Origin: Paenibacillus polygoni
GTDB lineage: Bacteria > Bacillota > Bacilli > Paenibacillales > Paenibacillaceae
Direction: 5' to 3'
NCBI RefSeq assembly: GCF_030263935.1
Contig: NZ_CP127162.1
Location: forward strand, 4,554,001-4,618,000
Length of the DNA stretch: 64,000 nucleotides
The notes below the pieces were generated by a model. The model ran no database searches, was not told the origin of the DNA, and was given only the letters and a program-made list of their open reading frames with translations. Of this stretch, positions 1-64,000 are shown piece after piece. The translations under genes and the position numbers were made by a program. Each line of letters starts with the position of its first letter. Within the stretch, counting starts at the first letter, position 1.

Positions 1-1505
1 AATAACTTGGAAGCTTGGCCAAAAGCGACTCCGTTATAGTAGTGTTTTAGAATCTGAGTTGCAGTATAACCTTCTTGCGCCATTCCGTTGGCTCCATACT
101 GACTCATCCCTACTCCATGTCCATAGCCGTGAGTGGTAATCGTAATCTCATCCCCGTTTGTCTTCCACGTGAATTCAGTAGAACGCAGCCCGAGCTTCTC
201 TCTTATCTCTATTCCCGTAAATACTTTCTTACCGACCTGAATCTCTTTAATCCGATTTCCTGCTGTTTTAGACAGGACCTGAATAAAAGGCTTTGCCTTC
301 TTGCCGCCAACAGATACAGGAATTGCATCGGAGGTTACATTCAGTTTATTCAGAAAATCAATTCGGGACATCGTTACACTTCCCTCATACCCTGGAGCAA
401 TCTTGGCATCCCATGGACTTTCGACACTTCGTAGATAAGGAACAGCTTGCTGCCATACATCTTCCGAATTCTCGGTATATCCGTTGCTAGTCGAGAAAAA
501 GGAGGCGGTGATCGGCTCCCCTTTATAGGTCATAATGGTATCCTTACTCTCCCTTACGGCTTGCTTCAGCTTGGCCCAATCCTTTTCTTTTCCTGCTTCT
601 TTAAAATGAGCTTCGAGCTTGCTGTAAGGAATGTATACCTGATGCTCGACCGTATCCTTTACGTCTGCGCCCTCGACCGGTATGCCGCTGTGATCTCCCG
701 CAGCCATCCGCTTGGTTACAAATGTGCGCGCGGCAATGGCCTGCGCCTTAAGTGCTTCAATGCCGAAGTCCGAAGGCATTTCGGCTGCTACGACCCCGGT
801 GACGTACTCTTCCATCGTCACCTTATCAATGGTGCCCGTTTTCGTTAGATAAACGCGTACCTCGGGTTCGGGATACACCACTGCCGGCTTTGGTGCCGGT
901 GTGGTGTCAGGGACAAGGGCAGGCGGCTCTGCAGCGATAGGATTCTTCGCGGGTGCAGCGGGAGCCGTCTGCCCTTGCACCGCCGGCGCAGGGCTCGGCG
1001 GTGGTGTTTCCTCGCGGGGCCAGGCAAGCACTGCTGGAATCAGCAGTGCCGCAATGGCTAGTCCCGCGAGGGCGGCGGCAGGGCCGGGCCGCCGGGGGCG
1101 CTGCGGTGCGGAGCCGCGGCGCCAGGAGCGGGCGGCTTTGTAGGTGCCGCCCGCTGGGTTTGGTGCATGCAGCTGAGGTGCATGCACGGGCTGGCTGTGC
1201 CCGGTAAGAGGCACAGCGGGTTCCGCAGCGGGGGAAAGCGAAGCCTCTCCCCGCTCTCGTCTTTCTTTTACACCGCCCAGCTGCTCTTTGCTGCCTACTC
1301 CATTTACTATAGTAAGAGACGTTTGTTTTACGTTTCTAACTTTTAAGATTCCTTGTTCATCCCGCTCTATTAAAATCTCCGCTGGGCCGTAGGAAGTTTC
1401 GGTTACCTCTTGCCAAGGAATGGCCACAACCTTCTTCCTTTTCATTCGGACTCTTCTATTCTTAAGCTCTTCTTTAGGTATGGAAGAACCTCGTGTTGCC
1501 TTCAT
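1..1505 (-). CDS. spoIID: Stage II sporulation protein D (SpoIID), 3'-truncated by window edge
   Basis: SpoIID is a membrane-anchored lytic transglycosylase of the DMP engulfment complex in the mother cell. The reading frame runs from an ATG at 1505, preceded by GGGAGG at 7-bp spacing, to the window edge without a stop, so the C-terminus is missing. Seen: about 140 charged, then Pro/Ala-rich residues, a hydrophobic segment near residues 145-162, a proline-rich linker, then the conserved SpoIID domain with MEEYVTGVVAAEMP, AIAARTF and near the edge GYGHGVGMSQYGANGMA. The long N-terminal part before the membrane segment is unusual compared with the Bacillus subtilis protein. It lies downstream of murA in the same orientation, as in B. 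subtilis, but a strong terminator separates them. Confidence 0.93.
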   Translation of the reverse strand, partial: MKATRGSSIPKEELKNRRVRMKRKKVVAIPWQEVTETSYGPAEILIERDEQGILKVRNVKQTSLTIVNGVGSKEQLGGVKERRERGEASLSPAAEPAVPLTGHSQPVHAPQLHAPNPAGGTYKAARSWRRGSAPQRPRRPGPAAALAGLAIAALLIPAVLAWPREETPPPSPAPAVQGQTAPAAPAKNPIAAEPPALVPDTTPAPKPAVVYPEPEVRVYLTKTGTIDKVTMEEYVTGVVAAEMPSDFGIEALKAQAIAARTFVTKRMAAGDHSGIPVEGADVKDTVEHQVYIPYSKLEAHFKEAGKEKDWAKLKQAVRESKDTIMTYKGEPITASFFSTSNGYTENSEDVWQQAVPYLRSVESPWDAKIAPGYEGSVTMSRIDFLNKLNVTSDAIPVSVGGKKAKPFIQVLSKTAGNRIKEIQVGKKVFTGIEIREKLGLRSTEFTWKTNGDEITITTHGYGHGVGMSQYGANGMAQEGYTATQILKHYYNGVAFGQASKL

Positions 1506-1939
1506 CTATATTCCTCCCAACATCTCATTTGATAGCTGCTCTAGCTCGGTAGATCAGATAGACCTTATATGACATACATATGGAGATCTCGCTTCTGATA
1601 GAACCAAATTAAGAGAATATAAATGAGAGGTTGCCTAGTATTAAGACCACACTATAGTAGTTACTAATGATGTGTAATCTCATACTTGAGGTATTATCTC
1701 TAAACTCATTAAATTCATAAGATATAAAGAATAAGATATAAAGATAGCGATGCGCCTTCTACCATCTTCTTTTAAATAGACCAAGACCATGTATTGTATA
1801 AAGGTTCTATAAAATAAAAAAAAGACTGCAGACATCCTAGTTATAAGCTAGTGTGTCTACAGTCTTCATCAAGCCTAAAAGGCTTGGTTTCTATTCTTTC
1901 TTACACAATGTTGCATCAGGTTCCAATCTATCCCTTAGC
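1506..1939. other. murA-spoIID intergenic region
   Basis: This 434-bp AT-rich gap contains the murA terminator (about 1813-1866) and must contain the spoIID promoter. A mother-cell SigE promoter is expected from B. subtilis, but I could not find a convincing match to the SigE -35/-10 pair. No open frame with a ribosome binding site is visible. Confidence 0.5.
1813..1866 (-). terminator. Rho-independent terminator of murA
   Basis: Inverted repeat GACTGCAGACA (1824-1834) with TGTCTACAGTC (1854-1864); read on the minus strand the stem is followed by an uninterrupted run of T. It sits 75 bp past the murA stop. Confidence 0.9.
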
Positions 1940-3286
1940 TTACGCTAAAGTAGGCTGAACCTTAAATCTTGCTGTTTCTGTTTCCGTTACAGCGGATTCT
2001 GTCGATTTCGCTTCACGTTTCGGCTCTTCTACCGATACACGATAGATGTCTGCTCCAAGACCGTTCAGCTTCTCTGCAAGGTGCACATAACCGCGGTCAA
2101 TATGATGAACACCGCCTACTTCTGTTGTGCCGTCAGCGATCAAACCAGCAAGAATCAAAGCAGCACCTGCACGCAAGTCCGTAGCTGTTACTTTTGCTCC
2201 GGTAAGTTTAGCTCCTCCAGTAATAATCGAAGAACGACCTTCTACTTTGATCTCTGCATTCATCAGGTTGAACTCATCCACATGCATAAATCGATTCTCG
2301 AATACCGTTTCCGTTACAACACTTGTACCTTGAGATTTGAGCAGCAATGCCATCATTTGTGATTGCATGTCTGTCGGGAATCCTGGGTAAGGAAGCGTCT
2401 TGATATCCACCGCTTTCAGAGGACCGTCAGCAATGACACGGACACCGTTCTCGTCAGGGACAATCTTCACACCCATTTCTTCCATCTTAGAGATAACAGG
2501 GCCAAGATGATCGGAAATTGCACCTTCAACATAAACGTCTCCGCCTGTAATCGCTGCAGCAGCCATATACGTGCCTGCTTCAATTCGATCTGGAATAACA
2601 GCATGTTGTACACCGTGAAGTTTTTCTACGCCTTCAATGCGAATCACGCCTGTGCCAGCACCGCGTACTTTTGCACCCATCCCATTCAGGTAGTTTGCCA
2701 GATCCACAATTTCCGGTTCTTTTGCTGCATTCTCAAGAATCGTTGTTCCTTCTGCAAGTACAGCAGCCATCATAATATTTTCCGTTGCACCAACACTCGC
2801 AACATCCAAATAAATTTTGGCTCCGCGCAATTTTCCATTTGACCTTGCTTCTATATAACCATGTCCTAGGCTGATTTCTGCACCCATTGCTTCAAACCCT
2901 TTAAGGTGTTGATCAATCGGGCGTGTACCAATCGCACATCCGCCTGGAAGAGATATTTTTGTATAACCCATACGTGTTAGCAGAGGACCCATAACCAAGA
3001 AAGACGCCCGCATTTTTGTAACCCATTCGTAAGGGGCTTCGCACGAAGTAAGATTCGTTGCGTCTACGGTGATTACTTCATTTTGGTATGTAACTTCCGC
3101 TCCTAGCGATTCCAGTACTTTGTTAATTGTCATCACATCGTCTAAAGGAGGTGCATCTGTAATAATGCTTACTCCTTCTTCCCCTAAGAGAGAGGCGGCG
3201 ATGATCGGAAGAACTGAATTTTTAGCGCCGCTGACTTTGACACTTCCGGTCAATCTCTTGCCTCCGCGGACGATAAATTTGCTCAT
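1940..3286 (-). CDS. murA: UDP-N-acetylglucosamine 1-carboxyvinyltransferase MurA
   Basis: Catalyses enolpyruvyl transfer from PEP to UDP-GlcNAc, the first committed step of peptidoglycan synthesis, in the cytoplasm. The 448-aa product has the EPSP-synthase fold signatures: [16 protein letters not shown] near residue 19 and the active-site loop [16 protein letters not shown] with the catalytic, fosfomycin-binding cysteine at residue 117. It is longer than most MurA proteins because of an acidic and basic C-terminal tail of about 30 residues ([17 protein letters not shown]). The start is ATG with GGAGGG 7 bp upstream. Position between ywzB and spoIID matches murAA of B. subtilis, so it is probably the main paralogue. 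Confidence 0.97.
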
Positions 3287-3777
3287 CTTGTTTCCCTCCG
3301 CGCGTTATTTTTCTTTTTCTGCTTACGAGTGGAGTTTCCTCTTTCACTTGTCGTCCGATCCCGTCGGAAAATTCGACATCATTATTAAACATTCGTCAAG
3401 ATGTCGTATTTCAGAAAAGAATAGTTTGCACTTTTCATTTTTTAAATTCGTTAGTGATTGAAGACATGATTTCCATCATATAAGACCATTTCTATTCGAA
3501 ATCATTTGAAACTGTGATTAAAAACAAAGAAATAGCAGTCATTCCGCTAATCCCCTAACTTACATCATAACATTAAAAGTTCATGGGAGACAAGCGATTT
3601 TTCATTTTACATTGTTTTTTACCATTCCATACGAATCAACGTAAGAAACGACCGACATTGCATTGTTATCAAATGAATATCTTTAATTCCATTGTTCACA
3701 TAAAAACATAATGTTATTCGACAAAAGCTGTCTTAAGGTATTCTGGCCTAAGAGTGATATAACCAGCCTGGAAAGCT
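3287..3777. other. ywzB-murA intergenic region
   Basis: A 491-bp AT-rich stretch. In B. subtilis ywmB occupies this place; no ywmB-like frame or remnant is visible here. It should carry the murA promoter; a TTGACG motif occurs near 3410 (minus strand) but without a good -10 partner. I see nothing else in it. Confidence 0.5.
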
Positions 3778-4035
3778 TTAAAACAGATATTTAAGCATTT
3801 GTGTCCATGAGAGATATTCGAGCACGAAATTAGACACAAAATGTCCCAGCACAATCGCTAAAAGCAATTGCAGCATTCTAGCTTGCGCACTCTTTGGATG
3901 TTTAACAATCAAGTCGAGTTTCAAGTGCTGTAAGGACCACCATGCGATCGCAATACAGGAAAGTGAGATAATCATAGCTACAAGACTATTTGTGCTAATG
4001 GCCTGATTAACTTGATCATTCAACAGTTGATCCAT
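3778..4035 (-). CDS. ywzB: YwzB-like DUF1146 family membrane protein
   Basis: An 85-aa protein with two hydrophobic segments, about residues 16-34 (NSLVAMIISLSCIAIAWWS) and 53-72, joined by a basic loop containing KLDLIVKHPKSAQARML. This matches the DUF1146/YwzB family of small two-helix membrane proteins found directly downstream of the ATP synthase operon in Bacillales. The function is unknown. The start ATG has GGAGG 8 bp upstream. It is separated from atpC by the operon terminator and 230 bp, so it is probably transcribed separately. Confidence 0.85.
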   Translation of the reverse strand: MDQLLNDQVNQAISTNSLVAMIISLSCIAIAWWSLQHLKLDLIVKHPKSAQARMLQLLLAIVLGHFVSNFVLEYLSWTQMLKYLF

Positions 4036-4230
4036 GTCCAGCCTCCGTCTTTCTTTGTTAATGATTTATTTCACATACTGTGAAATCATATTCGGAACAG
4101 TGTTTATTGTCAACCAATCTTACAACATTGGAACCCACAAACCTTAATTTAACTCTGAATTGTTATACTTTTGACAAAAAACATGTCTAATCCGTATTCT
4201 TTCTGTCATTTCCTCGGAAATAATCTCGAA

Positions 4231-4266
4231 AACAAAAAGAACCTGACGAATGGTCAGGTTCTTTGT
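4231..4266 (-). terminator. Terminator of the atp operon
   Basis: Perfect 10-bp stem AGAACCTGAC (4238-4247) and GTCAGGTTCT (4253-4262), followed on the minus strand by TTTTTGTTTT. It begins a few bases after the atpC stop. Confidence 0.93.
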
Positions 4267-4267
4267 T

Positions 4268-4675
4268 CTATAGGTTGCCGGATACTTTAAGTCGGTTCAT
4301 TGCTTTTTGTAATGCAATTTCAGCACGACGGTGATCGTATTGATCTCTGTTTCCGCTAGATGTTAAACGAGTTTCTGCACGCTCAAGAGCAGCTTTCGCA
4401 CGAATTACATCAATCTCAGAAGCGAGTTCAGCACTCTCAGCCAAAATGACTACCTTCTCTTTGCGAACCTCTACAAAACCGCCTGCAACAGCGATTTTCA
4501 GTTCCTTTCCATCCGTTTTAATGGACACAGGTGCAATTTGCAAGGGAGTTACGAAGGGAACGTGACCAGGAAGGATTCCCAGTTCACCTTCCACTCCGCG
4601 TACAACCAGGCTATTTACCTGTTCAGAGAAGATGAGTCGCTCCGGAGTTACAATTTCCAATAAAAAGGTACTCAT
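4268..4675 (-). CDS. atpC: F1Fo ATP synthase subunit epsilon
   Basis: Epsilon is the rotor-stalk subunit of F1 that couples to gamma and inhibits ATP hydrolysis. The 135-aa product starts MSTFLLEIVTPERLIF and has the N-terminal beta-sandwich (GILPGHVPFVTPL) and the C-terminal two-helix domain (ALERAETRLTSS). An upstream in-frame ATG at 4681 abuts the Shine-Dalgarno AGGAGGG, so the ATG at 4675, 7 bp from it, is the likely start. It is the last gene of the atp operon, 74 bp after atpD and followed at once by a terminator. Confidence 0.96.
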   Translation of the reverse strand: MSTFLLEIVTPERLIFSEQVNSLVVRGVEGELGILPGHVPFVTPLQIAPVSIKTDGKELKIAVAGGFVEVRKEKVVILAESAELASEIDVIRAKAALERAETRLTSSGNRDQYDHRRAEIALQKAMNRLKVSGNL

Positions 4676-4749
4676 TGTCATCCCTCCTGAACTCTATCCG
4701 AAGGATAGTTCAACTCATCTTTGGGTCATTAATCCTAAGGATTAATGGA

Positions 4750-6195
<1,446 letters not shown>

Positions 6196-6259
6196 TCATC
6201 ATTCATCATAAATGTGAAAGAGCATTATTCTGAAAGCTTCATTGTTTATCCGTACTTGA

Positions 6260-7126
6260 TTAAGATTGCGCGTTTGCACCAGCCACAATTTCTGTGATTT
6301 CCTGTGTAATCGCAGCTTGACGTGCTCTGTTATAAGTAAGCGACAATTCGCCAATAAGCTTCGATGCATTTTTCGTTGCACTGCCCATCGCTGTCATTTT
6401 CGCTCCAAGTTCACTTGCTTTACCGTTCAGAAGTGCACCATAGATCAAAGTCTCGGCGTAGCGAGGCAAAAGAGCTTCTAGTACTGCTTCAGGTGAAGGT
6501 TCATACTCATATTGAGCAGAAGCTTCGGTCTGCTTCTTCTCCGGTTTTTCCATTGGAAGAAGTTTTTCAACCGTAGGAATTTGGGTAATTGCATTTACAA
6601 ACTGGCTGTAACAGATATAGATCTCATCATACTTTCCTGCTTCAAATCCAGAAACGGTTTCGTTCGCAATGGATTTAATATCAGCAAAGGTTGGGGAGTC
6701 AGACAAATCTGTGACATCCATACCAATCGGTTGCTCACGGCGTCTGAAGAAATCACGGCCCTTCCGTCCAATTACAAACAGAACATATTCGTCTTTAGAG
6801 GTATGGCGTTCCTTTAGAGTCAGGGATACCTGACGAAGAACGTTGGCATTGTATCCACCTGCAAGACCACGGTCTGAAGTAATTACAAGATAAGCTGTCT
6901 TTTTGACAGGACGAGTCACCAGCATGGGATGGGTAACCTCTGTAGAAGAGGATGCAATGCTTGTTACCACTTCCTTCAACTTCTCGGAATATGGTTTTGC
7001 AGCTTCTGCTTTCTCCTGCGCTTTTCTTAGCTTGGAGGCAGCAACCATCTCCATTGCCTTGGTAATTTGCTTCGTGCTCTGAACACTTTTGATTTGACGC
7101 TTGATTTCGCGCATACCTTTTGCCAT
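6260..7126 (-). CDS. atpG: F1Fo ATP synthase subunit gamma
   Basis: Central shaft of the F1 motor, 288 aa. The N-terminal coiled coil [21 protein letters not shown] and the C-terminal helix with [32 protein letters not shown] are both diagnostic. The start ATG is preceded by AAGGTGG 7 bp upstream. Upstream, between atpA and atpG, is an unusual 221-bp spacer with a hairpin and three palindrome-bearing repeats (see those entries), which could affect the relative expression of the downstream genes. Confidence 0.97.
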
Positions 7127-7138
7127 GTTTTCACCACC

Positions 7139-7266
7139 TTAAAGTTTTGACGAAGTCAAAACTAACTTCGAGAGCATTTACTTAAAGTTTTGACGAAGTC
7201 AAAACGATCTTCGAGAGCGTTACTTAAGTTTTGACGAAGTCAAAACGATCTTCGTAAGCATTTACT
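7139..7266. repeat. Three tandem 42-43-bp palindrome-bearing repeats in the atpA-atpG spacer
   Basis: Units begin at 7140, 7183 and 7225. Each starts TAA(A)GTTTTGACGAAGTCAAAAC, whose core TTTTGAC-GAA-GTCAAAA is a perfect palindrome apart from the 3-base centre, followed by a CTTCG(A/T)(A)GAGC-type segment and TTTACT. They stand directly before the atpG ribosome binding site inside the atp operon. Each unit would form a hairpin in mRNA and could also be a protein site. I know no function for them. Confidence 0.9.
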
Positions 7267-7273
7267 TCATATA

Positions 7274-7320
7274 AGAAAGAGGGACTGCGGCGTACGTTGT
7301 GTTCGCGCAGCCCTTCTTTG
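7274..7320 (-). promoter_or_regulatory. Intercistronic hairpin between atpA and atpG
   Basis: Long imperfect inverted repeat: GAAAGAGGGACTGCG (7275-7289) against CGCAGCCCTTCTTTG (7306-7320). On the minus strand it lies 28 bp after the atpA stop and is followed by TTTCTTAT, so it could be a partial terminator or an mRNA-stability hairpin that lowers or protects the downstream part of the operon transcript. Confidence 0.6.
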
Positions 7321-7347
7321 GTTCTTTGATATGGAATACGATGCGGC

Positions 7348-8871
<1,524 letters not shown>

Positions 8872-8881
8872 TCACCCCTCA

Positions 8882-9430
8882 CTACTTTACTCGTCTTGTA
8901 AAAGACTGTTCTAGACGTTTCAGCTGGCCTGCCAGACTTCCGTCATAAATTGTATCGCCGATGGCAACTTTAAGTCCGCCAATCAAGCTTTTATCAATCA
9001 CATTTTCAATGCGAACTTGTTTACCAACTCGAGTACTAAAATCTTTCGCAACTGCATCTTTCTCTTCCTGGCTAAGCTCATATGTCGAATACACACGCGC
9101 ATTAACCATTCCAAGTGAATCTGATTCGAATTTAACATAACTTTCCACGACGGATTCCAGTACATGGATTCGGTTACGTTCGATAAGCAGTTTAATTGTA
9201 TTTAAGACTGGCTCAGATACTTTGCCTTGCAGACTGCTGTCTACAACACTCAGTTTCGAAGCAACACTGACGTTTGGAGAAGAGATAAATTTAACGATGT
9301 CGCGATCTCCTGTAATAGAGGTTGCAACCGCGTGAAGCTCGGCTTCGACTTCCAGTACGGATTGATTTTTGATCGCCACTTCAAACAACGCTTTTGCATA
9401 TCTCTTGGCGACTACCGAATCCCTACTCAT
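8882..9430 (-). CDS. atpH: F1Fo ATP synthase subunit delta
   Basis: Peripheral-stalk subunit linking the alpha/beta hexamer to subunit b, 182 aa. The N-terminus MSRDSVVAKRYAKALFEVA and the C-terminal domain with KVAIGDTIYDGSLAGQLKRLEQ (IGG-KV...D-SI-G-L pattern) identify it. The ATG follows AGGAGG at 7 bp and overlaps the atpF stop by 4 bp (ATGA), which implies translational coupling with subunit b. Confidence 0.96.
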   Translation of the reverse strand: MSRDSVVAKRYAKALFEVAIKNQSVLEVEAELHAVATSITGDRDIVKFISSPNVSVASKLSVVDSSLQGKVSEPVLNTIKLLIERNRIHVLESVVESYVKFESDSLGMVNARVYSTYELSQEEKDAVAKDFSTRVGKQVRIENVIDKSLIGGLKVAIGDTIYDGSLAGQLKRLEQSFTRRVK

Positions 9431-9915
9431 GGTCTGCCTCCTACTTCATTCAGATACTTTTCAACAAGCTCTTCCTGAACGTTGTCTTGCTTAACTTCTT
9501 TATCCAAAATCTTAGATGCGATCTGTACAGATACCGCTCCAAGTTCACTGCGGAGGGATTCAACCGCTTTATTCTTCTCACTCTCAATCGCACGAACAGC
9601 TTCCAGTTTCAGACGCTCTGCTTCTTGTTTTGCTTCATTCAGCATTTGCTCTGTTTGGTTTACACTAGTTTTGCGAGATTGTTCAATAATACTTTGAGCT
9701 TCATTACGCGCTTCTTGCAAAGCTGCTTTTTGCTCTTCTACATATTGGGTAGCCTGTTCACGAGTTTGTTTTGCTTCATTAAGCTGGGAAGCAACTAACT
9801 CACGACGCTGCTCCATAATAGCGAACAATTTGTTAAATGCATACTTGGACAAAAGCCAATAAAGGATCAAGAACGCAACAATGGTAATAGCAATGTTTTC
9901 CCATAAAATGTGCAC
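9427..9915 (-). CDS. atpF: F1Fo ATP synthase subunit b
   Basis: Stator subunit, 162 aa. One N-terminal membrane helix (IAITIVAFLILYWLLSKYAF) is followed by a long charged alpha-helical, coiled-coil-like region rich in Glu, Lys, Gln and Ala. The start is GTG at 9915 with AAAGGAG 8 bp upstream, giving the expected short N-terminus before the helix. It lies 91 bp after atpE and overlaps atpH by 4 bp. Confidence 0.96.
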   Translation of the reverse strand: MHILWENIAITIVAFLILYWLLSKYAFNKLFAIMEQRRELVASQLNEAKQTREQATQYVEEQKAALQEARNEAQSIIEQSRKTSVNQTEQMLNEAKQEAERLKLEAVRAIESEKNKAVESLRSELGAVSVQIASKILDKEVKQDNVQEELVEKYLNEVGGRP

Positions 9916-10006
9916 TCACGTCACTCCTTTCCGTTCATTCCTGTATCGTAACAAAAACGAAGGCGCGGATGGCATCGCCCTCCCCGCCAAACCGTTACTT
10001 CTGATA

Positions 10007-10234
<228 letters not shown>

Positions 10235-10332
10235 TCAAAATATATATACAATTTTTGGTTAAACTTACGAATATAATAATCTCCTTGCTGGCTTACAAAC
10301 CGCTCCGGAGTTACTATTGTTGCCAGTTAAAA

Positions 10333-11100
<768 letters not shown>

Positions 11101-11126
11101 TTATTCACCCCTTTCCCATAATAATG

Positions 11127-11504
11127 TCATTTGCCTTCTTTAGCGTTCACAAAAATACTTACGGGAACCGCCAAAACCTGTACTAAGAAAAGTCCTATCA
11201 CAGTAAAACTTATAGATATCTGATCAAACTTCACAGCCAGCATGATCGCCAGAAGAGAGATACTTAACCGTGACAAAAAGCCAAAATTCACTCGTTTGCC
11301 TCCGCTTGTTGCTGCACTCTCTGAAACTTGATGAATTTTGATATGCAGATATCTAAAGTTAAACAACCCTGCTGCAAGACCAATAATAAGGCCTAAAAAC
11401 AAAGGACGTTGTTCAGGGAATATCACCCATAAGAGAAGGGATCCCGATAAAAGGAAAAACGTTGCCCTTGTAACAGCATTTACAATGGAAGACAAATCAT
11501 TCAT
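11127..11504 (-). CDS. atpI: ATP synthase subunit I (AtpI)
   Basis: A small membrane protein of about 125 aa that in other bacteria assists c-ring assembly or Mg2+ supply for the synthase. Four hydrophobic segments are visible, with a basic loop between the second and third (RYLHIKIHQVSESAATSGGKR). I prefer the ATG at 11504 (MNDLSSIVNAVTR), behind TGGGGGAAC, over an upstream in-frame ATG at 11540; the chosen start overlaps the preceding gene by 8 bp. It is 32 bp before atpB. Confidence 0.88.
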   Translation of the reverse strand: MNDLSSIVNAVTRATFFLLSGSLLLWVIFPEQRPLFLGLIIGLAAGLFNFRYLHIKIHQVSESAATSGGKRVNFGFLSRLSISLLAIMLAVKFDQISISFTVIGLFLVQVLAVPVSIFVNAKEGK

Positions 11505-11718
11505 TTTGTTCCCCCAAAAACTTCTTAATAAAAACGGCAATATTCAGAACACCTAGAACAAGACCTGATAGACAGCCAATAGCAATCCAGAAACTCGGTC
11601 CATCCACAGCATTCATGAGCCACTTTCCTATAAAGTATCCGATCGTTATGTAAGCAGCCAGCAGGATGCCTGAACCACCGATACTCAAAGCAATCAACCA
11701 CGGTTTATCCTGATTCAT
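11497..11718 (-). CDS. atpZ: AtpZ/AtpI family small membrane protein
   Basis: A 73-aa protein with two membrane helices (about residues 7-30 and 43-65) and the motif GYFIGKWLMNAVDGPSFWIAIG, characteristic of the AtpZ (F0F1-ATPase subunit) family that heads many Firmicute and Paenibacillus atp operons. The proposed role is in Ca2+/Mg2+ supply or assembly together with AtpI. It is the first gene of the operon. The ribosome binding site before the ATG is weak (TAGGGATGGG). Confidence 0.85.
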   Translation of the reverse strand: MNQDKPWLIALSIGGSGILLAAYITIGYFIGKWLMNAVDGPSFWIAIGCLSGLVLGVLNIAVFIKKFLGEQNE

Positions 11719-11834
11719 TTAGACACAACCCATCCCTAGAAAGCGCTGTATATGGAAAATGAGTTAATAATTCTTTTCCCGCGGAGATCGAGAGAAAAAG
11801 ATGAAAAATGTGTCAAGTTTGTCCAATCCCAATT

Positions 11835-11864
11835 ATCTTACTGAATGGTTAAAGCGTTTGTCAA
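11835..11864 (-). promoter_or_regulatory. Predicted SigA promoter of the atp operon
   Basis: Minus-strand TTGACA (11859-11864), 18-bp spacer, TAAGAT (11835-11840), 117 bp upstream of the first atp gene. Upstream of it (11949-11965) is a 17-bp palindrome GTACAGT-TTA-ACTGTAC. No strong terminator follows wecB, so some read-through from upp-wecB into atp is possible. Confidence 0.65.
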
Positions 11865-12000
11865 TCGGTAGAACAACCTGTTCTGGCTGTAAGAAACGTT
11901 GAAAAATCCTGAAAGAAAATCAGAAAATCTTTCAAACCCTTATAAACCGTACAGTTTAACTGTACACTCTACTGTCTACACTAGATATTAAAAGGTTGAA

Positions 12001-13155
12001 TTATTTTTTGAACTTTCTGTGAAAAGTCTCGGGACGCTCTTCTTTTTTACCGAAATAGTGCAAAATCGCACTGACAATACGCTCAGAAGCATGTCCATCT
12101 CCGTAAGGATTCGCTGCTTCGCTCATAGAAGCATACAGCTCTGAGTCTGTTAATAATGCTTTTGTTCTTGCATATACATTTTCCTCTTCTGTACCAACCA
12201 GTTCCAGTGTTCCTGCCTCAATCCCCTCTGGTCTTTCCGTTGTATCACGAAGAACAAGAACAGGCACTCCGAATGAAGGAGCTTCTTCCTGCATACCACC
12301 GGAATCCGTTAAGATTAGATGTGTGTGTGGATAAATGTTATGGAAATCCACTACATCCAGCGGATCAATCAGTTTAATACGCGGATGGTTTCCAAGCAGC
12401 TCATAAGCTGGTTCTTTAACGGCTGGGCTTGGATGTACAGGATACACAATGGCAATATCCTCGAATTCATCTGCAATGCGTTTTACCGCCTTAAATATAT
12501 TTCGATGCGGTTCACCTTGTGATTCTCTGCGATGCGCCGTCATCAAAATCAATCTTTTTCCCTTAGCAAACTCCAGCACTGGGTGGTTGTAATCTTCGCG
12601 CACAGTATATTGAAACACATCAGTAACCGTATTGCCTGTGACAAATACACTTGATTCTGATTTATTTTCACGCAGTAAATTGCCTCCAGACATATCTGTT
12701 GGAGCAAAGTGTAAATCTGCCAAAACCCCTGTGAGTTGTCTATTCATTTCTTCTGGGTAAGGAGAGAGTTTATTCCACGTACGAAGACCCGCTTCTACAT
12801 GACCTACCTTGATCTGCTGTAAGAAGGCCGCATAACTCGCCAGGAACGTAGTGAGGGTATCTCCATGAACCAGAACGATGTCAGGCTTCGCTTCCCGCAG
12901 AACGGGTTCAAGACCTTCCAGTACGCGAACGGTAACTTCATTCAGGGTCTGGCGCTCTTTCATGACATCCAGATCGTAATCCGGTGTAATGTTAAAAACT
13001 TCAAGTACTTGGTCCAGCATCTGACGATGCTGGGCCGTTACACATACAATGGATTCGATATCTTCGGAGTGACGTTCGAGCTCCAAAATGAGTGGAGCCA
13101 TCTTAATTGCTTCAGGGCGCACTCCGAATACCGTCATTACTTTAATTTTAGACAT
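12001..13155 (-). CDS. wecB: UDP-N-acetylglucosamine 2-epimerase (non-hydrolysing)
   Basis: Interconverts UDP-GlcNAc and UDP-ManNAc in the cytoplasm, feeding teichoic-acid linkage units or other surface polymers. The 384-aa product has the GT-B-like family motifs VFGVRPEAIKMAPLI at the N-terminus, GHVEAGLRT, TAHRRES and LTDSGGMQEEAPSFGVPVLVLRDTTERPEG (start of that motif around residue 260). The start at ATG 13155 is chosen because AAGGGG lies 10 bp upstream; an ATG 21 bp further up has no such site. It is 32 bp downstream of upp and probably co-transcribed with it. This gene is called mnaA in Bacillus. Confidence 0.94.
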   Translation of the reverse strand: MSKIKVMTVFGVRPEAIKMAPLILELERHSEDIESIVCVTAQHRQMLDQVLEVFNITPDYDLDVMKERQTLNEVTVRVLEGLEPVLREAKPDIVLVHGDTLTTFLASYAAFLQQIKVGHVEAGLRTWNKLSPYPEEMNRQLTGVLADLHFAPTDMSGGNLLRENKSESSVFVTGNTVTDVFQYTVREDYNHPVLEFAKGKRLILMTAHRRESQGEPHRNIFKAVKRIADEFEDIAIVYPVHPSPAVKEPAYELLGNHPRIKLIDPLDVVDFHNIYPHTHLILTDSGGMQEEAPSFGVPVLVLRDTTERPEGIEAGTLELVGTEEENVYARTKALLTDSELYASMSEAANPYGDGHASERIVSAILHYFGKKEERPETFHRKFKK

Positions 13156-13187
13156 TGCTCTAGAGCCCCTTTTCATCCCAATTTTCC

Positions 13188-13817
13188 TTATTTGGTGCCG
13201 TACAGTCTGTCTCCCGCGTCTCCAAGACCCGGAATGATGTAACCATGCTCATCCAAACGCTCGTCCATTGCCGCAACATAAATGTCGACGTCTGGGTGTG
13301 CCTCTTGAACTGCTTTCACACCTTCTGGCGCTGCAATCAGGTTCATCATCTTAATTTGAGTACAGCCGCGTTTCTTGAGTACGTTGATCGCTTCAATAGC
13401 AGATCCGCCCGTTGCCAGCATCGGGTCGATCACGATCAGTTCGCGCTCTGTTACGTCTGTTGGAAGCTTCGTATAGTATTCAACAGGCTGCAATGTTTCA
13501 GGATCACGGAATAATCCTACGTGTCCTACTTTTGCGGCCGGAATCAGTTTTACTACGCCATCAAGCATACCCAGCCCTGCACGAAGAATCGGAATAAGTC
13601 CGAGCATACGGCCCGAAATTACTTTCCCTTCTGTCTCTGCAACAGGAGTTTGTACTGTTATTGTTTCGAGTGGAATATCACGTGTAATTTCGTAAGCCAT
13701 TAGAGTTGCTACTTCATCTACAAGTTCGCGAAAATCCTTAGTGTTCGTGCGCATGTCACGAATAATTGTCAATTTGTGTTGAATCAACGGGTGATCACAT
13801 ACCACCAATTTTCCCAT
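13188..13817 (-). CDS. upp: Uracil phosphoribosyltransferase
   Basis: Salvages uracil to UMP with PRPP. The 209-aa product begins [21 protein letters not shown] and has the PRPP-binding motif [16 protein letters not shown] and the uracil-binding C-terminus [18 protein letters not shown]. The in-frame ATG 24 bp upstream would add eight residues, but CCGGAGGG lies 7 bp before the ATG at 13817, and the resulting length equals the Bacillus protein. First gene of the upp-wecB unit. Confidence 0.97.
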
Positions 13818-13905
13818 TGTTTGTCCCTCCGGTAGTTTCATCTTCCATTATCAACTCCGGGCAGTTCCTGCTCACAGAAACAAAACCTGTCGATAAATCC
13901 TGTAT

Positions 13906-13914
13906 ATTATATCA
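13906..13914 (-). promoter_or_regulatory. Extended -10 promoter candidate for upp
   Basis: Minus-strand TGATATAAT (13906-13914), about 90 bp upstream of the upp start and just below the glyA terminator. The -35 region is poor, which an extended -10 element can offset. Confidence 0.5.
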
Positions 13915-13964
13915 TTCCCTATCCTCAAATTACACTATAAACCGTGACAGCTTCCGGACATCAA

Positions 13965-14004
13965 TAAAAAAAGACCGAAACTACAAAAAAAGCAGCTTCG
14001 GTCT
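13965..14004 (-). terminator. Terminator of ywlG-glyA
   Basis: AGACCGAA (13972-13979) pairs with TTCGGTCT (13997-14004); on the minus strand the stem is followed by TTTTTTTATTG. Confidence 0.92.
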
Positions 14005-14010
14005 ATATGA

Positions 14011-14038
14011 AGTAAATAGCTTACCAAAGCTATTTACT
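14011..14038. repeat. Perfect 11-bp stem hairpin before the glyA terminator
   Basis: AGTAAATAGCT and AGCTATTTACT enclose TACCAA. It lies between the glyA stop and the main terminator hairpin and has no T tract of its own on the minus strand; it may protect the 3' end of the message. Confidence 0.7.
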
Positions 14039-14061
14039 ATTATGGGTAAAAATACTCAATT

Positions 14062-15309
14062 TTAATACTTCAGGTCAGGATAAAGCGGAAATTTATCAGT
14101 AAGTGCCGTAACTTGAGCTTTTGCTTCTTCAAGAACAGCCGCATCTTTCGAGTTTTTCAGCGTCTTCGCGATAATCTTGCCAATCTCAACCATAGCCTCT
14201 TCATCCATACCGCGGGAAGTCGCTGCCGGGGTACCGATACGGATACCACTAGTTACAAAAGGACTCGTAGGATCAAATGGAATTGCATTTTTATTCACCG
14301 TAATACCGATGGAATCAAGGACATGTTCTGCCTCTTTTCCTGTAATATTAACACTGCGTGTATCAATAAGCATCAGATGGTTGTCTGTTCCGCCAGATAC
14401 GATATTGAGACCTTCAGCGATCAGGGTTTCTGCCAATACTTGAGCATTCTTCACCACGTTCTGAGCATATGTTTTAAATGATGGCTGCAACGCCTCACCC
14501 AAAGCTACAGCTTTTGCTGCGATTACATGCATCAAAGGACCGCCTTGTGAACCAGGGAATACGGCTTTATCAATCGCTGTTGCCCATGCTTTCGTTGTCA
14601 GAATCATACCACCGCGCGGTCCGCGAAGCGTTTTGTGTGTAGTTGTCGTAACAAAGTGTGCATGCGGAACTGGATTTGGATGAAGACCAGCTGCTACTAG
14701 ACCAGCAATGTGAGCCATATCTACCATGAATAGCGCACCCACATCGTGTGCAATTTTAGCAATCGCTTCAAAATCAATCGTACGCGGATAAGCACTCGCA
14801 CCTGCCACAATCATCTTAGGACGATGTTTAAACGCCGCTTTGCGGAGATCATCATAATCAATACGGAACGTGTCTTCTTGTACACCGTAAGAAACAAAGT
14901 TATACAAAAGACCGGAAGCATTCACCGGGCTGCCGTGCGTTAAATGACCGCCATGTGCCAGGTTCATACCAAGAACAGTATCGCCTGGTTTCAGTGCTGC
15001 AAGATAAACCGCCATGTTTGCTTGTGCACCAGAGTGAGGCTGAACATTGACATGTTCTGCTCCGAACAATTCTTTTGCACGATCGCGAGCGATATCTTCT
15101 ACGATATCCACATGTTCACAACCGCCATAATAGCGTTTGCCTGGGTATCCTTCTGCATATTTGTTCGTAAGAACAGAACCCATTGCTTCCATAACCGCTT
15201 CAGATACGATATTCTCGGATGCAATTAATTCGATGTTATTTTGCTGACGTTTCAGTTCCAAATTCATAGCTTCCAGTACAGCAGGGTCACTTTTACGCAA
15301 TTGTTCCAT
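14062..15309 (-). CDS. glyA: Serine hydroxymethyltransferase
   Basis: PLP enzyme converting serine and tetrahydrofolate to glycine and methylene-THF. The 415-aa protein has the usual length. The PLP lysine is in [15 protein letters not shown] (about residue 227), with [15 protein letters not shown] and the [11 protein letters not shown] aspartate motif. The ATG has AGGAGG upstream. It lies 42 bp downstream of ywlG, and both appear to be controlled by the ZTP riboswitch at 16083-16203, which fits because ZTP signals shortage of 10-formyl-THF. Confidence 0.98.
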
Positions 15310-15351
15310 AATGATAATTCCTCCTAAGAAATAAAATAATATGAAAAAAAG

Positions 15352-15948
15352 TTAATCACATGTTGAGGTATTACTTGATGTCTCCATCTGATACACTGCG
15401 CGCTGACCCCCGATAAGTTTCGGTCTTGTTATCGCTGTTGTCACACGAGCCTCGCCAATATACCGTCTTTTGGTACGATAGGGTACGGCCACTCTGCGAA
15501 GGTGCATTCCTATAAGGGTCTCTCCAATATCCATTCCTGCATGGGCTTCGATCGTCTCTGCCAGGCACGGGTCTGTCATAGAGCGATAAGCTGCTGCTGC
15601 CATAGAACCGCCGGCGGTGGGAATGGGTACCGCAGAAACCTCGGTCAGACCTAAGCGTTCGAGTAAATGCCTTTCCATGACGAGTGCACGGTTAAGATGC
15701 TCACAACACTGAAACACAACTTCAAAACCAAAAGATTCCTTTACCTCGTTGATCCCATTAAGTAAGGACTCAGCAATTTCTAAAGCACCGCCTGTACCAA
15801 TATGTTTGCCGGCTACTTCGCTTGTGCTCGTTCCGACAACAACGACTTTTCCAGGGCCTAAATCTCCAGCTTCCGCAAGTTCTCTTAGAATCTCTGCCGT
15901 ATGCTGGACAAGTTCATGCCATTCTGAAGCAGACTTCTGTTGTTCCAC
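15352..15948 (-). CDS. ywlG: YwlG, UPF0340/TIGR01440 family protein
   Basis: A 198-aa conserved protein of unknown function that sits next to glyA in Bacillales. Recognisable family segments are GTSTSEVAGKHIGTGG, FQCCEHLNRALVMERHLLE and DPCLAETIEAHAGMDIGETLIGMHLR. The start is GTG at 15948 with GAAGGGAAGG about 10 bp upstream. It is the first gene behind the ZTP riboswitch, so its product may have a role in one-carbon or glycine metabolism; that is inference only. Confidence 0.9.
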   Translation of the reverse strand: MEQQKSASEWHELVQHTAEILRELAEAGDLGPGKVVVVGTSTSEVAGKHIGTGGALEIAESLLNGINEVKESFGFEVVFQCCEHLNRALVMERHLLERLGLTEVSAVPIPTAGGSMAAAAYRSMTDPCLAETIEAHAGMDIGETLIGMHLRRVAVPYRTKRRYIGEARVTTAITRPKLIGGQRAVYQMETSSNTSTCD

Positions 15949-16082
15949 TGGCTTTCATCCTTCCCTTCTATGACGAGCAATACTCAAAAGGTTAGGGCAT
16001 AACTCAAGTGAACAAACACCAATGATATGTTCGCCTTGCCGCCCTTTTTCATTTATTATAACGAAAAAAATGACGAAAGACG

Positions 16083-16128
16083 AAAAAAGAGCAGTCTGCA
16101 CGTATAGATACGCACAGAAATGCTCTTT
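16083..16128 (-). terminator. Riboswitch expression-platform terminator
   Basis: AAAGAGCA (16086-16093) with TGCTCTTT (16121-16128), extended by inner pairs around ATACG/CGTAT, followed on the minus strand by TTTTTTCG. It starts immediately after the 3' end of the ZTP aptamer and lies 135 bp before ywlG, as expected for ligand-controlled termination. Confidence 0.88.
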
Positions 16129-16203
16129 TGCCCAGGCGACCGGCCGATATTTCCAGTGCTCCATCGTGGTTTAATCCACACTTGTCGCCAGTTACACTGG
16201 AAT
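16129..16203 (-). ncRNA. ZTP (pfl motif) riboswitch upstream of ywlG-glyA
   Basis: Read on the minus strand this segment shows the conserved pfl features in order: P1 5' strand TTCCAGTG, then ACTGGCGAC, a small GTGG/CCAC stem, the GGAGC motif followed by the P1 3' strand CACTGGAA, and the 3' domain CGGCCGGTCGCCTGGGCA. GGCGAC and GTCGCC can form the family's pseudoknot. ZTP/ZMP riboswitches sense 10-formyl-THF shortage and commonly control glyA and other folate or purine genes; here the next genes are ywlG and glyA. Ligand binding is known for the family and not tested here. Confidence 0.9.
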
Positions 16204-16292
16204 CTATTTTTACATTCCATCTCATCATAGAACATCAGATGGCAGAAATCAACCATTTATGATTGCTTACTGTAAACTTTTTATATTGTATA

Positions 16293-16862
16293 TCACAGCT
16301 TATCCAGAAGTCGCTCTATTGCTAAACGAATTTCTGCGGCGGTGACATCGTAATCTTCTTTACTGCCGCCAAACGGATCCGATATATCAAAACTTGGGAT
16401 ACGCTGGTGGATTTCAATCATTCGCTGACGTTCTGCTGCTTCAATCTCTTGACCAAGTGACAGCTTTATTTCCAGCTCTGCATACAAGCGGTCTCTCTCT
16501 TTAAGATCTTCAAGGACCTGTACATCATCCTCCGTATATTCCTTCAGCGTGTAGATTCGGTCTGCTGCATTCGGGAAGAAGTGAAGCACATGCTGCTTAT
16601 GAGAACCGGTTAATGTCAAAATAAGATCTGCCCACTCTACGTGTTCCGAGGTAAGTGAGGAAGATGTAATCGAGTCATGGATATCGTGATCCTGAAGCAC
16701 CGCTTTGGCATGACGAGAAATCATACTCCCTTCTGTTGCAGCAACACCAGCGGACCTAACCTCTAGATCAACACCTCGTTCTGCTGCGGCTTTACGGAGT
16801 AAACCTTCTGCCATCGGACTTCGGCATGTATTGCCTGTACAAACAAATAAAATATGTTTCAT
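16293..16862 (-). CDS. ywlE: Protein-arginine phosphatase YwlE
   Basis: Removes phosphate from phosphoarginine, counteracting the McsB kinase that marks proteins for ClpCP. The 189-aa product has the low-molecular-weight phosphatase P-loop VCTGNTCRS with nucleophile Cys8; the threonine in GNTCR is the residue that selects phosphoarginine in B. subtilis YwlE. The catalytic aspartate is in ISDPFGGS. It is longer than the usual 150 aa because of an insert around residues 105-140. ATG 16862 is preceded by GGAGGTG at 7 bp. Confidence 0.92.
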   Translation of the reverse strand: MKHILFVCTGNTCRSPMAEGLLRKAAAERGVDLEVRSAGVAATEGSMISRHAKAVLQDHDIHDSITSSSLTSEHVEWADLILTLTGSHKQHVLHFFPNAADRIYTLKEYTEDDVQVLEDLKERDRLYAELEIKLSLGQEIEAAERQRMIEIHQRIPSFDISDPFGGSKEDYDVTAAEIRLAIERLLDKL

Positions 16863-16983
16863 ATTCTTCACCTCCATCAGGGCCTGTAAAGCCAGTATCA
16901 ATCTTTCCCCATCCGCAGGAGATCATTTCTATTGTAAATTGCTTTTACCTAATACGCAAAATCACTCAGCAAACTGCCTAATA

Positions 16984-17544
16984 CTAGAGAATAAACAAGA
17001 GACCAAAGGCAAGTAAAATCGCCCCTCCTACTGCCTCTCCATATTCACCCAAGTTGCGATTTACCCTTCTGCCAATCAGCAGTCCCACAACCGACATGAG
17101 AAACCCGCACAGTCCAAAAGCAAATAACGTCAGCCATAAATCCGTGCGGAACATACCAAGAGTCACCCCTACAGAAAAGGAGTCAATACTCACACTAAAA
17201 GCAAACATGAGTGTACCCGTAAACGTACGGTGATCCATGAAGCTGGTCTCTCCTGAACGAAATGCATTAAAAATCATATGAGCTCCCAGCAAAAGTAACA
17301 GTCCCCCGGCTACATACGAGGTAACTTGTCCAAGCAAGGAACTAAAATACTCACCTGCATAAAATCCAACGAGCGGCATGAGGACATGAAATATTGCAAT
17401 TAAAATACTCATACGAAGTACATGCAATAATCGAATTCCTTTCATACCAATCCCTATTCCTAGAGAAAATGCATCCAAACCCAGGGCTACCGCCATTATC
17501 AGAATGGTAATTAGCTGGCCCCACTGCGCAGAAGCCTCCAGCAT
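16984..17544 (-). CDS. mntP: Manganese efflux pump MntP
   Basis: Six-helix membrane exporter that removes excess Mn2+. The 186-aa protein has the twofold repeat signature with essential aspartates in AVALGLDAFSLGIGIG and FSVSIDSFSVGVTLG. It occupies the ywlD position of Bacillus between ywlC and ywlE. The 71-bp upstream gap is too short for a yybP-ykoY Mn2+ riboswitch, so manganese control, if any, must act otherwise. Confidence 0.93.
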   Translation of the reverse strand: MLEASAQWGQLITILIMAVALGLDAFSLGIGIGMKGIRLLHVLRMSILIAIFHVLMPLVGFYAGEYFSSLLGQVTSYVAGGLLLLLGAHMIFNAFRSGETSFMDHRTFTGTLMFAFSVSIDSFSVGVTLGMFRTDLWLTLFAFGLCGFLMSVVGLLIGRRVNRNLGEYGEAVGGAILLAFGLLFIL

Positions 17545-17616
17545 TGTTCATACCCCCATGTACACAGCATTCTTGTACACCTTATGCGGACAAGAATGAA
17601 AACATGACGAGTATGT

Positions 17617-18702
17617 TTATTCAGCTACATGGATGATCTGATGACCGGCTGCTTTCAGCAGACGGTTCATGATTGCATCCCCGAGGCCATCCCGGGGACA
17701 CGCCTCGGCGTAAAGTACCGAGGCGCCGATCTCGTCACAGCTGCGCAGCGCAGCGTATAGACGGTGAGCTCCCTCGGCAAGCCGCTCCAGGCTGCCGAGA
17801 GAATAGACAGCGTCTGCGCGGTACAGATGCAGGTGCTCGCTGAAGGCTAGCACCGCAGTTCGTTCTCCGCGCGCAGCCGCCGCTGAGAGCGCACCATTCA
17901 CATATGCGGCTACCGCACCCGGTGCGCCTTGCACTACACGAAGCTCTCCCTTAGGAGCGTAGTGCGTGTATTTCATTCCTGGCGAGCGAGGTGCAGGCGA
18001 GGAAGCATCGGTCTTGACTGAATCTACGGAGAGGCCTGGGTCGAGACGTACCTCGGAAGCTACCTCAGCAAGCTGTTCAGCTGTAATGCCGCCAGGTCTA
18101 AGGATCGTCACGGTTCCGTCATCATGAGCCTCCACTACAGTAGATTCCACCCCTACTCCTGTAGGTCCGCCATCTACAATTCCAGCAATTCGGCCCATAA
18201 GATCTTCTCTCACATGAGAAGCGGTCGTCGGACTTGGACGTCCTGAACGATTTGCGCTTGGTGCGGCGACCGGGCAATCCGCAGCGGCAATCAGTTCAAG
18301 GGCGACCGGATGATCCGGCATACGCACACCAACGGTAGTGAGCCCTGCTGAGACTTTCTCGGACAAGCTATTTGGTTTTAGCGGAAGGATTAAGGTAAGC
18401 GGTCCAGGCCAAAATGTATCCATTAATCTGCTGGACAATTCATTAACCGGTTCCGTAAATCCGTCCAGCTGTGCTCTACTTGCAACATGAACAATAAGCG
18501 GGTTATCCGAAGGTCTGCCTTTTGCAGCAAAAACAGACTCTACTGCTGCCGTATTTCTGGCATCTGCACCAAGTCCATATACCGTTTCCGTGGGAAACGC
18601 AACAATGGAACCGTCTTGAAGCAAGGCTGCCGCTTCCTTCAAGTGTTCCATTGTCTCCTCTTTATTCGTATCCCCTGTCACATCCCAGATGTGAGTCACC
18701 AT
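17617..18702 (-). CDS. ywlC: L-threonylcarbamoyladenylate synthase (YwlC/Sua5 type)
   Basis: Makes threonylcarbamoyl-AMP for the t6A37 modification of ANN-decoding tRNAs. The N-terminal YrdC domain contains IVAFPTETVYGLGADA, KGRPSDNPLIVHV and CPVAAPSANRSGRPSPT; the C-terminal Sua5 domain follows a SPGMKYTHYAP linker. I place the start at ATG 18702 (361 aa, MVTHIWDVTGD), which has GGAG upstream and gives the Bacillus length; the frame is open to 18786 but without a ribosome binding site. The Sua5 domain is encoded by a visibly GC-richer stretch (about 17640-17960). Confidence 0.93.
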   Translation of the reverse strand: MVTHIWDVTGDTNKEETMEHLKEAAALLQDGSIVAFPTETVYGLGADARNTAAVESVFAAKGRPSDNPLIVHVASRAQLDGFTEPVNELSSRLMDTFWPGPLTLILPLKPNSLSEKVSAGLTTVGVRMPDHPVALELIAAADCPVAAPSANRSGRPSPTTASHVREDLMGRIAGIVDGGPTGVGVESTVVEAHDDGTVTILRPGGITAEQLAEVASEVRLDPGLSVDSVKTDASSPAPRSPGMKYTHYAPKGELRVVQGAPGAVAAYVNGALSAAAARGERTAVLAFSEHLHLYRADAVYSLGSLERLAEGAHRLYAALRSCDEIGASVLYAEACPRDGLGDAIMNRLLKAAGHQIIHVAE

Positions 18703-18852
18703 GTCTGATCTCATCTCCGTAGTAACGTCCGCTATATTCTCTATCGAATTCTTCTCATTACACATGTTGTTATCATCCAGTCTCATATATTAATTATCGT
18801 ACATTATATCACAATTCATGCATTCTTCGGGCGGAGTGCAAATTCGAATATA

Positions 18853-19503
18853 CTATGCCACGATACCCCCTACAAAATCCCAAGCTTTAACCAATATATC
18901 CCATAGGAAAAATCGGACTTCAGGCTCAGTAGTGCCCTCACTTTCTGATCCCTGCCCCGCTTGTTCATTACTTGCCGTCACATTCTTCTCGGCAACATCT
19001 CCATTTTTACCACCAACGAAGCATAACGGAGGAAATAACACGCACCACCAGTTCTGTCCTTCCCCTTTACCAAGGGTAACTCGAACAGCTTCATAGTCTC
19101 CTGCAGGATAGATTAGTTTGCCATACATCTTTGTCGGAAAAGGTACCGTTGCAAGTTCTACATTATAATCGTAAGTCAGCCCGCGGTTCTTAAGTTCTTG
19201 TCCAACCAGTTTATTCAGCTCGGGCAAATGTCCGCGAACCATGGTTCTAGCTTCTTCTAAACTATGCGGGTCAGCCAGTGCCGGCACCCACTCATTCATC
19301 TGTTCAACAACAGCATCCCGAATCTCTCTTTTGACCAACTGATCATGAGGCATATCTGAATTTGCTAGAATCCGTAACCGGATTGAATCATGCGGAATGA
19401 CAGCTTGATGTATGGCTGCATCTGATTTTTGACCTTCCCAGCTCATCATCACAATCATCATACACACCACAATCATGAAAAACTGTTTTATACTCTTCCG
19501 CAT
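18853..19503 (-). CDS. spoIIR: Stage II sporulation protein R (SpoIIR)
   Basis: Signal protein secreted by the forespore that triggers processing of pro-SigE by SpoIIGA. The 216-aa product has an N-terminal hydrophobic signal (residues 8-22) and the family motifs HDSIRLRILANSDMPHDQLVKREIRDAV and GKGEGQNWWCVLFPPLCF. ATG 19503 follows GAGGGGGAG. A SigF promoter lies 33-62 bp upstream, and an IS30-type element is inserted upstream of that. Position next to ywlC matches B. subtilis. Confidence 0.95.
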   Translation of the reverse strand: MRKSIKQFFMIVVCMMIVMMSWEGQKSDAAIHQAVIPHDSIRLRILANSDMPHDQLVKREIRDAVVEQMNEWVPALADPHSLEEARTMVRGHLPELNKLVGQELKNRGLTYDYNVELATVPFPTKMYGKLIYPAGDYEAVRVTLGKGEGQNWWCVLFPPLCFVGGKNGDVAEKNVTASNEQAGQGSESEGTTEPEVRFFLWDILVKAWDFVGGIVA

Positions 19504-19535
19504 GTTCTTCTCCCCCTCGAACTCTTCATGTCTAT

Positions 19536-19565
19536 CAGTATGTCCGCGAGCTGGTAGAGTTAAAC
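19536..19565 (-). promoter_or_regulatory. SigF promoter of spoIIR
   Basis: Minus-strand -35 GTTTA (19561-19565), 15-bp spacer, -10 GGACATACT (19537-19545). This fits the forespore SigF pattern GywTA-N15-GGnnAnAnT. It is intact although the IS30 element ends only 20 bp further upstream. Confidence 0.8.
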
Positions 19566-19585
19566 CTAGCAAAATTTATTTTTAT

Positions 19586-20659
19586 GACGGATTGTCAATC
19601 CAAGTGCGACACTTCTTCTTCAAATGATTCGTGAGCAGTTTTCCATCCCAAACATTTCCTTGGTCTGTTGTTAATAAGTTGGAGGGCGTGTTCTAATTCT
19701 TCCTCGGTCACCTTTGCAAAGTCCTTTCCTTTTGGGAAGAACTCTCGAAGGAGCCCGTTTCCATTCTCATTGGAGCCTCGTTGCCATGAGGAATAAGGAT
19801 CTGCAAAATATACCGTCATACCGTGTGACTCTTCCAATTCACGAAAGCACGCGAACTCTTTACCACGGTCTACGGTAGCTGTCTGGAAGGTTTGGGCAGG
19901 GTACTGTGCAGCAACTACACCAATAGCAATTTCCATTGATAATGAAGTGCGATCTGGCATTTTAATAGCAGTGTATAGCCTTGTTTTTCGCTCGATACAT
20001 GTAGCGACACAAGCCTTACTTTTTCCTCGGCTGGAGACGACCGTGTCCAGTTCCCAGTGTCCAAAGGTTTCACGGGAACGAATCTCTTTAGGCCGTTGTT
20101 TGATAGAAGTGCCTACGAGGAAGCGACCTCGTTTTTCTTGGGGTTTTTGTCTTTTTCCTTTGTGTCTTAACTGCTGAACGGTGTTACGAATCATACGTCC
20201 TTGATAAAGCCAGCGATAGATCGTTTTGAACGAAACCATGGGCTCTCCTTTCAGTCTATAACGCATAGAGATTTGCTCAGGAGACCAGGTTTCGTGAAGT
20301 CGCTGTTCAATTTCTTTTCCGAGTGTCTCCGTCCATTTTTCTCTAGGTTTCTGAGCTTGGCGAAGATGCTTATAACGATGCTCTGATGCTACCGCTTGAT
20401 AACCATTTAGGCTTTGATTTTTCCTCAGTTCCCGGCTGATCGTGGAATGATGACGATCCAATTCGCGAGCAATGGCTCGGGCGGACAGCCCCAGTTGATG
20501 TAATACTTCTAGTTTACTGCGTTCAATTATGCTAAGATGTGTGTAGCTCATGGCGGATTCTCCTTGTAGGTGTTGTGTGGTAACTCCATTCTACACGAAT
20601 CCGGCCATGGGCCATTTTTAATTTTGAACTAGGTGTCGCACTTCATATTACAATCCGTC
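19586..20659 (-). mobile_element. IS30-family insertion sequence, complete
   Basis: A 1074-bp element with 27-bp imperfect terminal inverted repeats (19586-19612 and 20633-20659), both of form GACGGATTGT-N6-AAGTGCGACAC, flanked on each side by TTAT, which may be the target duplication. It carries one intact transposase gene whose stop lies inside the left repeat. It sits between rodA-like and spoIIR. All parts look intact, so it may be active or recent. Confidence 0.93.
19595..20551 (-). CDS. IS30-family DDE transposase
   Basis: A 318-aa transposase. The N-terminal helix-turn-helix contains LGLSARAIARELDRHHSTISRELRKN. The catalytic DDE triad is visible as GHWELDTVV (Asp169), TVDRGKEF (Asp228) and GSNENGNGLLREFFPKG (Glu262), with the 33-residue spacing typical of IS30. 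It is uninterrupted. The ATG is preceded by AAGGAG. The gene fills the element from end to end. Confidence 0.96.
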   Translation of the reverse strand: MSYTHLSIIERSKLEVLHQLGLSARAIARELDRHHSTISRELRKNQSLNGYQAVASEHRYKHLRQAQKPREKWTETLGKEIEQRLHETWSPEQISMRYRLKGEPMVSFKTIYRWLYQGRMIRNTVQQLRHKGKRQKPQEKRGRFLVGTSIKQRPKEIRSRETFGHWELDTVVSSRGKSKACVATCIERKTRLYTAIKMPDRTSLSMEIAIGVVAAQYPAQTFQTATVDRGKEFACFRELEESHGMTVYFADPYSSWQRGSNENGNGLLREFFPKGKDFAKVTEEELEHALQLINNRPRKCLGWKTAHESFEEEVSHLD

Positions 20660-20702
20660 TTATTAAAAAAACTCATAGTTTCATAGAATGGGCTTAGACT
20701 GT

Positions 20703-20762
20703 AAAAAAGAAGCATCATCACGATCCTTTTCAAAAAGGAGAATATCCGTGATAATGCTTCAT
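20703..20762 (-). terminator. Terminator of the rodA-like gene
   Basis: GAAGCAT-CAT-CACG (20709-20722) pairs with CGTG-ATA-ATGCTTC (20747-20760), with an inner CCTTTT/AAAAGG stem; the minus strand continues TTTTTTAC. It lies between the IS and the rodA stop. Confidence 0.9.
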
Positions 20763-20815
20763 TTTATCCATGTAACATTGGGTTTAACATCGGATTTTTA
20801 TTTAAAGGATACACT

Positions 20816-22024
20816 TTACGCCTTAGCTTGTTTACGACCAAAGATGCGTTTCTTGTTTGGACCGTTTGTTCCTGGAGCAAGAATATCATCATCAACTTCT
20901 TGTCCATGGACCTTGATGCTCATAATGAGTCCGATACTCGCCATATTAATGAGCAGTGAGGTCCCCCCGTAACTGATAAACGGCAGTGTAATCCCGGTCA
21001 GCGGCATAATTCCAATAAATGCACCTATATTCTCAAATACCTGGTACAAATACATCGCGACAACCCCGACAATGATATACGGCCCTGATCGCTCCTTAGA
21101 TTCCAGGGCAATCAGGATCATCCTATGGATTAATATGAAATATAACAGTAACACGACCGAAGAACCTACAAATCCAAACTCTTCTGCAATTAGTACGAAA
21201 ATGGAGTCAGAGTAGGTATAGGGAACGCGGCCGGATTGCACGGAAGTTCCCTGCATAAATCCTTTGCCTGTAATCCCGCCTGAACCAATCGCAAGTTTCG
21301 CATTATCTGTATGCCAGGAAGCTTTGGCAGTTGCCTTCTCAGGCACAAGCCATGGGTCAAGTCGTTCCACCCAGTGAGTACGTCCGAGCTTATCCAAATA
21401 ATCATAGATGTTATCATGATATACCGTATAAAGTTTAATCCCGCCGCCCACGAGTACGGCAATAACGACAAATCCGATTAAGGCATGGGATGCTTTAATA
21501 TTCCCGATCCAGAGCAGTCCGATTAAAATTACGACATAAGCCATCGCATTACCCAGGTCATTCTGAAGCATAACGAAGGCAAATGGAACAAAGGTCATGA
21601 GTCCAATCGGAACGACATCCCTCCAAAACTCCAGTTTCGCCTTACCTCTTTTGATAAGTACGGAAGCCAGGAAAATAACCAGGATCAGCTTAAATAACTC
21701 GGCTGGCTGAATGGAGATCGGACCGAGTTTGATCCAACCTGATGCATTATTAATATTTCCTCCAAAGAAATTAGCCGCCAGCAGAATAAGCAGCCCGAAG
21801 AAATAAATATAAAGTGCATATTTGACAAGAAGTCTGTAATCGAACAGTGTTATAGCAAACACGGCGCCAAATCCAAGTACATAGAAGGCAAGCATTTTAA
21901 TATGATGTCCTTCGAGCTTTGGATCACCATGTGTAGCGCTATACAGACACATAACACTGATAATCATCAGCATGAAGATGATCATCAGTGTGGGTACATC
22001 CATCTTTTTAAACTTTTGCAGCAT
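20816..22024 (-). CDS. RodA/FtsW/SpoVE family SEDS peptidoglycan polymerase, RodA-like
   Basis: Polytopic SEDS glycosyltransferase, 402 aa with about ten membrane helices. Family motifs: ISIQPAELFKLILV, LQNDLGNAM, the periplasmic GSGGITGKGFMQGTSVQ loop, SDSIFVLIAEEFGF and NIGAFIGIMPLTGITLPFISYGG near the C-terminus. The motif set resembles RodA, which works with class B PBPs in cell elongation, more than FtsW or SpoVE; with several paralogues per genome the exact role is uncertain. The ATG follows GGGGG. It has a basic C-terminal tail (NKKRIFGRKQAKA). Confidence 0.88.
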   Translation of the reverse strand: MLQKFKKMDVPTLMIIFMLMIISVMCLYSATHGDPKLEGHHIKMLAFYVLGFGAVFAITLFDYRLLVKYALYIYFFGLLILLAANFFGGNINNASGWIKLGPISIQPAELFKLILVIFLASVLIKRGKAKLEFWRDVVPIGLMTFVPFAFVMLQNDLGNAMAYVVILIGLLWIGNIKASHALIGFVVIAVLVGGGIKLYTVYHDNIYDYLDKLGRTHWVERLDPWLVPEKATAKASWHTDNAKLAIGSGGITGKGFMQGTSVQSGRVPYTYSDSIFVLIAEEFGFVGSSVVLLLYFILIHRMILIALESKERSGPYIIVGVVAMYLYQVFENIGAFIGIMPLTGITLPFISYGGTSLLINMASIGLIMSIKVHGQEVDDDILAPGTNGPNKKRIFGRKQAKA

Positions 22025-22202
22025 GAACCGTCCCCCTAAAGGCGAGACTGGGCATTAATCTAACCAGCCTTACATAATAATGAGCTTGTAACACGATAAG
22101 GGAGGTTTATAACCCCTATGTTTTCTATAATCTATACCGACATGAAACGACACTATCCTCTATTGTAATGGATGAAATCGTAAAAAGAAAATGTTCTACA
22201 GC

Positions 22203-23099
22203 TTACAATTTCGTCACCTTTGTATGAATGCCAATAACATGTCTTTCAATTCCTGCTAGATCGGACACGATCTCAATTTGTTCCCAGTGACCGGCCTGCC
22301 TTAACAGCTCTGCTACATCTTGCGCCTGCCCCTCTCCAAGCTCAAATCCAACCAGGGCAGGCGGCGCAGCAAGCAAATCCAGCTGCGTCATCATGATCCG
22401 GTACGGAGCCAGCCCGTCCGGTCCACCGTCAAGAGCGGTGCGCGGCTCATGCTCGCGCACTTCGCGCTGTAACCCGGCGATGTCTCCCGCCGGGATGTAA
22501 GGCGGGTTCGACACCAGGATGTCGAACCTCTCTCCCGCGAAGGGCGCAAGCAAATCGCCCTCGCGAAAAGACACAGCTGCGCCGTTTGCCGCTGCGTTCT
22601 TCGCGGCAACTTCCAGCGCATCAGCGCTAATGTCGCTGGCTGCAACGTCCCATTGCGGGCGCATTGTCTTTAGCGTCACCGCAATAGCGCCGCTGCCTGT
22701 TCCAATATCTATGACCCGCGGTGTTCCGCTTGGCCACAGTACATCGCCGTGCTTCATAATTGCCTCGACCAATAGCTCGGTCTCGGGTCTTGGAATGAGC
22801 ACGGCTCTAGTTACTTCAAACTGCAGTCCGTAAAACTCCTGCTGTCCAATAATATATTGGACGGGTTCTCCGCGGCCTTTCCGATTCACAGCAACCGTGA
22901 AAGCTGTGATCTTCTCCGCCGGAAAAGGTTCCGGCTGTGCCATATAATAAGCAGCTCCTTCGAGGCCAAGCACATACATCAGCAAAAGCCGTGCATTGTT
23001 TTGCGGCTCCATTACGCCGCAATCCTCTAAAAAAGAGGAAGCCTTCACAAAGGCTTCCCGATTGCTGCTTCCCTGCGGTAAGTTAAATTCTTGCCGCAT
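22203..23099 (-). CDS. prmC: Peptide chain release factor N5-glutamine methyltransferase PrmC
   Basis: Methylates the GGQ glutamine of RF1 and RF2 using SAM. The 298-aa protein has the SAM motif VIDIGTGSGAIAVTL, the catalytic NPPY in ILVSNPPYIPAGD and the N-terminal five-helix substrate domain. ATG 23099 or the adjacent TTG 23102 can serve as start behind AAGGGG. It begins 6 bp after prfA, whose product is its substrate. The middle of the gene (about 22380-22740) is markedly GC-richer than its flanks. Confidence 0.95.
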   Translation of the reverse strand: MRQEFNLPQGSSNREAFVKASSFLEDCGVMEPQNNARLLLMYVLGLEGAAYYMAQPEPFPAEKITAFTVAVNRKGRGEPVQYIIGQQEFYGLQFEVTRAVLIPRPETELLVEAIMKHGDVLWPSGTPRVIDIGTGSGAIAVTLKTMRPQWDVAASDISADALEVAAKNAAANGAAVSFREGDLLAPFAGERFDILVSNPPYIPAGDIAGLQREVREHEPRTALDGGPDGLAPYRIMMTQLDLLAAPPALVGFELGEGQAQDVAELLRQAGHWEQIEIVSDLAGIERHVIGIHTKVTKL

Positions 23100-23105
23100 C
23101 AAGCA

Positions 23106-24173
23106 TTATTCCCCTTTTTCCATTAGCTCTGCTTGTTGTGCAACCGTGAGAGCAGACAGAATGTCTTCAATATCACCGTTCATCACCTGATCGAGTCTAT
23201 GCACGGTTAAACCGATACGGTGATCTGTTACACGGCTTTGCGGGAAATTATACGTACGAATCCGCTCACTGCGGTCTCCTGTTCCCACTTTACTCTTCCG
23301 TTCGCCGGAAATTTTCGCTTCTTCCTCTTGACGGATCACATCATAAATCCGCGTCCGAAGAACTTGCAATGCCTTCTCCTTGTTCGAGTTCTGGGATTTT
23401 CCATCCTGGCAAGTTGCTACAATTCCCGTAGGAACATGGGTAACACGAACCGCTGATTTGGTCGTATTAACCGACTGTCCGCCAGCACCGCTGGAGCAGA
23501 ACGTATCTACACGAATATCTTTATCATGAATGACAATATCTAATTCTTCTGCTTCCGGCATTACCGCTACTGTAGAAGTAGAGGTATGAATCCGTCCGCC
23601 TGATTCTGTTGCAGGAATCCGCTGAACACGGTGAGCACCACTCTCATATTTCATTTTGCTGTAGGCACCGCGTCCGTTAATCATGAAGATTACCTCTTTA
23701 AATCCGCCGAGGTCATTCTCATTTACGTCCATCAGTTCCACTTTCCAGCCCTGAGATTCCGCATAACGTGTATACATCCGGTACAAATCAGCTGCAAATA
23801 GAGCCGCTTCATCTCCGCCAGCAGCACCGCGAATCTCGACAATAACGTTCTTATCATCATTCGGGTCTTTTGGCAGCAGAAGAATATGAATCTTATCTTC
23901 CAGCTCTTTCTGGCGCGTGCTCAGTTCATCAATTTCCATTTTGACCATTTCACGCATCTCATCGTCCAGTTTCTCGGCTTGCATCTGCTTAGCTGCTTCC
24001 AGTTCTTCCATAACGGTCTTGTATTCCATGTAAGCTTCATAAGCGGGCTGCAGATCGGACTGCTCTTTAGAGTAATCTCTCAGTTTCTTATTGTCACTGA
24101 CTACATCCGGGTCACACAAAAGTTCGCTCAGTTTCTCATATCGATCAACCAATGCTTGTAAACGATCCAGCAT
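23106..24173 (-). CDS. prfA: Peptide chain release factor 1
   Basis: Recognises UAA and UAG at the ribosome and triggers peptide release. The 355-aa product starts [18 protein letters not shown] 24173 follows GAGAGGTGA at 9 bp, so the in-frame codons up to 24185 are not needed. The codon-recognition motif PAT occurs in [10 protein letters not shown] and the catalytic GGQ in [18 protein letters not shown] (about residue 230). Co-directional with prmC at 6-bp spacing. Confidence 0.97.
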
Positions 24174-24343
24174 AAGTAAAATCACCTCTCCATTTTCAAT
24201 GTTTGTCTATATATGATGAAAGCTTCCAACTGTTGATATTCAAATGTATTGTGCCGTATTAATGATGATTTGTATCGCTACAATGTCATCCATCCTTTTA
24301 GTATAGAATAAACACTCGTCGCAGTTTACTCTGGCGACTCTTT

Positions 24344-24352
24344 ATTATATCA
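24344..24352 (-). promoter_or_regulatory. Extended -10 promoter candidate for prfA-prmC
   Basis: Minus-strand TGATATAAT, 170 bp upstream of prfA, with no strong -35 element. Confidence 0.45.
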
Positions 24353-24423
24353 TACGGCAAAGCCCTTGAGAAGATACGGACTGGCGCCCAGAATCATACA
24401 GATCACTCCATGCTGAATTCATG

Positions 24424-24469
24424 AAGAAAGCCCCAGGCTCATCCCGCGAGGAGGAGTCTGAGGCTTCAT
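24424..24469 (-). terminator. Probable ychF terminator
   Basis: Imperfect GC-rich stem GAAGCCTCAGACTC against GAGCCTGGGGCTTTC on the minus strand with a short T-rich end (TTTCTTC). It lies 26 bp after ychF. Confidence 0.6.
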
Positions 24470-24494
24470 GATCAGAAGCTATTTCGATACTATT

Positions 24495-25595
24495 TTATAC
24501 ATTAAAACGGAAGTGCATTACGTCGCCGTCTTGTACTACATATTCTTTCCCTTCAAGACGAAGCTGACCGCGTTCTTTCGCACCATTCATTGAACCTGCA
24601 GCCACTAGGTCATCGTATGACACTACTTCTGCACGGATAAATCCACGTTCAAAGTCCGTATGAATCACACCTGCAGCACCCGGTGCTTTGGTTCCTTTAC
24701 GAATCGTCCATGCACGAACTTCTTGTACACCTGCTGTGAAGTAAGTGTACAGACCAAGTAAACGGTAAGCTGCTTTAATCAGACGGTTAAGACCAGACTC
24801 TGCAAGTCCGAGCTCTTCAAGGAACATTGCTTTGTCTTCGCCTTCAAGCTCAGCAATCTCAGACTCTACCTTCGCGCTGATTGGAACAACTTCTGCATTC
24901 TCATCGGCTGCAAATTCTTTTACTTTCAGTACATAAGGGTTAGTGTCTGCAGAAGAAACTTCATCTTCGCTAACGTTCGTTGCATAAAGAACCGGCTTCA
25001 TTGTCAGCAAGTGCAGATCGCGAATAATCAACTGCTCATCATCTGTCAGCTCGATACTGCGAGCTGGTTTATCATCGTAAAGTACCGCTTTTACTTTCTC
25101 TAGAACTTCTACTTCTTGAGCATGCTGCTTATTGCCGCCCTTCATATTCTTACGCGCACGTTCAATTCGTTTCTCAACACTTTCAATGTCTGCAAGAATG
25201 AGTTCCAGGTTAATTGTCTGAATGTCGGAGATCGGATCTACTTTGCCATCCACATGGGTAACGTTCTCATCTTCAAAGCAGCGAACCACATGTACAATAG
25301 CATCCACTTCACGGATATGAGCAAGGAACTTGTTGCCCAGCCCTTCCCCTTTACTTGCACCGCGCACGAGCCCTGCGATATCCACAAATTCAAAAGCCGT
25401 TGGTACTGTTTTTTTCGGTACTACAAGTTCTGTCAATTTATCAAGACGCTCATCCGGAACTTCAACGATTCCCACGTTCGGATCAATGGTACAGAATGGG
25501 TAGTTGGCACTTTCTGCGCCCGCTTGTGTAATTGCGTTAAAAAGGGTTGATTTCCCTACGTTCGGTAACCCTACAATCCCTGCTTTCAAAGCCAT
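24495..25595 (-). CDS. ychF: Redox-regulated/ribosome-binding ATPase YchF
   Basis: Obg-family P-loop protein (OLA1 type) that prefers ATP. The 366-aa product has G1 [15 protein letters not shown]3 [20 protein letters not shown], a coiled-coil insert around residues 130-170 and the C-terminal TGS-like domain with [27 protein letters not shown]. In place of the GTP-specific NKxD it has NVSE (YATNVSEDE), as usual in YchF. Likely monocistronic. Confidence 0.96.
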
Positions 25596-25801
25596 TTATA
25601 TAAACACTCCTCAAATGTATTTGGTGTATTTTACGATTTCCATCAAACAATCTTTCTAATTATATATGAGAACTAGAAGGGCTTCAAGGATATTGCCTAT
25701 GGCAGCTTTCCCCTCTTCCTACTTTTCTTAAGTCACCATTCCACTGTGGTGAATTGGTTATGTATCTTTTTCCCTCATTGCTCAATAAGCTTAATAAGGA
25801 A

Positions 25802-26284
25802 TTATAACAACTCTTTATATAGCGTAATACTTCTAGCATCATATCCCATTTTCTGATACAAATGCAAAGCCCGCTCATTATGCCCAAAGACATGCAGTCC
25901 CACGAAATCTACCCCGAGTTTTCTAGCCTCTTCTTCTAGAAGGAACATTGTCTTTGTACCATATCCTTGGTCCTGGTATTCATCCAGAATGGTAATGTCG
26001 TATAAGAATAATTCATTCTTATGATTTCTTCGATAGAGATTAAACCAGATAAATCCGATGACGGCAGGAGTGGGGAGAGCCATATCAATAACCCGGTAGA
26101 AATAAGCATTTTCCGTGGAGTACCCTTTTGGAAGAATTCTGCTCATATCCTCCAGTGCTCGACTTTCTGCATGTTCTGGAATCCAGGTACCTGCCTTGAT
26201 CTTCGCTTTCATATAGGTCACAAGTGTAAACGCCATAAAGTCTTCATATTGTTCTTTATCCATTGCTACTAGTTCAAGCTGCAT
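25802..26284 (-). CDS. GNAT family N-acetyltransferase
   Basis: A 160-aa protein. The C-terminal half has the acetyl-CoA motif A as ITILDEYQDQGYGTKTMFLLEEEARKLG and motif B as LHVFGHNERALHLYQKMGY. The substrate is unknown. It begins 13 bp after the fni stop with AAGGA upstream, so it is probably the last gene of the carotenoid transcription unit; this raises the possibility of a link to pigment or lipid metabolism but does not show it. Confidence 0.85.
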   Translation of the reverse strand: MQLELVAMDKEQYEDFMAFTLVTYMKAKIKAGTWIPEHAESRALEDMSRILPKGYSTENAYFYRVIDMALPTPAVIGFIWFNLYRRNHKNELFLYDITILDEYQDQGYGTKTMFLLEEEARKLGVDFVGLHVFGHNERALHLYQKMGYDARSITLYKELL

Positions 26285-26297
26285 GGGAACACCGTCC

Positions 26298-27404
26298 TTA
26301 CTTGATCGTTCTGATCAACCGTTTCGTACCTTGCAAATCCGTTGGACGTGGGGCGCCTACCCCGAACATCGCTGTTCGCAGTTCAAATTCTACTTGGTGA
26401 AGCCGCTGATGAAGAGCTTCTTCCGATTCGACAGCGGCTCCAAGGAGCGATCTTCCAAAACCAACAAGATCAGCACCGAGTGCAATCGCTTTGGCCGCAT
26501 CTACACCGGAGGTGAGCCCGCCGCTTCCAATCACTGCTTTCCCAGGGTTCATCTGCCGTACTTCGGTTATACATTCAGCTGTAGAGATTCCCCAATCTAC
26601 AAAGGCTTCTGCCGCTGCTTTTTTCATCATATCTTCATTTCTAAACTTTTCTACTTGAACCCAGCTTGTCCCGCCGGCCCCTGCAACGTCAACAAAAGAA
26701 ACTCCCGCATCATAAAGTCTGGCTGCTGTCTCTCCATCGATTCCCCAGCCTACTTCTTTGACCCCGACAGGTACAGAGAGTTCCCCGCAGAGCTTTTCTA
26801 TCTTCTTCAAAAGCCCGCTGAAGTTCGTGTTTCCTTCCGGCTGAAAAATTTCCTGCAGACCGTTTAAATGAAGCACAAGCATCGAAGCACCCGCGATATC
26901 AACCGCCCGCTGACATGCTTCTTTGCCAAACCCATAGTTCAGCTGAACGGCTCCAAGGTTCGCAATAATGGGAATCGTGGGCGCAAACTTTCTCATAGAG
27001 AAGGAGGCGGCCAGTTCTTCTTTTTCAACCGCTGCCCTTATGGAACCCACACCAAAAGCCCAGCCTCTTGCTTCAGCAACCGCTGCCAGGCGTTCATTAA
27101 TCTTTCCTGTCGCCCCGCTTCCGCCTGTCATAGAACTGATAAGAAACGGTGTGCGGAGCTCTTGTCCGAGAAACATCGTATTCAGCTGAACATCAGCAAA
27201 ATCAAGCTCAGGCAGTGCTGCATGCCGAAACCGGTAAGATTCAAATCCAGCAGTTATTCCCTGTGCATTCACGTCTTCGTTAAGACAGAGCCGGACATGT
27301 TCTATTTTCCGTTCGCCGGTCGGCACTTCAGGCAGCAAATGCTCGCCAACCCCCTGAAAATCTTGATCTTTATGTAATTGATTATCTCGTCCCGCTTCCC
27401 GCAT
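26298..27404 (-). CDS. fni: Type II isopentenyl-diphosphate delta-isomerase (FMN-dependent)
   Basis: Interconverts IPP and DMAPP, the C5 precursors of carotenoids, with FMN and NADPH. The 368-aa TIM-barrel protein shows TPFLISSMTGGSGATGKIN, AFGVGSIRAAVE, IIANLGAVQL, LHLNGLQEIFQPEGNTNF, PVGVKEVGWGI and GSGGLTSGVDAAKAIALGADL. The ATG follows AAGGAG at 8 bp. It lies 200 bp downstream of the crt genes in the same direction, so it probably boosts precursor supply for pigment synthesis. Confidence 0.95.
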   Translation of the reverse strand: MREAGRDNQLHKDQDFQGVGEHLLPEVPTGERKIEHVRLCLNEDVNAQGITAGFESYRFRHAALPELDFADVQLNTMFLGQELRTPFLISSMTGGSGATGKINERLAAVAEARGWAFGVGSIRAAVEKEELAASFSMRKFAPTIPIIANLGAVQLNYGFGKEACQRAVDIAGASMLVLHLNGLQEIFQPEGNTNFSGLLKKIEKLCGELSVPVGVKEVGWGIDGETAARLYDAGVSFVDVAGAGGTSWVQVEKFRNEDMMKKAAAEAFVDWGISTAECITEVRQMNPGKAVIGSGGLTSGVDAAKAIALGADLVGFGRSLLGAAVESEEALHQRLHQVEFELRTAMFGVGAPRPTDLQGTKRLIRTIK

Positions 27405-27511
27405 ATCCCGTCTCCTTTACCCATTCCATTTCAAGCTAGATAGAGCCATTATACCTTATAAATAAGGTTGCCGCCTTGTTTTACAGCACAGCTTGCTCCG
27501 CCTGTCTTTGT

Positions 27512-27591
27512 GTTTACCCTATGTTTATCCTATGTTTATCCTATGTTTATCCTACACTTACCCTATGTTCACCTTATGTTACCTTGTGTTT
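27512..27591. repeat. Tandem array of seven 11-bp units
   Basis: About seven consecutive copies of GTTTATCCTAT with minor changes (GTTTACCCTAT, ACTTACCCTAT, GTTCACCTTAT), between the stop of the CrtP-like gene and fni. The 11-bp period equals about one helical turn. No T-rich terminator is visible, so the transcript probably runs through it. Confidence 0.9.
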
Positions 27592-27604
27592 GCTTAAATA
27601 TGCC

Positions 27605-29077
27605 CTAACGAGCAATCTCCTCCGCCACGAGCCTTCCCGAGCGGGTGACAATAGGAGTTCCCCCTCCAGGATGTGTTGTCCCTCCTACAAACCACAATCC
27701 TTCTATATCTTTGGAACGATTGGACGGTCTTGTGAAGGTCTGCTTCGGATTGTTGGAAGAGATTCCATAGATACTGCCCCGGTAAGCAAGGGTATCACGC
27801 TGAATATCTTCTGGGGTGTAGTGACTCATCACATCAGCTCGTTCCAAACCTGTCACACCAAGCTCTGATAGCCGCCGGATCAGTTTATCCTGATAAGCAG
27901 ACGACTCATGCTTCCAATTCCATTCCTTTGATACATAAGGTGCATTGGCAAGAATGAACAGGTTGCTGCCCCCTTCTGGAGCCATTCCCTGCTCTGAATA
28001 CCCAGAGTAACAAAGATATAGCGTCGGATTTTCAGGAGCTCTCTTTTTACTAAAAATATCCGTGAATTCTGCTTCATAATGGTCTGGAAAAAAGACGGTA
28101 TGATGAAGAAGTTTGTCATACTGCTGCTGTATGCCTGCAAGTGTGACAAACCCTGATAGGGAGGGCTCATACTGCTCAATCTTTCGATTGTTCATTGATG
28201 GGCGCTGTGATTCAGGAATCAGCAGCTGATGAATACGAAGTACATCCCCATTAGCAATAACAACGTCTGCTGTATATTCATCCCTGTCCGTCTCTACTCC
28301 AGTAACTTTGCTACGGTGTGTTTTAATTCTCTTCACTTCTTCTCCAGTCCGAAAGATAACCCCCTTCTCCCGCGCGAGCTTCTCCATTCCGGACACCAGG
28401 GAGTACGTACCTCCTTCCACGCCATATACCCCAAGTTCTGCTTCCACATGAGCGAGCATGGCGAAGATCGAAGGTGCTTCATAAGGCGAAGATCCAACGT
28501 AAGTTGCGTATCTGCCGAACATTTGGAGTGTATTTGGATGCGTGAAATAACGCTGAAGCAGTGTATTCAGCTTCGTCATGGGTCTGACACGCAGTAAACT
28601 TTTTAACATCGACACATTATATTTATCCTGGGGACGAATCATCAGCTGCCCAAGAAATTTCTGATTTGCTTCCCTATAAAGCGCTTTGGATTCATCCATA
28701 AAGGCATCGTAGTTTTGTGCGTCTTTTTCGCTGTATGCGGCAATCTGCTCTTTCATAAAGGCACGATCGCTAGACAGGTCTACCGTTTTCCCGTCAGCGA
28801 ATACATTTCTTGTCCTTGGCTCGAGATCATACATTTTCACATAGTCTTCCATCTCTACACCAGCCAGTTCAAACACTTCCCGAAAAATATGGGGCATCGT
28901 AATGGTGCTCGGTCCTCGGTCAAAATAATAATCGCCAAGCTGAATACGCTGCAGTTTGCCGCCTGCATGTTGCTGCCGCTCAATGATCGTTACATCCTTG
29001 CCTAGTGTGGCAAGACGTATAGCCGAAGACAACCCGCCGAATCCAGCTCCAATAATAACTACCTTTTGTTTGTTCAA
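27605..29077 (-). CDS. CrtP/CrtNb-type C30 carotenoid oxidase (FAD amine-oxidase fold)
   Basis: A 490-aa flavoprotein of the CrtI/CrtN/CrtP family. The N-terminal dinucleotide fold is VVIIGAGFGGLSSAIRLA with the second-strand ERQQHAGGKL; the C-terminal FAD motif is GLWFVGGTTHPGGGTPIVTRSG. GPSTITMPHIFREVF resembles the terminal-oxidase (CrtP) branch, so I infer oxidation of a terminal methyl of the C30 chain to aldehyde or acid. A TTG at 29077, with GGGAGG 8 bp upstream, overlaps the previous stop (TTGA) and is the likely start; a GTG seven codons upstream lacks such a site. Confidence 0.82.
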   Translation of the reverse strand: MNKQKVVIIGAGFGGLSSAIRLATLGKDVTIIERQQHAGGKLQRIQLGDYYFDRGPSTITMPHIFREVFELAGVEMEDYVKMYDLEPRTRNVFADGKTVDLSSDRAFMKEQIAAYSEKDAQNYDAFMDESKALYREANQKFLGQLMIRPQDKYNVSMLKSLLRVRPMTKLNTLLQRYFTHPNTLQMFGRYATYVGSSPYEAPSIFAMLAHVEAELGVYGVEGGTYSLVSGMEKLAREKGVIFRTGEEVKRIKTHRSKVTGVETDRDEYTADVVIANGDVLRIHQLLIPESQRPSMNNRKIEQYEPSLSGFVTLAGIQQQYDKLLHHTVFFPDHYEAEFTDIFSKKRAPENPTLYLCYSGYSEQGMAPEGGSNLFILANAPYVSKEWNWKHESSAYQDKLIRRLSELGVTGLERADVMSHYTPEDIQRDTLAYRGSIYGISSNNPKQTFTRPSNRSKDIEGLWFVGGTTHPGGGTPIVTRSGRLVAEEIAR

Positions 29078-30279
29078 TGATAGTGCCTCCCTTTCCACAC
29101 ATAACCTTTACCGGTCACAGCTCCAAGCCAGGATGAGATACCAATGGCAATGACAAAAAAAATGCTGACTGAGTGAAGTAAACTTAACCAGAATGGATGG
29201 CTTCCTGTAAGATCAGCCACTCTTTTCACTAGCATGCCAAGTAAAGTCCCGGTCGCTCCCAAGGCCGCTGCTTTAAAGTCGCCAGTAAATACTCCAATCA
29301 GAAAACTGATCGGCGGGAGAAGATAGAGAGCAGTATACATCACAAGAACCCCTGCTAACAGAAAACCGCTGCGCCCGAGGCCCTCGTACATATTTTTCTT
29401 ATATCCGTTCCATACCTCGTCTGCATTCTGGTACATCCTCGTGCGGGTATGGCGATGAACATCAACGAGCGTAACCGGATGCCCTGCTTTTTTCACTGCA
29501 CGGGCAAGCTGCATATCATCCAGCAAATCTGCCTTGATGGCTTCATGCCCTCCTGCTGCTTTATAGGTATCCCGGTGAATAAACATAAACGCACCGGTAG
29601 CCGCAACAAAACGGGGGTTCTGCGAACCTCTCACTAGCACAATAGGCAGATGACTGATAATCGTAAATTTCATCATAGGTACGACCAGTTTCTCAAGCCA
29701 AGTGGCTGTTATTTGGCGGGGGAACCCCGTAACAAGTCCCTTTTGCTGAGCTTGGCCGGTGGTGAGCACCGCGGTGAGTGCCGTTTTTTCTAATCTGACG
29801 TCGGCATCCATATACAGCCACCACTCTCCGGTTGCCTGCTGAGCAAGCTCATGGCATGCATAGGATTTGCCCATCCATCCTGAGGGAAGTTCCTTACCTT
29901 CCAGAATTCGCAGACGGTGATCTTTTGTCGCGAGTTGTTCTAGAATCTCACCGGTTTGATCTTCCGATCGGTCATCGAGAACAATGACCTCCAGCTGTAT
30001 GCCCTCTGTATCCGCAGCCAGCACACTTTCCACACAATCTTTAATATGAATCTGTTCATTTCGCGCAGGAATTAGAACAGAGATCTTCGTCTTTGCGTCC
30101 CTATTGATGTGAGATAGGCGAGTGTCTTTCGAGCGTTCTGCGATGTGATCTGCAGTAGAATCTTTGTTATCATCCGGTACGCCAAGGAGTGGAAGCTTGG
30201 TCCGGTTCCAGAGAGAGAAGACCAGCTGAACAGCAAGAATACCGCAGAGGATCAGCAGCAGAGTGTGATAAAAACCCAT
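29074..30279 (-). CDS. Family 2 glycosyltransferase, CrtQ-like
   Basis: A 401-aa membrane glycosyltransferase. After an N-terminal membrane helix comes a GT-A domain with KISVLIPARNEQIHIKDCVESV, LDDRSEDQT, the metal-binding WWLYMDADVRL and a DDMQLARAVKKAG acid motif; three or four membrane helices follow (residues 300-390). It resembles CrtQ, which glucosylates the carotenoid acid of staphyloxanthin-type pigments. It begins 3 bp after the acyltransferase gene and overlaps the next gene by 4 bp. Confidence 0.85.
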   Translation of the reverse strand: MGFYHTLLLILCGILAVQLVFSLWNRTKLPLLGVPDDNKDSTADHIAERSKDTRLSHINRDAKTKISVLIPARNEQIHIKDCVESVLAADTEGIQLEVIVLDDRSEDQTGEILEQLATKDHRLRILEGKELPSGWMGKSYACHELAQQATGEWWLYMDADVRLEKTALTAVLTTGQAQQKGLVTGFPRQITATWLEKLVVPMMKFTIISHLPIVLVRGSQNPRFVAATGAFMFIHRDTYKAAGGHEAIKADLLDDMQLARAVKKAGHPVTLVDVHRHTRTRMYQNADEVWNGYKKNMYEGLGRSGFLLAGVLVMYTALYLLPPISFLIGVFTGDFKAAALGATGTLLGMLVKRVADLTGSHPFWLSLLHSVSIFFVIAIGISSWLGAVTGKGYVWKGRHYH

Positions 30280-30282
30280 GAT

Positions 30283-31020
30283 TCATCCCCGCTTCCGTAC
30301 AAATACATGATCAAAATGTTCGCTTGTGGAACGTCCTGATTTGGTTAGAGGTTGATATTGCTTGGGACGATTATCCTCAGCCTTCATTACCTCTACTTTT
30401 TGACTGTCTAGTTGTTCTACCATTACGGTCTCAAGCCTGCTCGTAATTAATCTGCTGTCCATCATTTCCCAATTGTCCAGCAGCGGAGGACCTGCCATCA
30501 TCAGCGCTTCCGGCTTGTCCTGTCCATACATGCCGTGTACTAGAGTTACCGGTATGACAGCAGCATCCGGCACCCGTCTCAGCAAAACTCCGATCCCGCG
30601 CTGAAACGTAAGCGGACGCAGATCTTGATGCATGATTTTTCCCTGTGGATACATCCATACCCGTTTTCCCGCACGTAATAACTGCGTTGTATATTCAAAG
30701 GAAGCCTTCACATCAGAGGCAGACTCTTTTTTGATCGAAAAGGCTCCTAATTTGCGAAAAAAGGTAAACTTTTTGAGCTGTTTTTCTTCCATCATCACGT
30801 AATGATCATGGTTCGTAAGTTTACGAAAAGCATGATAAGCCAGCAGACCATCCCACCACGAACTGTGGTTCATAATATATAACATAGGTCTGCCCTCTAC
30901 GAGCAAAGGGTCTAGATCACCGGTAAAACCGACATATCTAAACCGCCGCTCGAGCAAGTATTTTTGATGGTAATGAAAAAACATGTGATCAAAAAGCCGA
31001 GACTTGTTTGCGGGCAGCAT
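30283..31020 (-). CDS. PlsC-type acyltransferase of the carotenoid cluster
   Basis: A 245-aa lysophospholipid-acyltransferase-fold protein. Motif I is MNHSSWWDG (HX4D, His52 and Asp57) and motif III is WMYPQGKIM; MVHG-type motif IV appears as IPVTLVHGMYG. In a pigment operon it probably esterifies the sugar of a carotenoid glycoside with a fatty acid, a role played in Staphylococcus by the unrelated CrtO. ATG 31020 behind AAGGGAG is chosen; the frame extends to a TTG at 31041. It overlaps the CruF-like gene by 32 bp. Confidence 0.82.
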   Translation of the reverse strand: MLPANKSRLFDHMFFHYHQKYLLERRFRYVGFTGDLDPLLVEGRPMLYIMNHSSWWDGLLAYHAFRKLTNHDHYVMMEEKQLKKFTFFRKLGAFSIKKESASDVKASFEYTTQLLRAGKRVWMYPQGKIMHQDLRPLTFQRGIGVLLRRVPDAAVIPVTLVHGMYGQDKPEALMMAGPPLLDNWEMMDSRLITSRLETVMVEQLDSQKVEVMKAEDNRPKQYQPLTKSGRSTSEHFDHVFVRKRG

Positions 31021-31759
31021 ACTGATGTCTCCCTTCAGCAAGCAAGATACCTATTGCAGCGATCAGGGCACTGCCATAGAGTCCGGCTTGAACGGCAAGT
31101 AATCCAAACAGCAATATAAACATTTGGTATAGAACTTTTGCTTTTCGCTGAACAACTGGATCATTCGGGATCGGCGGAATAAAGAGTGACAACAGGCCCC
31201 CCATAACAAACCAGCTTACAAAATTGGTCCACGGTACCCCGTAAAATCCACCCGCAGCTTCCCAGCTCCAGAATTCTCGCTGGTGGGCTACTGGATCAAG
31301 TACCAAGTCCATCATCAGTGCCCATGCCCCTGTTTTTATGGCTCTTATTCCTTTACTCTTCCAGCCGGCTCCTCCCCCGCTGAGAAGGGCTGAATTCCCA
31401 ACCACAGCAATCCAAGCAAATCCAAGCGTAAAAGGAACAGCAAACAAATGAGGTCCAAATAAATAGGAATAATGATAGGATCCAAACGGCCAACCCGTAT
31501 GGACCCCGACCCATTCTACCCCCATTCCTCCTGTCCAGATAACAACTGCCATCATCCAGAATCTTGGCTTCTTCCACCAACTGACTGACTGGTCGGACAG
31601 TGGGTTTTTCACGTCGTTACTAAAAATAAGATCAACAGCACATAGTGCATATAAAATAAGAAATATCCCATTTGAGAACGAGAGCGCATCGGGGACGCCG
31701 ATCGTTAATAACAAAACCGCTCCAATACTGTACCAAATCCAGTAAATAAGCTGAACCAT
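30989..31759 (-). CDS. cruF: CruF-type carotenoid biosynthesis membrane protein (putative 1,2-hydratase)
   Basis: A 256-aa polytopic protein with about seven membrane segments. MGVEWVGVHTGWPFGSYHYS and MMDLVLDPVAHQREFWSWE match the carotenoid-synthesis (CruF, formerly DUF422) family, which adds water to the psi end of acyclic carotenoids to give a 1-hydroxy group. That hydroxyl would then be a glycosylation site. The start overlaps the crtM stop by 1 bp (TAATG). No hydratase is needed for classical staphyloxanthin, so this gene predicts a different end product. Confidence 0.82.
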   Translation of the reverse strand: MVQLIYWIWYSIGAVLLLTIGVPDALSFSNGIFLILYALCAVDLIFSNDVKNPLSDQSVSWWKKPRFWMMAVVIWTGGMGVEWVGVHTGWPFGSYHYSYLFGPHLFAVPFTLGFAWIAVVGNSALLSGGGAGWKSKGIRAIKTGAWALMMDLVLDPVAHQREFWSWEAAGGFYGVPWTNFVSWFVMGGLLSLFIPPIPNDPVVQRKAKVLYQMFILLFGLLAVQAGLYGSALIAAIGILLAEGRHQYAARKQVSAF

Positions 31760-32631
31760 TAGGATACCGCTGCTTTCGGTCCTTCTCCTAATAGAGCAGG
31801 ATATCTAGAAGCGACTTCTAAAAACAGTTGCATTTTCGTTTCATCATTTACGTAGGCCCGCTTTGTGAACACATCATACTCATTACTCTCCACTGCTTGT
31901 AAGATCGAGGCATAATAGGATGATGCAAGTTCAATAGCAAAGCCGCTTACTTGAGGATATGTTCCTATATCGGATAATCCGATTTCAAATAAGTGTAGTG
32001 CCCTCTTTCTTAATTCGGTAAGCAAAGATACAAATTTTTCATCTATAATTCCGTTATGAAAGTCTTCTTCTGTATATCCATGAGCTTTCATCATCTCTAG
32101 CGGAATATAGCGGCGACCTCTCCTTTGGTCTTCACCCACATCCCGAATGATATTTACAATCTGCATTGCTTTGCCTAGTGCAATCCCTGATTCCATGACC
32201 TTCATTCCGCTGTCATCACGAAGCACGGGGAGCAGCATTTCGCCAACTGTTCCTGCAACCAAATAGCAATAGTGTTCAAGCTCTTCTACCGTAGAATACT
32301 GAGTGAGAGTTAAGTCTGATAATTGTCCATCCATTTGTCTGAAAAATGGAGCTTTTGACAACATGGGAAACGTATCAAACAACCAGCGAAGTGCCGGCCA
32401 TATAAAGTGACCCTCGGCTTTTTCAAGTGCCTGTAGTTGTTCCCTCAGCTCATGAATAGAATAAGGGGCCTTCTCTGGTTCATCTACACTGTCATCGATG
32501 ATCCGGCAGAATGCATATATCACAAATACGGCTTCACGCCTGGGACTTGGTAAACCATAAAAAGCATGATAAAAAGAAGTCGAACCTTTCTTGATCATTT
32601 CCTCACAGCGTTCGAATATCATTTCGTTCAT
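31759..32631 (-). CDS. crtM: Squalene/phytoene synthase family, dehydrosqualene synthase-like
   Basis: Head-to-head prenyl synthase, 290 aa. Both Asp-rich Mg-diphosphate motifs are present: DDSVDE (about residues 46-51) and NIIRDVGED (about 160-168), as is YHAFYGLPSPRREAVFVIYAFCR. Length and the company of three CrtN-type enzymes favour condensation of two farnesyl diphosphates to C30 dehydrosqualene; C40 phytoene synthesis cannot be excluded by sequence alone. The ATG overlaps the previous stop by 4 bp (ATGA). Confidence 0.88.
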   Translation of the reverse strand: MNEMIFERCEEMIKKGSTSFYHAFYGLPSPRREAVFVIYAFCRIIDDSVDEPEKAPYSIHELREQLQALEKAEGHFIWPALRWLFDTFPMLSKAPFFRQMDGQLSDLTLTQYSTVEELEHYCYLVAGTVGEMLLPVLRDDSGMKVMESGIALGKAMQIVNIIRDVGEDQRRGRRYIPLEMMKAHGYTEEDFHNGIIDEKFVSLLTELRKRALHLFEIGLSDIGTYPQVSGFAIELASSYYASILQAVESNEYDVFTKRAYVNDETKMQLFLEVASRYPALLGEGPKAAVS

Positions 32632-34091
32632 GATCTCAACTCCTTTATTAGTTGATTAACTGCCAGCTTCGCGCCCTGCATCACAATGGGTACGCCCCCG
32701 CCTGGATGAATCGAAGCGCCTGCCGCATACAAACCCTGGATATTCGGATAAGGTTTCGGCTGAGGACGATAAACTCCGGATTGAGTAAGTACCGGCGCGA
32801 TGCCAAAGCTTCCTCCTCCATACAATCCATCCCGCTTGGCATCGTTTGGTGTACGTACTTTTTGCCAGCGGATATTCTCCCTGAGGGCAGGGAATGCTTT
32901 CTTTTCTGCCTCTTCAAGCACTTTCTCTACAAGCTTACCTGTTTCCTCCCCATGAGAGAATCTTTCAGCGTTCGGTACAGGTATTAAGAAATAGAGAACG
33001 CTATGACCTTCTGGTGCCGCAGATGCATCCGTATGAACCGGATTAAATACATAGAAGGAAGGATGTTCAGGTAGTCTATTCTTCTGAAATACTTCTTTCA
33101 TGTTAGAGACAAAAGCGCTTGGAAGGAAAAACTGATGGGTCGTTGCTTCCTCAAACCTTTTTTCTACGCCTAAATATACTAGCAAACATCCAGAAGAGGC
33201 TTTGTAGGCACGTCTTTTTCGTCTGTGCTTCGGTGACAGAAGCTCTGTGATCTGCGGAAAATCACCATTAAATAGGGTAGCATCATAAGGAGCTGTTCGT
33301 TGTGAAGTCACGATCCCTTTGCAGCTTCCTTCTTCGATCATAAGCGACGTAACCTCTTCACCGAAATGAAAGATGACCCCTCGATTCTTTAGTTCCTCTT
33401 CCAGTATGGAAGCGAGAGAAGCATATCCGCCTTTGAGAATCCATACGCCATACTCATGTTCTGCATAAGGCAGCAAAGTATAAATACCGGGTGTCGACAG
33501 CGGTGACCCGCCGATGTATAAACTTTGCAAGGAATAAGCATCTTTCAGTTGATCACTATGAAAATAACGGCTCATCGCAGAACGCAGACTGGTATAAGCT
33601 CTCATCCGTTTTAAAAGGCCTGTCATCTCGCGAGTATAGAAATCTCTTTGCTTCGGAAAAGGCCGCTCAAGAATAGCACTTACCCCTCTTGGAAACAGGG
33701 GATCCATATCGGCCATAAACCGCTCAAACCCTTTACCTTCCCCTGGGAATACACGGTTGATCTCGTCTACCTGTTCTTCCCGGCTTGACCACTTATTCAG
33801 TACTCTTCCATCTTCAAAATAAAAACGATGCATTGGATCGCAGCGAATCAGCTCCACTTTAGAACGATCTACGCCGGCTTCTTCCAGAATACGCAGGAGC
33901 ATATCCGGCAGTAAAACAATTGTCGGCCCCTGATCAATTCGATAAATCCCTTCTTCTTCGTAGGCAAGCCGGCCGCCTGTACGATGGGATTTTTCATAGA
34001 TTGTCACTTGATATCCTTGATTCGTTAATAGCAGAGCGGCTGTCAGCCCGCCAATACCGGAGCCTACAATGGCAATCTGTTTCTTGTTCAT
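32628..34091 (-). CDS. CrtN-type carotenoid desaturase, second copy (CrtNc-like)
   Basis: A 487-aa CrtI/CrtN-family flavoprotein. FAD motif IAIVGSGIGGLTAALLLTNQG at the N-terminus; GPTIVLLPDM; C-terminal GLYAAGASIHPGGGVPIVMQGAKLA. It is clearly divergent from the neighbouring copy. The start is taken as ATG 34091 because it overlaps the upstream stop as ATGA; the frame also has an ATG two codons earlier. The three paralogues in this operon probably split desaturation and terminal oxidation; which step this one performs cannot be told from sequence. Confidence 0.85.
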   Translation of the reverse strand: MNKKQIAIVGSGIGGLTAALLLTNQGYQVTIYEKSHRTGGRLAYEEEGIYRIDQGPTIVLLPDMLLRILEEAGVDRSKVELIRCDPMHRFYFEDGRVLNKWSSREEQVDEINRVFPGEGKGFERFMADMDPLFPRGVSAILERPFPKQRDFYTREMTGLLKRMRAYTSLRSAMSRYFHSDQLKDAYSLQSLYIGGSPLSTPGIYTLLPYAEHEYGVWILKGGYASLASILEEELKNRGVIFHFGEEVTSLMIEEGSCKGIVTSQRTAPYDATLFNGDFPQITELLSPKHRRKRRAYKASSGCLLVYLGVEKRFEEATTHQFFLPSAFVSNMKEVFQKNRLPEHPSFYVFNPVHTDASAAPEGHSVLYFLIPVPNAERFSHGEETGKLVEKVLEEAEKKAFPALRENIRWQKVRTPNDAKRDGLYGGGSFGIAPVLTQSGVYRPQPKPYPNIQGLYAAGASIHPGGGVPIVMQGAKLAVNQLIKELRS

Positions 34092-35638
34092 GTGCATTGC
34101 CCTGCTTCCTTCCCTTTTTTAAAGAGGGGACTTGCAGTTTGCTTTTTTGCGTCATCCTCTTGAATTAGTCCTACAGATATTTTAGCCGATTCAAAAATAG
34201 TAGGCAGACCGCTGCCTGGATGGGTTCCGCCGCCGACAAGATAGACACCTTCTACTTCCTCAAACCGGTTATGCGGTCTTAAATACATCATCTGCCCAAG
34301 CTTATGTGAGAGATTAAAGAGCGCTCCATTATAAATATCCAGCTCTTGTTCCCACTGAAGCGGGGTGAAAAACATCTCTTCTTCGATGTAGTCGGATAAA
34401 CCTGCAAGTTCGGGGATCTGTTCCAGACGATCCATCATTCTTTGCCGTATTTCAGCTCGCTGTCCATCCCAATCGATATCCGCTGTCGTATTTGGCGTTG
34501 GCATCAGCACATACAGGGATGACTTGCCTTCCGGCGCCAGAGTCGGGTCAAGTACAGACGGATTATGAACATAGATGGAAGGGTCTTCTGATAAAACTTT
34601 ATGCATCGTCATCTCATCCACATTTTTACGATAATCCGCTGCAAAATGAACGGAATGATGAGCAAGGTCGATTTTCTTGTTCACGCCTAGATAAAGCATG
34701 GCACCAGAGCAGGAATACTTCATATCCTTGATTTTTTCAGGCGTGTATTTCTTCAGTACCCCAGGCTCAAACAGTTTGTTCATCGATGCAGCGAAGTCTC
34801 CATTTAGGACAACATGATCTGCCTTCACTTCTTCCCCGTTCTCAAGTAAAAGACCTTGCGCTCTGCCTTGCTCCACTTGAATCTTCTGCACAGCCGTACT
34901 TGTGTGGATCGTTCCTCCATACTCCCGAATGACATCGGCCATCGCTTGGAAGATCTGATTGACTCCGCCTTTCGGGTGATGTAATCCAAAATGATGTTCT
35001 ATATAAGAAAGAATCGTAAACGTTCCTGGACAATCCCAAGCTGACATCCCTAAATATTTAGCCTGGAAAGTAAATCCCCACCGGAGCCGTTCATCTTGAA
35101 AATACCGAGAGAGTCTGCCGTAAACCGTATCTTGTAGGTGAAGATAAGGAAGTGCCTTGATCGCATCTTGTTTTATGTAATCAGATAACTTGCCAAAAGG
35201 CCTGCGCAGAAGCGGCTCTACCTTTTGGTATTTAACAGATTCAACCCGCATAAAATTTCTGTAGTTCTGTTCATCTCCCGGAAACACGCGTGCAATCTCT
35301 GCCGCTGTCTTCTCTTCATCACTGGAAGGTCTGAATACGGTATCCCCAAAATGGAGAGAATACAGTGGGTCGAGCTGCTGCATATCCACATAATCATATA
35401 AAGACCTGCCTACCTTCTGGAACATTTCTTCAAGCAGATGGGGCATCATCAAAAAGGTAGCTCCGCGGTCAAAACGATAGTCTCCAAGCTCTAGTCTCGC
35501 AGATCGTCCTCCAATCACCGCTTGTTTTTCATATATATCAACTTTATATCCTTGGCCGGCAAGCAGCATCCCTGCCGCCAACCCCCCAGGCCCAGCTCCA
35601 ATGACAACAGCTTGTCTCTTGTTCTGATTATGGTTCAT
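34088..35638 (-). CDS. crtN: CrtN-type carotenoid desaturase (dehydrosqualene desaturase-like)
   Basis: First gene of the crt operon, 516 aa. N-terminal FAD motif AVVIGAGPGGLAAGMLLAGQG with EKQAVIGGRS, then MKYSCSGAMLYLGVNK, DPSIYVHNPSVLDPTLAPEGKSSLYVLMPTP and the C-terminal GVYLVGGGTHPGSGLPTIFESAK. The central blocks match staphylococcal CrtN (4,4'-diapophytoene desaturase) well, so I assign the main desaturase role. A C-terminal basic tail (KKQTASPLFKKGKEAG) extends past the family end. ATG follows AAAGGTGAG at 9 bp. Confidence 0.87.
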   Translation of the reverse strand: MNHNQNKRQAVVIGAGPGGLAAGMLLAGQGYKVDIYEKQAVIGGRSARLELGDYRFDRGATFLMMPHLLEEMFQKVGRSLYDYVDMQQLDPLYSLHFGDTVFRPSSDEEKTAAEIARVFPGDEQNYRNFMRVESVKYQKVEPLLRRPFGKLSDYIKQDAIKALPYLHLQDTVYGRLSRYFQDERLRWGFTFQAKYLGMSAWDCPGTFTILSYIEHHFGLHHPKGGVNQIFQAMADVIREYGGTIHTSTAVQKIQVEQGRAQGLLLENGEEVKADHVVLNGDFAASMNKLFEPGVLKKYTPEKIKDMKYSCSGAMLYLGVNKKIDLAHHSVHFAADYRKNVDEMTMHKVLSEDPSIYVHNPSVLDPTLAPEGKSSLYVLMPTPNTTADIDWDGQRAEIRQRMMDRLEQIPELAGLSDYIEEEMFFTPLQWEQELDIYNGALFNLSHKLGQMMYLRPHNRFEEVEGVYLVGGGTHPGSGLPTIFESAKISVGLIQEDDAKKQTASPLFKKGKEAGQCT

Positions 35639-35727
35639 TGCAGACTCACCTTTCTATAATTACGGTTAGGATTAGCGGATATGATAGACAATATTCACAA
35701 TCTTCCCAATATATTCATCCATAACGT

Positions 35728-35804
35728 TATACAAATATAATACAAATCATCGTAGATAAAGTAAAGTTAAGACAAACATTATACAAACTATTTACACTGA
35801 CTTC
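35728..35804 (-). promoter_or_regulatory. crt promoter region with CarH-type 11-bp TACA repeats
   Basis: On the plus strand the tetramers GACA 35771, TACA 35782 and TACA 35793 are spaced exactly 11 bp, and TACA 35730 and 35741 form a second 11-bp pair. On the minus strand TATAAT (35778-35783) overlaps the 35782 unit by two bases, and a second candidate promoter TTTACT-N17-TATTAT (35760-35765, 35737-35742) overlaps the 35741 unit by the same two bases. CarH operators of Thermus are tandem 11-bp repeats containing TACA, so these are strong operator candidates for the adjacent regulator. Confidence 0.78.
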
Positions 35805-35836
35805 TTCTTCAAACTGCGAAAACGGTCTTCCAAATA

Positions 35837-35876
35837 ACAAAAAAGCACCCTCTTTTAAAGAAAAGAGCGTGCTAAA
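35837..35876 (-). terminator. Terminator of the MerR/B12 regulator gene
   Basis: AGCAC-CCTCTTTT pairs with AAAAGAG-GTGCT around an AAAG loop (35844-35873); the minus strand continues TTTTTTGTT. It separates the regulator from the crt operon, so crt needs its own promoter. Confidence 0.92.
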
Positions 35877-35914
35877 TATGCTGCTTTATCGTGTTGTTTC
35901 ACTATAGGCTATGC

Positions 35915-36871
35915 CTATCTTTTAGAAAAAAGATCTCGTGGATGGAATTTTGCCATATACGTTTCTGTAAACCAGTCTTGCCAATCGTGAGCACTTCCCG
36001 TCAGGATCCACTGCTTATACTTCGGTTTTTTTGCTTTTTCATACCCTTGTCCACCAAGTGCAAACTGTATATTTGGAGCATGTTTCCGAATCGTTGTTAC
36101 CACATCATCCGCTGTTTTCGCCATCTCTTCATTCGTTACCGAAATACATACGAGATCAATCTTCTGATCCTTGAGAATGGGAAGCACTCCCTCGGTAGGT
36201 GTATTTGCACCTAGATAAAGTACCTCTGCTCCATTCTTTCGTAAGAATAAACTAAAGAGCATTAGACCGACCTGATGATGTTCTCCTTCTGGACACATGG
36301 CCAGCACTTTTGGTAAGTGAGGATAAATCGGGAATAAATGAAAGAACTGATAAAACCGCTGAGAGATCAGCTGTGTCATATAGTGTTCTTGAGCGACCGA
36401 AGCTCGTCCGTTCTCCCAGGCGTCTCCTACCCGAATCAGTATAGGCACCAGCACTTGATAAAACATGGCATCGTATCCGTACATCGTAAATCCAAAATCA
36501 ATAAGGGCGTTGGCTCGTTCTCCCTGGAACTGAAACAAAGACTGGTAAATTTGATCTTCCATTTTTCGAAAGGCATCATCATTTCCAATCTGCGGCATCG
36601 GTTCTGCCAGTATTGCATCTGCTTTGTTTTGTTCATCCTTATGGGTTTTTAACAATCGTACCGCATGGGAAATGCTCATATGGTTAGAATCGACCTGCTC
36701 TTTGAGCCAGCGCAAATCCTCTACATTTTCTTCCGTATAGATTCGGTATCCGGAATCGGTTCGCAGGGGTTCCACCGCATGGTATCTGTTCTCCCACGCC
36801 CGCAGGGTTACGGCAGGAATACCCAACATTTCAGTAACCTGTTTAATTGAATACAAAAGGCATTCACTCAC
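35915..36871 (-). CDS. CarH/LitR-type MerR regulator with B12-binding photoreceptor domain
   Basis: A 318-aa, three-part protein. Residues 5-75: MerR helix-turn-helix (YSIKQVTEMLGIPAVTLRAWENRY, GYRIYTEENV). Residues 100-175: B12 cap four-helix bundle with the W-x9-EH light-sensing motif (Trp152, Glu162, His163). Residues 186-310: Rossmann cobalamin domain with E-x-H-x-x-G (EHHQVG) giving the lower-ligand His199. Family knowledge: adenosylcobalamin-bound tetramers repress carotenoid genes in the dark and fall apart in light. The residue after Trp152 is Glu, whereas Thermus CarH has His132 there. GTG 36871 is the listed start; a TTG at 36856 is also possible. Confidence 0.9.
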   Translation of the reverse strand: MSECLLYSIKQVTEMLGIPAVTLRAWENRYHAVEPLRTDSGYRIYTEENVEDLRWLKEQVDSNHMSISHAVRLLKTHKDEQNKADAILAEPMPQIGNDDAFRKMEDQIYQSLFQFQGERANALIDFGFTMYGYDAMFYQVLVPILIRVGDAWENGRASVAQEHYMTQLISQRFYQFFHLFPIYPHLPKVLAMCPEGEHHQVGLMLFSLFLRKNGAEVLYLGANTPTEGVLPILKDQKIDLVCISVTNEEMAKTADDVVTTIRKHAPNIQFALGGQGYEKAKKPKYKQWILTGSAHDWQDWFTETYMAKFHPRDLFSKR

Positions 36872-36922
36872 TCTCTTCTATCATCCGGTCCGTGACTTAA
36901 GGAGAAGTCTCCTTAAACATTC

Positions 36923-36969
36923 TACAAAAATAGTACATTCATTATACACAAACCAAAATTCACTGTCGA
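36923..36969 (-). promoter_or_regulatory. Promoter of the CarH-like gene with three 11-bp TACA repeats
   Basis: Minus-strand -35 TCGACA (36964-36969), 17-bp spacer, -10 TATAAT (36941-36946). On the plus strand TACA occurs at 36923, 36934 and 36945, exactly 11 bp apart, and the last unit overlaps the -10 by two bases. The same arrangement occurs at the crt promoters, suggesting autoregulation. Confidence 0.82.
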
Positions 36970-37119
36970 TAACCCTTGCTCCTCTACTCTTGTATATAGG
37001 ATAAGAGGACCATGCTTCAATAGTTGTATGTTGGTGTTAATAGTGTTCATACTGCCTGCTTACCTGCTTGTATAGGCCTGTATACATAGATCAACTAATT
37101 ACTCGAAGGGATGTTTCTT

Positions 37120-38631
37120 ATGAAAAAGCATTCTAAACATAGTCCAGTAATATCGCATTCCCCGTCCTCTTCTCCTATAAAATCAGCGATCCAAAAAAAG
37201 AGGCCGATAAAGAAATTCATCTTATGGTTTTTACTTGCTAATATCGTTTGGCTTACTGCCGTTGTCATCTATCAAATGAATAAACCTTTGCCTGAGGGTG
37301 TTGCTTTTGAAGGTCAGGTCCATCAATTAGCGGATGTTGACTTCATAACAGACCTTACCTACCCTTCCTCAGATGGAAAGATGGAACATGAACAGCAGAT
37401 TATTAAACGCATGGAGAAGATTGTGAACGAAGCGCAGCAGTTCCTAGTCATTGATCTATTTTTATTTAACAATTATCAGCATACCGATCAGAAGTTTCCC
37501 GAAGCGAGTGAACGGTTCACGAACCTGCTTGTGAACAAAAAGGAAGAGAACCCGGAAATGGACATTGTCTTCATTACAGATGAAGTAAATACCAATTACA
37601 ATTCTCATCCAAACGCACTGCTCGAGCGAATGAAGCAACATGGAATACGGGTTGTTATTACGGATGTGGATTCACTTCGCGACTCTACACCGCTGTATTC
37701 AGCAGTATGGCGCACTTATTTTCAGTGGTTTGGACAGTCCGGTAACGGATGGCTTCCCAATCTCATGGCAAGCGATGGTCCTGATGTTACATTGCGGTCC
37801 TATCTGAAACTCATGAATGTAAAAGCCAATCACCGAAAACTGGTAGCCAGTGAGAAAAACGCGATTGTGGCCTCGGCTAATGTACATGACCCTAGTATTT
37901 ATCACTCTAATATTGCCTTCGAAGTGAGCGGAAATATCATAGGGGATCTGCTCAAAGCCGAACAGACGGTCCTTAATATTTCAGGCGGAGGAAAACTCCC
38001 GGCCTTTACTCCTTCTCAGGAAGAAGAGCAAGGTCCCATCCGTGTTCGTTACCTGACCGAAGGGAAAGTGGCAGAATACGCAGTTAATCTCATCAAAGAA
38101 GCGAAAAAAGGAGATACCCTATGGATGGGCATGTTCTATCTGGCGGACCGTGATATCAAATCAGCACTGCTTGACGCCGCTTCACGCGGAGCTGCGGTAA
38201 AACTGATTCTAGACCCGAATGAAAATGCGTTCGGTCAGAAAAAAATAGGGATACCAAATCGGCCCGTTGCCCAGGAACTCACAGATAACTCAGAGGGGAA
38301 CATTGAAATCAGGTGGTACAATACCACTAAAGAACAGTACCATACAAAACTTCTGTATTTATCACGAAACAGCGGAACTCAGCTGATTTTGGGAGGATCA
38401 AGTAATTTTACTCCTCGGAATCTAAATAATTATAACCTGGAGAATGATCTTTATATGGAAGCTCCTGAAGACAGTAAACTTGTTACCCAGATGAATCAAT
38501 ACTTTGAGCGTTTGTGGACGAATGAAGATGCCAAGTTTACACTTGATCTAGCCGAATATAAAGATGATATCCCATTTTTTAAAGACATGTTATATAAACT
38601 GCAATACTCCCTTGGTTTCACTACGTTCTAA
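37120..38631 (+). CDS. Membrane-anchored phospholipase D-like protein
   Basis: A 503-aa protein with an N-terminal basic stretch and one membrane helix (about residues 30-52), then two PLD/HKD-type halves. The first contains NHRKLVASEKNAIVASANVHD, the second YHTKLLYLSRN with GGSSNFTPRNLNNYNLENDL, so both HxK catalytic signatures are present. It may be a cardiolipin-synthase or phospholipase relative acting outside the membrane, but the substrate is unknown. ATG 37120 behind AAGGG is preferred to one 9 bp earlier. Monocistronic, followed by a terminator. Confidence 0.85.
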   Translation: MKKHSKHSPVISHSPSSSPIKSAIQKKRPIKKFILWFLLANIVWLTAVVIYQMNKPLPEGVAFEGQVHQLADVDFITDLTYPSSDGKMEHEQQIIKRMEKIVNEAQQFLVIDLFLFNNYQHTDQKFPEASERFTNLLVNKKEENPEMDIVFITDEVNTNYNSHPNALLERMKQHGIRVVITDVDSLRDSTPLYSAVWRTYFQWFGQSGNGWLPNLMASDGPDVTLRSYLKLMNVKANHRKLVASEKNAIVASANVHDPSIYHSNIAFEVSGNIIGDLLKAEQTVLNISGGGKLPAFTPSQEEEQGPIRVRYLTEGKVAEYAVNLIKEAKKGDTLWMGMFYLADRDIKSALLDAASRGAAVKLILDPNENAFGQKKIGIPNRPVAQELTDNSEGNIEIRWYNTTKEQYHTKLLYLSRNSGTQLILGGSSNFTPRNLNNYNLENDLYMEAPEDSKLVTQMNQYFERLWTNEDAKFTLDLAEYKDDIPFFKDMLYKLQYSLGFTTF

Positions 38632-38698
38632 CTCATCTTCACAAAAATAAGGCGATAACCCGCTGTGTATGTCACTTGTTCATATGTCTACAGTCTAG

Positions 38699-38724
38699 AA
38701 CCCGCTGTGAAAGCGGGTTTTTGT
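38699..38724 (+). terminator. Terminator of the PLD-like gene
   Basis: AACCCGCT-GTGA-AAGCGGGTT followed by TTTGTT, 68 bp after the stop. Confidence 0.9.
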
Positions 38725-38771
38725 TATGTTTATCCAGACGCTATGCCGGTCACTATGAGCTGAAAAGAAGG

Positions 38772-38822
38772 TTGACAACGGCATACCGTTGTGAAAAAAT
38801 ACATTAAACTAACGATCGTTAG
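38772..38822 (+). promoter_or_regulatory. Control region of tetR-SMR operon
   Basis: A TTGACA element (38772-38777) overlaps the palindrome CAACGG-CATA-CCGTTG; 15 bp further on stands the perfect 14-bp palindrome CTAACGATCGTTAG (38809-38822), immediately before the ribosome binding site. Both are plausible TetR-family operators for autoregulation. The -10 is not obvious. Confidence 0.65.
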
Positions 38823-38836
38823 GTAGGTGAGAGAAA

Positions 38837-39445
38837 ATGAGTTCAACCTCTATTAAACAAGTGGCTCTAACCCAGTTCGCCCGTGAAGGGTATGAAGGAG
38901 CTTCGCTACGAAAAATCGCTGACGAAGTTGGCATTAAGAAGCCTTCTATCTATGCGCATTATAAAAACAAGGAGGATTTATTCCTTCATGTCGTACGCTA
39001 TGTATTCGGGCTGGAACGCAGGAGAATCCTTACCTTTTTTCAGGAGCAAAAAAATCTTGGAACACCACTGGAGCTTAGACTGAGGGGATTACTCGACTGG
39101 ATTCAAGAAGAATTTGAATCTCAGGATGCGGGCAGATTCCTACTCCGGATGTCTTATTTCCCCCCTCAAGCTTTATATAGGGAAGTCATGGATATTGTAT
39201 ATCCCTTCTTAGACGGGCTGGAGAGAACACTAGCCAAGTTTATTGCATCAGAGGCTTGGGACGGTGAGCTTTCTCAAGAAGAAGCCATGCAATTTGCCGT
39301 TGCCTATATGACACTAATTGACGGGGTATCTGTAGAGCTGCTCTACGGGGACTCGGCTCGTTATCAAAAGAGGGTTCAGGCGGCTTGGCCTATATTTTGG
39401 CAAGGAATTACACATCAATTCGAGAAAAAGGAGTCTACATCATGA
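38837..39445 (+). CDS. TetR/AcrR family transcriptional regulator
   Basis: A 202-aa repressor. The N-terminal helix-turn-helix is ALTQFAREGYEGASLRKIADEVGIKKPSIYAHYKNKEDLF (residues 10-49); the C-terminal ligand domain is generic. It is the first gene of a three-gene operon and its TGA overlaps the ATG of the first SMR gene (ATGA). It probably represses the pump genes and itself through the palindromes upstream and is relieved by a toxic cation or drug. Confidence 0.9.
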   Translation: MSSTSIKQVALTQFAREGYEGASLRKIADEVGIKKPSIYAHYKNKEDLFLHVVRYVFGLERRRILTFFQEQKNLGTPLELRLRGLLDWIQEEFESQDAGRFLLRMSYFPPQALYREVMDIVYPFLDGLERTLAKFIASEAWDGELSQEEAMQFAVAYMTLIDGVSVELLYGDSARYQKRVQAAWPIFWQGITHQFEKKESTS

Positions 39446-39801
39446 ATCGCTACTGGTTATTTGTTGTGCTCGGAGGGATCATAGAGATCCTATGGGTATC
39501 TGGTCTTAAGCACGCTTCCACCCCGCTGGAATGGATGGGAACTATACTATCCATTGCGGCTAGCTTCTGGCTTATCATTGAAGCATCTAGAAAACTTCCC
39601 GTCGGCACCGTATATGCCGTATTTACGGGGCTTGGTACAGCAGGAACTGTAATCACTGAAATGCTCCTGTTTGGGGAACCCTTCCGTATCACAAAAGTTT
39701 TGCTAATCGCGCTTTTGCTTGTGGGAGTGATTGGACTCAAGCTGGTTACGGATGAGTCTTCCAAGGCAGAGTCTTCGTCTTCACAAGGAGGTGCTGTCTA
39801 G
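39442..39801 (+). CDS. SMR family efflux pump subunit (YkkC-like)
   Basis: A 119-aa four-helix small multidrug resistance protein. The conserved glutamate of helix 1 is in GGIIEILWVSGLKHA and the helix-3 motif is GTVYAVFTGLGTAGTVITEMLLFGEP. A hydrophilic Ser/Glu-rich tail follows. The start ATG 39442 has AAGGAG at 9 bp and overlaps tetR. The stop abuts the next SMR gene, so the two probably form an antiparallel heterodimer like YkkCD. No guanidine riboswitch is present; control is by TetR. Confidence 0.9.
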   Translation: MNRYWLFVVLGGIIEILWVSGLKHASTPLEWMGTILSIAASFWLIIEASRKLPVGTVYAVFTGLGTAGTVITEMLLFGEPFRITKVLLIALLLVGVIGLKLVTDESSKAESSSSQGGAV

Positions 39802-40116
39802 ATGGCATGGTTAGCAGTCGTTCTTGCAGGACTAAGTGAAATCCTTGGGGTCATTGGGATTAAGGGGCTCACGACAGGGAAAGGAAAAAAATATTTGCTG
39901 CTTATGGGGCTTAGTTTCCTCCTCAGTTTCTCTCTCCTTTCTTATGCTATGCAGTCCCTCTCCATGGGTACAGCTTACGCCGTGTGGACAGGGATTGGTA
40001 CCGTAGGAAGTACCCTTGTTGGTATGTTCGTATTTGGTGAACCAAAAGAAGCAAAACGTTTACTATTCATTACCATGATTCTCTGTTCTGCTGTTGGACT
40101 GAAACTTATTGGCTGA
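39802..40116 (+). CDS. SMR family efflux pump subunit (YkkD-like)
   Basis: A 104-aa partner SMR protein with four membrane helices. The helix-1 glutamate is in AGLSEILGVIGIKGL, and helix 3 contains GTAYAVWTGIGTVGSTLVGMFVFGEP. It starts directly after the preceding stop, with AAGGAGG inside the previous gene. Exported substrate is unknown; quaternary ammonium cations or guanidinium-type compounds are typical of the family. Confidence 0.9.
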   Translation: MAWLAVVLAGLSEILGVIGIKGLTTGKGKKYLLLMGLSFLLSFSLLSYAMQSLSMGTAYAVWTGIGTVGSTLVGMFVFGEPKEAKRLLFITMILCSAVGLKLIG

Positions 40117-40140
40117 TCTTTCGTATCATAGTAAGGCACA

Positions 40141-40196
40141 AAAGCCAGAGTGAAAAGGAAGCCTTCTGCTGACTTTTCATTCTTGGCTTTTCTTTA
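40141..40196 (+). terminator. Terminator of tetR-SMR operon
   Basis: AAAGCCA-GA-GTGAAAAG pairs with CTTTTCA-TTC-TTGGCTTT, followed by TCTTTAT. Confidence 0.88.
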
Positions 40197-40247
40197 TACT
40201 CCCTCTGTTATCCTCGTTACCTTCCCCCCCTTACCTACAGCGTAAAG

Positions 40248-40295
40248 TTGTATCGCCCTCTTAATTAAGATATAATTTCCATGACTTCTTAGTCA
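40248..40295 (+). promoter_or_regulatory. Promoter and operator of the tetR-RND pair
   Basis: -35 TTGTAT (40248-40253), 17-bp spacer, -10 TATAAT (40271-40276), then the palindrome TGACT-TCTT-AGTCA (40282-40295) across the expected transcription start, a probable autoregulatory operator. Confidence 0.75.
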
Positions 40296-40334
40296 AAATG
40301 AGAACCGTGGAGTTCTAGAGAGGGGTGATCTTGG

Positions 40335-41252
40335 ATGATGAACTCAACCACGGATAAAAAGAAACATATTGTAGTCACGGCTCTAGGATTATTTTCTACC
40401 AAAGGAACTGCGGCAACCTCCATGCAAGAAATCGCAGAAATCTGCGGGATCTCTAAAGGAAGTCTGTATCTTCACTTCAAATCGAAAGAAGAACTGCAGC
40501 AGAGTGTGATTCACTACTGTATTCAGTCTATTTATGACAAAATAGTGCTTGTGGAGAGTGAACAGCACTTATCACCGAAAGAAATATTCTGCAGGCAGAT
40601 CGAAATTTTGCTTGAAAATTTTTTGGAACTCAAAGAATTTTTTCTTGCTCAATTTCAAGATGCCATCAGTCAAGGTAACAGCGGCCTAACGCAGAAGAAT
40701 TGCCCTGAAGATATGTTCAAACTCGTCTTAAAAAAATTCAATCAGAAAATGATCGATGTGTATGGACCGCAGATTCATCCTTATACTCTTGATATGGCGC
40801 TTCAAGTACAAAGTTTGATGGGTTCTTACATAAAAATTATGTTCTCAAAAATACTGCCTATATCCATTAAGCGAATGGCGGAATATCTCGTGGAAACGCT
40901 TGATGATCTGGCGGAAGCGAAACTGCGTCATGGCGGAGAGCCGTTTATTCCGCATGAACTATTGCTCCCCTGGATTGAAGAGGGAATCCCACAAAGCCCT
41001 GCTAAAAAACACCCTTTGCTATTACTGAAGGAAATGCGTCAACATATTGAAAAAAATGTAGAGTTGTCTGAGCTCGTTCGCTCCGAAGCACAGGAGTCCA
41101 TTCTTGTACTGGAACATGAACTTACTGAAATGAAGCCTCGCCGCGTAATCCTCACGGGTATGCTTAGTAATTTAAGTACAGTGCCTGGGTTGGAAGAACA
41201 AGTCATACAATTAGAGCATTTGCTTGACACGTATTTATCTTGGCGCAAATAA
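40335..41252 (+). CDS. Long TetR family regulator, YerO-like
   Basis: A 305-aa TetR-family protein. Helix-turn-helix TSMQEIAEICGISKGSLYLHFKSKEELQ lies at residues 28-55. It is about 100 residues longer than most TetR proteins; the extra C-terminal part (after about residue 220) looks helical and Glu/Leu-rich. Size and position before a stand-alone RND pump match B. subtilis YerO, which represses swrC. Start at the first of two adjacent ATG codons behind GGGGTG. Confidence 0.88.
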   Translation: MMNSTTDKKKHIVVTALGLFSTKGTAATSMQEIAEICGISKGSLYLHFKSKEELQQSVIHYCIQSIYDKIVLVESEQHLSPKEIFCRQIEILLENFLELKEFFLAQFQDAISQGNSGLTQKNCPEDMFKLVLKKFNQKMIDVYGPQIHPYTLDMALQVQSLMGSYIKIMFSKILPISIKRMAEYLVETLDDLAEAKLRHGGEPFIPHELLLPWIEEGIPQSPAKKHPLLLLKEMRQHIEKNVELSELVRSEAQESILVLEHELTEMKPRRVILTGMLSNLSTVPGLEEQVIQLEHLLDTYLSWRK

Positions 41253-41314
41253 ATAAGCGCTATTATAAATAGATGAATATTTTTTGTGAATGAGAGAGGA
41301 GAAGAAACCTACGG

Positions 41315-44300
41315 ATGAAAGGGATAATTAATTTCTCACTGAGAAACAAGCTGGCGATCTGGATTCTGACCATTATCTTGACCTTTGGCGGACTGTACAG
41401 CGGTTTGACCATGAAGCAAGAAACGATTCCAAATATCAACATTCCATTCCTAAACATCACTGCCATCTATCCAGGGGCAGCCCCGGAAGGTGTCGTTGAG
41501 GATGTAACCAAGCCCCTCGAAGAAACGCTTCGTAATGTAGATGGGATTAAGAGTATTACATCTACATCGATGGAGAATGTTTCTTCCGTCATGATTGAAT
41601 TTGATTATGGCACAAATTTGGACAATGCGACGGCTGCAGTACGCGAAGTGCTAAACGATGTTCCACTTCCCGATGATGCTCAGAAGCCTACCATCTCCAA
41701 GTTCAGTATAAACTCTTTCCCGGTAGCTTCCGTAAGTCTATCTGGTAAAGATGGGGAGTCGCTCGAAGATTTGACTCGCCTTGCCGAGAATGAGATCGCA
41801 CCTGCCTTTGAAGATGTAGATGGCGTAGCATCTGTTCAGGTATCCGGTCAATATACGAGAGAAGTCACTCTTACCTTCGACCAAAACAAAATGAATGATC
41901 TCGGATTAACCGAAGATACGGTACAACAAATCGTTCAAGCCTCTTCTTTACGTGTTCCTCTGGGTCTATTCACCATGGAAAACACAGAGAATGCGGTTGT
42001 TGTAGATGGTAACGTGATTGACGTAGAAGATTTGAAGAATCTGAAGATTCCTGTTGTTCCTTCTAATTCAGGTCAAGGCAGTGCTGCAGGCAATGCCGAT
42101 GCGAATAGCGGTGCAGGAGCAGGCGATGGAGCGGGGCAAGAAGGCGCTCAGGCCTTGCCGAATGCGGGAGCTGCAGCACAAATGACAGGCATACCTACCG
42201 TTAAGCTTTCTGATATTGCTACTATTGAAGTCATCGGTAAAGCGGAGTCTATCTCTCGCACAAACGGTGCAGAATCGATCGGATTCTCTATCGTAAAAGC
42301 AAATGATGCCAACACCGTTGACGTTGTAAACGGAGTAAAAGAGGCTTCCGCTGAACTCGAAGAACTATACGATCATATTAATCTCGATATTCTTCTTGAT
42401 CAGGGTCAACCTATTGAAGACTCCGTCCATACGATGTTATCCAAAGCCTTATTTGGCGCCATCTTTGCCGTACTTATCATTCTACTCTTCCTAAGAGACT
42501 GGAGATCGACGATTATTTCCGTGATTTCGATACCTCTTTCTCTATTGATTGCCTTAACCGTACTCTATCTAATGGATATTACGCTTAACGTAATGACACT
42601 CGGAGCAATGACGGTTGCGATTGGCCGGGTAGTCGATGACTCTATTGTTGTTATTGAAAATATTTATCGGCGTCTCTCTCTCCCAGGAGAGAAACTGAAA
42701 GGCAGAGAATTGATCGGTGCTGCTACGCGCGAAATGTTTGTACCGATTATGTCCTCCACCATTGTGACCATTGCGGTATTCCTTCCGCTGGCACTAGTTA
42801 GCGGTATGGTCGGTGAACTCTTTATGCCGTTCGCACTTACAATGGTCTTTGCACTTCTCGCTTCCCTTGTTGTAGCGATCACAATCGTACCTGCTATGGC
42901 TCACTCCCTCTTTAGAGGCGGGCTGAAAAACAAAAAGAACCATGAGCATAAACCAAGCCGACTGGCAGGCGGTTATACTCGAATATTGAATTGGTCACTG
43001 AATCATAAGCTCATCACAGTAGGGGCAGCAATCGTTCTGCTCGTGGGCAGCTTGTTCCTTACTCGCTTTATCGGCACCAGCTTCTTGCCAGAGCAAGGAA
43101 CCAATTATACTCTGGTAACTTACAGCCCTGAACCAGGGGCAACACAAGAAACGGTAGAAAAACGAACGCAAAGCGTTGAGAAGTTCATTCTTGATGCAAG
43201 CGGTGTTGAAAGTATGCAGTACTCTGTTGGCGGCGGTAATCCGATGAGTATGGGTTCTTCCAACTCGGGTCTGTTCTATATCATCTTTAAAGATGGTGTC
43301 AAAGTTAATGAAGAAAGCGAGAAGCTGCTGACTGGACTCCAAGAACGTGTGCCTGAAGGTGAATGGTCAACACTCGATATGGCTGCTGGCGCTATGGGCG
43401 GCAGCACGCTGACGGTCAGCGTCTTCGGTGACAGTCTTGATCAAATCAAACCTGTTGCTGATGATATTTTAAAAGTGGTACAAGACGATACGGTAAACTT
43501 CGAAGATGCGGAATCTTCTCTAGCAGAAGGATATGAACAATATACCCTCGTAGCTGATCAAGAAAAACTCAGCTCTCTTGGACTTACAGCTGGGCAGCTC
43601 GTGATGACTCTTAGTCCAGAAAGAGAACGTCCGGTACTAACCGAAGTCGAAGTAGACGGTAAGTCTTATAAAGTCTACATTAAAACAGACAGTAAAGAAT
43701 ATGGAAGCATTGAAGCGATTGAAAAAGAAACGGTCACTTCGCCGCTTGGTATTGAGGTTCCTATTGGAGAAGTAGCAACCGTGGAAAAAGGAACCACTCC
43801 TGACTCCATCATGCGTATTGACGGTGATATGGTCGTGCAAGTAACGGCGAGCATCCTCGCTTCCGATGTCGGTTCTGCTTCATCTTCCATTGAAAAAGCG
43901 GTTGATACTATGGATTTACCTGAAGGGGTTCATGTTGAATTTGGCGGGGTAACCGAACAAATTAACGAGACCTTTACTCAGCTCGGTCTTGCTATGCTGG
44001 CTGCGATCGCAATCGTGTACTTCGTACTTGTCGTAACATTTGGCGGCGGACTTGCTCCATTTGCCATTCTGTTCTCCTTGCCGTTTACGGTGATTGGAGC
44101 CTTACTCGGTTTGCTTGTTACAGGGGAAACACTAAACGTATCCTCTTTGATGGGTGCGCTGATGTTGATCGGTATCGTTGTTACGAATGCAATTGTCCTT
44201 ATCGACCGGGTTATTCATAAAGAAAACGAAGGCATGTCTACAAGAGACGCCTTGCTTGAAGCAGGTTCAACTCGTCTTCGTCCAATTCTCATGACAGCTT

Positions 44301-44485
44301 TGGCTACCATTGGAGCTCTTCTCCCGCTTGTCTTTGGATGGGAGAACAGTGCCGGTATTATTTCCAAAGGTCTTGGCGTTACGGTAATTGGCGGACTCAT
44401 CAGTTCTACGCTGCTTACACTCGTTATTGTACCGATTGTGTACGAATTCTTAATGAGATTTAAGAAAAAACGGATTGAAGATTAG
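41315..44485 (+). CDS. RND family efflux transporter, SwrC/YerP-like
   Basis: A 1056-aa AcrB-superfamily pump with the duplicated plan: membrane helix, large extracytoplasmic domain, five or six helices, repeated. Family blocks include MKQETIPNINIP, ATAAVREVLNDVPLP, VGRVVDDSIVVIENIYR (with the conserved Asp pair in helix 4) and MLIGIVVTNAIVLIDRV. Residues about 253-290 form a Gly/Ala/Asn/Gln-rich linker in the first porter domain. No membrane-fusion or outer-membrane partner is nearby, as for SwrC, which confers surfactin self-resistance in Bacillus. Substrate here is unknown. Confidence 0.93.
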   Translation: MKGIINFSLRNKLAIWILTIILTFGGLYSGLTMKQETIPNINIPFLNITAIYPGAAPEGVVEDVTKPLEETLRNVDGIKSITSTSMENVSSVMIEFDYGTNLDNATAAVREVLNDVPLPDDAQKPTISKFSINSFPVASVSLSGKDGESLEDLTRLAENEIAPAFEDVDGVASVQVSGQYTREVTLTFDQNKMNDLGLTEDTVQQIVQASSLRVPLGLFTMENTENAVVVDGNVIDVEDLKNLKIPVVPSNSGQGSAAGNADANSGAGAGDGAGQEGAQALPNAGAAAQMTGIPTVKLSDIATIEVIGKAESISRTNGAESIGFSIVKANDANTVDVVNGVKEASAELEELYDHINLDILLDQGQPIEDSVHTMLSKALFGAIFAVLIILLFLRDWRSTIISVISIPLSLLIALTVLYLMDITLNVMTLGAMTVAIGRVVDDSIVVIENIYRRLSLPGEKLKGRELIGAATREMFVPIMSSTIVTIAVFLPLALVSGMVGELFMPFALTMVFALLASLVVAITIVPAMAHSLFRGGLKNKKNHEHKPSRLAGGYTRILNWSLNHKLITVGAAIVLLVGSLFLTRFIGTSFLPEQGTNYTLVTYSPEPGATQETVEKRTQSVEKFILDASGVESMQYSVGGGNPMSMGSSNSGLFYIIFKDGVKVNEESEKLLTGLQERVPEGEWSTLDMAAGAMGGSTLTVSVFGDSLDQIKPVADDILKVVQDDTVNFEDAESSLAEGYEQYTLVADQEKLSSLGLTAGQLVMTLSPERERPVLTEVEVDGKSYKVYIKTDSKEYGSIEAIEKETVTSPLGIEVPIGEVATVEKGTTPDSIMRIDGDMVVQVTASILASDVGSASSSIEKAVDTMDLPEGVHVEFGGVTEQINETFTQLGLAMLAAIAIVYFVLVVTFGGGLAPFAILFSLPFTVIGALLGLLVTGETLNVSSLMGALMLIGIVVTNAIVLIDRVIHKENEGMSTRDALLEAGSTRLRPILMTALATIGALLPLVFGWENSAGIISKGLGVTVIGGLISSTLLTLVIVPIVYEFLMRFKKKRIED

Positions 44486-44536
44486 ATGGATAACCTTCCA
44501 TAGTGAGTGTTGTTAATTTGATCTATTTATAAAATG

Positions 44537-44579
44537 AAAGAGCACTGAATACCTCGGGTATTCAGTGCTCTTTTTTATG
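44537..44579 (+). terminator. Terminator of the RND gene
   Basis: AAAGAGCACTGAATACC and its exact complement enclose TCGG, followed by TTTTTTATG; a very strong stem. Confidence 0.95.
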
Positions 44580-44660
44580 TTTAAGAAGAAGCATAGCGGA
44601 ATCTTCAAGCCATCCTGTATGATGAAAGAATTCATATCCATTAAGGAGTTGCCTGCACTG

Positions 44661-45596
44661 ATGATTACCACCGTTACCTTAAATGCTGCATTAGACAAAG
44701 TGTACACCCTGCCAGATTTTAAGCTGGATCAGGTGCACCGCCCTGAACATGCGATTACGGTCCCAGGCGGCAAAGGCATTAACGCTGCCCGGGTACTGCG
44801 CCTACTAGGAGCACCTGTAGGCGCTACGGGCATTGTTGCCGGACATACGGGCCGGCAAGTACTGGATGGGCTGCGCAGCGAAGGCATCGCAGCCGATTTT
44901 GTAGAAGCCGCGCACGGAGAAACGCGGCTGGCCATTACGGTGCTGGGTTCATCGCCCAGCACCCAGACCGAGCTCATCGAGGCGGGGCCGCCGGTCACCC
45001 GCGATGAGCTTGCGGCGCTGCGCCGCAAAGTAATGACCCTGGCGCGAAGCTCCGCCTGGGTCGTGTTCTCGGGCAGCCTGCCGCAAGGCTGCCCTGCTGG
45101 GCTGTACGCCGAGCTGATTGCTCTGGCGAAGGCGCAAGGTGCGCGCACCGCGCTTGATGCAAGCGGCGAGGCGCTCGCACAAGGGCTGCAAGGCGGGCCG
45201 GACCTAGTGAAGCCCAACGCAGAAGAGGCGGCCCGCTATGCCGGGGTTACCGCGCTCACCCCGGATACGGCTAAGATGGCTGCTACACAGCTAGTAAAAG
45301 CCGGTGCAAAGCTTGCCGTAATCTCTCTCGGCGCAGATGGTGCTGTAGCTGCGTCAGCAGATACTTTATACCGCGTAGAGGTTCCTGCCGTCTCTATCGT
45401 AAGCCCGCTCGGCAGCGGAGATGCGATGGTAGCAGGCATGGTTGCAGCTGCTCTGAAGCACCCCACTAATATTCAGGCAATTTTAAGGCAAGGTGCCGCA
45501 TGCGGTACCTCAGCAGCGCTTCACCCAATGGCCGGTGTCCTGTCAATAGAAGATGTAACCAAACTGGAGCAGCAAATATCTGTTCAACAGGAATAA
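44661..45596 (+). CDS. 1-phosphofructokinase/tagatose-6-phosphate kinase family (PfkB)
   Basis: A 311-aa ribokinase-superfamily sugar-phosphate kinase. MITTVTLNAALDKVYTL and VPGGKGINAARVLRLLG are typical of FruK/LacC; the catalytic-base motif is SPLGSGDAMVAGMV. ATG 44661 has AAGGAG at 12 bp; the frame is open further upstream but overlaps the RND terminator. No fructose PTS or FruR gene is adjacent, so the exact substrate is open. The central part (about 44750-45240) is strongly GC-rich compared with its ends. Confidence 0.88.
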   Translation: MITTVTLNAALDKVYTLPDFKLDQVHRPEHAITVPGGKGINAARVLRLLGAPVGATGIVAGHTGRQVLDGLRSEGIAADFVEAAHGETRLAITVLGSSPSTQTELIEAGPPVTRDELAALRRKVMTLARSSAWVVFSGSLPQGCPAGLYAELIALAKAQGARTALDASGEALAQGLQGGPDLVKPNAEEAARYAGVTALTPDTAKMAATQLVKAGAKLAVISLGADGAVAASADTLYRVEVPAVSIVSPLGSGDAMVAGMVAAALKHPTNIQAILRQGAACGTSAALHPMAGVLSIEDVTKLEQQISVQQE

Positions 45597-45703
45597 ACAA
45601 AAGTCTCAATTTTGTTAATCTTTAGTTTATCCATAACTTTTCTTGCTTTGGTCTCGTTTATAAAAACGTAACGATGTCAATACACGAAAGGGTAGTGATT
45701 TCA

Positions 45704-46801
45704 TTGATTAATCGAAAGAAGACGTGGCGTTCTCGGGCGCTGACTATATCACTTGCCGCCATTATGTCGTTTCCCATCGCAGCCAATATATCCATAGACA
45801 ACGCTTCAGCAGCTGTTAAAAAATACCCGGTTATCTCGCAGCCCTTTAAGATTAAAGGGGAAAGTTCCCGCATTGGCACGATCAACAAAAGTGGATCAAC
45901 GTACATTGCACTTCGGGATCTAAACACCGCGCTGGGATTAAAAACGAAATATGTCCCTTCTACCCAGCACGTTCAAGTAACGGGAAGAGAACGAACGATG
46001 GAAATGGGTCTTCAAAATAGTTCTTACGTTTTGAACGGGCAGCCCGTTTTAGGTCCTGAGGTTATTGTGCAAAGCGGTACGACGTATCTTCCTCTTCGTT
46101 TCTTGTCAGAGAGCTTCGGTTATGAGGTAACGTACGAAAATAAATCAAAGACCATCGGCCTGAAAGCCATATCAGAAAATGCACTTTCCATTACTGCAGA
46201 ATCGATCGGAGCAGACGGTGAAGACAAATCTCTGCTTGTGTTCTATCCTGTTCTGTCTGGGTATAAAGATGCCGAGGTACAGCAAAAGATCAACAAGTTT
46301 CTGAAAAAAGAAGCCGACCGGTTCGTTTCAGCTGGATCAAAACAAATGGACCCTGTCGTTAAAGAAAACAACGCTCAGTTGGCTAAAGATCCAAAGGCTT
46401 CAATCCGGCGTCCGAGCTTCGATGGACGATTTACCGTCACACATAACGAAAAGGGACTGCTAAGTCTCTACGCTGATTACTCCGTCTACTTAGGAGGGGC
46501 ACACAGTGATACCGCTCGCGAAGCGTATACCTTTGACCTCTCGACAGGCGACCTGCTTACATTGAAAGAGGCCGTAGGCGGCGGGTCGGATTATGTTACG
46601 ATCATCAATCAGCAAATAAAGAAACAAATTGCGGATCGCAAACTAACTCTAATCGCACCGTTTAAGACAATTGAACCAGATCGTGATTTTTTCCTAAGCC
46701 ATGACGGGGTTGTTATCTACTTCACGCAATACGAATACACTTCCTTTGCGGAAGGGATGCCGAAGTTTGTTATTCCCTATTCTGCCTTTACAAAACGCTG
46801 A
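45704..46801 (+). CDS. Secreted protein with copper-amine-oxidase-N-like and DUF3298 domains
   Basis: A 365-aa exported protein. The signal peptide is RKKTWRSRALTISLAAIMSF followed by an AxA-type region (NASAAVKK). Residues about 50-150 carry two copies of the copper-amine-oxidase-N repeat (TYIALRDLNTALG, TYLPLRFLSESFGYEV), common in Paenibacillus cell-wall proteins; the rest resembles DUF4163/DUF3298 (YSVYLGGAHSDTAREAYTFDLSTGDLL). Function unknown, probably in the envelope. A TTG at 45704 behind AAAGGGTAGTG is the likely start; the frame extends to ATG 45674. Confidence 0.82.
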   Translation: MINRKKTWRSRALTISLAAIMSFPIAANISIDNASAAVKKYPVISQPFKIKGESSRIGTINKSGSTYIALRDLNTALGLKTKYVPSTQHVQVTGRERTMEMGLQNSSYVLNGQPVLGPEVIVQSGTTYLPLRFLSESFGYEVTYENKSKTIGLKAISENALSITAESIGADGEDKSLLVFYPVLSGYKDAEVQQKINKFLKKEADRFVSAGSKQMDPVVKENNAQLAKDPKASIRRPSFDGRFTVTHNEKGLLSLYADYSVYLGGAHSDTAREAYTFDLSTGDLLTLKEAVGGGSDYVTIINQQIKKQIADRKLTLIAPFKTIEPDRDFFLSHDGVVIYFTQYEYTSFAEGMPKFVIPYSAFTKR

Positions 46802-46883
46802 GGCATTAGAGGAAAAACCTTGATTTATCTGTAGTTTTTCAAACTAGCAGCCTTCAAAATTCAAATCCCTATACTTGCCAACA

Positions 46884-46917
46884 CAAAAAAAGGTCCCTTA
46901 GGGGGGCCTTTTTTTTG
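46884..46917 (+). terminator. Terminator after the secreted CuAO-N protein
   Basis: AAAAAGGTCCC-TTA-GGGGGGCCTTTTTTTT, stem plus eight T, 90 bp after the stop. Confidence 0.9.
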
Positions 46918-47075
46918 CGTATATAGTGTGGACCCGCTTGCTTTCACATAACCTGAAGTCTAGAATAAACAAGAAACTATATGTATGCGCATGAAAGTAA
47001 AGAGCGAAAAACACTGCGTTGCTTAATCCATATAGGTGTAATAATAGTAAGAATCTATTAACGGAGGGATTATCT

Positions 47076-47909
47076 ATGACCATTACTCACTTACAAGATA
47101 CAGTAACCCTTAACAACGGTGTGAAAATGCCTCAGCTCGGTCTTGGGGTATGGAAAGCGAAAGACGGAGAAGAAACTTACGCTGCCGTTAAACATGCAAT
47201 TCAGCACGGATATCGTGCAATTGATACAGCTGCTGCCTACAAGAATGAAGAAAGTGTCGGAAAAGCAATTAAAGATTCCGGTGTACCTCGCGAGGAACTT
47301 TTCATTACAACCAAAGTATGGAACGCAGATCATGGATATGATGCTACCATTCGTGCTTTTGAAACCAGTTTAGAAAAGCTCGGTCTTGAATATCTCGATC
47401 TATATTTGATCCACTGGCCGGTAAAAGATAAATATAAAGATACATGGAAAGCACTCGAACACCTATACAGCGAGGGTAAAGTTCGGGCAATCGGGGTATG
47501 TAATTTCAATATTCATCATCTGGAAGATCTGCTGGCCGAAGCCAAAACGGTTCCTGCGGTCAATCAGTCCGAATTCCACCCGTATCTTACACAAGAACCA
47601 CTCCGTGAATTCTGCAAGTCCAAAGGAATTCATTTCGAAGGCTGGTCACCCCTTGGTAATGGCAAACTATTAGACAATGCTCTGATTCAGGAGATTGCAA
47701 AAAAATATAACAAAACAGCAGCTCAAGTTATCCTTCGCTGGCATTTGCAGAATGATGCGATCACTATTCCTAAATCTGTGACACCAAGCCGTATCGAAGA
47801 AAATGTGGCGATCTTTGACTTCGAATTGACTGCAGAAGACATGAATACCATCAACAGCCTGAACAAGGATGAACGTACAGGCCCAGACCCAGATAACTTT
47901 AACTTCTAA
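47076..47909 (+). CDS. Aldo/keto reductase
   Basis: A 277-aa NADPH-dependent oxidoreductase of the AKR5 type (2,5-diketogluconate reductase / YvgN-like). The catalytic tetrad is complete: Asp in [10 protein letters not shown], Tyr in AAAYKNE, Lys in FITTKVWN and His in YLIHWPV; the NADP-binding end has [17 protein letters not shown] 47076 follows GGAGGG at 8 bp. Natural substrate unknown; YvgN relatives reduce glyoxals. Apparently monocistronic. Confidence 0.92.
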
Positions 47910-48013
47910 ATAGACAGCATCTAAGTAACTGCATTTATAGTTTAGATTCCATTTTTAGGATTACAATGAAACAGGGAATTGAACATAGAAAATGTACTTC
48001 GATGTGTCCAATC

Positions 48014-48070
48014 ATAAAAAAGCTTTCCTCATGCAAATGTTATGTTTGCTCTGAGGAAAGCTTCTTTTTA
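48014..48070. terminator. Bidirectional terminator between the aldo/keto reductase and LysE genes
   Basis: AAGCTTTCCTCA pairs with TGAGGAAAGCTT; A/T runs on both sides serve the convergent genes. Confidence 0.9.
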
Positions 48071-48079
48071 TACTACTTA

Positions 48080-48694
48080 CTACAAACTTTGTACAAAGGA
48101 ATACATCATATAAACTGCCAGCCCAGCCATCATAAGTGAAGAACCTTTGCCATGCCACTTGGACCCATTCCCCGTCTGGTCCCATCTCCCCATGCTTCTT
48201 CCCGCCGCAGCAAGCAGAACAAACCACACCCATGACACAAGAATAGTGACTAAGGTAAAAGCGATAAGCTCTTTACTCTCATACTGCAAAGAGTTCGTTC
48301 CGATGACTCCTACAATATCCAGAATGGCATGCGGATTAAGCACCGACACAGATAGTGCAAAAAGAATCTGCTGACGACTTGTCAGTGGTTGCTGCTTTCC
48401 TTTTACCCCATCCCCCGTTTGCCAAAGGGTCCAGGCCATATATAGAAGGAAAACACATCCTGCCGCATATATCCCTTGGGTTACCACACTCTTGTCCGAT
48501 AGAAAGAGAGACAGCCCTCCAACAGCAAGTACAATAAGAACCGTATCACATAGAGCGGCCATAATGACTGCTGGCAAAGACCCTGTCCAGTGTTTGTGCG
48601 TTGCTCCCTGATTAAATATAAATACATTTTGTGCCCCGAGCGGTAAAATAAGTCCTATTGCCAAAATGAGTGCATGTATAATCGCTCCTGGCAT
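48080..48694 (-). CDS. LysE/RhtB family amino-acid exporter
   Basis: A 204-aa membrane protein with six hydrophobic segments. The N-terminal signature is IGLILPLGAQNVFIFNQG and the central one LSVSVLNPHAILDIVGVIG, both of the LysE superfamily (ArgO/YggA subgroup by the LGAQN motif). Probably exports basic or other amino acids. It is transcribed divergently from the MocR regulator, which often controls such neighbours. Confidence 0.9.
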   Translation of the reverse strand: MPGAIIHALILAIGLILPLGAQNVFIFNQGATHKHWTGSLPAVIMAALCDTVLIVLAVGGLSLFLSDKSVVTQGIYAAGCVFLLYMAWTLWQTGDGVKGKQQPLTSRQQILFALSVSVLNPHAILDIVGVIGTNSLQYESKELIAFTLVTILVSWVWFVLLAAAGRSMGRWDQTGNGSKWHGKGSSLMMAGLAVYMMYSFVQSL

Positions 48695-48780
48695 TTTCGC
48701 GTCCTATCCTTTCTATTATTCGAATGTAATGATCTTCTTTCTTGCTCTATCCTATCTCATATAGAACAACCTGTACCCAG

Positions 48781-48818
48781 CCATTTGGTTGTATAACAAC
48801 CCAACCAAATGGTATATT
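48781..48818 (+). promoter_or_regulatory. Operator-promoter between lysE and mocR
   Basis: Perfect 11-bp arms CCATTTGGTTG (48781-48791) and CAACCAAATGG (48802-48812), with a nested GGTTGT-ATA-ACAACC palindrome. The right arm touches a TATATT -10 (48813-48818), with TTGTAT 18 bp upstream. Probable MocR binding site controlling one or both genes. Confidence 0.7.
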
Positions 48819-48858
48819 ACAGTCCATATCAATATTATGGGAGGGTGTTCCATATCCT

Positions 48859-50310
48859 ATGAAACCTGCTCTAGAGATTCGTTTCACTCCAGATCCATTG
48901 CTGCCTGAACCCCTCTATCACCAGATTAAGGAATACATTAAGATGAAAATAATGCAGGGAGAATGGACCCCTGGAATGCGTCTTCCTTCTCAGCGTGCAC
49001 TAGCAGCCGCTTTTAAAGTCAATCGAAGTACCATCATTGCAGCACTAGACGGGCTTCATTCTGAAGGACTCATCGATACAAACTACGGCGGAGGAACCAA
49101 AATATCTCGTGCGGGATGGAATAGTATGTCCACTCCCCTGCTTAACTGGGAAGATTATGTGGAAAGCGGGCATCATTACCCGAATCTCCCAGAAGTTCAG
49201 ATCATTAATCAATCGGAATACCGCTCTGATATCATTCGTCTCGGTACAGGTGAACTCTCACCCGATTTGCTCCCTCAATCCTATTTTCAGAAGATCTATG
49301 ATAAGTTAGCTCAGCGTGCACCGAGTCTTGGCTATTTGGAACCTCTAGGGTCTTACAAACTTAGACTTGCTATCTCGAGTTATTTGGCAGACCAGCAAAT
49401 ACAGGCTTCACCAGAATCTATTCTTATCGTTTCAGGCTCACTACAAGCGATGCAGCTAATAGCTATGGGACTCTTACCGAGAAGATCGTCTGTACTTGTT
49501 GAAAAGCCATCCTATCTCTATTCAATCCATGCCTTTCAAACTGCAGGAGTTCGAATGATCGGCATGCCTGTGGACAAGGAGGGTCTCCTTACCGCAGAGC
49601 TGGAGCGTTATATACGCCAAAACCGCCCATCCTTGCTTTACACGATACCTACGTTTCAGAATCCGAGCGGAGCAGTGATGAGTGATAAGAGAAGAATGGA
49701 ACTCATTCAAACTGCTGAGGCAACCGGACTGGCTATTCTCGAAGATCATGCCTACGCAGATCTGTGGTTTGACGAGAAACCTCCTCTATCTCTGAAAGCT
49801 CGTGATCCAGGAAGTTATGTATTACATATGGGCACTCTGTCCAAAAGTGTGAGTCCAGGTCTTCGTATTGGCTGGGTTGCGGGACCAGAAACCGTCATAC
49901 AGCGTCTTGCAGATATTAAGATGCAAACCGATTATGGTGCGAGCAGTCTTGCACAGGAAGCGGCAGCACTTTGGTTCACAGAAGGATATCACGATGTTCA
50001 CTTGGCTGAGGTTCGAGCAGCATTAATCCGTAAAAGAAATCTGGTTCTGGATCTACTATCCCGAAATCTGGCAGGTGCAGCGGAGTGGAATGTGCCGCAA
50101 GGCGGGTTTTATATTTGGTTGAAGTTACTAAATGGGACTCGGCCAGAAACCTTGTTCAGGAGAGCCCTTGCCGAAGGAGTTCTGCTGAACCCAGGGTCTA
50201 TCTATGACCGGTTTGATCAGGATCATATCCGATTATCATTTGCTTATGCATCGGAAACAGAATTGGAACGTGGAATCATGACGCTGGCACGTCTCATTCT
50301 ACATCCCTAG
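48859..50310 (+). CDS. MocR/PdxR family GntR-aminotransferase regulator
   Basis: A 483-aa fusion. Residues 15-80: winged helix of the GntR family (LPEPLYHQIKEYIKMKIMQG, LPSQRALAAAFKVNRSTI). The rest is a class I aminotransferase-like domain with YTIPTFQNPSGAVM and the PLP lysine in HMGTLSKSVSPGLRIGW. MocR proteins sense PLP or amino-acid adducts. The ATG 48859 lies after GGGAGGG at a long spacing; the frame is open to 48742 through the operator, so the shorter form is preferred. It overlaps mobA end to end by 17 bp. Confidence 0.9.
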   Translation: MKPALEIRFTPDPLLPEPLYHQIKEYIKMKIMQGEWTPGMRLPSQRALAAAFKVNRSTIIAALDGLHSEGLIDTNYGGGTKISRAGWNSMSTPLLNWEDYVESGHHYPNLPEVQIINQSEYRSDIIRLGTGELSPDLLPQSYFQKIYDKLAQRAPSLGYLEPLGSYKLRLAISSYLADQQIQASPESILIVSGSLQAMQLIAMGLLPRRSSVLVEKPSYLYSIHAFQTAGVRMIGMPVDKEGLLTAELERYIRQNRPSLLYTIPTFQNPSGAVMSDKRRMELIQTAEATGLAILEDHAYADLWFDEKPPLSLKARDPGSYVLHMGTLSKSVSPGLRIGWVAGPETVIQRLADIKMQTDYGASSLAQEAAALWFTEGYHDVHLAEVRAALIRKRNLVLDLLSRNLAGAAEWNVPQGGFYIWLKLLNGTRPETLFRRALAEGVLLNPGSIYDRFDQDHIRLSFAYASETELERGIMTLARLILHP

Positions 50311-50926
50311 ACTCATAGATTTGTTTCACCCGCTCATAGTCTTCTTTCTCATTCATATTGATAAACATTTCTTCGATCTGCGCAGCAGGAATGCCCGTGA
50401 CCAGTTCCAGCTCAGATTCGGTTACATAACGAACGGAAAGCCTAGAGAGTGCATCCCTTACTCTACGATTGTCTTCCCTAAGCTGGGCTTCAAGTACATC
50501 TATAATACTGCAATGGTAAACTGCTGCCAGGGGATGTATCTGTCCTCTTATCTGCGGTACAAGTGCCTGAATCCCAGAATCAAGACTGAGTTCCAATACC
50601 TTCACCATTGCAGATAATAATTCTGCACGAATCAAAGGAATATCACAGGAAACAACCACATACAGATCGGCTTCTCCCCGAAGCATTCCTGCTTGCATCC
50701 CTGCTAGCGGGCCGCTCCCCGGATAGATATCTTTTACCTCTATATACTCAGAATCCATGTGTTCTCTGCTTACAGATCCTGTTGCAATATAGACTTGGGC
50801 TGTCATGCTGGACAGCTCCCCTGCTATGATGTCTAGAACCCTGCTGTTTCCAAGCTCGAGTGCAGCCTTATCTGTTCCCATACGCCGGGAGGCTCCGCCA
50901 GCCAGTACAATGCCTGCAATCTTCAT
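50294..50926 (-). CDS. mobA: Molybdenum cofactor guanylyltransferase MobA-like
   Basis: Transfers GMP to molybdopterin in Mo-cofactor maturation. The 210-aa product has the nucleotidyltransferase signature IVLAGGASRRMGTDKAAL, the SGPLAGMQAGM motif and the metal-binding VVVSCDIPLI. Met at 50926 (MKIAG) is the best start; GGAGAG lies upstream. No other moa/mob genes are in the window. Its last bases overlap the convergent mocR gene. Confidence 0.88.
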   Translation of the reverse strand: MKIAGIVLAGGASRRMGTDKAALELGNSRVLDIIAGELSSMTAQVYIATGSVSREHMDSEYIEVKDIYPGSGPLAGMQAGMLRGEADLYVVVSCDIPLIRAELLSAMVKVLELSLDSGIQALVPQIRGQIHPLAAVYHCSIIDVLEAQLREDNRRVRDALSRLSVRYVTESELELVTGIPAAQIEEMFINMNEKEDYERVKQIYESRDVE

Positions 50927-51053
50927 CTGCCTCATCTCTCCGTTCTTAATAAAATAGAAGGACAATGTTCCTTCTTAAAGATACTATATAACCTACAAGG
51001 GCCGCCTGCTGTTCACGTATTATCCACATCATTAACATCTTAGAATAAAAATA

Positions 51054-51073
51054 AATTGTATCCCCTTACAATT
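51054..51073 (+). promoter_or_regulatory. Palindrome upstream of MFS gene
   Basis: AATTGTA-TCCCCT-TACAATT, 73 bp before the MFS start: a possible operator; no regulator assigned. Confidence 0.4.
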
Positions 51074-51145
51074 ACGTGCTAAAGTGTAAACAAAACATGA
51101 ATTTATGCCAAAATATATGATTCCACCGAAAGGAATGGCTTACCT

Positions 51146-52354
51146 TTGCGTACGTCCTCTTTTTCGCAGCTGAAGCTGTACAATTTCTTTGTCTATGGGG
51201 CTATTGCAGTCTTTACCAGCTTCTTTCAAATTTATCTTCAAGACATTGGTCTGACGAAAATCGAGATCGGCAGCCTGATGGCCATTGGTCCTTTTGTTTC
51301 TCTGTTTGCTAACCCTTTCTGGGGGTATATGAGTGATCGTACACAGAACATCCGTAAGACCGTACTTATTATGGTGGCGGGTACTCTGTTGTTTGTACAA
51401 GCTGTATTCCTAGCGCAGAGTTACAGTCTTATTTTTACGGCAATGATCTTCTACTATTTCTTTCAAAGTCCTTTATTTGCACAGACGAACAGTATGATTC
51501 TGACCTATATTGATGGAACAGACTATAAATTTGGTTCCTTTCGGATATGGGGTTCTATGGGCTGGGCGTTCACTGCCATTATAGCAGGGCCAATCATGGA
51601 CAGGCTCGGAGATTCCCAAATGTCCCTGGTCTTTAGTGTTCTGCTCATCACAGCCTTTGGATTTGCGCTTCTTCTGCCGCGTCTTAAGCGATCATCTGAT
51701 GCACCGATTGTTACGATGCGCGGATTCTCTCAGGTTATCATGAATCCCTATTTCATGACATTCGTGATCCTTGGAATTCTTGTGTCCATTCCAAATGCCA
51801 TGAATAGTTCGTTTATTTCCCTCTACATTACCGAACTTGGCGGAAGCAAACAAATGGTAGGTCTCGCAGTATTTATGTCCTCTATTCTGGAGATTGCTGT
51901 GTTTCTATTATTTGACCGTTTTCTGAAACGGAAAATGACCGTCATGCTCGCTTGTCTCACGATCGTCAGTCTGCTCTTCGCGCTGCGTTGGGAACTGATG
52001 GCACTGGCAACCACCCCGTTGCAGATTGCCTTTATCCAGCTGCTACATGCGGTTACATTTGGCGGATATTTTTATGTAGGGACTCAGCTGACCATGCTTT
52101 TCATTCCCAAACCATACCGGTCCTCTGGGCAAGCGCTCTACACGCTCTCCTGGAGTGGGATTTCAGGTGTAGTTGCCGGCATATTCGGCGGTTTTATGTT
52201 CCAGAACTTTGGAGCGTCCGTTATGTACCAGGTCGGCGTATTCATGGCTGCTGTGGGAACAATCGGTTTTGGTGTGATGTACTATATTGTACGCAGATAC
52301 GGATACCAGCCTCCGCTTCCATCAAGCTACAATGTCAAATCTAATATAAATTAA
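51146..52354 (+). CDS. MFS transporter (MFS_1-like / PPP-type)
   Basis: A 402-aa permease with about twelve membrane helices. LYNFFVYGAIAVFTSFFQIYLQDIGLTKIEIGSLMAIGP at the N-terminus and the loop-2 motif NPFWGYMSDRT resemble the LacY-like MFS_1 (YwbF/hcaT) subgroup. The start is TTG at 51146 behind AAAGGA; no in-frame ATG fits before the first helix. Substrate unknown. Followed by a strong terminator. Confidence 0.88.
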   Translation: MRTSSFSQLKLYNFFVYGAIAVFTSFFQIYLQDIGLTKIEIGSLMAIGPFVSLFANPFWGYMSDRTQNIRKTVLIMVAGTLLFVQAVFLAQSYSLIFTAMIFYYFFQSPLFAQTNSMILTYIDGTDYKFGSFRIWGSMGWAFTAIIAGPIMDRLGDSQMSLVFSVLLITAFGFALLLPRLKRSSDAPIVTMRGFSQVIMNPYFMTFVILGILVSIPNAMNSSFISLYITELGGSKQMVGLAVFMSSILEIAVFLLFDRFLKRKMTVMLACLTIVSLLFALRWELMALATTPLQIAFIQLLHAVTFGGYFYVGTQLTMLFIPKPYRSSGQALYTLSWSGISGVVAGIFGGFMFQNFGASVMYQVGVFMAAVGTIGFGVMYYIVRRYGYQPPLPSSYNVKSNIN

Positions 52355-52371
52355 GTTGTTATCCAAATCAT

Positions 52372-52419
52372 AAAGGGCAGGATTGGGATGAAATAATTCA
52401 ACCCATTCCTGCCCTTTTA
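52372..52419 (+). terminator. Terminator of the MFS gene
   Basis: AAAGGGCAGGA-T-TGGG pairs with CCCA-T-TCCTGCCCTTT, ending TTTTATG. Confidence 0.92.
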
Positions 52420-52432
52420 TGAAATCAAAACC

Positions 52433-52599
52433 TTATTCCCAAGATAGTTCTTCTAGAAAAGAACTCACTGCCTTATAAAAACCCTCTGGACTTCCAAATG
52501 AACCCCATGCCCGCACTCCTCAAAAAGAGTAAGCTTAGTATTAACCCTGCGTTCTGCCATAAGTACAGCCTGATCTTTATTCAGACTTTCCAACGAATC
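52433..52599 (-). pseudogene. C-terminal remnant of an alpha/beta hydrolase, frameshifted
   Basis: On the minus strand one frame reads DSLESLNKDQAVLMAERRV then NTKLTLFEECGHGVH (a catalytic-histidine CGHGVH block), and after a one-base shift near 52500 the next frame continues GSPEGFYKAVSSFLEELSWE and stops at 52433. Together this is the usual C-terminus of an alpha/beta-hydrolase. No start, no N-terminal domain and a stop directly upstream: a decayed fragment. Confidence 0.75.
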
Positions 52600-53219
52600 T
52601 TACATCAACTACTTTATAAATCAATATAATTTGTAATGGACAGTGTAAATGATATGTCGCTGTTTTTTTAGATACTACAAGGGGGACTAGAAGGGGGACT
52701 AGTTCAGAGTATATACTGCAAGACTGTTATCTCATTGTGAATGACTGAGAATTGCATTTTAAAAGGGTTGATTACCTGCAGATAAATCTCTATGGCATAA
52801 TCTTAGTTTTAATATATTCGCTAAATTATTTCTCCACTAGCAATACACAAATATATGTGACATATGGGGAAATATAAAATCTTTCTCTAAGCTTAACCTC
52901 AGCTAATTAATTGTAACCTTATATATACGTGAGGAAGATAAGAGTGCCAGCTCCATCAAAGATCTATTGAAGTTGATTGCTTAACCTAAAAAAAACGCTT
53001 AAATGAATCAACTAATTAAAAACTACCATAATTGGGCTTTTTAGTCTTATGAATTACAGTGTTACTTTCGAAGTATACATAGTACACCCCTAATTTTTAA
53101 TGTTGATAATATTTTTCATTTTTGGTATGTTATAAAAGTTTATGCTTGAAAGTAAATCTAAAAGTTTATATGATGTTAATAGTTAGTTAAGGCAAAGTAT
53201 AGACTGAGAGGAAAAAAAA
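52600..53219. other. AT-rich gene-free stretch before the unknown operon
   Basis: About 620 bp with no frame carrying a ribosome binding site. It contains a perfect tandem duplication of the 12-mer AAGGGGGACTAG (52679-52702) and, near 53104, TTGATA-N17-TATGTT, a weak promoter candidate for the operon at 53220. Base composition is much more AT-rich than the core genes. Confidence 0.55.
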
Positions 53220-53630
53220 GTGAAAACAAAACCAATAGTCAGAGCAATCATTGTTGTTGAAGAAGCAAACTTTGTCCCTAATCAAGAAGAATCGAAGATG
53301 ATCCTTATTCAACCAATCCTTAACTTCAATGTTCCTTTTATACCTACACAACTAAGTTTTAACATAGTAGTATCTTTATCTCATTTCTCTCGAGGAGAGA
53401 AATACAACGTTGAAGTTCGTTTGAAAGATACTACAGGTAATTATCTCAACTCGATGTCTTGGGAAATTAGTGATCATGATGAGGAAAATGATATTCCAGC
53501 AGGTGGTATTATCGTGGCTGGGATTAAAAACCTACCCATATATAATGAGGGCAATTATGATATTGAAGTTTTTGCAGATAATGAAAAAGTTGGAGAAGAA
53601 TTCTTTACTGTATACAAGAATAGGGGGTGA
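53220..53630 (+). CDS. Hypothetical protein, first gene of AT-rich three-gene operon
   Basis: A 136-aa soluble protein that I do not recognise with confidence. The predicted pattern is mainly beta strands (IVRAIIVVEEANF, TQLSFNIVVSLSHF, YNVEVRLKDTTGNYL, NYDIEVFADNEKVGEEFF), an immunoglobulin-like plan that recalls DUF6941-type proteins; that match is tentative. The start is GTG with GAGAGG 8 bp upstream. The second gene starts 5 bp after its stop. AT-rich codon use suggests horizontal origin. Confidence 0.75.
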   Translation: MKTKPIVRAIIVVEEANFVPNQEESKMILIQPILNFNVPFIPTQLSFNIVVSLSHFSRGEKYNVEVRLKDTTGNYLNSMSWEISDHDEENDIPAGGIIVAGIKNLPIYNEGNYDIEVFADNEKVGEEFFTVYKNRG

Positions 53631-53635
53631 TCTCT

Positions 53636-54160
53636 ATGCCTTCAATTGAGAAAAACAAAATGGGTATGATTGAAAAATATGATGCTTTCAATGGAGTACT
53701 ATCAGCCGACAAACGTATAAAACCATCTATTGAAAAAAATGAAACCTTCCCTAGAATCAGCAAAATTGGACTAGGCTTGGTTTTGTTAGTAGGTACATCA
53801 ACGCCCATAATTTCTCATAATAATCTGGGTGCTGGAGGAAATAAAATCCAAATACGTGTGGTAAATGCCTCAACTAACACGTATAATACACAGACTGCAG
53901 TCTACACTAATGATAAGATTAGTGAGGGATCGGAGGCGATTCAGAATATGAGATCAGAACGCCCTAAAACTGTTGCAGTGAATTTAGAGAAATCAGGGTA
54001 TGTTAAACATATTCTACAATTCCCTGAAGAAGATGAATTTTTTGATGAAAAATTTACTATCCAATGGTCAGATCAACCTGCAAATTCCTTTCCACTTCAA
54101 GCAGTAATTAGAAGTTCAGGTCGTGTTACGCACACTTTAGACTTTAAGGATGAGGTATAA
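53636..54160 (+). CDS. Hypothetical protein with one central membrane helix
   Basis: A 174-aa protein of unknown family. Residues 1-40 are charged, then a hydrophobic helix (about 43-62, IGLGLVLLVGTSTPIIS), then a domain with several beta-like segments (NKIQIRVVNASTN, TVAVNLEKSGYVKHIL, FTIQWSDQPANSFPLQAVI). ATG 53636 is chosen since AGGGGGTG lies 6 bp upstream; the frame opens 9 bp earlier. The topology suggests a small membrane-tethered sensor or structural partner of the flanking gene products. Two bases separate it from the next gene. Confidence 0.72.
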   Translation: MPSIEKNKMGMIEKYDAFNGVLSADKRIKPSIEKNETFPRISKIGLGLVLLVGTSTPIISHNNLGAGGNKIQIRVVNASTNTYNTQTAVYTNDKISEGSEAIQNMRSERPKTVAVNLEKSGYVKHILQFPEEDEFFDEKFTIQWSDQPANSFPLQAVIRSSGRVTHTLDFKDEV

Positions 54161-54162
54161 GT

Positions 54163-54732
54163 ATGAGTAATTGGTTTGAGTTTGTAGCACCTGATAGCAC
54201 ATTACAACAAGGTGACATTCTATATGAATGTCCCGTTTTTTTTCCTGATCCTAAAATTGATTACACTCAATTAGCTGATCCTGCTCAAGTTGATTTTAAG
54301 TTGGAATATAAAGATGTAATTGTTATGTCGCAGTCATGCGATATTCAACAAGGACAACCATTTATGGGAGTCATGTTATGCCCAATAGCAAATCTGAGCT
54401 CAGTGCCGAAAGAAGGGCATCTAGGAAATTTGCTTAATGATAGAATTGGTTATATGCATCTTTTAAACAAGCAGATTGAGACAGAAAATAGTCCAAATCT
54501 AGACTATATGATAATAGACTTTAGTAATGTTTATACTGTTCCGCTTGCTACCTTAAGTAATTGGAAACTAAACAAGGGACAAAAAATACCTCGACTCCTT
54601 TCTCCTTATACTGAAGCTATGTCACAGCGTTTCGGGGTTAAGATGATGAGGGTTGGAACTGATGATACTACTAAGGTAGTTATGCCAGAGTTATCAGCTA
54701 GGTGGAAAGAACTTACTGCGCCTAGGATCTAA
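54163..54732 (+). CDS. Conserved hypothetical protein with QGDIL and SQSCD motifs
   Basis: A 189-aa cytosolic protein. The N-terminal QQGDILYECPV (residues 15-25), then VIVMSQSCDIQQGQPFMGVMLCPI (from about residue 52) form a pattern I have seen in scattered uncharacterised bacterial proteins, where a TQ/SQ-(T/S)-CD block follows QGDI. The Cys-Asp pair could be a metal or catalytic site; this is conjecture. Translation is probably coupled to the previous gene (GAGG overlaps its stop). A perfect terminator begins at its stop codon. Confidence 0.75.
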   Translation: MSNWFEFVAPDSTLQQGDILYECPVFFPDPKIDYTQLADPAQVDFKLEYKDVIVMSQSCDIQQGQPFMGVMLCPIANLSSVPKEGHLGNLLNDRIGYMHLLNKQIETENSPNLDYMIIDFSNVYTVPLATLSNWKLNKGQKIPRLLSPYTEAMSQRFGVKMMRVGTDDTTKVVMPELSARWKELTAPRI

Positions 54733-54777
54733 AAATAAGGAGCCTGTTACTTATCAGTAACAGGCTCCTTATTTTTA
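54731..54777 (+). terminator. Terminator of the three-gene operon
   Basis: AAAAATAAGGAGCCTGTTAC and its exact complement enclose TTATCA; A and T runs on both sides make it potentially bidirectional. Confidence 0.95.
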
Positions 54778-54883
54778 GTAGAGTTTTAAGCGAGGGTATA
54801 TTATTATGAACATCATTCAGTCTAGTTCTGATTCCTTACAAACCCGTCTGGGGTGGATTAGTCATAAAGTACATAAGAGACAT

Positions 54884-54922
54884 TAAAGCCCCTTCTCTGT
54901 CAGAAACAGAAAGGGGCTTATT
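54884..54922 (-). terminator. Terminator of glnS
   Basis: AAGCCCCTT-TCTGT pairs with ACAGA-GAAGGGGCTT on the minus strand, then TAAT; 8 bp after the glnS stop. Confidence 0.82.
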
Positions 54923-54929
54923 TATGTTC

Positions 54930-56633
54930 TTATGCTTTTGGAAGGCGGAAGGAACTCTTCAGAGATACTACCCGGTTAAATACCGGTTTACCTGGCTCTG
55001 AATATTTAGGATCCACATTAAAGTATCCATGACGGAAGAACTGGAATTTATCTTGCGGTTTCGCATCTTTCATGTTTGGCTCCACAAAACCTTGAACAAT
55101 CGTAAGCGAATTTGGGTTCAGTTCATCAAGGAATGATTTTTCCACAGGTTCCCCTGCTTCCTTCTCTTCCTCAATCTCATTATCGCTTTCCGGTTCTTCT
55201 TTGTTAATAAGTGGTTCAAACAAACGGAATTCCGCAGGAATTGCTTGAGTCGCTTCTACCCAGTGAATCGTTCCTTTTACTTTACGGCCGGTAAATCCAG
55301 AGCCGCTCTTCGTTTCAGGATCATAGGTACAGTGGATCTCCACAATGTTGCCTTCTTCATCTTTAATCACATCGTTGCACTTAATAAAATAAGCATGTTT
55401 CAGGCGAACTTCGTTCCCTGGGAACAAGCGGAAGTATTTACTTGGCGGATCCTCCATGAAATCTTCACGCTCAATATAAATCTCACGGGAGAAAGGAATC
55501 TCACGTTTACCCATCTCTTCATTCTCTTGGTTATTCTCTGCTTCAAGCATTTCGACTTGACCCTCTGGGTAGTTGGTAATTACCACTTTGATCGGATCAA
55601 GTACAGCCATCGTACGCGGTGCCTTCAGTTTCAAGTCTTCTCTGATAAAATGCTCCAGCATTCCGAGATCAACTAGTCCTTGGCTCTTCGAAATTCCGGT
55701 CTCATAGACAAACTCGCGCAGCGCTTCAGGTGTATAACCACGGCGGCGCAGACCAGAAATGGTCGGCATCCGCGGATCATCCCATCCGTCTACATGTTTC
55801 TCATCAACGAGAAGCTTCAGCTTCCGTTTGCTTGTTACGGTTTGAGCGAGATTGAGACGGCCAAACTCATATTGATGCGGCTTCGCTTCGAGTTCACAAT
55901 GCTCAATCACCCAGTCATAAAATGGACGTTGGTCCTCAAATTCCAAAGAGCATAGAGAGTGAGTCACTCCCTCAATTGCATCTTCTATCGGATGAGCAAA
56001 GGTATACATCGGATAAATGCACCACTTATCCCCTGTGTTATGATGCGGGATGTGAGCAATACGGTAAATAATAGGATCGCGAAGATTGATATTCGGCGAA
56101 GCCATGTTGATTTTGGCACGAAGCACACGCTCTCCGTCTTTAAACTCTCCGTTACGCATACGAGTGAACAGATCAAGGTTCTCTTCCACACTGCGATCCC
56201 GATAAGGGCTGTTTGTACCCGGTTCTTTCAAGGTTCCGCGCATTTCACGGATTTGATCTGGGCTGGAATCATCCACATAAGCAAGTCCCTTTTTGATAAG
56301 GATTACGGCGCGGTTGTACATTTCTTCAAAATAGTCAGATGCGAATGGATTCTCTTTCCACTCATATCCAAGCCATTTTACATCCTCACGGATGGAGTTA
56401 ACGTACTCCGTATCTTCTTTAGCTGGGTTCGTATCGTCAAAACGCAGATTTGTCGTCCCGCCGAATTCCTCAGCGAGGGCAAAGTTAATCCAAATCGCTT
56501 TGGCATGTCCAATATGAAGGTAACCATTGGGTTCCGGAGGAAACCGGGTCACCACTTCTTTTACTTTTCCTGTACGAAGATCCTCAGAGATCACATTTTT
56601 TATGAAATTGGAGGGTGTTAACGGCTTCTCCAT
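54930..56633 (-). CDS. glnS: Glutaminyl-tRNA synthetase
   Basis: Class I synthetase charging tRNA-Gln, 567 aa. The HIGH motif is in [21 protein letters not shown], the KMSKS counterpart is TVTSKRKL, and [15 protein letters not shown] is the GlnRS-type ATP/substrate segment that separates it from GluRS. The C-terminal anticodon-binding beta barrels end in [14 protein letters not shown], with an acidic insert ([17 protein letters not shown]) near residue 500. Most Bacillales lack GlnRS and make Gln-tRNA through GatCAB. ATG 56633 follows AAAGG at 9 bp. Confidence 0.96.
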
Positions 56634-56970
56634 GATGATCAACCTTTCTTTACGTAATAAGTTCTGTAGTTCAAAAAATACCTTCTATTAAATATACCTT
56701 TTCAGGCGTTATTCAGCAATAATATAGGATCACGAGGAAAGGTAAGCTGCAATCATATCCTTTATAGAGAGGACCATAGCAGAGCAGCATACCCTATATG
56801 GTCAGCATTCCCAAGTTATTAGGTACAGATAACCTGAAGCAAGCGGATTCTTCATAAATGGGTGAACTTCCATCTCTTAAAATAGGATAATAACAGCATC
56901 TCTTGCCTTTTGACGACAAGCTTAATATAAGGTAGCATGAAGGAAATGAGGTGTTAAAGGAGTATTAGTT
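56634..56970. other. glnS upstream region
   Basis: 337 bp between divergent genes. It should hold the glnS promoter and that of the DUF2164 gene (TTGACG-N17-TAGCAT near 56912-56940 is a candidate for the latter). A GACCATA/TATGGTC inverted repeat lies near 56770-56802. No T-box signature is visible. Confidence 0.45.
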
Positions 56971-57225
56971 ATGAAAGCGATGAAGCTTCCCAAAGAACAG
57001 AAGGATCAAATGATACGATTAATACAAGCTTATTTCGAAACAGAACGCGGAGAAACCATCGGTGATTTGGCGGCAGATGGAGTTCTCGATTTTTTCATGA
57101 CACAGCTCTCACCCTATGTATACAATCAAGCTCTAAGCGACTGCCGAGTATTATTGAATCAGCGAATGATTTCCTTAGAAGAGGATGTTTACGCTCTAGA
57201 GAAAAGCATCAAATTATCTCGTTAA
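56971..57225 (+). CDS. DUF2164 family protein
   Basis: An 84-aa helical protein. ERGETIGDLAADGVLDFFMTQLSPYVYNQALSDCRVLLNQR followed by LEEDVYALEK is the DUF2164 signature. Function unknown. A GGAG-containing site precedes the ATG. No partner genes are evident. Confidence 0.88.
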   Translation: MKAMKLPKEQKDQMIRLIQAYFETERGETIGDLAADGVLDFFMTQLSPYVYNQALSDCRVLLNQRMISLEEDVYALEKSIKLSR

Positions 57226-57308
57226 TTTTTGCTTTTTAAGTTGGTCTTACTCTCATATATGTTCTTTTACTTTGATTCTATGATCTTAATTAGAAGGAAG
57301 GTTTGATC

Positions 57309-57857
57309 ATGTTTGCGTACAAGTTAGATGATGATATTGAACTGAAGCCCCTGTCTATGGAGCATACGGGAGCTTTGTATAGTTTGACTGATAAGTCTCG
57401 TGAGCGACTACGGGAATGGCTTCCCTGGGTGGATAATGTAACCGAAGAAACTCACACCGTTCAGTTTATCAAAAATGCGATTCGCCAAGCGGCGGATAAC
57501 GGCGGCTTTACTGCAGGAATCTGGGTAAAAGGTGAACTTGCCGGTGTCATCGGGTTTCATGAGATCGACTGGCATAATCGTACCGTAGGTATTGGTTATT
57601 GGCTTGGTAAAGTTCATGAGGGACAAGGGATTATGAGCTCAGCTTGCCGCGCTCTGGTTGATTATGCCTTGATTGATCTGGATCTAAACCGTGTGGAGAT
57701 TCGCTGTGCTACGAGCAACCATCGCAGCCGCGGGGTTCCCGAAAGACTCGGATTTGTTCTGGAAGGGATTATCCGTCAAGCAGAGAAATTACCGCTCGGC
57801 TATGTAAACCATGCTGTATACGGCATGCTCCAAAGTGAATGGAAGTTACTTCGTTAA
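57309..57857 (+). CDS. RimL/YdaF-type GNAT acetyltransferase
   Basis: A 182-aa acetyltransferase. Motif A is VGIGYWLGKVHEGQGIMSSACRALVDYA, followed by LNRVEIRCATSNHRSRGVPERLGFVLEGIIRQAE, the arrangement of ribosomal-protein serine acetyltransferase relatives such as YdaF/RimL. Substrate unknown. ATG 57309 has GAAGGAAGG upstream; the frame also contains a TTG two codons earlier. Confidence 0.9.
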   Translation: MFAYKLDDDIELKPLSMEHTGALYSLTDKSRERLREWLPWVDNVTEETHTVQFIKNAIRQAADNGGFTAGIWVKGELAGVIGFHEIDWHNRTVGIGYWLGKVHEGQGIMSSACRALVDYALIDLDLNRVEIRCATSNHRSRGVPERLGFVLEGIIRQAEKLPLGYVNHAVYGMLQSEWKLLR

Positions 57858-57908
57858 TCAGCATCGCTAACGTTTCCTACATAATAAAGATGAATTCTGA
57901 TGTATACA

Positions 57909-57955
57909 GGCATTTTGCTAACCCGCTCGGTTAGGCAGAATGCTTTTTATATTTT
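57909..57955 (+). terminator. Terminator of the RimL-like gene
   Basis: GCATTTTGC-T-AACC pairs with GGTT-A-GGCAGAATGC, then TTTTTATATTTT. Confidence 0.85.
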
Positions 57956-58039
57956 ATCTAGTCTTAAGGTTACATTCATACCTCACTCATTCTATTTGGT
58001 TATCTTTAAATAGCCGCGAATGAAGGGAAGGTATTATTA

Positions 58040-58276
58040 ATGAATGACAAAGTATCGAATTGGGTCATGTCAAGCTCGTTTGCCATGATGTTAACCATTG
58101 GGATGGCTGTCAGCACCAGTCCTTATGCCAGCAGCGGTCAACCCGCTTCAAACACAGAGAAATCACAGCACTCCATTATCGATAACCGAAGTACTGCAAA
58201 TCGGCAGCAAAACATAGCTGTAACCCGGCAGGAAACCGATCGTTCAGATCATTCAAATAAGCAAAATAACAAATAA
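58040..58276 (+). CDS. Small hypothetical protein with signal-peptide-like N-terminus
   Basis: A 78-aa protein. Residues 10-30 are hydrophobic (SSSFAMMLTIGMAVSTSPYASS) and end in an AxS/A-like cleavage region; the rest is Gln/Ser/Asn/Thr-rich and polar with no cysteine. GGAAGG lies 9 bp before the ATG. It may be a small exported or membrane-tethered peptide; no family is recognised. Confidence 0.55.
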   Translation: MNDKVSNWVMSSSFAMMLTIGMAVSTSPYASSGQPASNTEKSQHSIIDNRSTANRQQNIAVTRQETDRSDHSNKQNNK

Positions 58277-58326
58277 GATGTTCCTGAGTGTCTCTTTGAA
58301 CAAGCACAAGACTTCATACAAATGAG

Positions 58327-58366
58327 AAAGAGGCTGACCTAGGCAATTAGGTTAGCCTCTTTTGGG
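58327..58366. terminator. Bidirectional terminator between small ORF and GNAT gene
   Basis: AAAGAGGCTGACCTA pairs with AGGTTAGCCTCTTTT; serves the convergent genes. Confidence 0.88.
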
Positions 58367-58372
58367 TAGCGG

Positions 58373-58867
58373 TTATAGCATATACCGCATTAATATGTCG
58401 TCAACATATGTTCCTGCGATGTAGAACTCTGAACTGAGCCTTCCCTCTTCCACGAACCCATACTTTTTATAGAAAACAAGCGCAGCAGGGTTGCTGGATA
58501 AAACGCGCAGACGAAGTTTACGGATTCCTTCACGTTTTGCATGTTCGATCATCGAGTCCATAAGTGATCTCCCGATTCCCTGCCTCTGATAAGCGGGATG
58601 TACCGCAATATGAATCTCATATACATGATTGTTGCTGATCAAGGAGGTTGGCGGCCTAAAGCCAATATATCCGCAAAGTTTGTTATCCTTCAGAGCAATG
58701 AACTGATTTCCTGGCGGCGATGCCAGTAAATATTCTTCTTTTGATTTCCAAAGTACGGGAGCAGGTGTATTATGCTCGTTCCATACTAGAGCATCCAGTT
58801 CCATCAGCTGCGCTGCGTCCTGAAGGTTCGATCTGCGCACCGTCAGAGCTTCTCTGGTTACTACCAT
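58373..58867 (-). CDS. GNAT family N-acetyltransferase
   Basis: A 164-aa acetyltransferase. Motif A is IHIAVHPAYQRQGIGRSLMDSMIEHAKREGI and motif B is LRVLSSNPAALVFYKKYGFVEEGRL. Met at 58867 with AAAGG upstream is taken as the start; a 13-residue extension in frame lacks one. Substrate unknown. Confidence 0.9.
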   Translation of the reverse strand: MVVTREALTVRRSNLQDAAQLMELDALVWNEHNTPAPVLWKSKEEYLLASPPGNQFIALKDNKLCGYIGFRPPTSLISNNHVYEIHIAVHPAYQRQGIGRSLMDSMIEHAKREGIRKLRLRVLSSNPAALVFYKKYGFVEEGRLSSEFYIAGTYVDDILMRYML

Positions 58868-59094
58868 CTGCGATCTACCTTTCTGCTTGCAAGTGAATCC
58901 ATTCATAACGTATTTTATAACGTTGATTCTGATTCAGGTGAAATGTATTTTTCCTATTCTACCACATGCTATACATCACACGACAATACAGTAAAATATT
59001 CGAGTCATTTCGTGTTAACAGGTGACATTTTCCGCCCCTGTCCTATAGCCATATCTCTACCTTAATAGGTTCTGCACGAAGGATTAATAAGAAA

Positions 59095-60336
59095 CTAAAA
59101 AGAAGTATGCTGCTCTCCCTGCTCATAAGCACGCACTCTGGCAGCATTCATACGGGCATGGATGATAAACATAACAATGCTGATTCCTGCTGTCATCGTA
59201 GCAAAAAAGGCTACGGGAGCTAGTCCACCGGCATCAAACATGATGCCCATTGCATAAGGACCGATGACTCTTCCGATCGCAGCAATACCACCGGAGACAC
59301 CCAAGTAAAAAGGCGCAGCCTTTCCCGCATGATCGGAGATAAAAGCAGGGGTAGCAGGAGAGATCAGCATCTCACCAAGCGTTATGAGGATCATGGCCAA
59401 AATCATCCCTGGATAATGTTGAAATAGAGAAATGACAGCAAATCCTGCAGTATAAAGCACAGCACTGAGTGTCATTTGGGCAGTGGTCGTAGAAGCAATC
59501 GTTTTTTTGAAAAAGGAAGTCACAGGTTGAGCAACGAAAATAAGAATTCCATTTAATGTCCATAGCAAGCTGTAAGCTTTTTTCTCCATCCCTTCGGAGA
59601 TGATATACGGCGATACCCCTGTATTCCAGATGGAATTACCGAGCAGAATGAAAAGCGTACCCAAACTGAGAAACAGATATAGCCGCAAGTTAAGCAGTAA
59701 CTGCCAGGTGCTTTCTTTTTTTAATGGGGAAGAAGTCTGTTTCTTAGGCACATATACTTCGCCTTGTTGACGATCGACCTTACTAAGATAAGAAAAGAAG
59801 TATAGACCGAACCCGGCTGAAGTGATCCCGTTCGCAATAAAGCTCAGATGATACGAGATGTCTGCTAGAAAACCGCTGAGTCCTGTCCCTAGTGCAACCC
59901 CGATATTTTGTGCCACATAAATGACATTAAACAGTTCTCCGCGCCGCTCAGCAAATCGAAAACCGACAAATGCTTGAATCGCCGGCAGCGACATCGAGTT
60001 AAATAGTCCGATCAGCCCCATCATAGTGACGAACAGCCACCAAGTTTGACTAATGACAGGCAGCGTAAAGAGCCCCAGCGCATTAAATAGAAGTGCTCCT
60101 ACAATCAATTTCTTCACACCAACCCGGTGATACAATGCCCCTCCAAGAAGCTGACCGGCAATACCGCCAATCGATTGAATTAGAATCACAAAACCAGCTT
60201 GTGTCATGTTGCGGCCGAGCTCATCGAATACATACATTGTAGTCAGCGGCCACATGAGCGAACTGCCTGTTGAATTAACCAGACTAGCAATCAAAAAAAC
60301 TTTAATTTCCTTTGGGTATGTATCGAGCCATCTCAT
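59095..60336 (-). CDS. MFS transporter, drug-efflux type
   Basis: A 413-aa permease with twelve predicted helices. Motif A between helices 2 and 3 is GGALYHRVGVKKLIVG, and helix 5 has a GVALGTGLSGFLADI segment of the antiporter type. Likely an efflux pump related to the YttB/MdtG group; substrate unknown. A 490-bp leader or intergenic region upstream carries two strong hairpins, one of which could attenuate it. Confidence 0.86.
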   Translation of the reverse strand: MRWLDTYPKEIKVFLIASLVNSTGSSLMWPLTTMYVFDELGRNMTQAGFVILIQSIGGIAGQLLGGALYHRVGVKKLIVGALLFNALGLFTLPVISQTWWLFVTMMGLIGLFNSMSLPAIQAFVGFRFAERRGELFNVIYVAQNIGVALGTGLSGFLADISYHLSFIANGITSAGFGLYFFSYLSKVDRQQGEVYVPKKQTSSPLKKESTWQLLLNLRLYLFLSLGTLFILLGNSIWNTGVSPYIISEGMEKKAYSLLWTLNGILIFVAQPVTSFFKKTIASTTTAQMTLSAVLYTAGFAVISLFQHYPGMILAMILITLGEMLISPATPAFISDHAGKAAPFYLGVSGGIAAIGRVIGPYAMGIMFDAGGLAPVAFFATMTAGISIVMFIIHARMNAARVRAYEQGEQHTSF

Positions 60337-60511
60337 GTCAGTCAGGTTCTCCTATGAAGTCTATTTGGCATATGAAAACAGATCATTATCTTTCTACACT
60401 TTTCTACATATTTCTAGTTTGTTCCAAACCTATCCTTTATGATAGTTCTGTCATAAGGTTTCGTAAAGCAAAGTTTCTGCATACGCTGGTATGATTGATG
60501 TGCAAAAAAGC

Positions 60512-60555
60512 AAAAAAAGCACCTGTGAACGGATTTTGAATCCTTCACAGATGCT
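60512..60555 (-). terminator. Minus-strand terminator upstream of MFS gene
   Basis: AGCATCTGTGAA-GGATT pairs with AATCC-GTTCACAGGTGCT, followed by TTTTTTTGC. It ends transcripts from focA, or could act as an attenuator in a long MFS leader. Confidence 0.8.
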
Positions 60556-60599
60556 TAAAATTGTCTTGTGAAAATTTTTAATTTCTAATGTTTCACCCT

Positions 60600-60740
60600 A
60601 TATAAAGGCGGGTAATGAAGATCAAGGCATTATGAGACAGGCAAATGACCTCCTCCACATGCCATATCATGGACCACTCCCGAAAATCCGTCATGAACAG
60701 GTTTCGTTCCCCCGAACCTGGCCATGACGGATTTTTTTAT
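60600..60740 (+). ncRNA. Candidate orphan small RNA with C-rich anti-SD motif
   Basis: A very strong hairpin (AAATCCGTCATG against CATGACGGATTT, 60685-60734) is followed on the plus strand by seven T, yet there is no plus-strand gene upstream for it to terminate. About 30 bp before the hairpin the sequence CCTCCTCC (60649-60656) is a perfect anti-Shine-Dalgarno stretch, and CCACTCCC follows at 60674-60681. A TATATAA -10-like box lies at 60599-60605. This is the layout of C-rich trans-acting sRNAs such as RoxS/FsrA. Confidence 0.45.
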
Positions 60741-60826
60741 ATTCCTGATTAATTCATAACATGAAACTGAATTCCTGCGTTTATTTTGCATAATGTAAGT
60801 CATTATTCCGTAAGGGACTACAGAGA

Positions 60827-61660
60827 CTACATTGCTGCTGGAGTCGAACCCACTTGAGGCTCTGTCTCCTCCGTCGTTACTGATGCACTAGCTGGTTTGT
60901 GAAGATAAACAGCATAATATGCCGCAGCGACAAAGATAGCTCCGCCTGTCATATTCCCAAGCCAGACCGGAATAAAGTTCATGATATACTGCCCCCAAGT
61001 AAAATGCCCTTCGAAAATCGCTGCAGGAATAAGAAACATATTAGCGACCACGTGCTGAAAACCTAAAGCGACAAAAGCCGTTGTCGGAATCCAGATCCCA
61101 ACAATCTTAGCACTCATTGAATCGGCAGCATAAGCAAGCCAAACGGCTAAAGCGACCAGCCAGTTACAGCCAATACCAGAAACAAACGCTTGCAGAAAGG
61201 ACTCTCCCATTTTATGTTCTGCCAAATCCACTACTTTATCAAGGTATACACCTTGGCCGGTCAAACCCAGCACATGACCAAACAAGTAAGCTACAAAAAC
61301 AGCACCCACAAAGTTTGAAAAGGTAACCAATGTTAAATTCCAACATACTTCTCGCGTTGTAATTTTGCGTGCCAACCGAGCAATCGATAATGCCATCATA
61401 TTGCCTGTAAGCAGCTCTCCACCTGCAATCAAGACTAGGGTAAGTCCGATGGGGAAAACAAGAGCTCCAATTAGTCCACTCATACTCCCCCATGCTTCAG
61501 GGGCCGCAGCAACCACTCTTATATACAATAGATATCCTAAAGCAATATACGCACCTGCTAAAAAACCTAAGATCAGAACCACTATAGCGGGATTATGTGC
61601 TTTATGCTCGCCCGTATCCGCCGTTAACTCAGCAACTGCTGCCGGTTTTAATGCTGCCAT
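60827..61660 (-). CDS. Formate/nitrite transporter family channel
   Basis: A 277-aa FNT-fold protein with six helices. Family marks are AGAYIALGYLLY, GGELLTGNMM, the central FQHVVANMFLIPAA and GNMTGGAIFVA. FocA moves formate and NirC nitrite; sequence does not decide which. An N-terminal Ala-rich and a C-terminal acidic tail are non-conserved. It lies 174 bp downstream of the NADH oxidase gene, behind a terminator and a Rex/FNR-like box. Confidence 0.9.
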   Translation of the reverse strand: MAALKPAAVAELTADTGEHKAHNPAIVVLILGFLAGAYIALGYLLYIRVVAAAPEAWGSMSGLIGALVFPIGLTLVLIAGGELLTGNMMALSIARLARKITTREVCWNLTLVTFSNFVGAVFVAYLFGHVLGLTGQGVYLDKVVDLAEHKMGESFLQAFVSGIGCNWLVALAVWLAYAADSMSAKIVGIWIPTTAFVALGFQHVVANMFLIPAAIFEGHFTWGQYIMNFIPVWLGNMTGGAIFVAAAYYAVYLHKPASASVTTEETEPQVGSTPAAM

Positions 61661-61732
61661 AATCGGGATAACTTCCTTTCACCTATAAATTAAGTGCCTT
61701 AAGCTTATTGTAAATCCTCCTCAAACTCAAGT

Positions 61733-61750
61733 TTGTTATTAAAATCACAA
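61733..61750 (-). promoter_or_regulatory. Rex/FNR-like box upstream of formate/nitrite transporter
   Basis: TTGTTA-N6-TCACAA; one mismatch from TTGTGA-N6-TCACAA, 73 bp before the start codon. Confidence 0.5.
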
Positions 61751-61787
61751 GTTCAATATTTTCCTAATTTCTATTCATAATACGGCA

Positions 61788-61822
61788 TAAAAAAACCATC
61801 CATACAATGATGTACGGATGGC
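61788..61822 (-). terminator. Terminator of the NADH oxidase gene
   Basis: CCATCCGTACA-TCAT-TGTATGGATGG on the minus strand, followed by TTTTTTTATG. Confidence 0.92.
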
Positions 61823-61834
61823 TGGAGGTTCTTT

Positions 61835-63196
61835 TTATACAGATACTGTCTCTTTTGTTGATACAGGCTCTAGTGCTGCTTGCCCTGCAGTGTTAAGGAA
61901 ATTCCACGGTTTATTGTAGTGAGGCTGGAAGAAAAAGTCGATAAACGCCAGCTGATCCACCGTCATTTCGTTCTGAATGCATACGGAGATTGTATTGATT
62001 GACTGTGTTAGATCAGCTTCACTCATAATCTGAGCACCCACAATTCGGCGGGATTCTGTCTCATAGATGACTTTTATAAGGACTTTCTCCGCAGTAGGCA
62101 TAAACTCAGGACGATAACTATCTTCGATGGTAACAGCTTGGACAGCCATACCTGCCGCTTTTGCCGCAGCTTCTGTTACTCCCGTTCCTGCAATATTCTG
62201 CTCATAAATTTTGATTCCTGATGTCCCCTGAGTACCCATATATGGCATCGTAGGGTTTACCAGATTTCGAGCTACAAGCATCCCCATGCGAACCGCATTC
62301 GTTGCTAGTGGAATATATGCATTCTGACGAGTTGGATTATAATAGATCGCTGCGCTGTCCCCTGCTGCAAAGATATCAGGATTGCTTGTGCGCATATAAC
62401 GATCTACAAGGATCGCTCCATTTGGCATCATATCCACTTTATCCTTGAGTAATGCTGTGTTCGGACGGAATCCAATACAGAGAATAACGAGATCCGTAGG
62501 GTATTCTCCTTTATCGGTTACGACCGCAGTGACCTTGCCATCCTTCCCTTCAAATCGGCTTACTTTCTCACCAAGCACAATCTCAATTCCTTTATCCGTA
62601 AGCGATTTTTGGATACGGTCCGTAAATTCAACATCAAGATATTTATTTAGAATTCGATCTTCCGCATCGATTAACGTAACTTCCTTCCCATTCATTTGGA
62701 ATGCTTCGACGAGTTCAATACCGATGTATCCTGCACCAACGACGGTCACGTGACGTACATCCTTTGATTTCTCGATAATCGTGTTGGAATGGTTATAATT
62801 TTTGCACAGAAGTACGTTTTCTAGATCAATCCCCTCAAAGTTTGGAATAATAGGCCAAGAACCGGTTGTCATAATCAGTTTATCGTACGTATCCGTGATT
62901 TCCTCGCCTGTTTCTAAGTTGCGTGCTGTCAGCTTGCGCCCCTCTGTGTCAATGTCTGTAACTTCATGCAGCATTTTTGTTTCGACGCCAAGTTCCTTCA
63001 GCTGCTCTGGAGAAGAGTAAAACAACCCATCCGGGTCTTTCACTACCCCGCCAACATACAGCGCAATACCGCAAGAGAGAAAAGAAATATTATCATTACG
63101 CTCGTATACCGTAATCTGAGCATCGGGATAAAGTTTAGCGGTATTCACAATAGCAGCCGTACCTGCGTGTGTACATCCAACAACAGCAATTTTCAT
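61835..63196 (-). CDS. nox: Water-forming NADH oxidase (Nox/CoA-disulfide-reductase family)
   Basis: FAD enzyme reducing O2 to water with NADH, thus regenerating NAD+. The 453-aa product starts MKIAVVGCTHAGTAAI and has the redox cysteine Cys42 in NDNISFLSCGIALYVGG, the NAD-binding VTVVGAGYIGIELVEAF, the FAD motif TSNPDIFAAGDSAAIYY and a C-terminal dimer domain (MTVDQLAFIDFFFQPHYNKPWN). The sequence resembles lactic-acid-bacterial Nox-2 more than coenzyme A reductase. Strong AGGAGG 9 bp before the ATG. A long leader carries several redox-regulator-like boxes. Confidence 0.93.
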   Translation of the reverse strand: MKIAVVGCTHAGTAAIVNTAKLYPDAQITVYERNDNISFLSCGIALYVGGVVKDPDGLFYSSPEQLKELGVETKMLHEVTDIDTEGRKLTARNLETGEEITDTYDKLIMTTGSWPIIPNFEGIDLENVLLCKNYNHSNTIIEKSKDVRHVTVVGAGYIGIELVEAFQMNGKEVTLIDAEDRILNKYLDVEFTDRIQKSLTDKGIEIVLGEKVSRFEGKDGKVTAVVTDKGEYPTDLVILCIGFRPNTALLKDKVDMMPNGAILVDRYMRTSNPDIFAAGDSAAIYYNPTRQNAYIPLATNAVRMGMLVARNLVNPTMPYMGTQGTSGIKIYEQNIAGTGVTEAAAKAAGMAVQAVTIEDSYRPEFMPTAEKVLIKVIYETESRRIVGAQIMSEADLTQSINTISVCIQNEMTVDQLAFIDFFFQPHYNKPWNFLNTAGQAALEPVSTKETVSV

Positions 63197-63246
63197 AATA
63201 ATGTTCCTCCTAAGGTTAAATGATCTAAAATCACTTCAAATTTAAT

Positions 63247-63264
63247 TTGTGAAAACTTTCACTA
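63247..63264 (-). promoter_or_regulatory. Rex-like box 1 of nox
   Basis: TTGTGAA-AACT-TTCACTA, close to the Rex consensus TTGTGAA-N4-TTCACAA; about 50 bp before the nox start. Confidence 0.62.
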
Positions 63265-63364
63265 AATAAGCTATAAAAAATTCATGGATAGGTGTTCGAT
63301 TCCGCCTATGTGTTCGATTTTGTCTGACACATTCTTTTTATAGATTCTCAGGCATTGGTTTGAA

Positions 63365-63382
63365 TTGTGATTTAATTCACTA
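63365..63382 (-). promoter_or_regulatory. Rex-like box 2 of nox
   Basis: TTGTGAT-TTAA-TTCACTA; lies 15 bp downstream of the predicted -10 of the nox promoter. Confidence 0.62.
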
Positions 63383-63396
63383 ATGTTTATATCCTG

Positions 63397-63425
63397 ATTA
63401 TAATGTGACATTTTTCACATTGCAA
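63397..63425 (-). promoter_or_regulatory. nox promoter with FNR/CRP- or Rex-like box in its spacer
   Basis: Minus-strand -35 TTGCAA (63420-63425), 17-bp spacer, -10 TATAAT (63397-63402). The spacer contains TGTGA-N6-TCACA (63404-63419), the Bacillus FNR/CRP consensus and close to a Rex site. A protein bound there would block RNA polymerase. Confidence 0.72.
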
Positions 63426-63666
63426 GCCCCTTTTTATTATTTTCCCAAAATTTTTCGGCTTTTCTTTTGGCTGTTCTGCACTCACTGAGATCTTTATGAA
63501 CAATGTTTCAAATTGTTTTTACAAATATTAAGAGCGAAAAGAGCGAAATAAAGCTAACTTATTGATATTCGTAACGGAAACCTCATCTCATGATTAAATC
63601 TGCAAACTCGAAACGAATCACGGTGAGGCAGCAGACTCATCTCAAACAGAGGTTGTAATTGTAAAC

Positions 63667-63702
63667 CAAAAAGCATCACGGGCAAACCCATGATGCTTTC
63701 CT
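63667..63702 (-). terminator. Terminator of the glutathione peroxidase gene
   Basis: AAAGCATCA-C-GGG pairs with CCC-A-TGATGCTTT; the minus strand ends TTTTTGG. Confidence 0.82.
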
Positions 63703-63774
63703 TCTATCTATTTTTTCATTTTATCTATTTTTTCAAGGGAATCATTTATGAAATCTAAGCAACTATTATAGCAA

Positions 63775-64000
63775 TTATAGTAATTTTTCAATAAGTGCTG
63801 TCATTTCTTCTGGAGATTGTTTCGGTTCAAAACGCTCCACAACTTCCCCATTACGATCTACTACAAACTTTGTAAAGTTCCACTGAATATCGCTGCTCTC
63901 TCCGCTTCCAGGTTGTTGCTCTTTCAGGTATTGGAAGATAGGGTGTGTATTATCTCCGTTTACATCAACCTTTGCAAAGACAGGGAAACTTACACCATAG
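63775..64000 (-). CDS. Glutathione peroxidase family protein, 5'-truncated by window edge
   Basis: Only the last 75 codons are in the window. They read FPVFAKVDVNGDNTHPIFQYLKEQQPG, then DIQWNFTKFVVDRNGEVVERFEP, the C-terminal half of the glutathione/thioredoxin peroxidase (BsaA) family, including the conserved Trp of the catalytic site in WNFTKF. The catalytic Cys or Sec lies outside the window. In Bacillales such enzymes usually use thioredoxin or bacillithiol. Confidence 0.9.
   Translation of the reverse strand, partial: YGVSFPVFAKVDVNGDNTHPIFQYLKEQQPGSGESSDIQWNFTKFVVDRNGEVVERFEPKQSPEEMTALIEKLL

Follow-up and report, generated by a model that had tools for sequence, protein, structure and literature searches.

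Does the MerR-type, cobalamin-binding protein encoded beside a carotenoid (crt) gene cluster of Paenibacillus polygoni control these genes in response to light, and through which DNA sites would it do so? The window analysed here, 64,000 nucleotides of contig NZ_CP127162.1, had been proposed from its sequence to hold a complete light- and cobalamin-controlled switch of the CarH/LitR type, with matching 11-bp operators at the promoters of the regulator gene and of the crt cluster. We consider it very likely that the locus encodes a circuit of this type, in which a B12-dependent repressor responds to light, the control by light and by B12 being what the family leads us to expect. The protein family, the type of operator, the targets and the pairing of the genes all held up.

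Organization of the carH–crt locus

The carH gene adjoins the carotenoid genes and has operator-like repeats at its own promoter, a combination typical of the CarH/LitR family (Table 1). It is separated from the crt genes by an intrinsic terminator, the region of which (35835–35885) gave a folding z-score of −4.8. The seven genes of the crt cluster follow 3′ of this terminator on the minus strand, from 35638 down to 27605. The three crtN-type genes were named CrtNa, CrtNc, and CrtNb by their order relative to Table 5 of the description of Paenibacillus aurantius (PMC10673419).

Table 1. Coordinates (within the window) of the genes, promoter elements and putative operators of the carH–crt locus.
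Feature	Position	Strand	Remarks
carH/litR-type gene	35915..36871	-	GTG start, 318 aa; domains: MerR (DNA binding), helical B12 module, Rossmann (B12 binding)
Intrinsic terminator	35846..35869	-	after carH, separates carH from crt
crtN-type desaturase, crt gene 1 (CrtNa by order in P. aurantius)	34088..35638	-	TIGR02734, 472.7 bits
crtN-type oxidoreductase (CrtNc by order)	32628..34097	-	TIGR02734, 328.8 bits
Phytoene/diapophytoene synthase (CrtB/CrtM)	31759..32631	-	PF00494
Carotenoid biosynthesis membrane protein (CruF-like)	30989..31759	-	PF04240
Acyltransferase, crt cluster	30283..31041	-	PF01553
Glycosyltransferase, crt cluster	29074..30279	-	PF00535
crtN-type desaturase, final crt gene (CrtNb by order)	27605..29098	-	TIGR02734, 384.2 bits
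carH −35 box TCGACA	36964..36969	-	promoter scan, 11/12 matches, 17-bp spacer
carH −10 box TATAAT	36941..36946	-	promoter scan
Putative carH operator, three 11-bp units	36923..36948	-	TACA at 36945, 36934, 36923 (+ strand), read on - as TGTATAATGAA, TGTACTATTTT, TGTA; covers −10 box and expected start region
Putative distal crt operator, three units	35771..35796	-	TACA 35793, TACA 35782, GACA 35771; just upstream of −35
crt −35 box TTTACT	35760..35765	-	promoter scan, 17-bp spacer
crt −10 box TATTAT	35737..35742	-	promoter scan
Putative proximal crt operator, two units	35730..35744	-	TACA 35741, TACA 35730; overlaps −10 box

On the other side, a phospholipase-D-like gene (37111–38631, plus strand) diverges from carH, and in all 34 named loci L064–L097 a relative was seen on this side, likewise divergent. 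The leader of carH, 3′ of the operator, holds an inverted repeat, TTAAGGAGA-AG-TCTCCTTAA, at 36897–36916; it is present in the related loci L005–L007 and absent from L008, and its fold (z −2.3) was equalled by 7 of 200 shuffles.

Tandem 11-bp repeats and promoter elements

All eight tetramers on which the original prediction was built were found on the plus strand, where they line up in tandem as direct repeats of 11 bp at the promoters, as in the CarH/LitR family. Within the window, TACA-N7-TACA occurs seven times against 1.58 expected, a number that none of 100 shuffles reached. When each intergenic region was subjected to 20,000 dinucleotide shuffles and searched on either strand, triples spaced by 11 arose at rates of 5e-5 on the carH side (TACA) and 2.5e-4 on the crt side (TACA or GACA); with any spacing from 7 to 22 allowed, these rates were 0.0024 and 0.0063, respectively. 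The pattern TGTA-N7-TGTA-N7-TGTM has two matches in the 4,939,088-base genome, at the carH and crt promoters, and five matches when reversed as a control, so that the position of the triple is striking rather than its number. The unit known from the literature, TnnACA, is fitted by five of the eight units; those at 36934, 35771, and 35741 deviate from it.

A consensus promoter scan returned four sites overall, compared to 4.0 in shuffled sequences, and the choice of promoters therefore rests on conservation. TCGACA followed after 16–18 bp by TATAAT precedes carH in 54 of the 66 loci with at least 55% CarH identity. Before crt, the hexamer 17 bp from a TATTAT-like box was TTTACA in 33, TTTACT in 5, and neither in 27 of the 65 loci in the same identity range. 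The distal cluster contains a TATAAT as well, but the scan gave no −35 box for it, which makes it doubtful as a −10 box. Judged from these elements, the proximal pair most likely marks the place of the crt promoter, with the three-unit cluster situated just upstream of its −35 box. The original prediction had correctly located repeats at 35771, 35782, and 35793, but the crt promoter that it placed there probably belongs to the proximal pair instead. Its further claim, that one unit of every cluster overlaps the last two bases of a −10 box, is right in terms of the plus strand, the −10 box of the distal cluster being doubtful. Read along the transcript, the −10 box begins with the two bases that end TGTA (TGTATAAT, TGTATTAT).

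Conservation of the repeats among relatives

The 54 loci of the genus, less L060, and 71 named loci were pooled to 124, of which 104 distinct ones were kept. L060, with the truncated carH of genome G041, was excluded as no start motif was found, and the remote loci L134–L139 and L141–L143, Chloroflexota among them, were left out of the 104-locus count. In the own clade (at least 80% CarH identity), three units were present both at carH and at crt in five of five loci. At 55–80% identity, three [TC]GT units preceded carH in 61 of 61 loci and crt in 59 of 60, the sole exception (L010) having two; a loss of the 11-bp pattern despite a retained gene pair, named in the original prediction as evidence against it, was not what these nearer relatives showed. 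Other spacings (7–10 and 12–15) gave three units in 0–3 of the 60–61 loci. Counted over all distinct loci with at least 55% identity, the three units at carH were found in 66 of 66. With strict TGT, three units remained at carH in 55/61 and at crt in 16/60 of the loci at 55–80% identity, and allowing CGT in one unit is what raises the crt count from 16/60 to 59/60. Below 55% identity, three units were found at carH in 9 of 38 loci, at least two in 29, and not even two in 9; at crt, three units were found in 4 of 8. Two-unit counts can run high at other spacings as well (e.g., 45/61 at spacing 13), and therefore only the three-unit counts discriminate. By eye, many of the more distant carH genes, of Bacillaceae and other Paenibacillus (L108–L128), start with a two-unit site and show further pairs upstream in both orientations.

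The position at which the genus conserves its crt operator corresponds to that of the proximal pair, 35730–35744. A three-unit cluster together with a separate proximal pair was found in all five loci of the own clade (L005–L008, L064) and in none of the 60 others at 55–80% identity, and no other feature of the locus is as unusual as this split operator, which is specific to the clade. Two crt clusters of other make-up occur in L045 and L091, and four or five in-register crt units in twelve loci (L057, L058, L083, L085–L089, L092, L095, L105, and L107).

Upstream of crt, 40 of 73 distinct carH–crtN1 loci also contain a palindrome, TGACC-N4-[GA]GTCA, 17–19 bp before the CarH units (in the GGTCA form in 35 of the 73, with examples among L009–L059); the own clade lacks it upstream of crt. 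Similar palindromes were seen by eye in L191–L193 just upstream of a TetR-looking gene with an RND efflux gene behind it. In the window, a palindrome with one mismatch (40281–40296) precedes a TetR gene at 40335 with an AcrB-family neighbour, a match no better than chance. In the relatives, a second regulator of crt acting through the TGACC-N4-GGTCA palindrome is possible.

Co-occurrence and natural losses of carH and crt

Among 75 congeneric genomes, carH was found in 54 and crtB in 53: 51 had both, three had carH only (G020, G041, and G073), two had crtB only (G031 and G065), and 19 had neither, in counts uncorrected for kinship. Paenibacillus xylanivorans (G073, L094) has lost crt and kept carH with its operator, whereas in G041, where crt is likewise lost, carH is truncated and without a promoter. 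Paenibacillus pabuli (G020) keeps carH and both operators beside a damaged crt cluster. In another genome (G005, L059) carH lies in two frames, with both operators intact.

The two crtB-only genomes (L144 and L145) keep crt without carH, and a carH-type −35 box, −10 box and two units lie between the phospholipase-D-like gene and crtN. The third carH unit and the crt units of their relative G047 are gone in both. Since the two genomes are closely alike at this locus, they are best counted as one event. The carH-type promoter in front of crt is possibly an escape from light control.

These losses bear on how the repeats themselves are to be read. Each cluster has one unit that shares bases with a −10-like box, and part of the conservation is therefore expected without CarH; it could thus be argued that the repeats are ordinary AT-rich −10 sequence (TGTATAAT, TGTATTAT) with an incidental 11-bp spacing, and that CarH binds elsewhere or nowhere. 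The five genome-wide matches of the reversed control, compared to two real ones, would fit such an explanation. It does not account, however, for the confinement of three-unit conservation to spacing 11, nor for the conservation of the units 3′ of the carH −10 box (TGTAGAATGTT). In the genomes without carH, moreover, the −35 box, the −10 box and the first two units of the carH-type promoter stayed, but neither its third unit nor the units at crt did. We hold incidental repeats to be very improbable.

Repression or activation

Since CarH has a MerR domain, it might activate crt rather than repress it. MerR activators work on spacers of 19–20 bp that contain a palindrome. No such palindrome or spacer was found here: the spacers of the carH and crt promoters are 17 bp long, and the sites lie as direct repeats on the −10 and start regions. 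The characterised CarH homologues described in PMC9304148 repress, and we give activation hardly any credence. At both promoters the 17-bp spacers and the units over the −10 box and the start make occlusion of RNA polymerase the simplest reading.

Characteristics of the CarH protein and cobalamin supply

Four Pfam profiles matched the protein above their cut-offs, PF13411 (MerR_1), PF00376 (MerR), PF02607 (B12-binding_2), and PF02310 (B12-binding), giving the N-terminal MerR domain and the C-terminal helical and Rossmann B12 domains of CarH/LitR. Its score against the NCBIfam equivalog NF052513 (TransRegCarH) was 137.2 bits, below the cut-off of 400, yet this was the best match in the library. 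The closest solved structures by sequence were those of Thermus thermophilus LitR/CarH (PDB 5c8d/5c8e/5c8f, 3whp). With an AlphaFold model (pLDDT 88, pTM 0.62, 23-sequence alignment), the top 12 rows of a Foldseek search were full-length T. thermophilus CarH chains (best E 2e-17, approximately 28% identity). The whole-chain rmsd in these rows was 8 to 18 Å because the domains pack differently; the B12 domain alone superposed at 2.0–2.8 Å in most domain-only rows.

The W-x9-EH and E-x-H-x-x-G motifs that had been noticed in the protein are both present in its translation, with W151, E161, H162, and the lower-ligand His198 in place (numbering of the 317-aa translation). GDAW, EH, GEHH, and GANTP correspond to GxxW, EH, GxxH, and GxxxP, the light-responsive cobalamin signature (PMC11796333). 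A homologue search passed 382 proteins, and among the 120 listed, G-x-x-W-x9-EH was found in 117 and, together with E-x-H-x-x-G, in 115. The residue after the motif Trp, which corresponds to Thermus His132, is Glu in the window protein. Of the 117 listed homologues that have the motif, 113 likewise carry Glu, and the others carry His (2), Ala (1), or Gln (1). The His of the bis-His adduct in Thermus-type light chemistry is hence replaced by Glu. T. thermophilus H132A was mostly tetrameric in the light, with an earlier report of disassembly also noted (PMC10442372); taken by analogy, this behaviour and the Glu of the window protein would count against light-driven disassembly. The CBD of Myxococcus xanthus has Glu at the same position and is light-responsive, and it recovers, unlike the Thermus domain, in which a change of His132 to Ala likewise gave recovery (PMC5396336). 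A reversible switch is therefore predicted for the window protein. By the same analogy, its light state should be free of a bis-His adduct, and its chromophore may be exchangeable as in the M. xanthus domain. The Glu had been considered as a novelty, which was dropped since M. xanthus has Glu there too (PMC5396336).

A PduO-type adenosyltransferase gene (197.4 bits) is present in the genome, and a search for a CobA/BtuR-type enzyme found none; the host is thus predicted to make AdoCbl through the PduO-type enzyme. The genome has two cobalamin riboswitches, and near one of them are genes of the CobD/CbiB family and of the periplasmic-binding-protein family. That the protein is a B12-independent relative of the CarA or class II LitR kind responding to another signal, as the Glu in place of Thermus His132 might suggest, is highly unlikely given the presence of His198, W151, E161, and H162, the light response of the M. 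xanthus CBD with Glu at that position (PMC5396336), and the adenosyltransferase gene.

Proposed mechanism and further targets

Taken together by analogy with characterised homologues, CarH probably keeps the crt genes and itself off in the dark through the 11-base repeats. AdoCbl-loaded CarH would assemble in the dark, probably as a tetramer, and bind the direct repeats that span the −10 box and the start region at both promoters, shutting out RNA polymerase. Light would break the Co–C bond, the assembly would fall apart, and carH and the seven crt genes would be transcribed, carH being under negative autoregulation. An elaboration of this scheme remains tentative, and we would sooner doubt than accept it: the two-part, five-unit crt operator might take up two CarH assemblies and so respond to light with a sharper threshold than the carH operator does, the Glu might make the switch reversible by chromophore exchange so that it is not spent after one photon, and the palindrome of the relatives might serve the second regulator.

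In a scan of the 75 genomes for three-unit sites, counted by hand with overlapping registers counted apart, 130 of 138 matches fell on the promoters of carH or crt and the other 8 outside them, and the reversed control gave 12. A third conserved target with three-unit sites is not supported, the 8 off-locus matches being fewer than the 12 of the control. A relaxed scan of the own genome returned the carH site alone and was insensitive, since it missed the crt sites.

Comparison with known systems

The described operators consist of 11-bp repeats of the form nnnnTnnACAn, three in Thermus and four in Bacillus megaterium, that overlap the −35 box in the former and the −35 or −10 box in the latter (PMC9304148; PMC8156234). 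As far as its published description goes, CarH/LitR of B. megaterium resembles the window system in belonging to the Bacillales, in carotenoid control, in AdoCbl, and in tandem 11-bp repeats on the −35 or −10 box; it differs in having four repeats (or three and one pseudorepeat) per operator, where the window has three for carH and, divided between two clusters, 3+2 for crt. A plasmid search for the B. megaterium homologue yielded matches from Thermus, Caballeronia, and Allorhizobium alone. In B. megaterium, carH itself is reportedly a target and spx is said to be a third, for which the three-unit sites of the Paenibacillus genus scan contained no counterpart.

CarH/LitR of T. thermophilus shares the fold, W-x9-EH, the lower-axial His, and three 11-bp repeats with the window system and differs in sequence (approximately 28% identity) and in His132 versus Glu. 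In Thermus, the −35 element falls within one of the repeats (PMC9304148); in the window, the repeats sit on the −10 box, their ACA motif reading on the strand opposite to the transcript. The Myxococcales, including M. xanthus, likewise have an AdoCbl-dependent CarH repressor with 11-bp repeats (PMC9304148), with Glu at the His132 position in M. xanthus (PMC5396336), but their operator counts five DR/dr repeats, one of which encloses the −35 box, and M. xanthus also has a CarA/CarS pathway (PMC9304148). The crt cluster of P. aurantius has the same gene order, and a ‘Cobalamin B12-binding domain-containing protein’ (ORF11) adjoins CrtNa; in the available text of that paper ORF11 is tabulated once, the names CarH and LitR are absent, and ‘light’ is used three times, never with regard to light control (PMC10673419). 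A light-responsive isolate nearest to Paenibacillus alvei has been tabulated (PMC6739363).

The operator detail had been thought new for Paenibacillus. No description of CarH operators in this genus was found in the literature searched, with most subscription papers outside its reach, but operators of this type have been described for B. megaterium besides Thermus (PMC9304148), and the novelty is therefore smaller than first judged. The window system adds a new and well-supported example to a kind of switch known from Thermus, B. megaterium, and Myxobacteria.

Significance

The locus extends a known light and B12 switch, with operator detail, to Paenibacillus and its relatives. Their three-, four-, five-unit, and split operators amount to natural experiments in operator design, and the lineage without the repressor, which also lost the crt operator, is a natural experiment of its own. 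For the control of genes by green light, the Glu variant and the diverse operators offer useful components.
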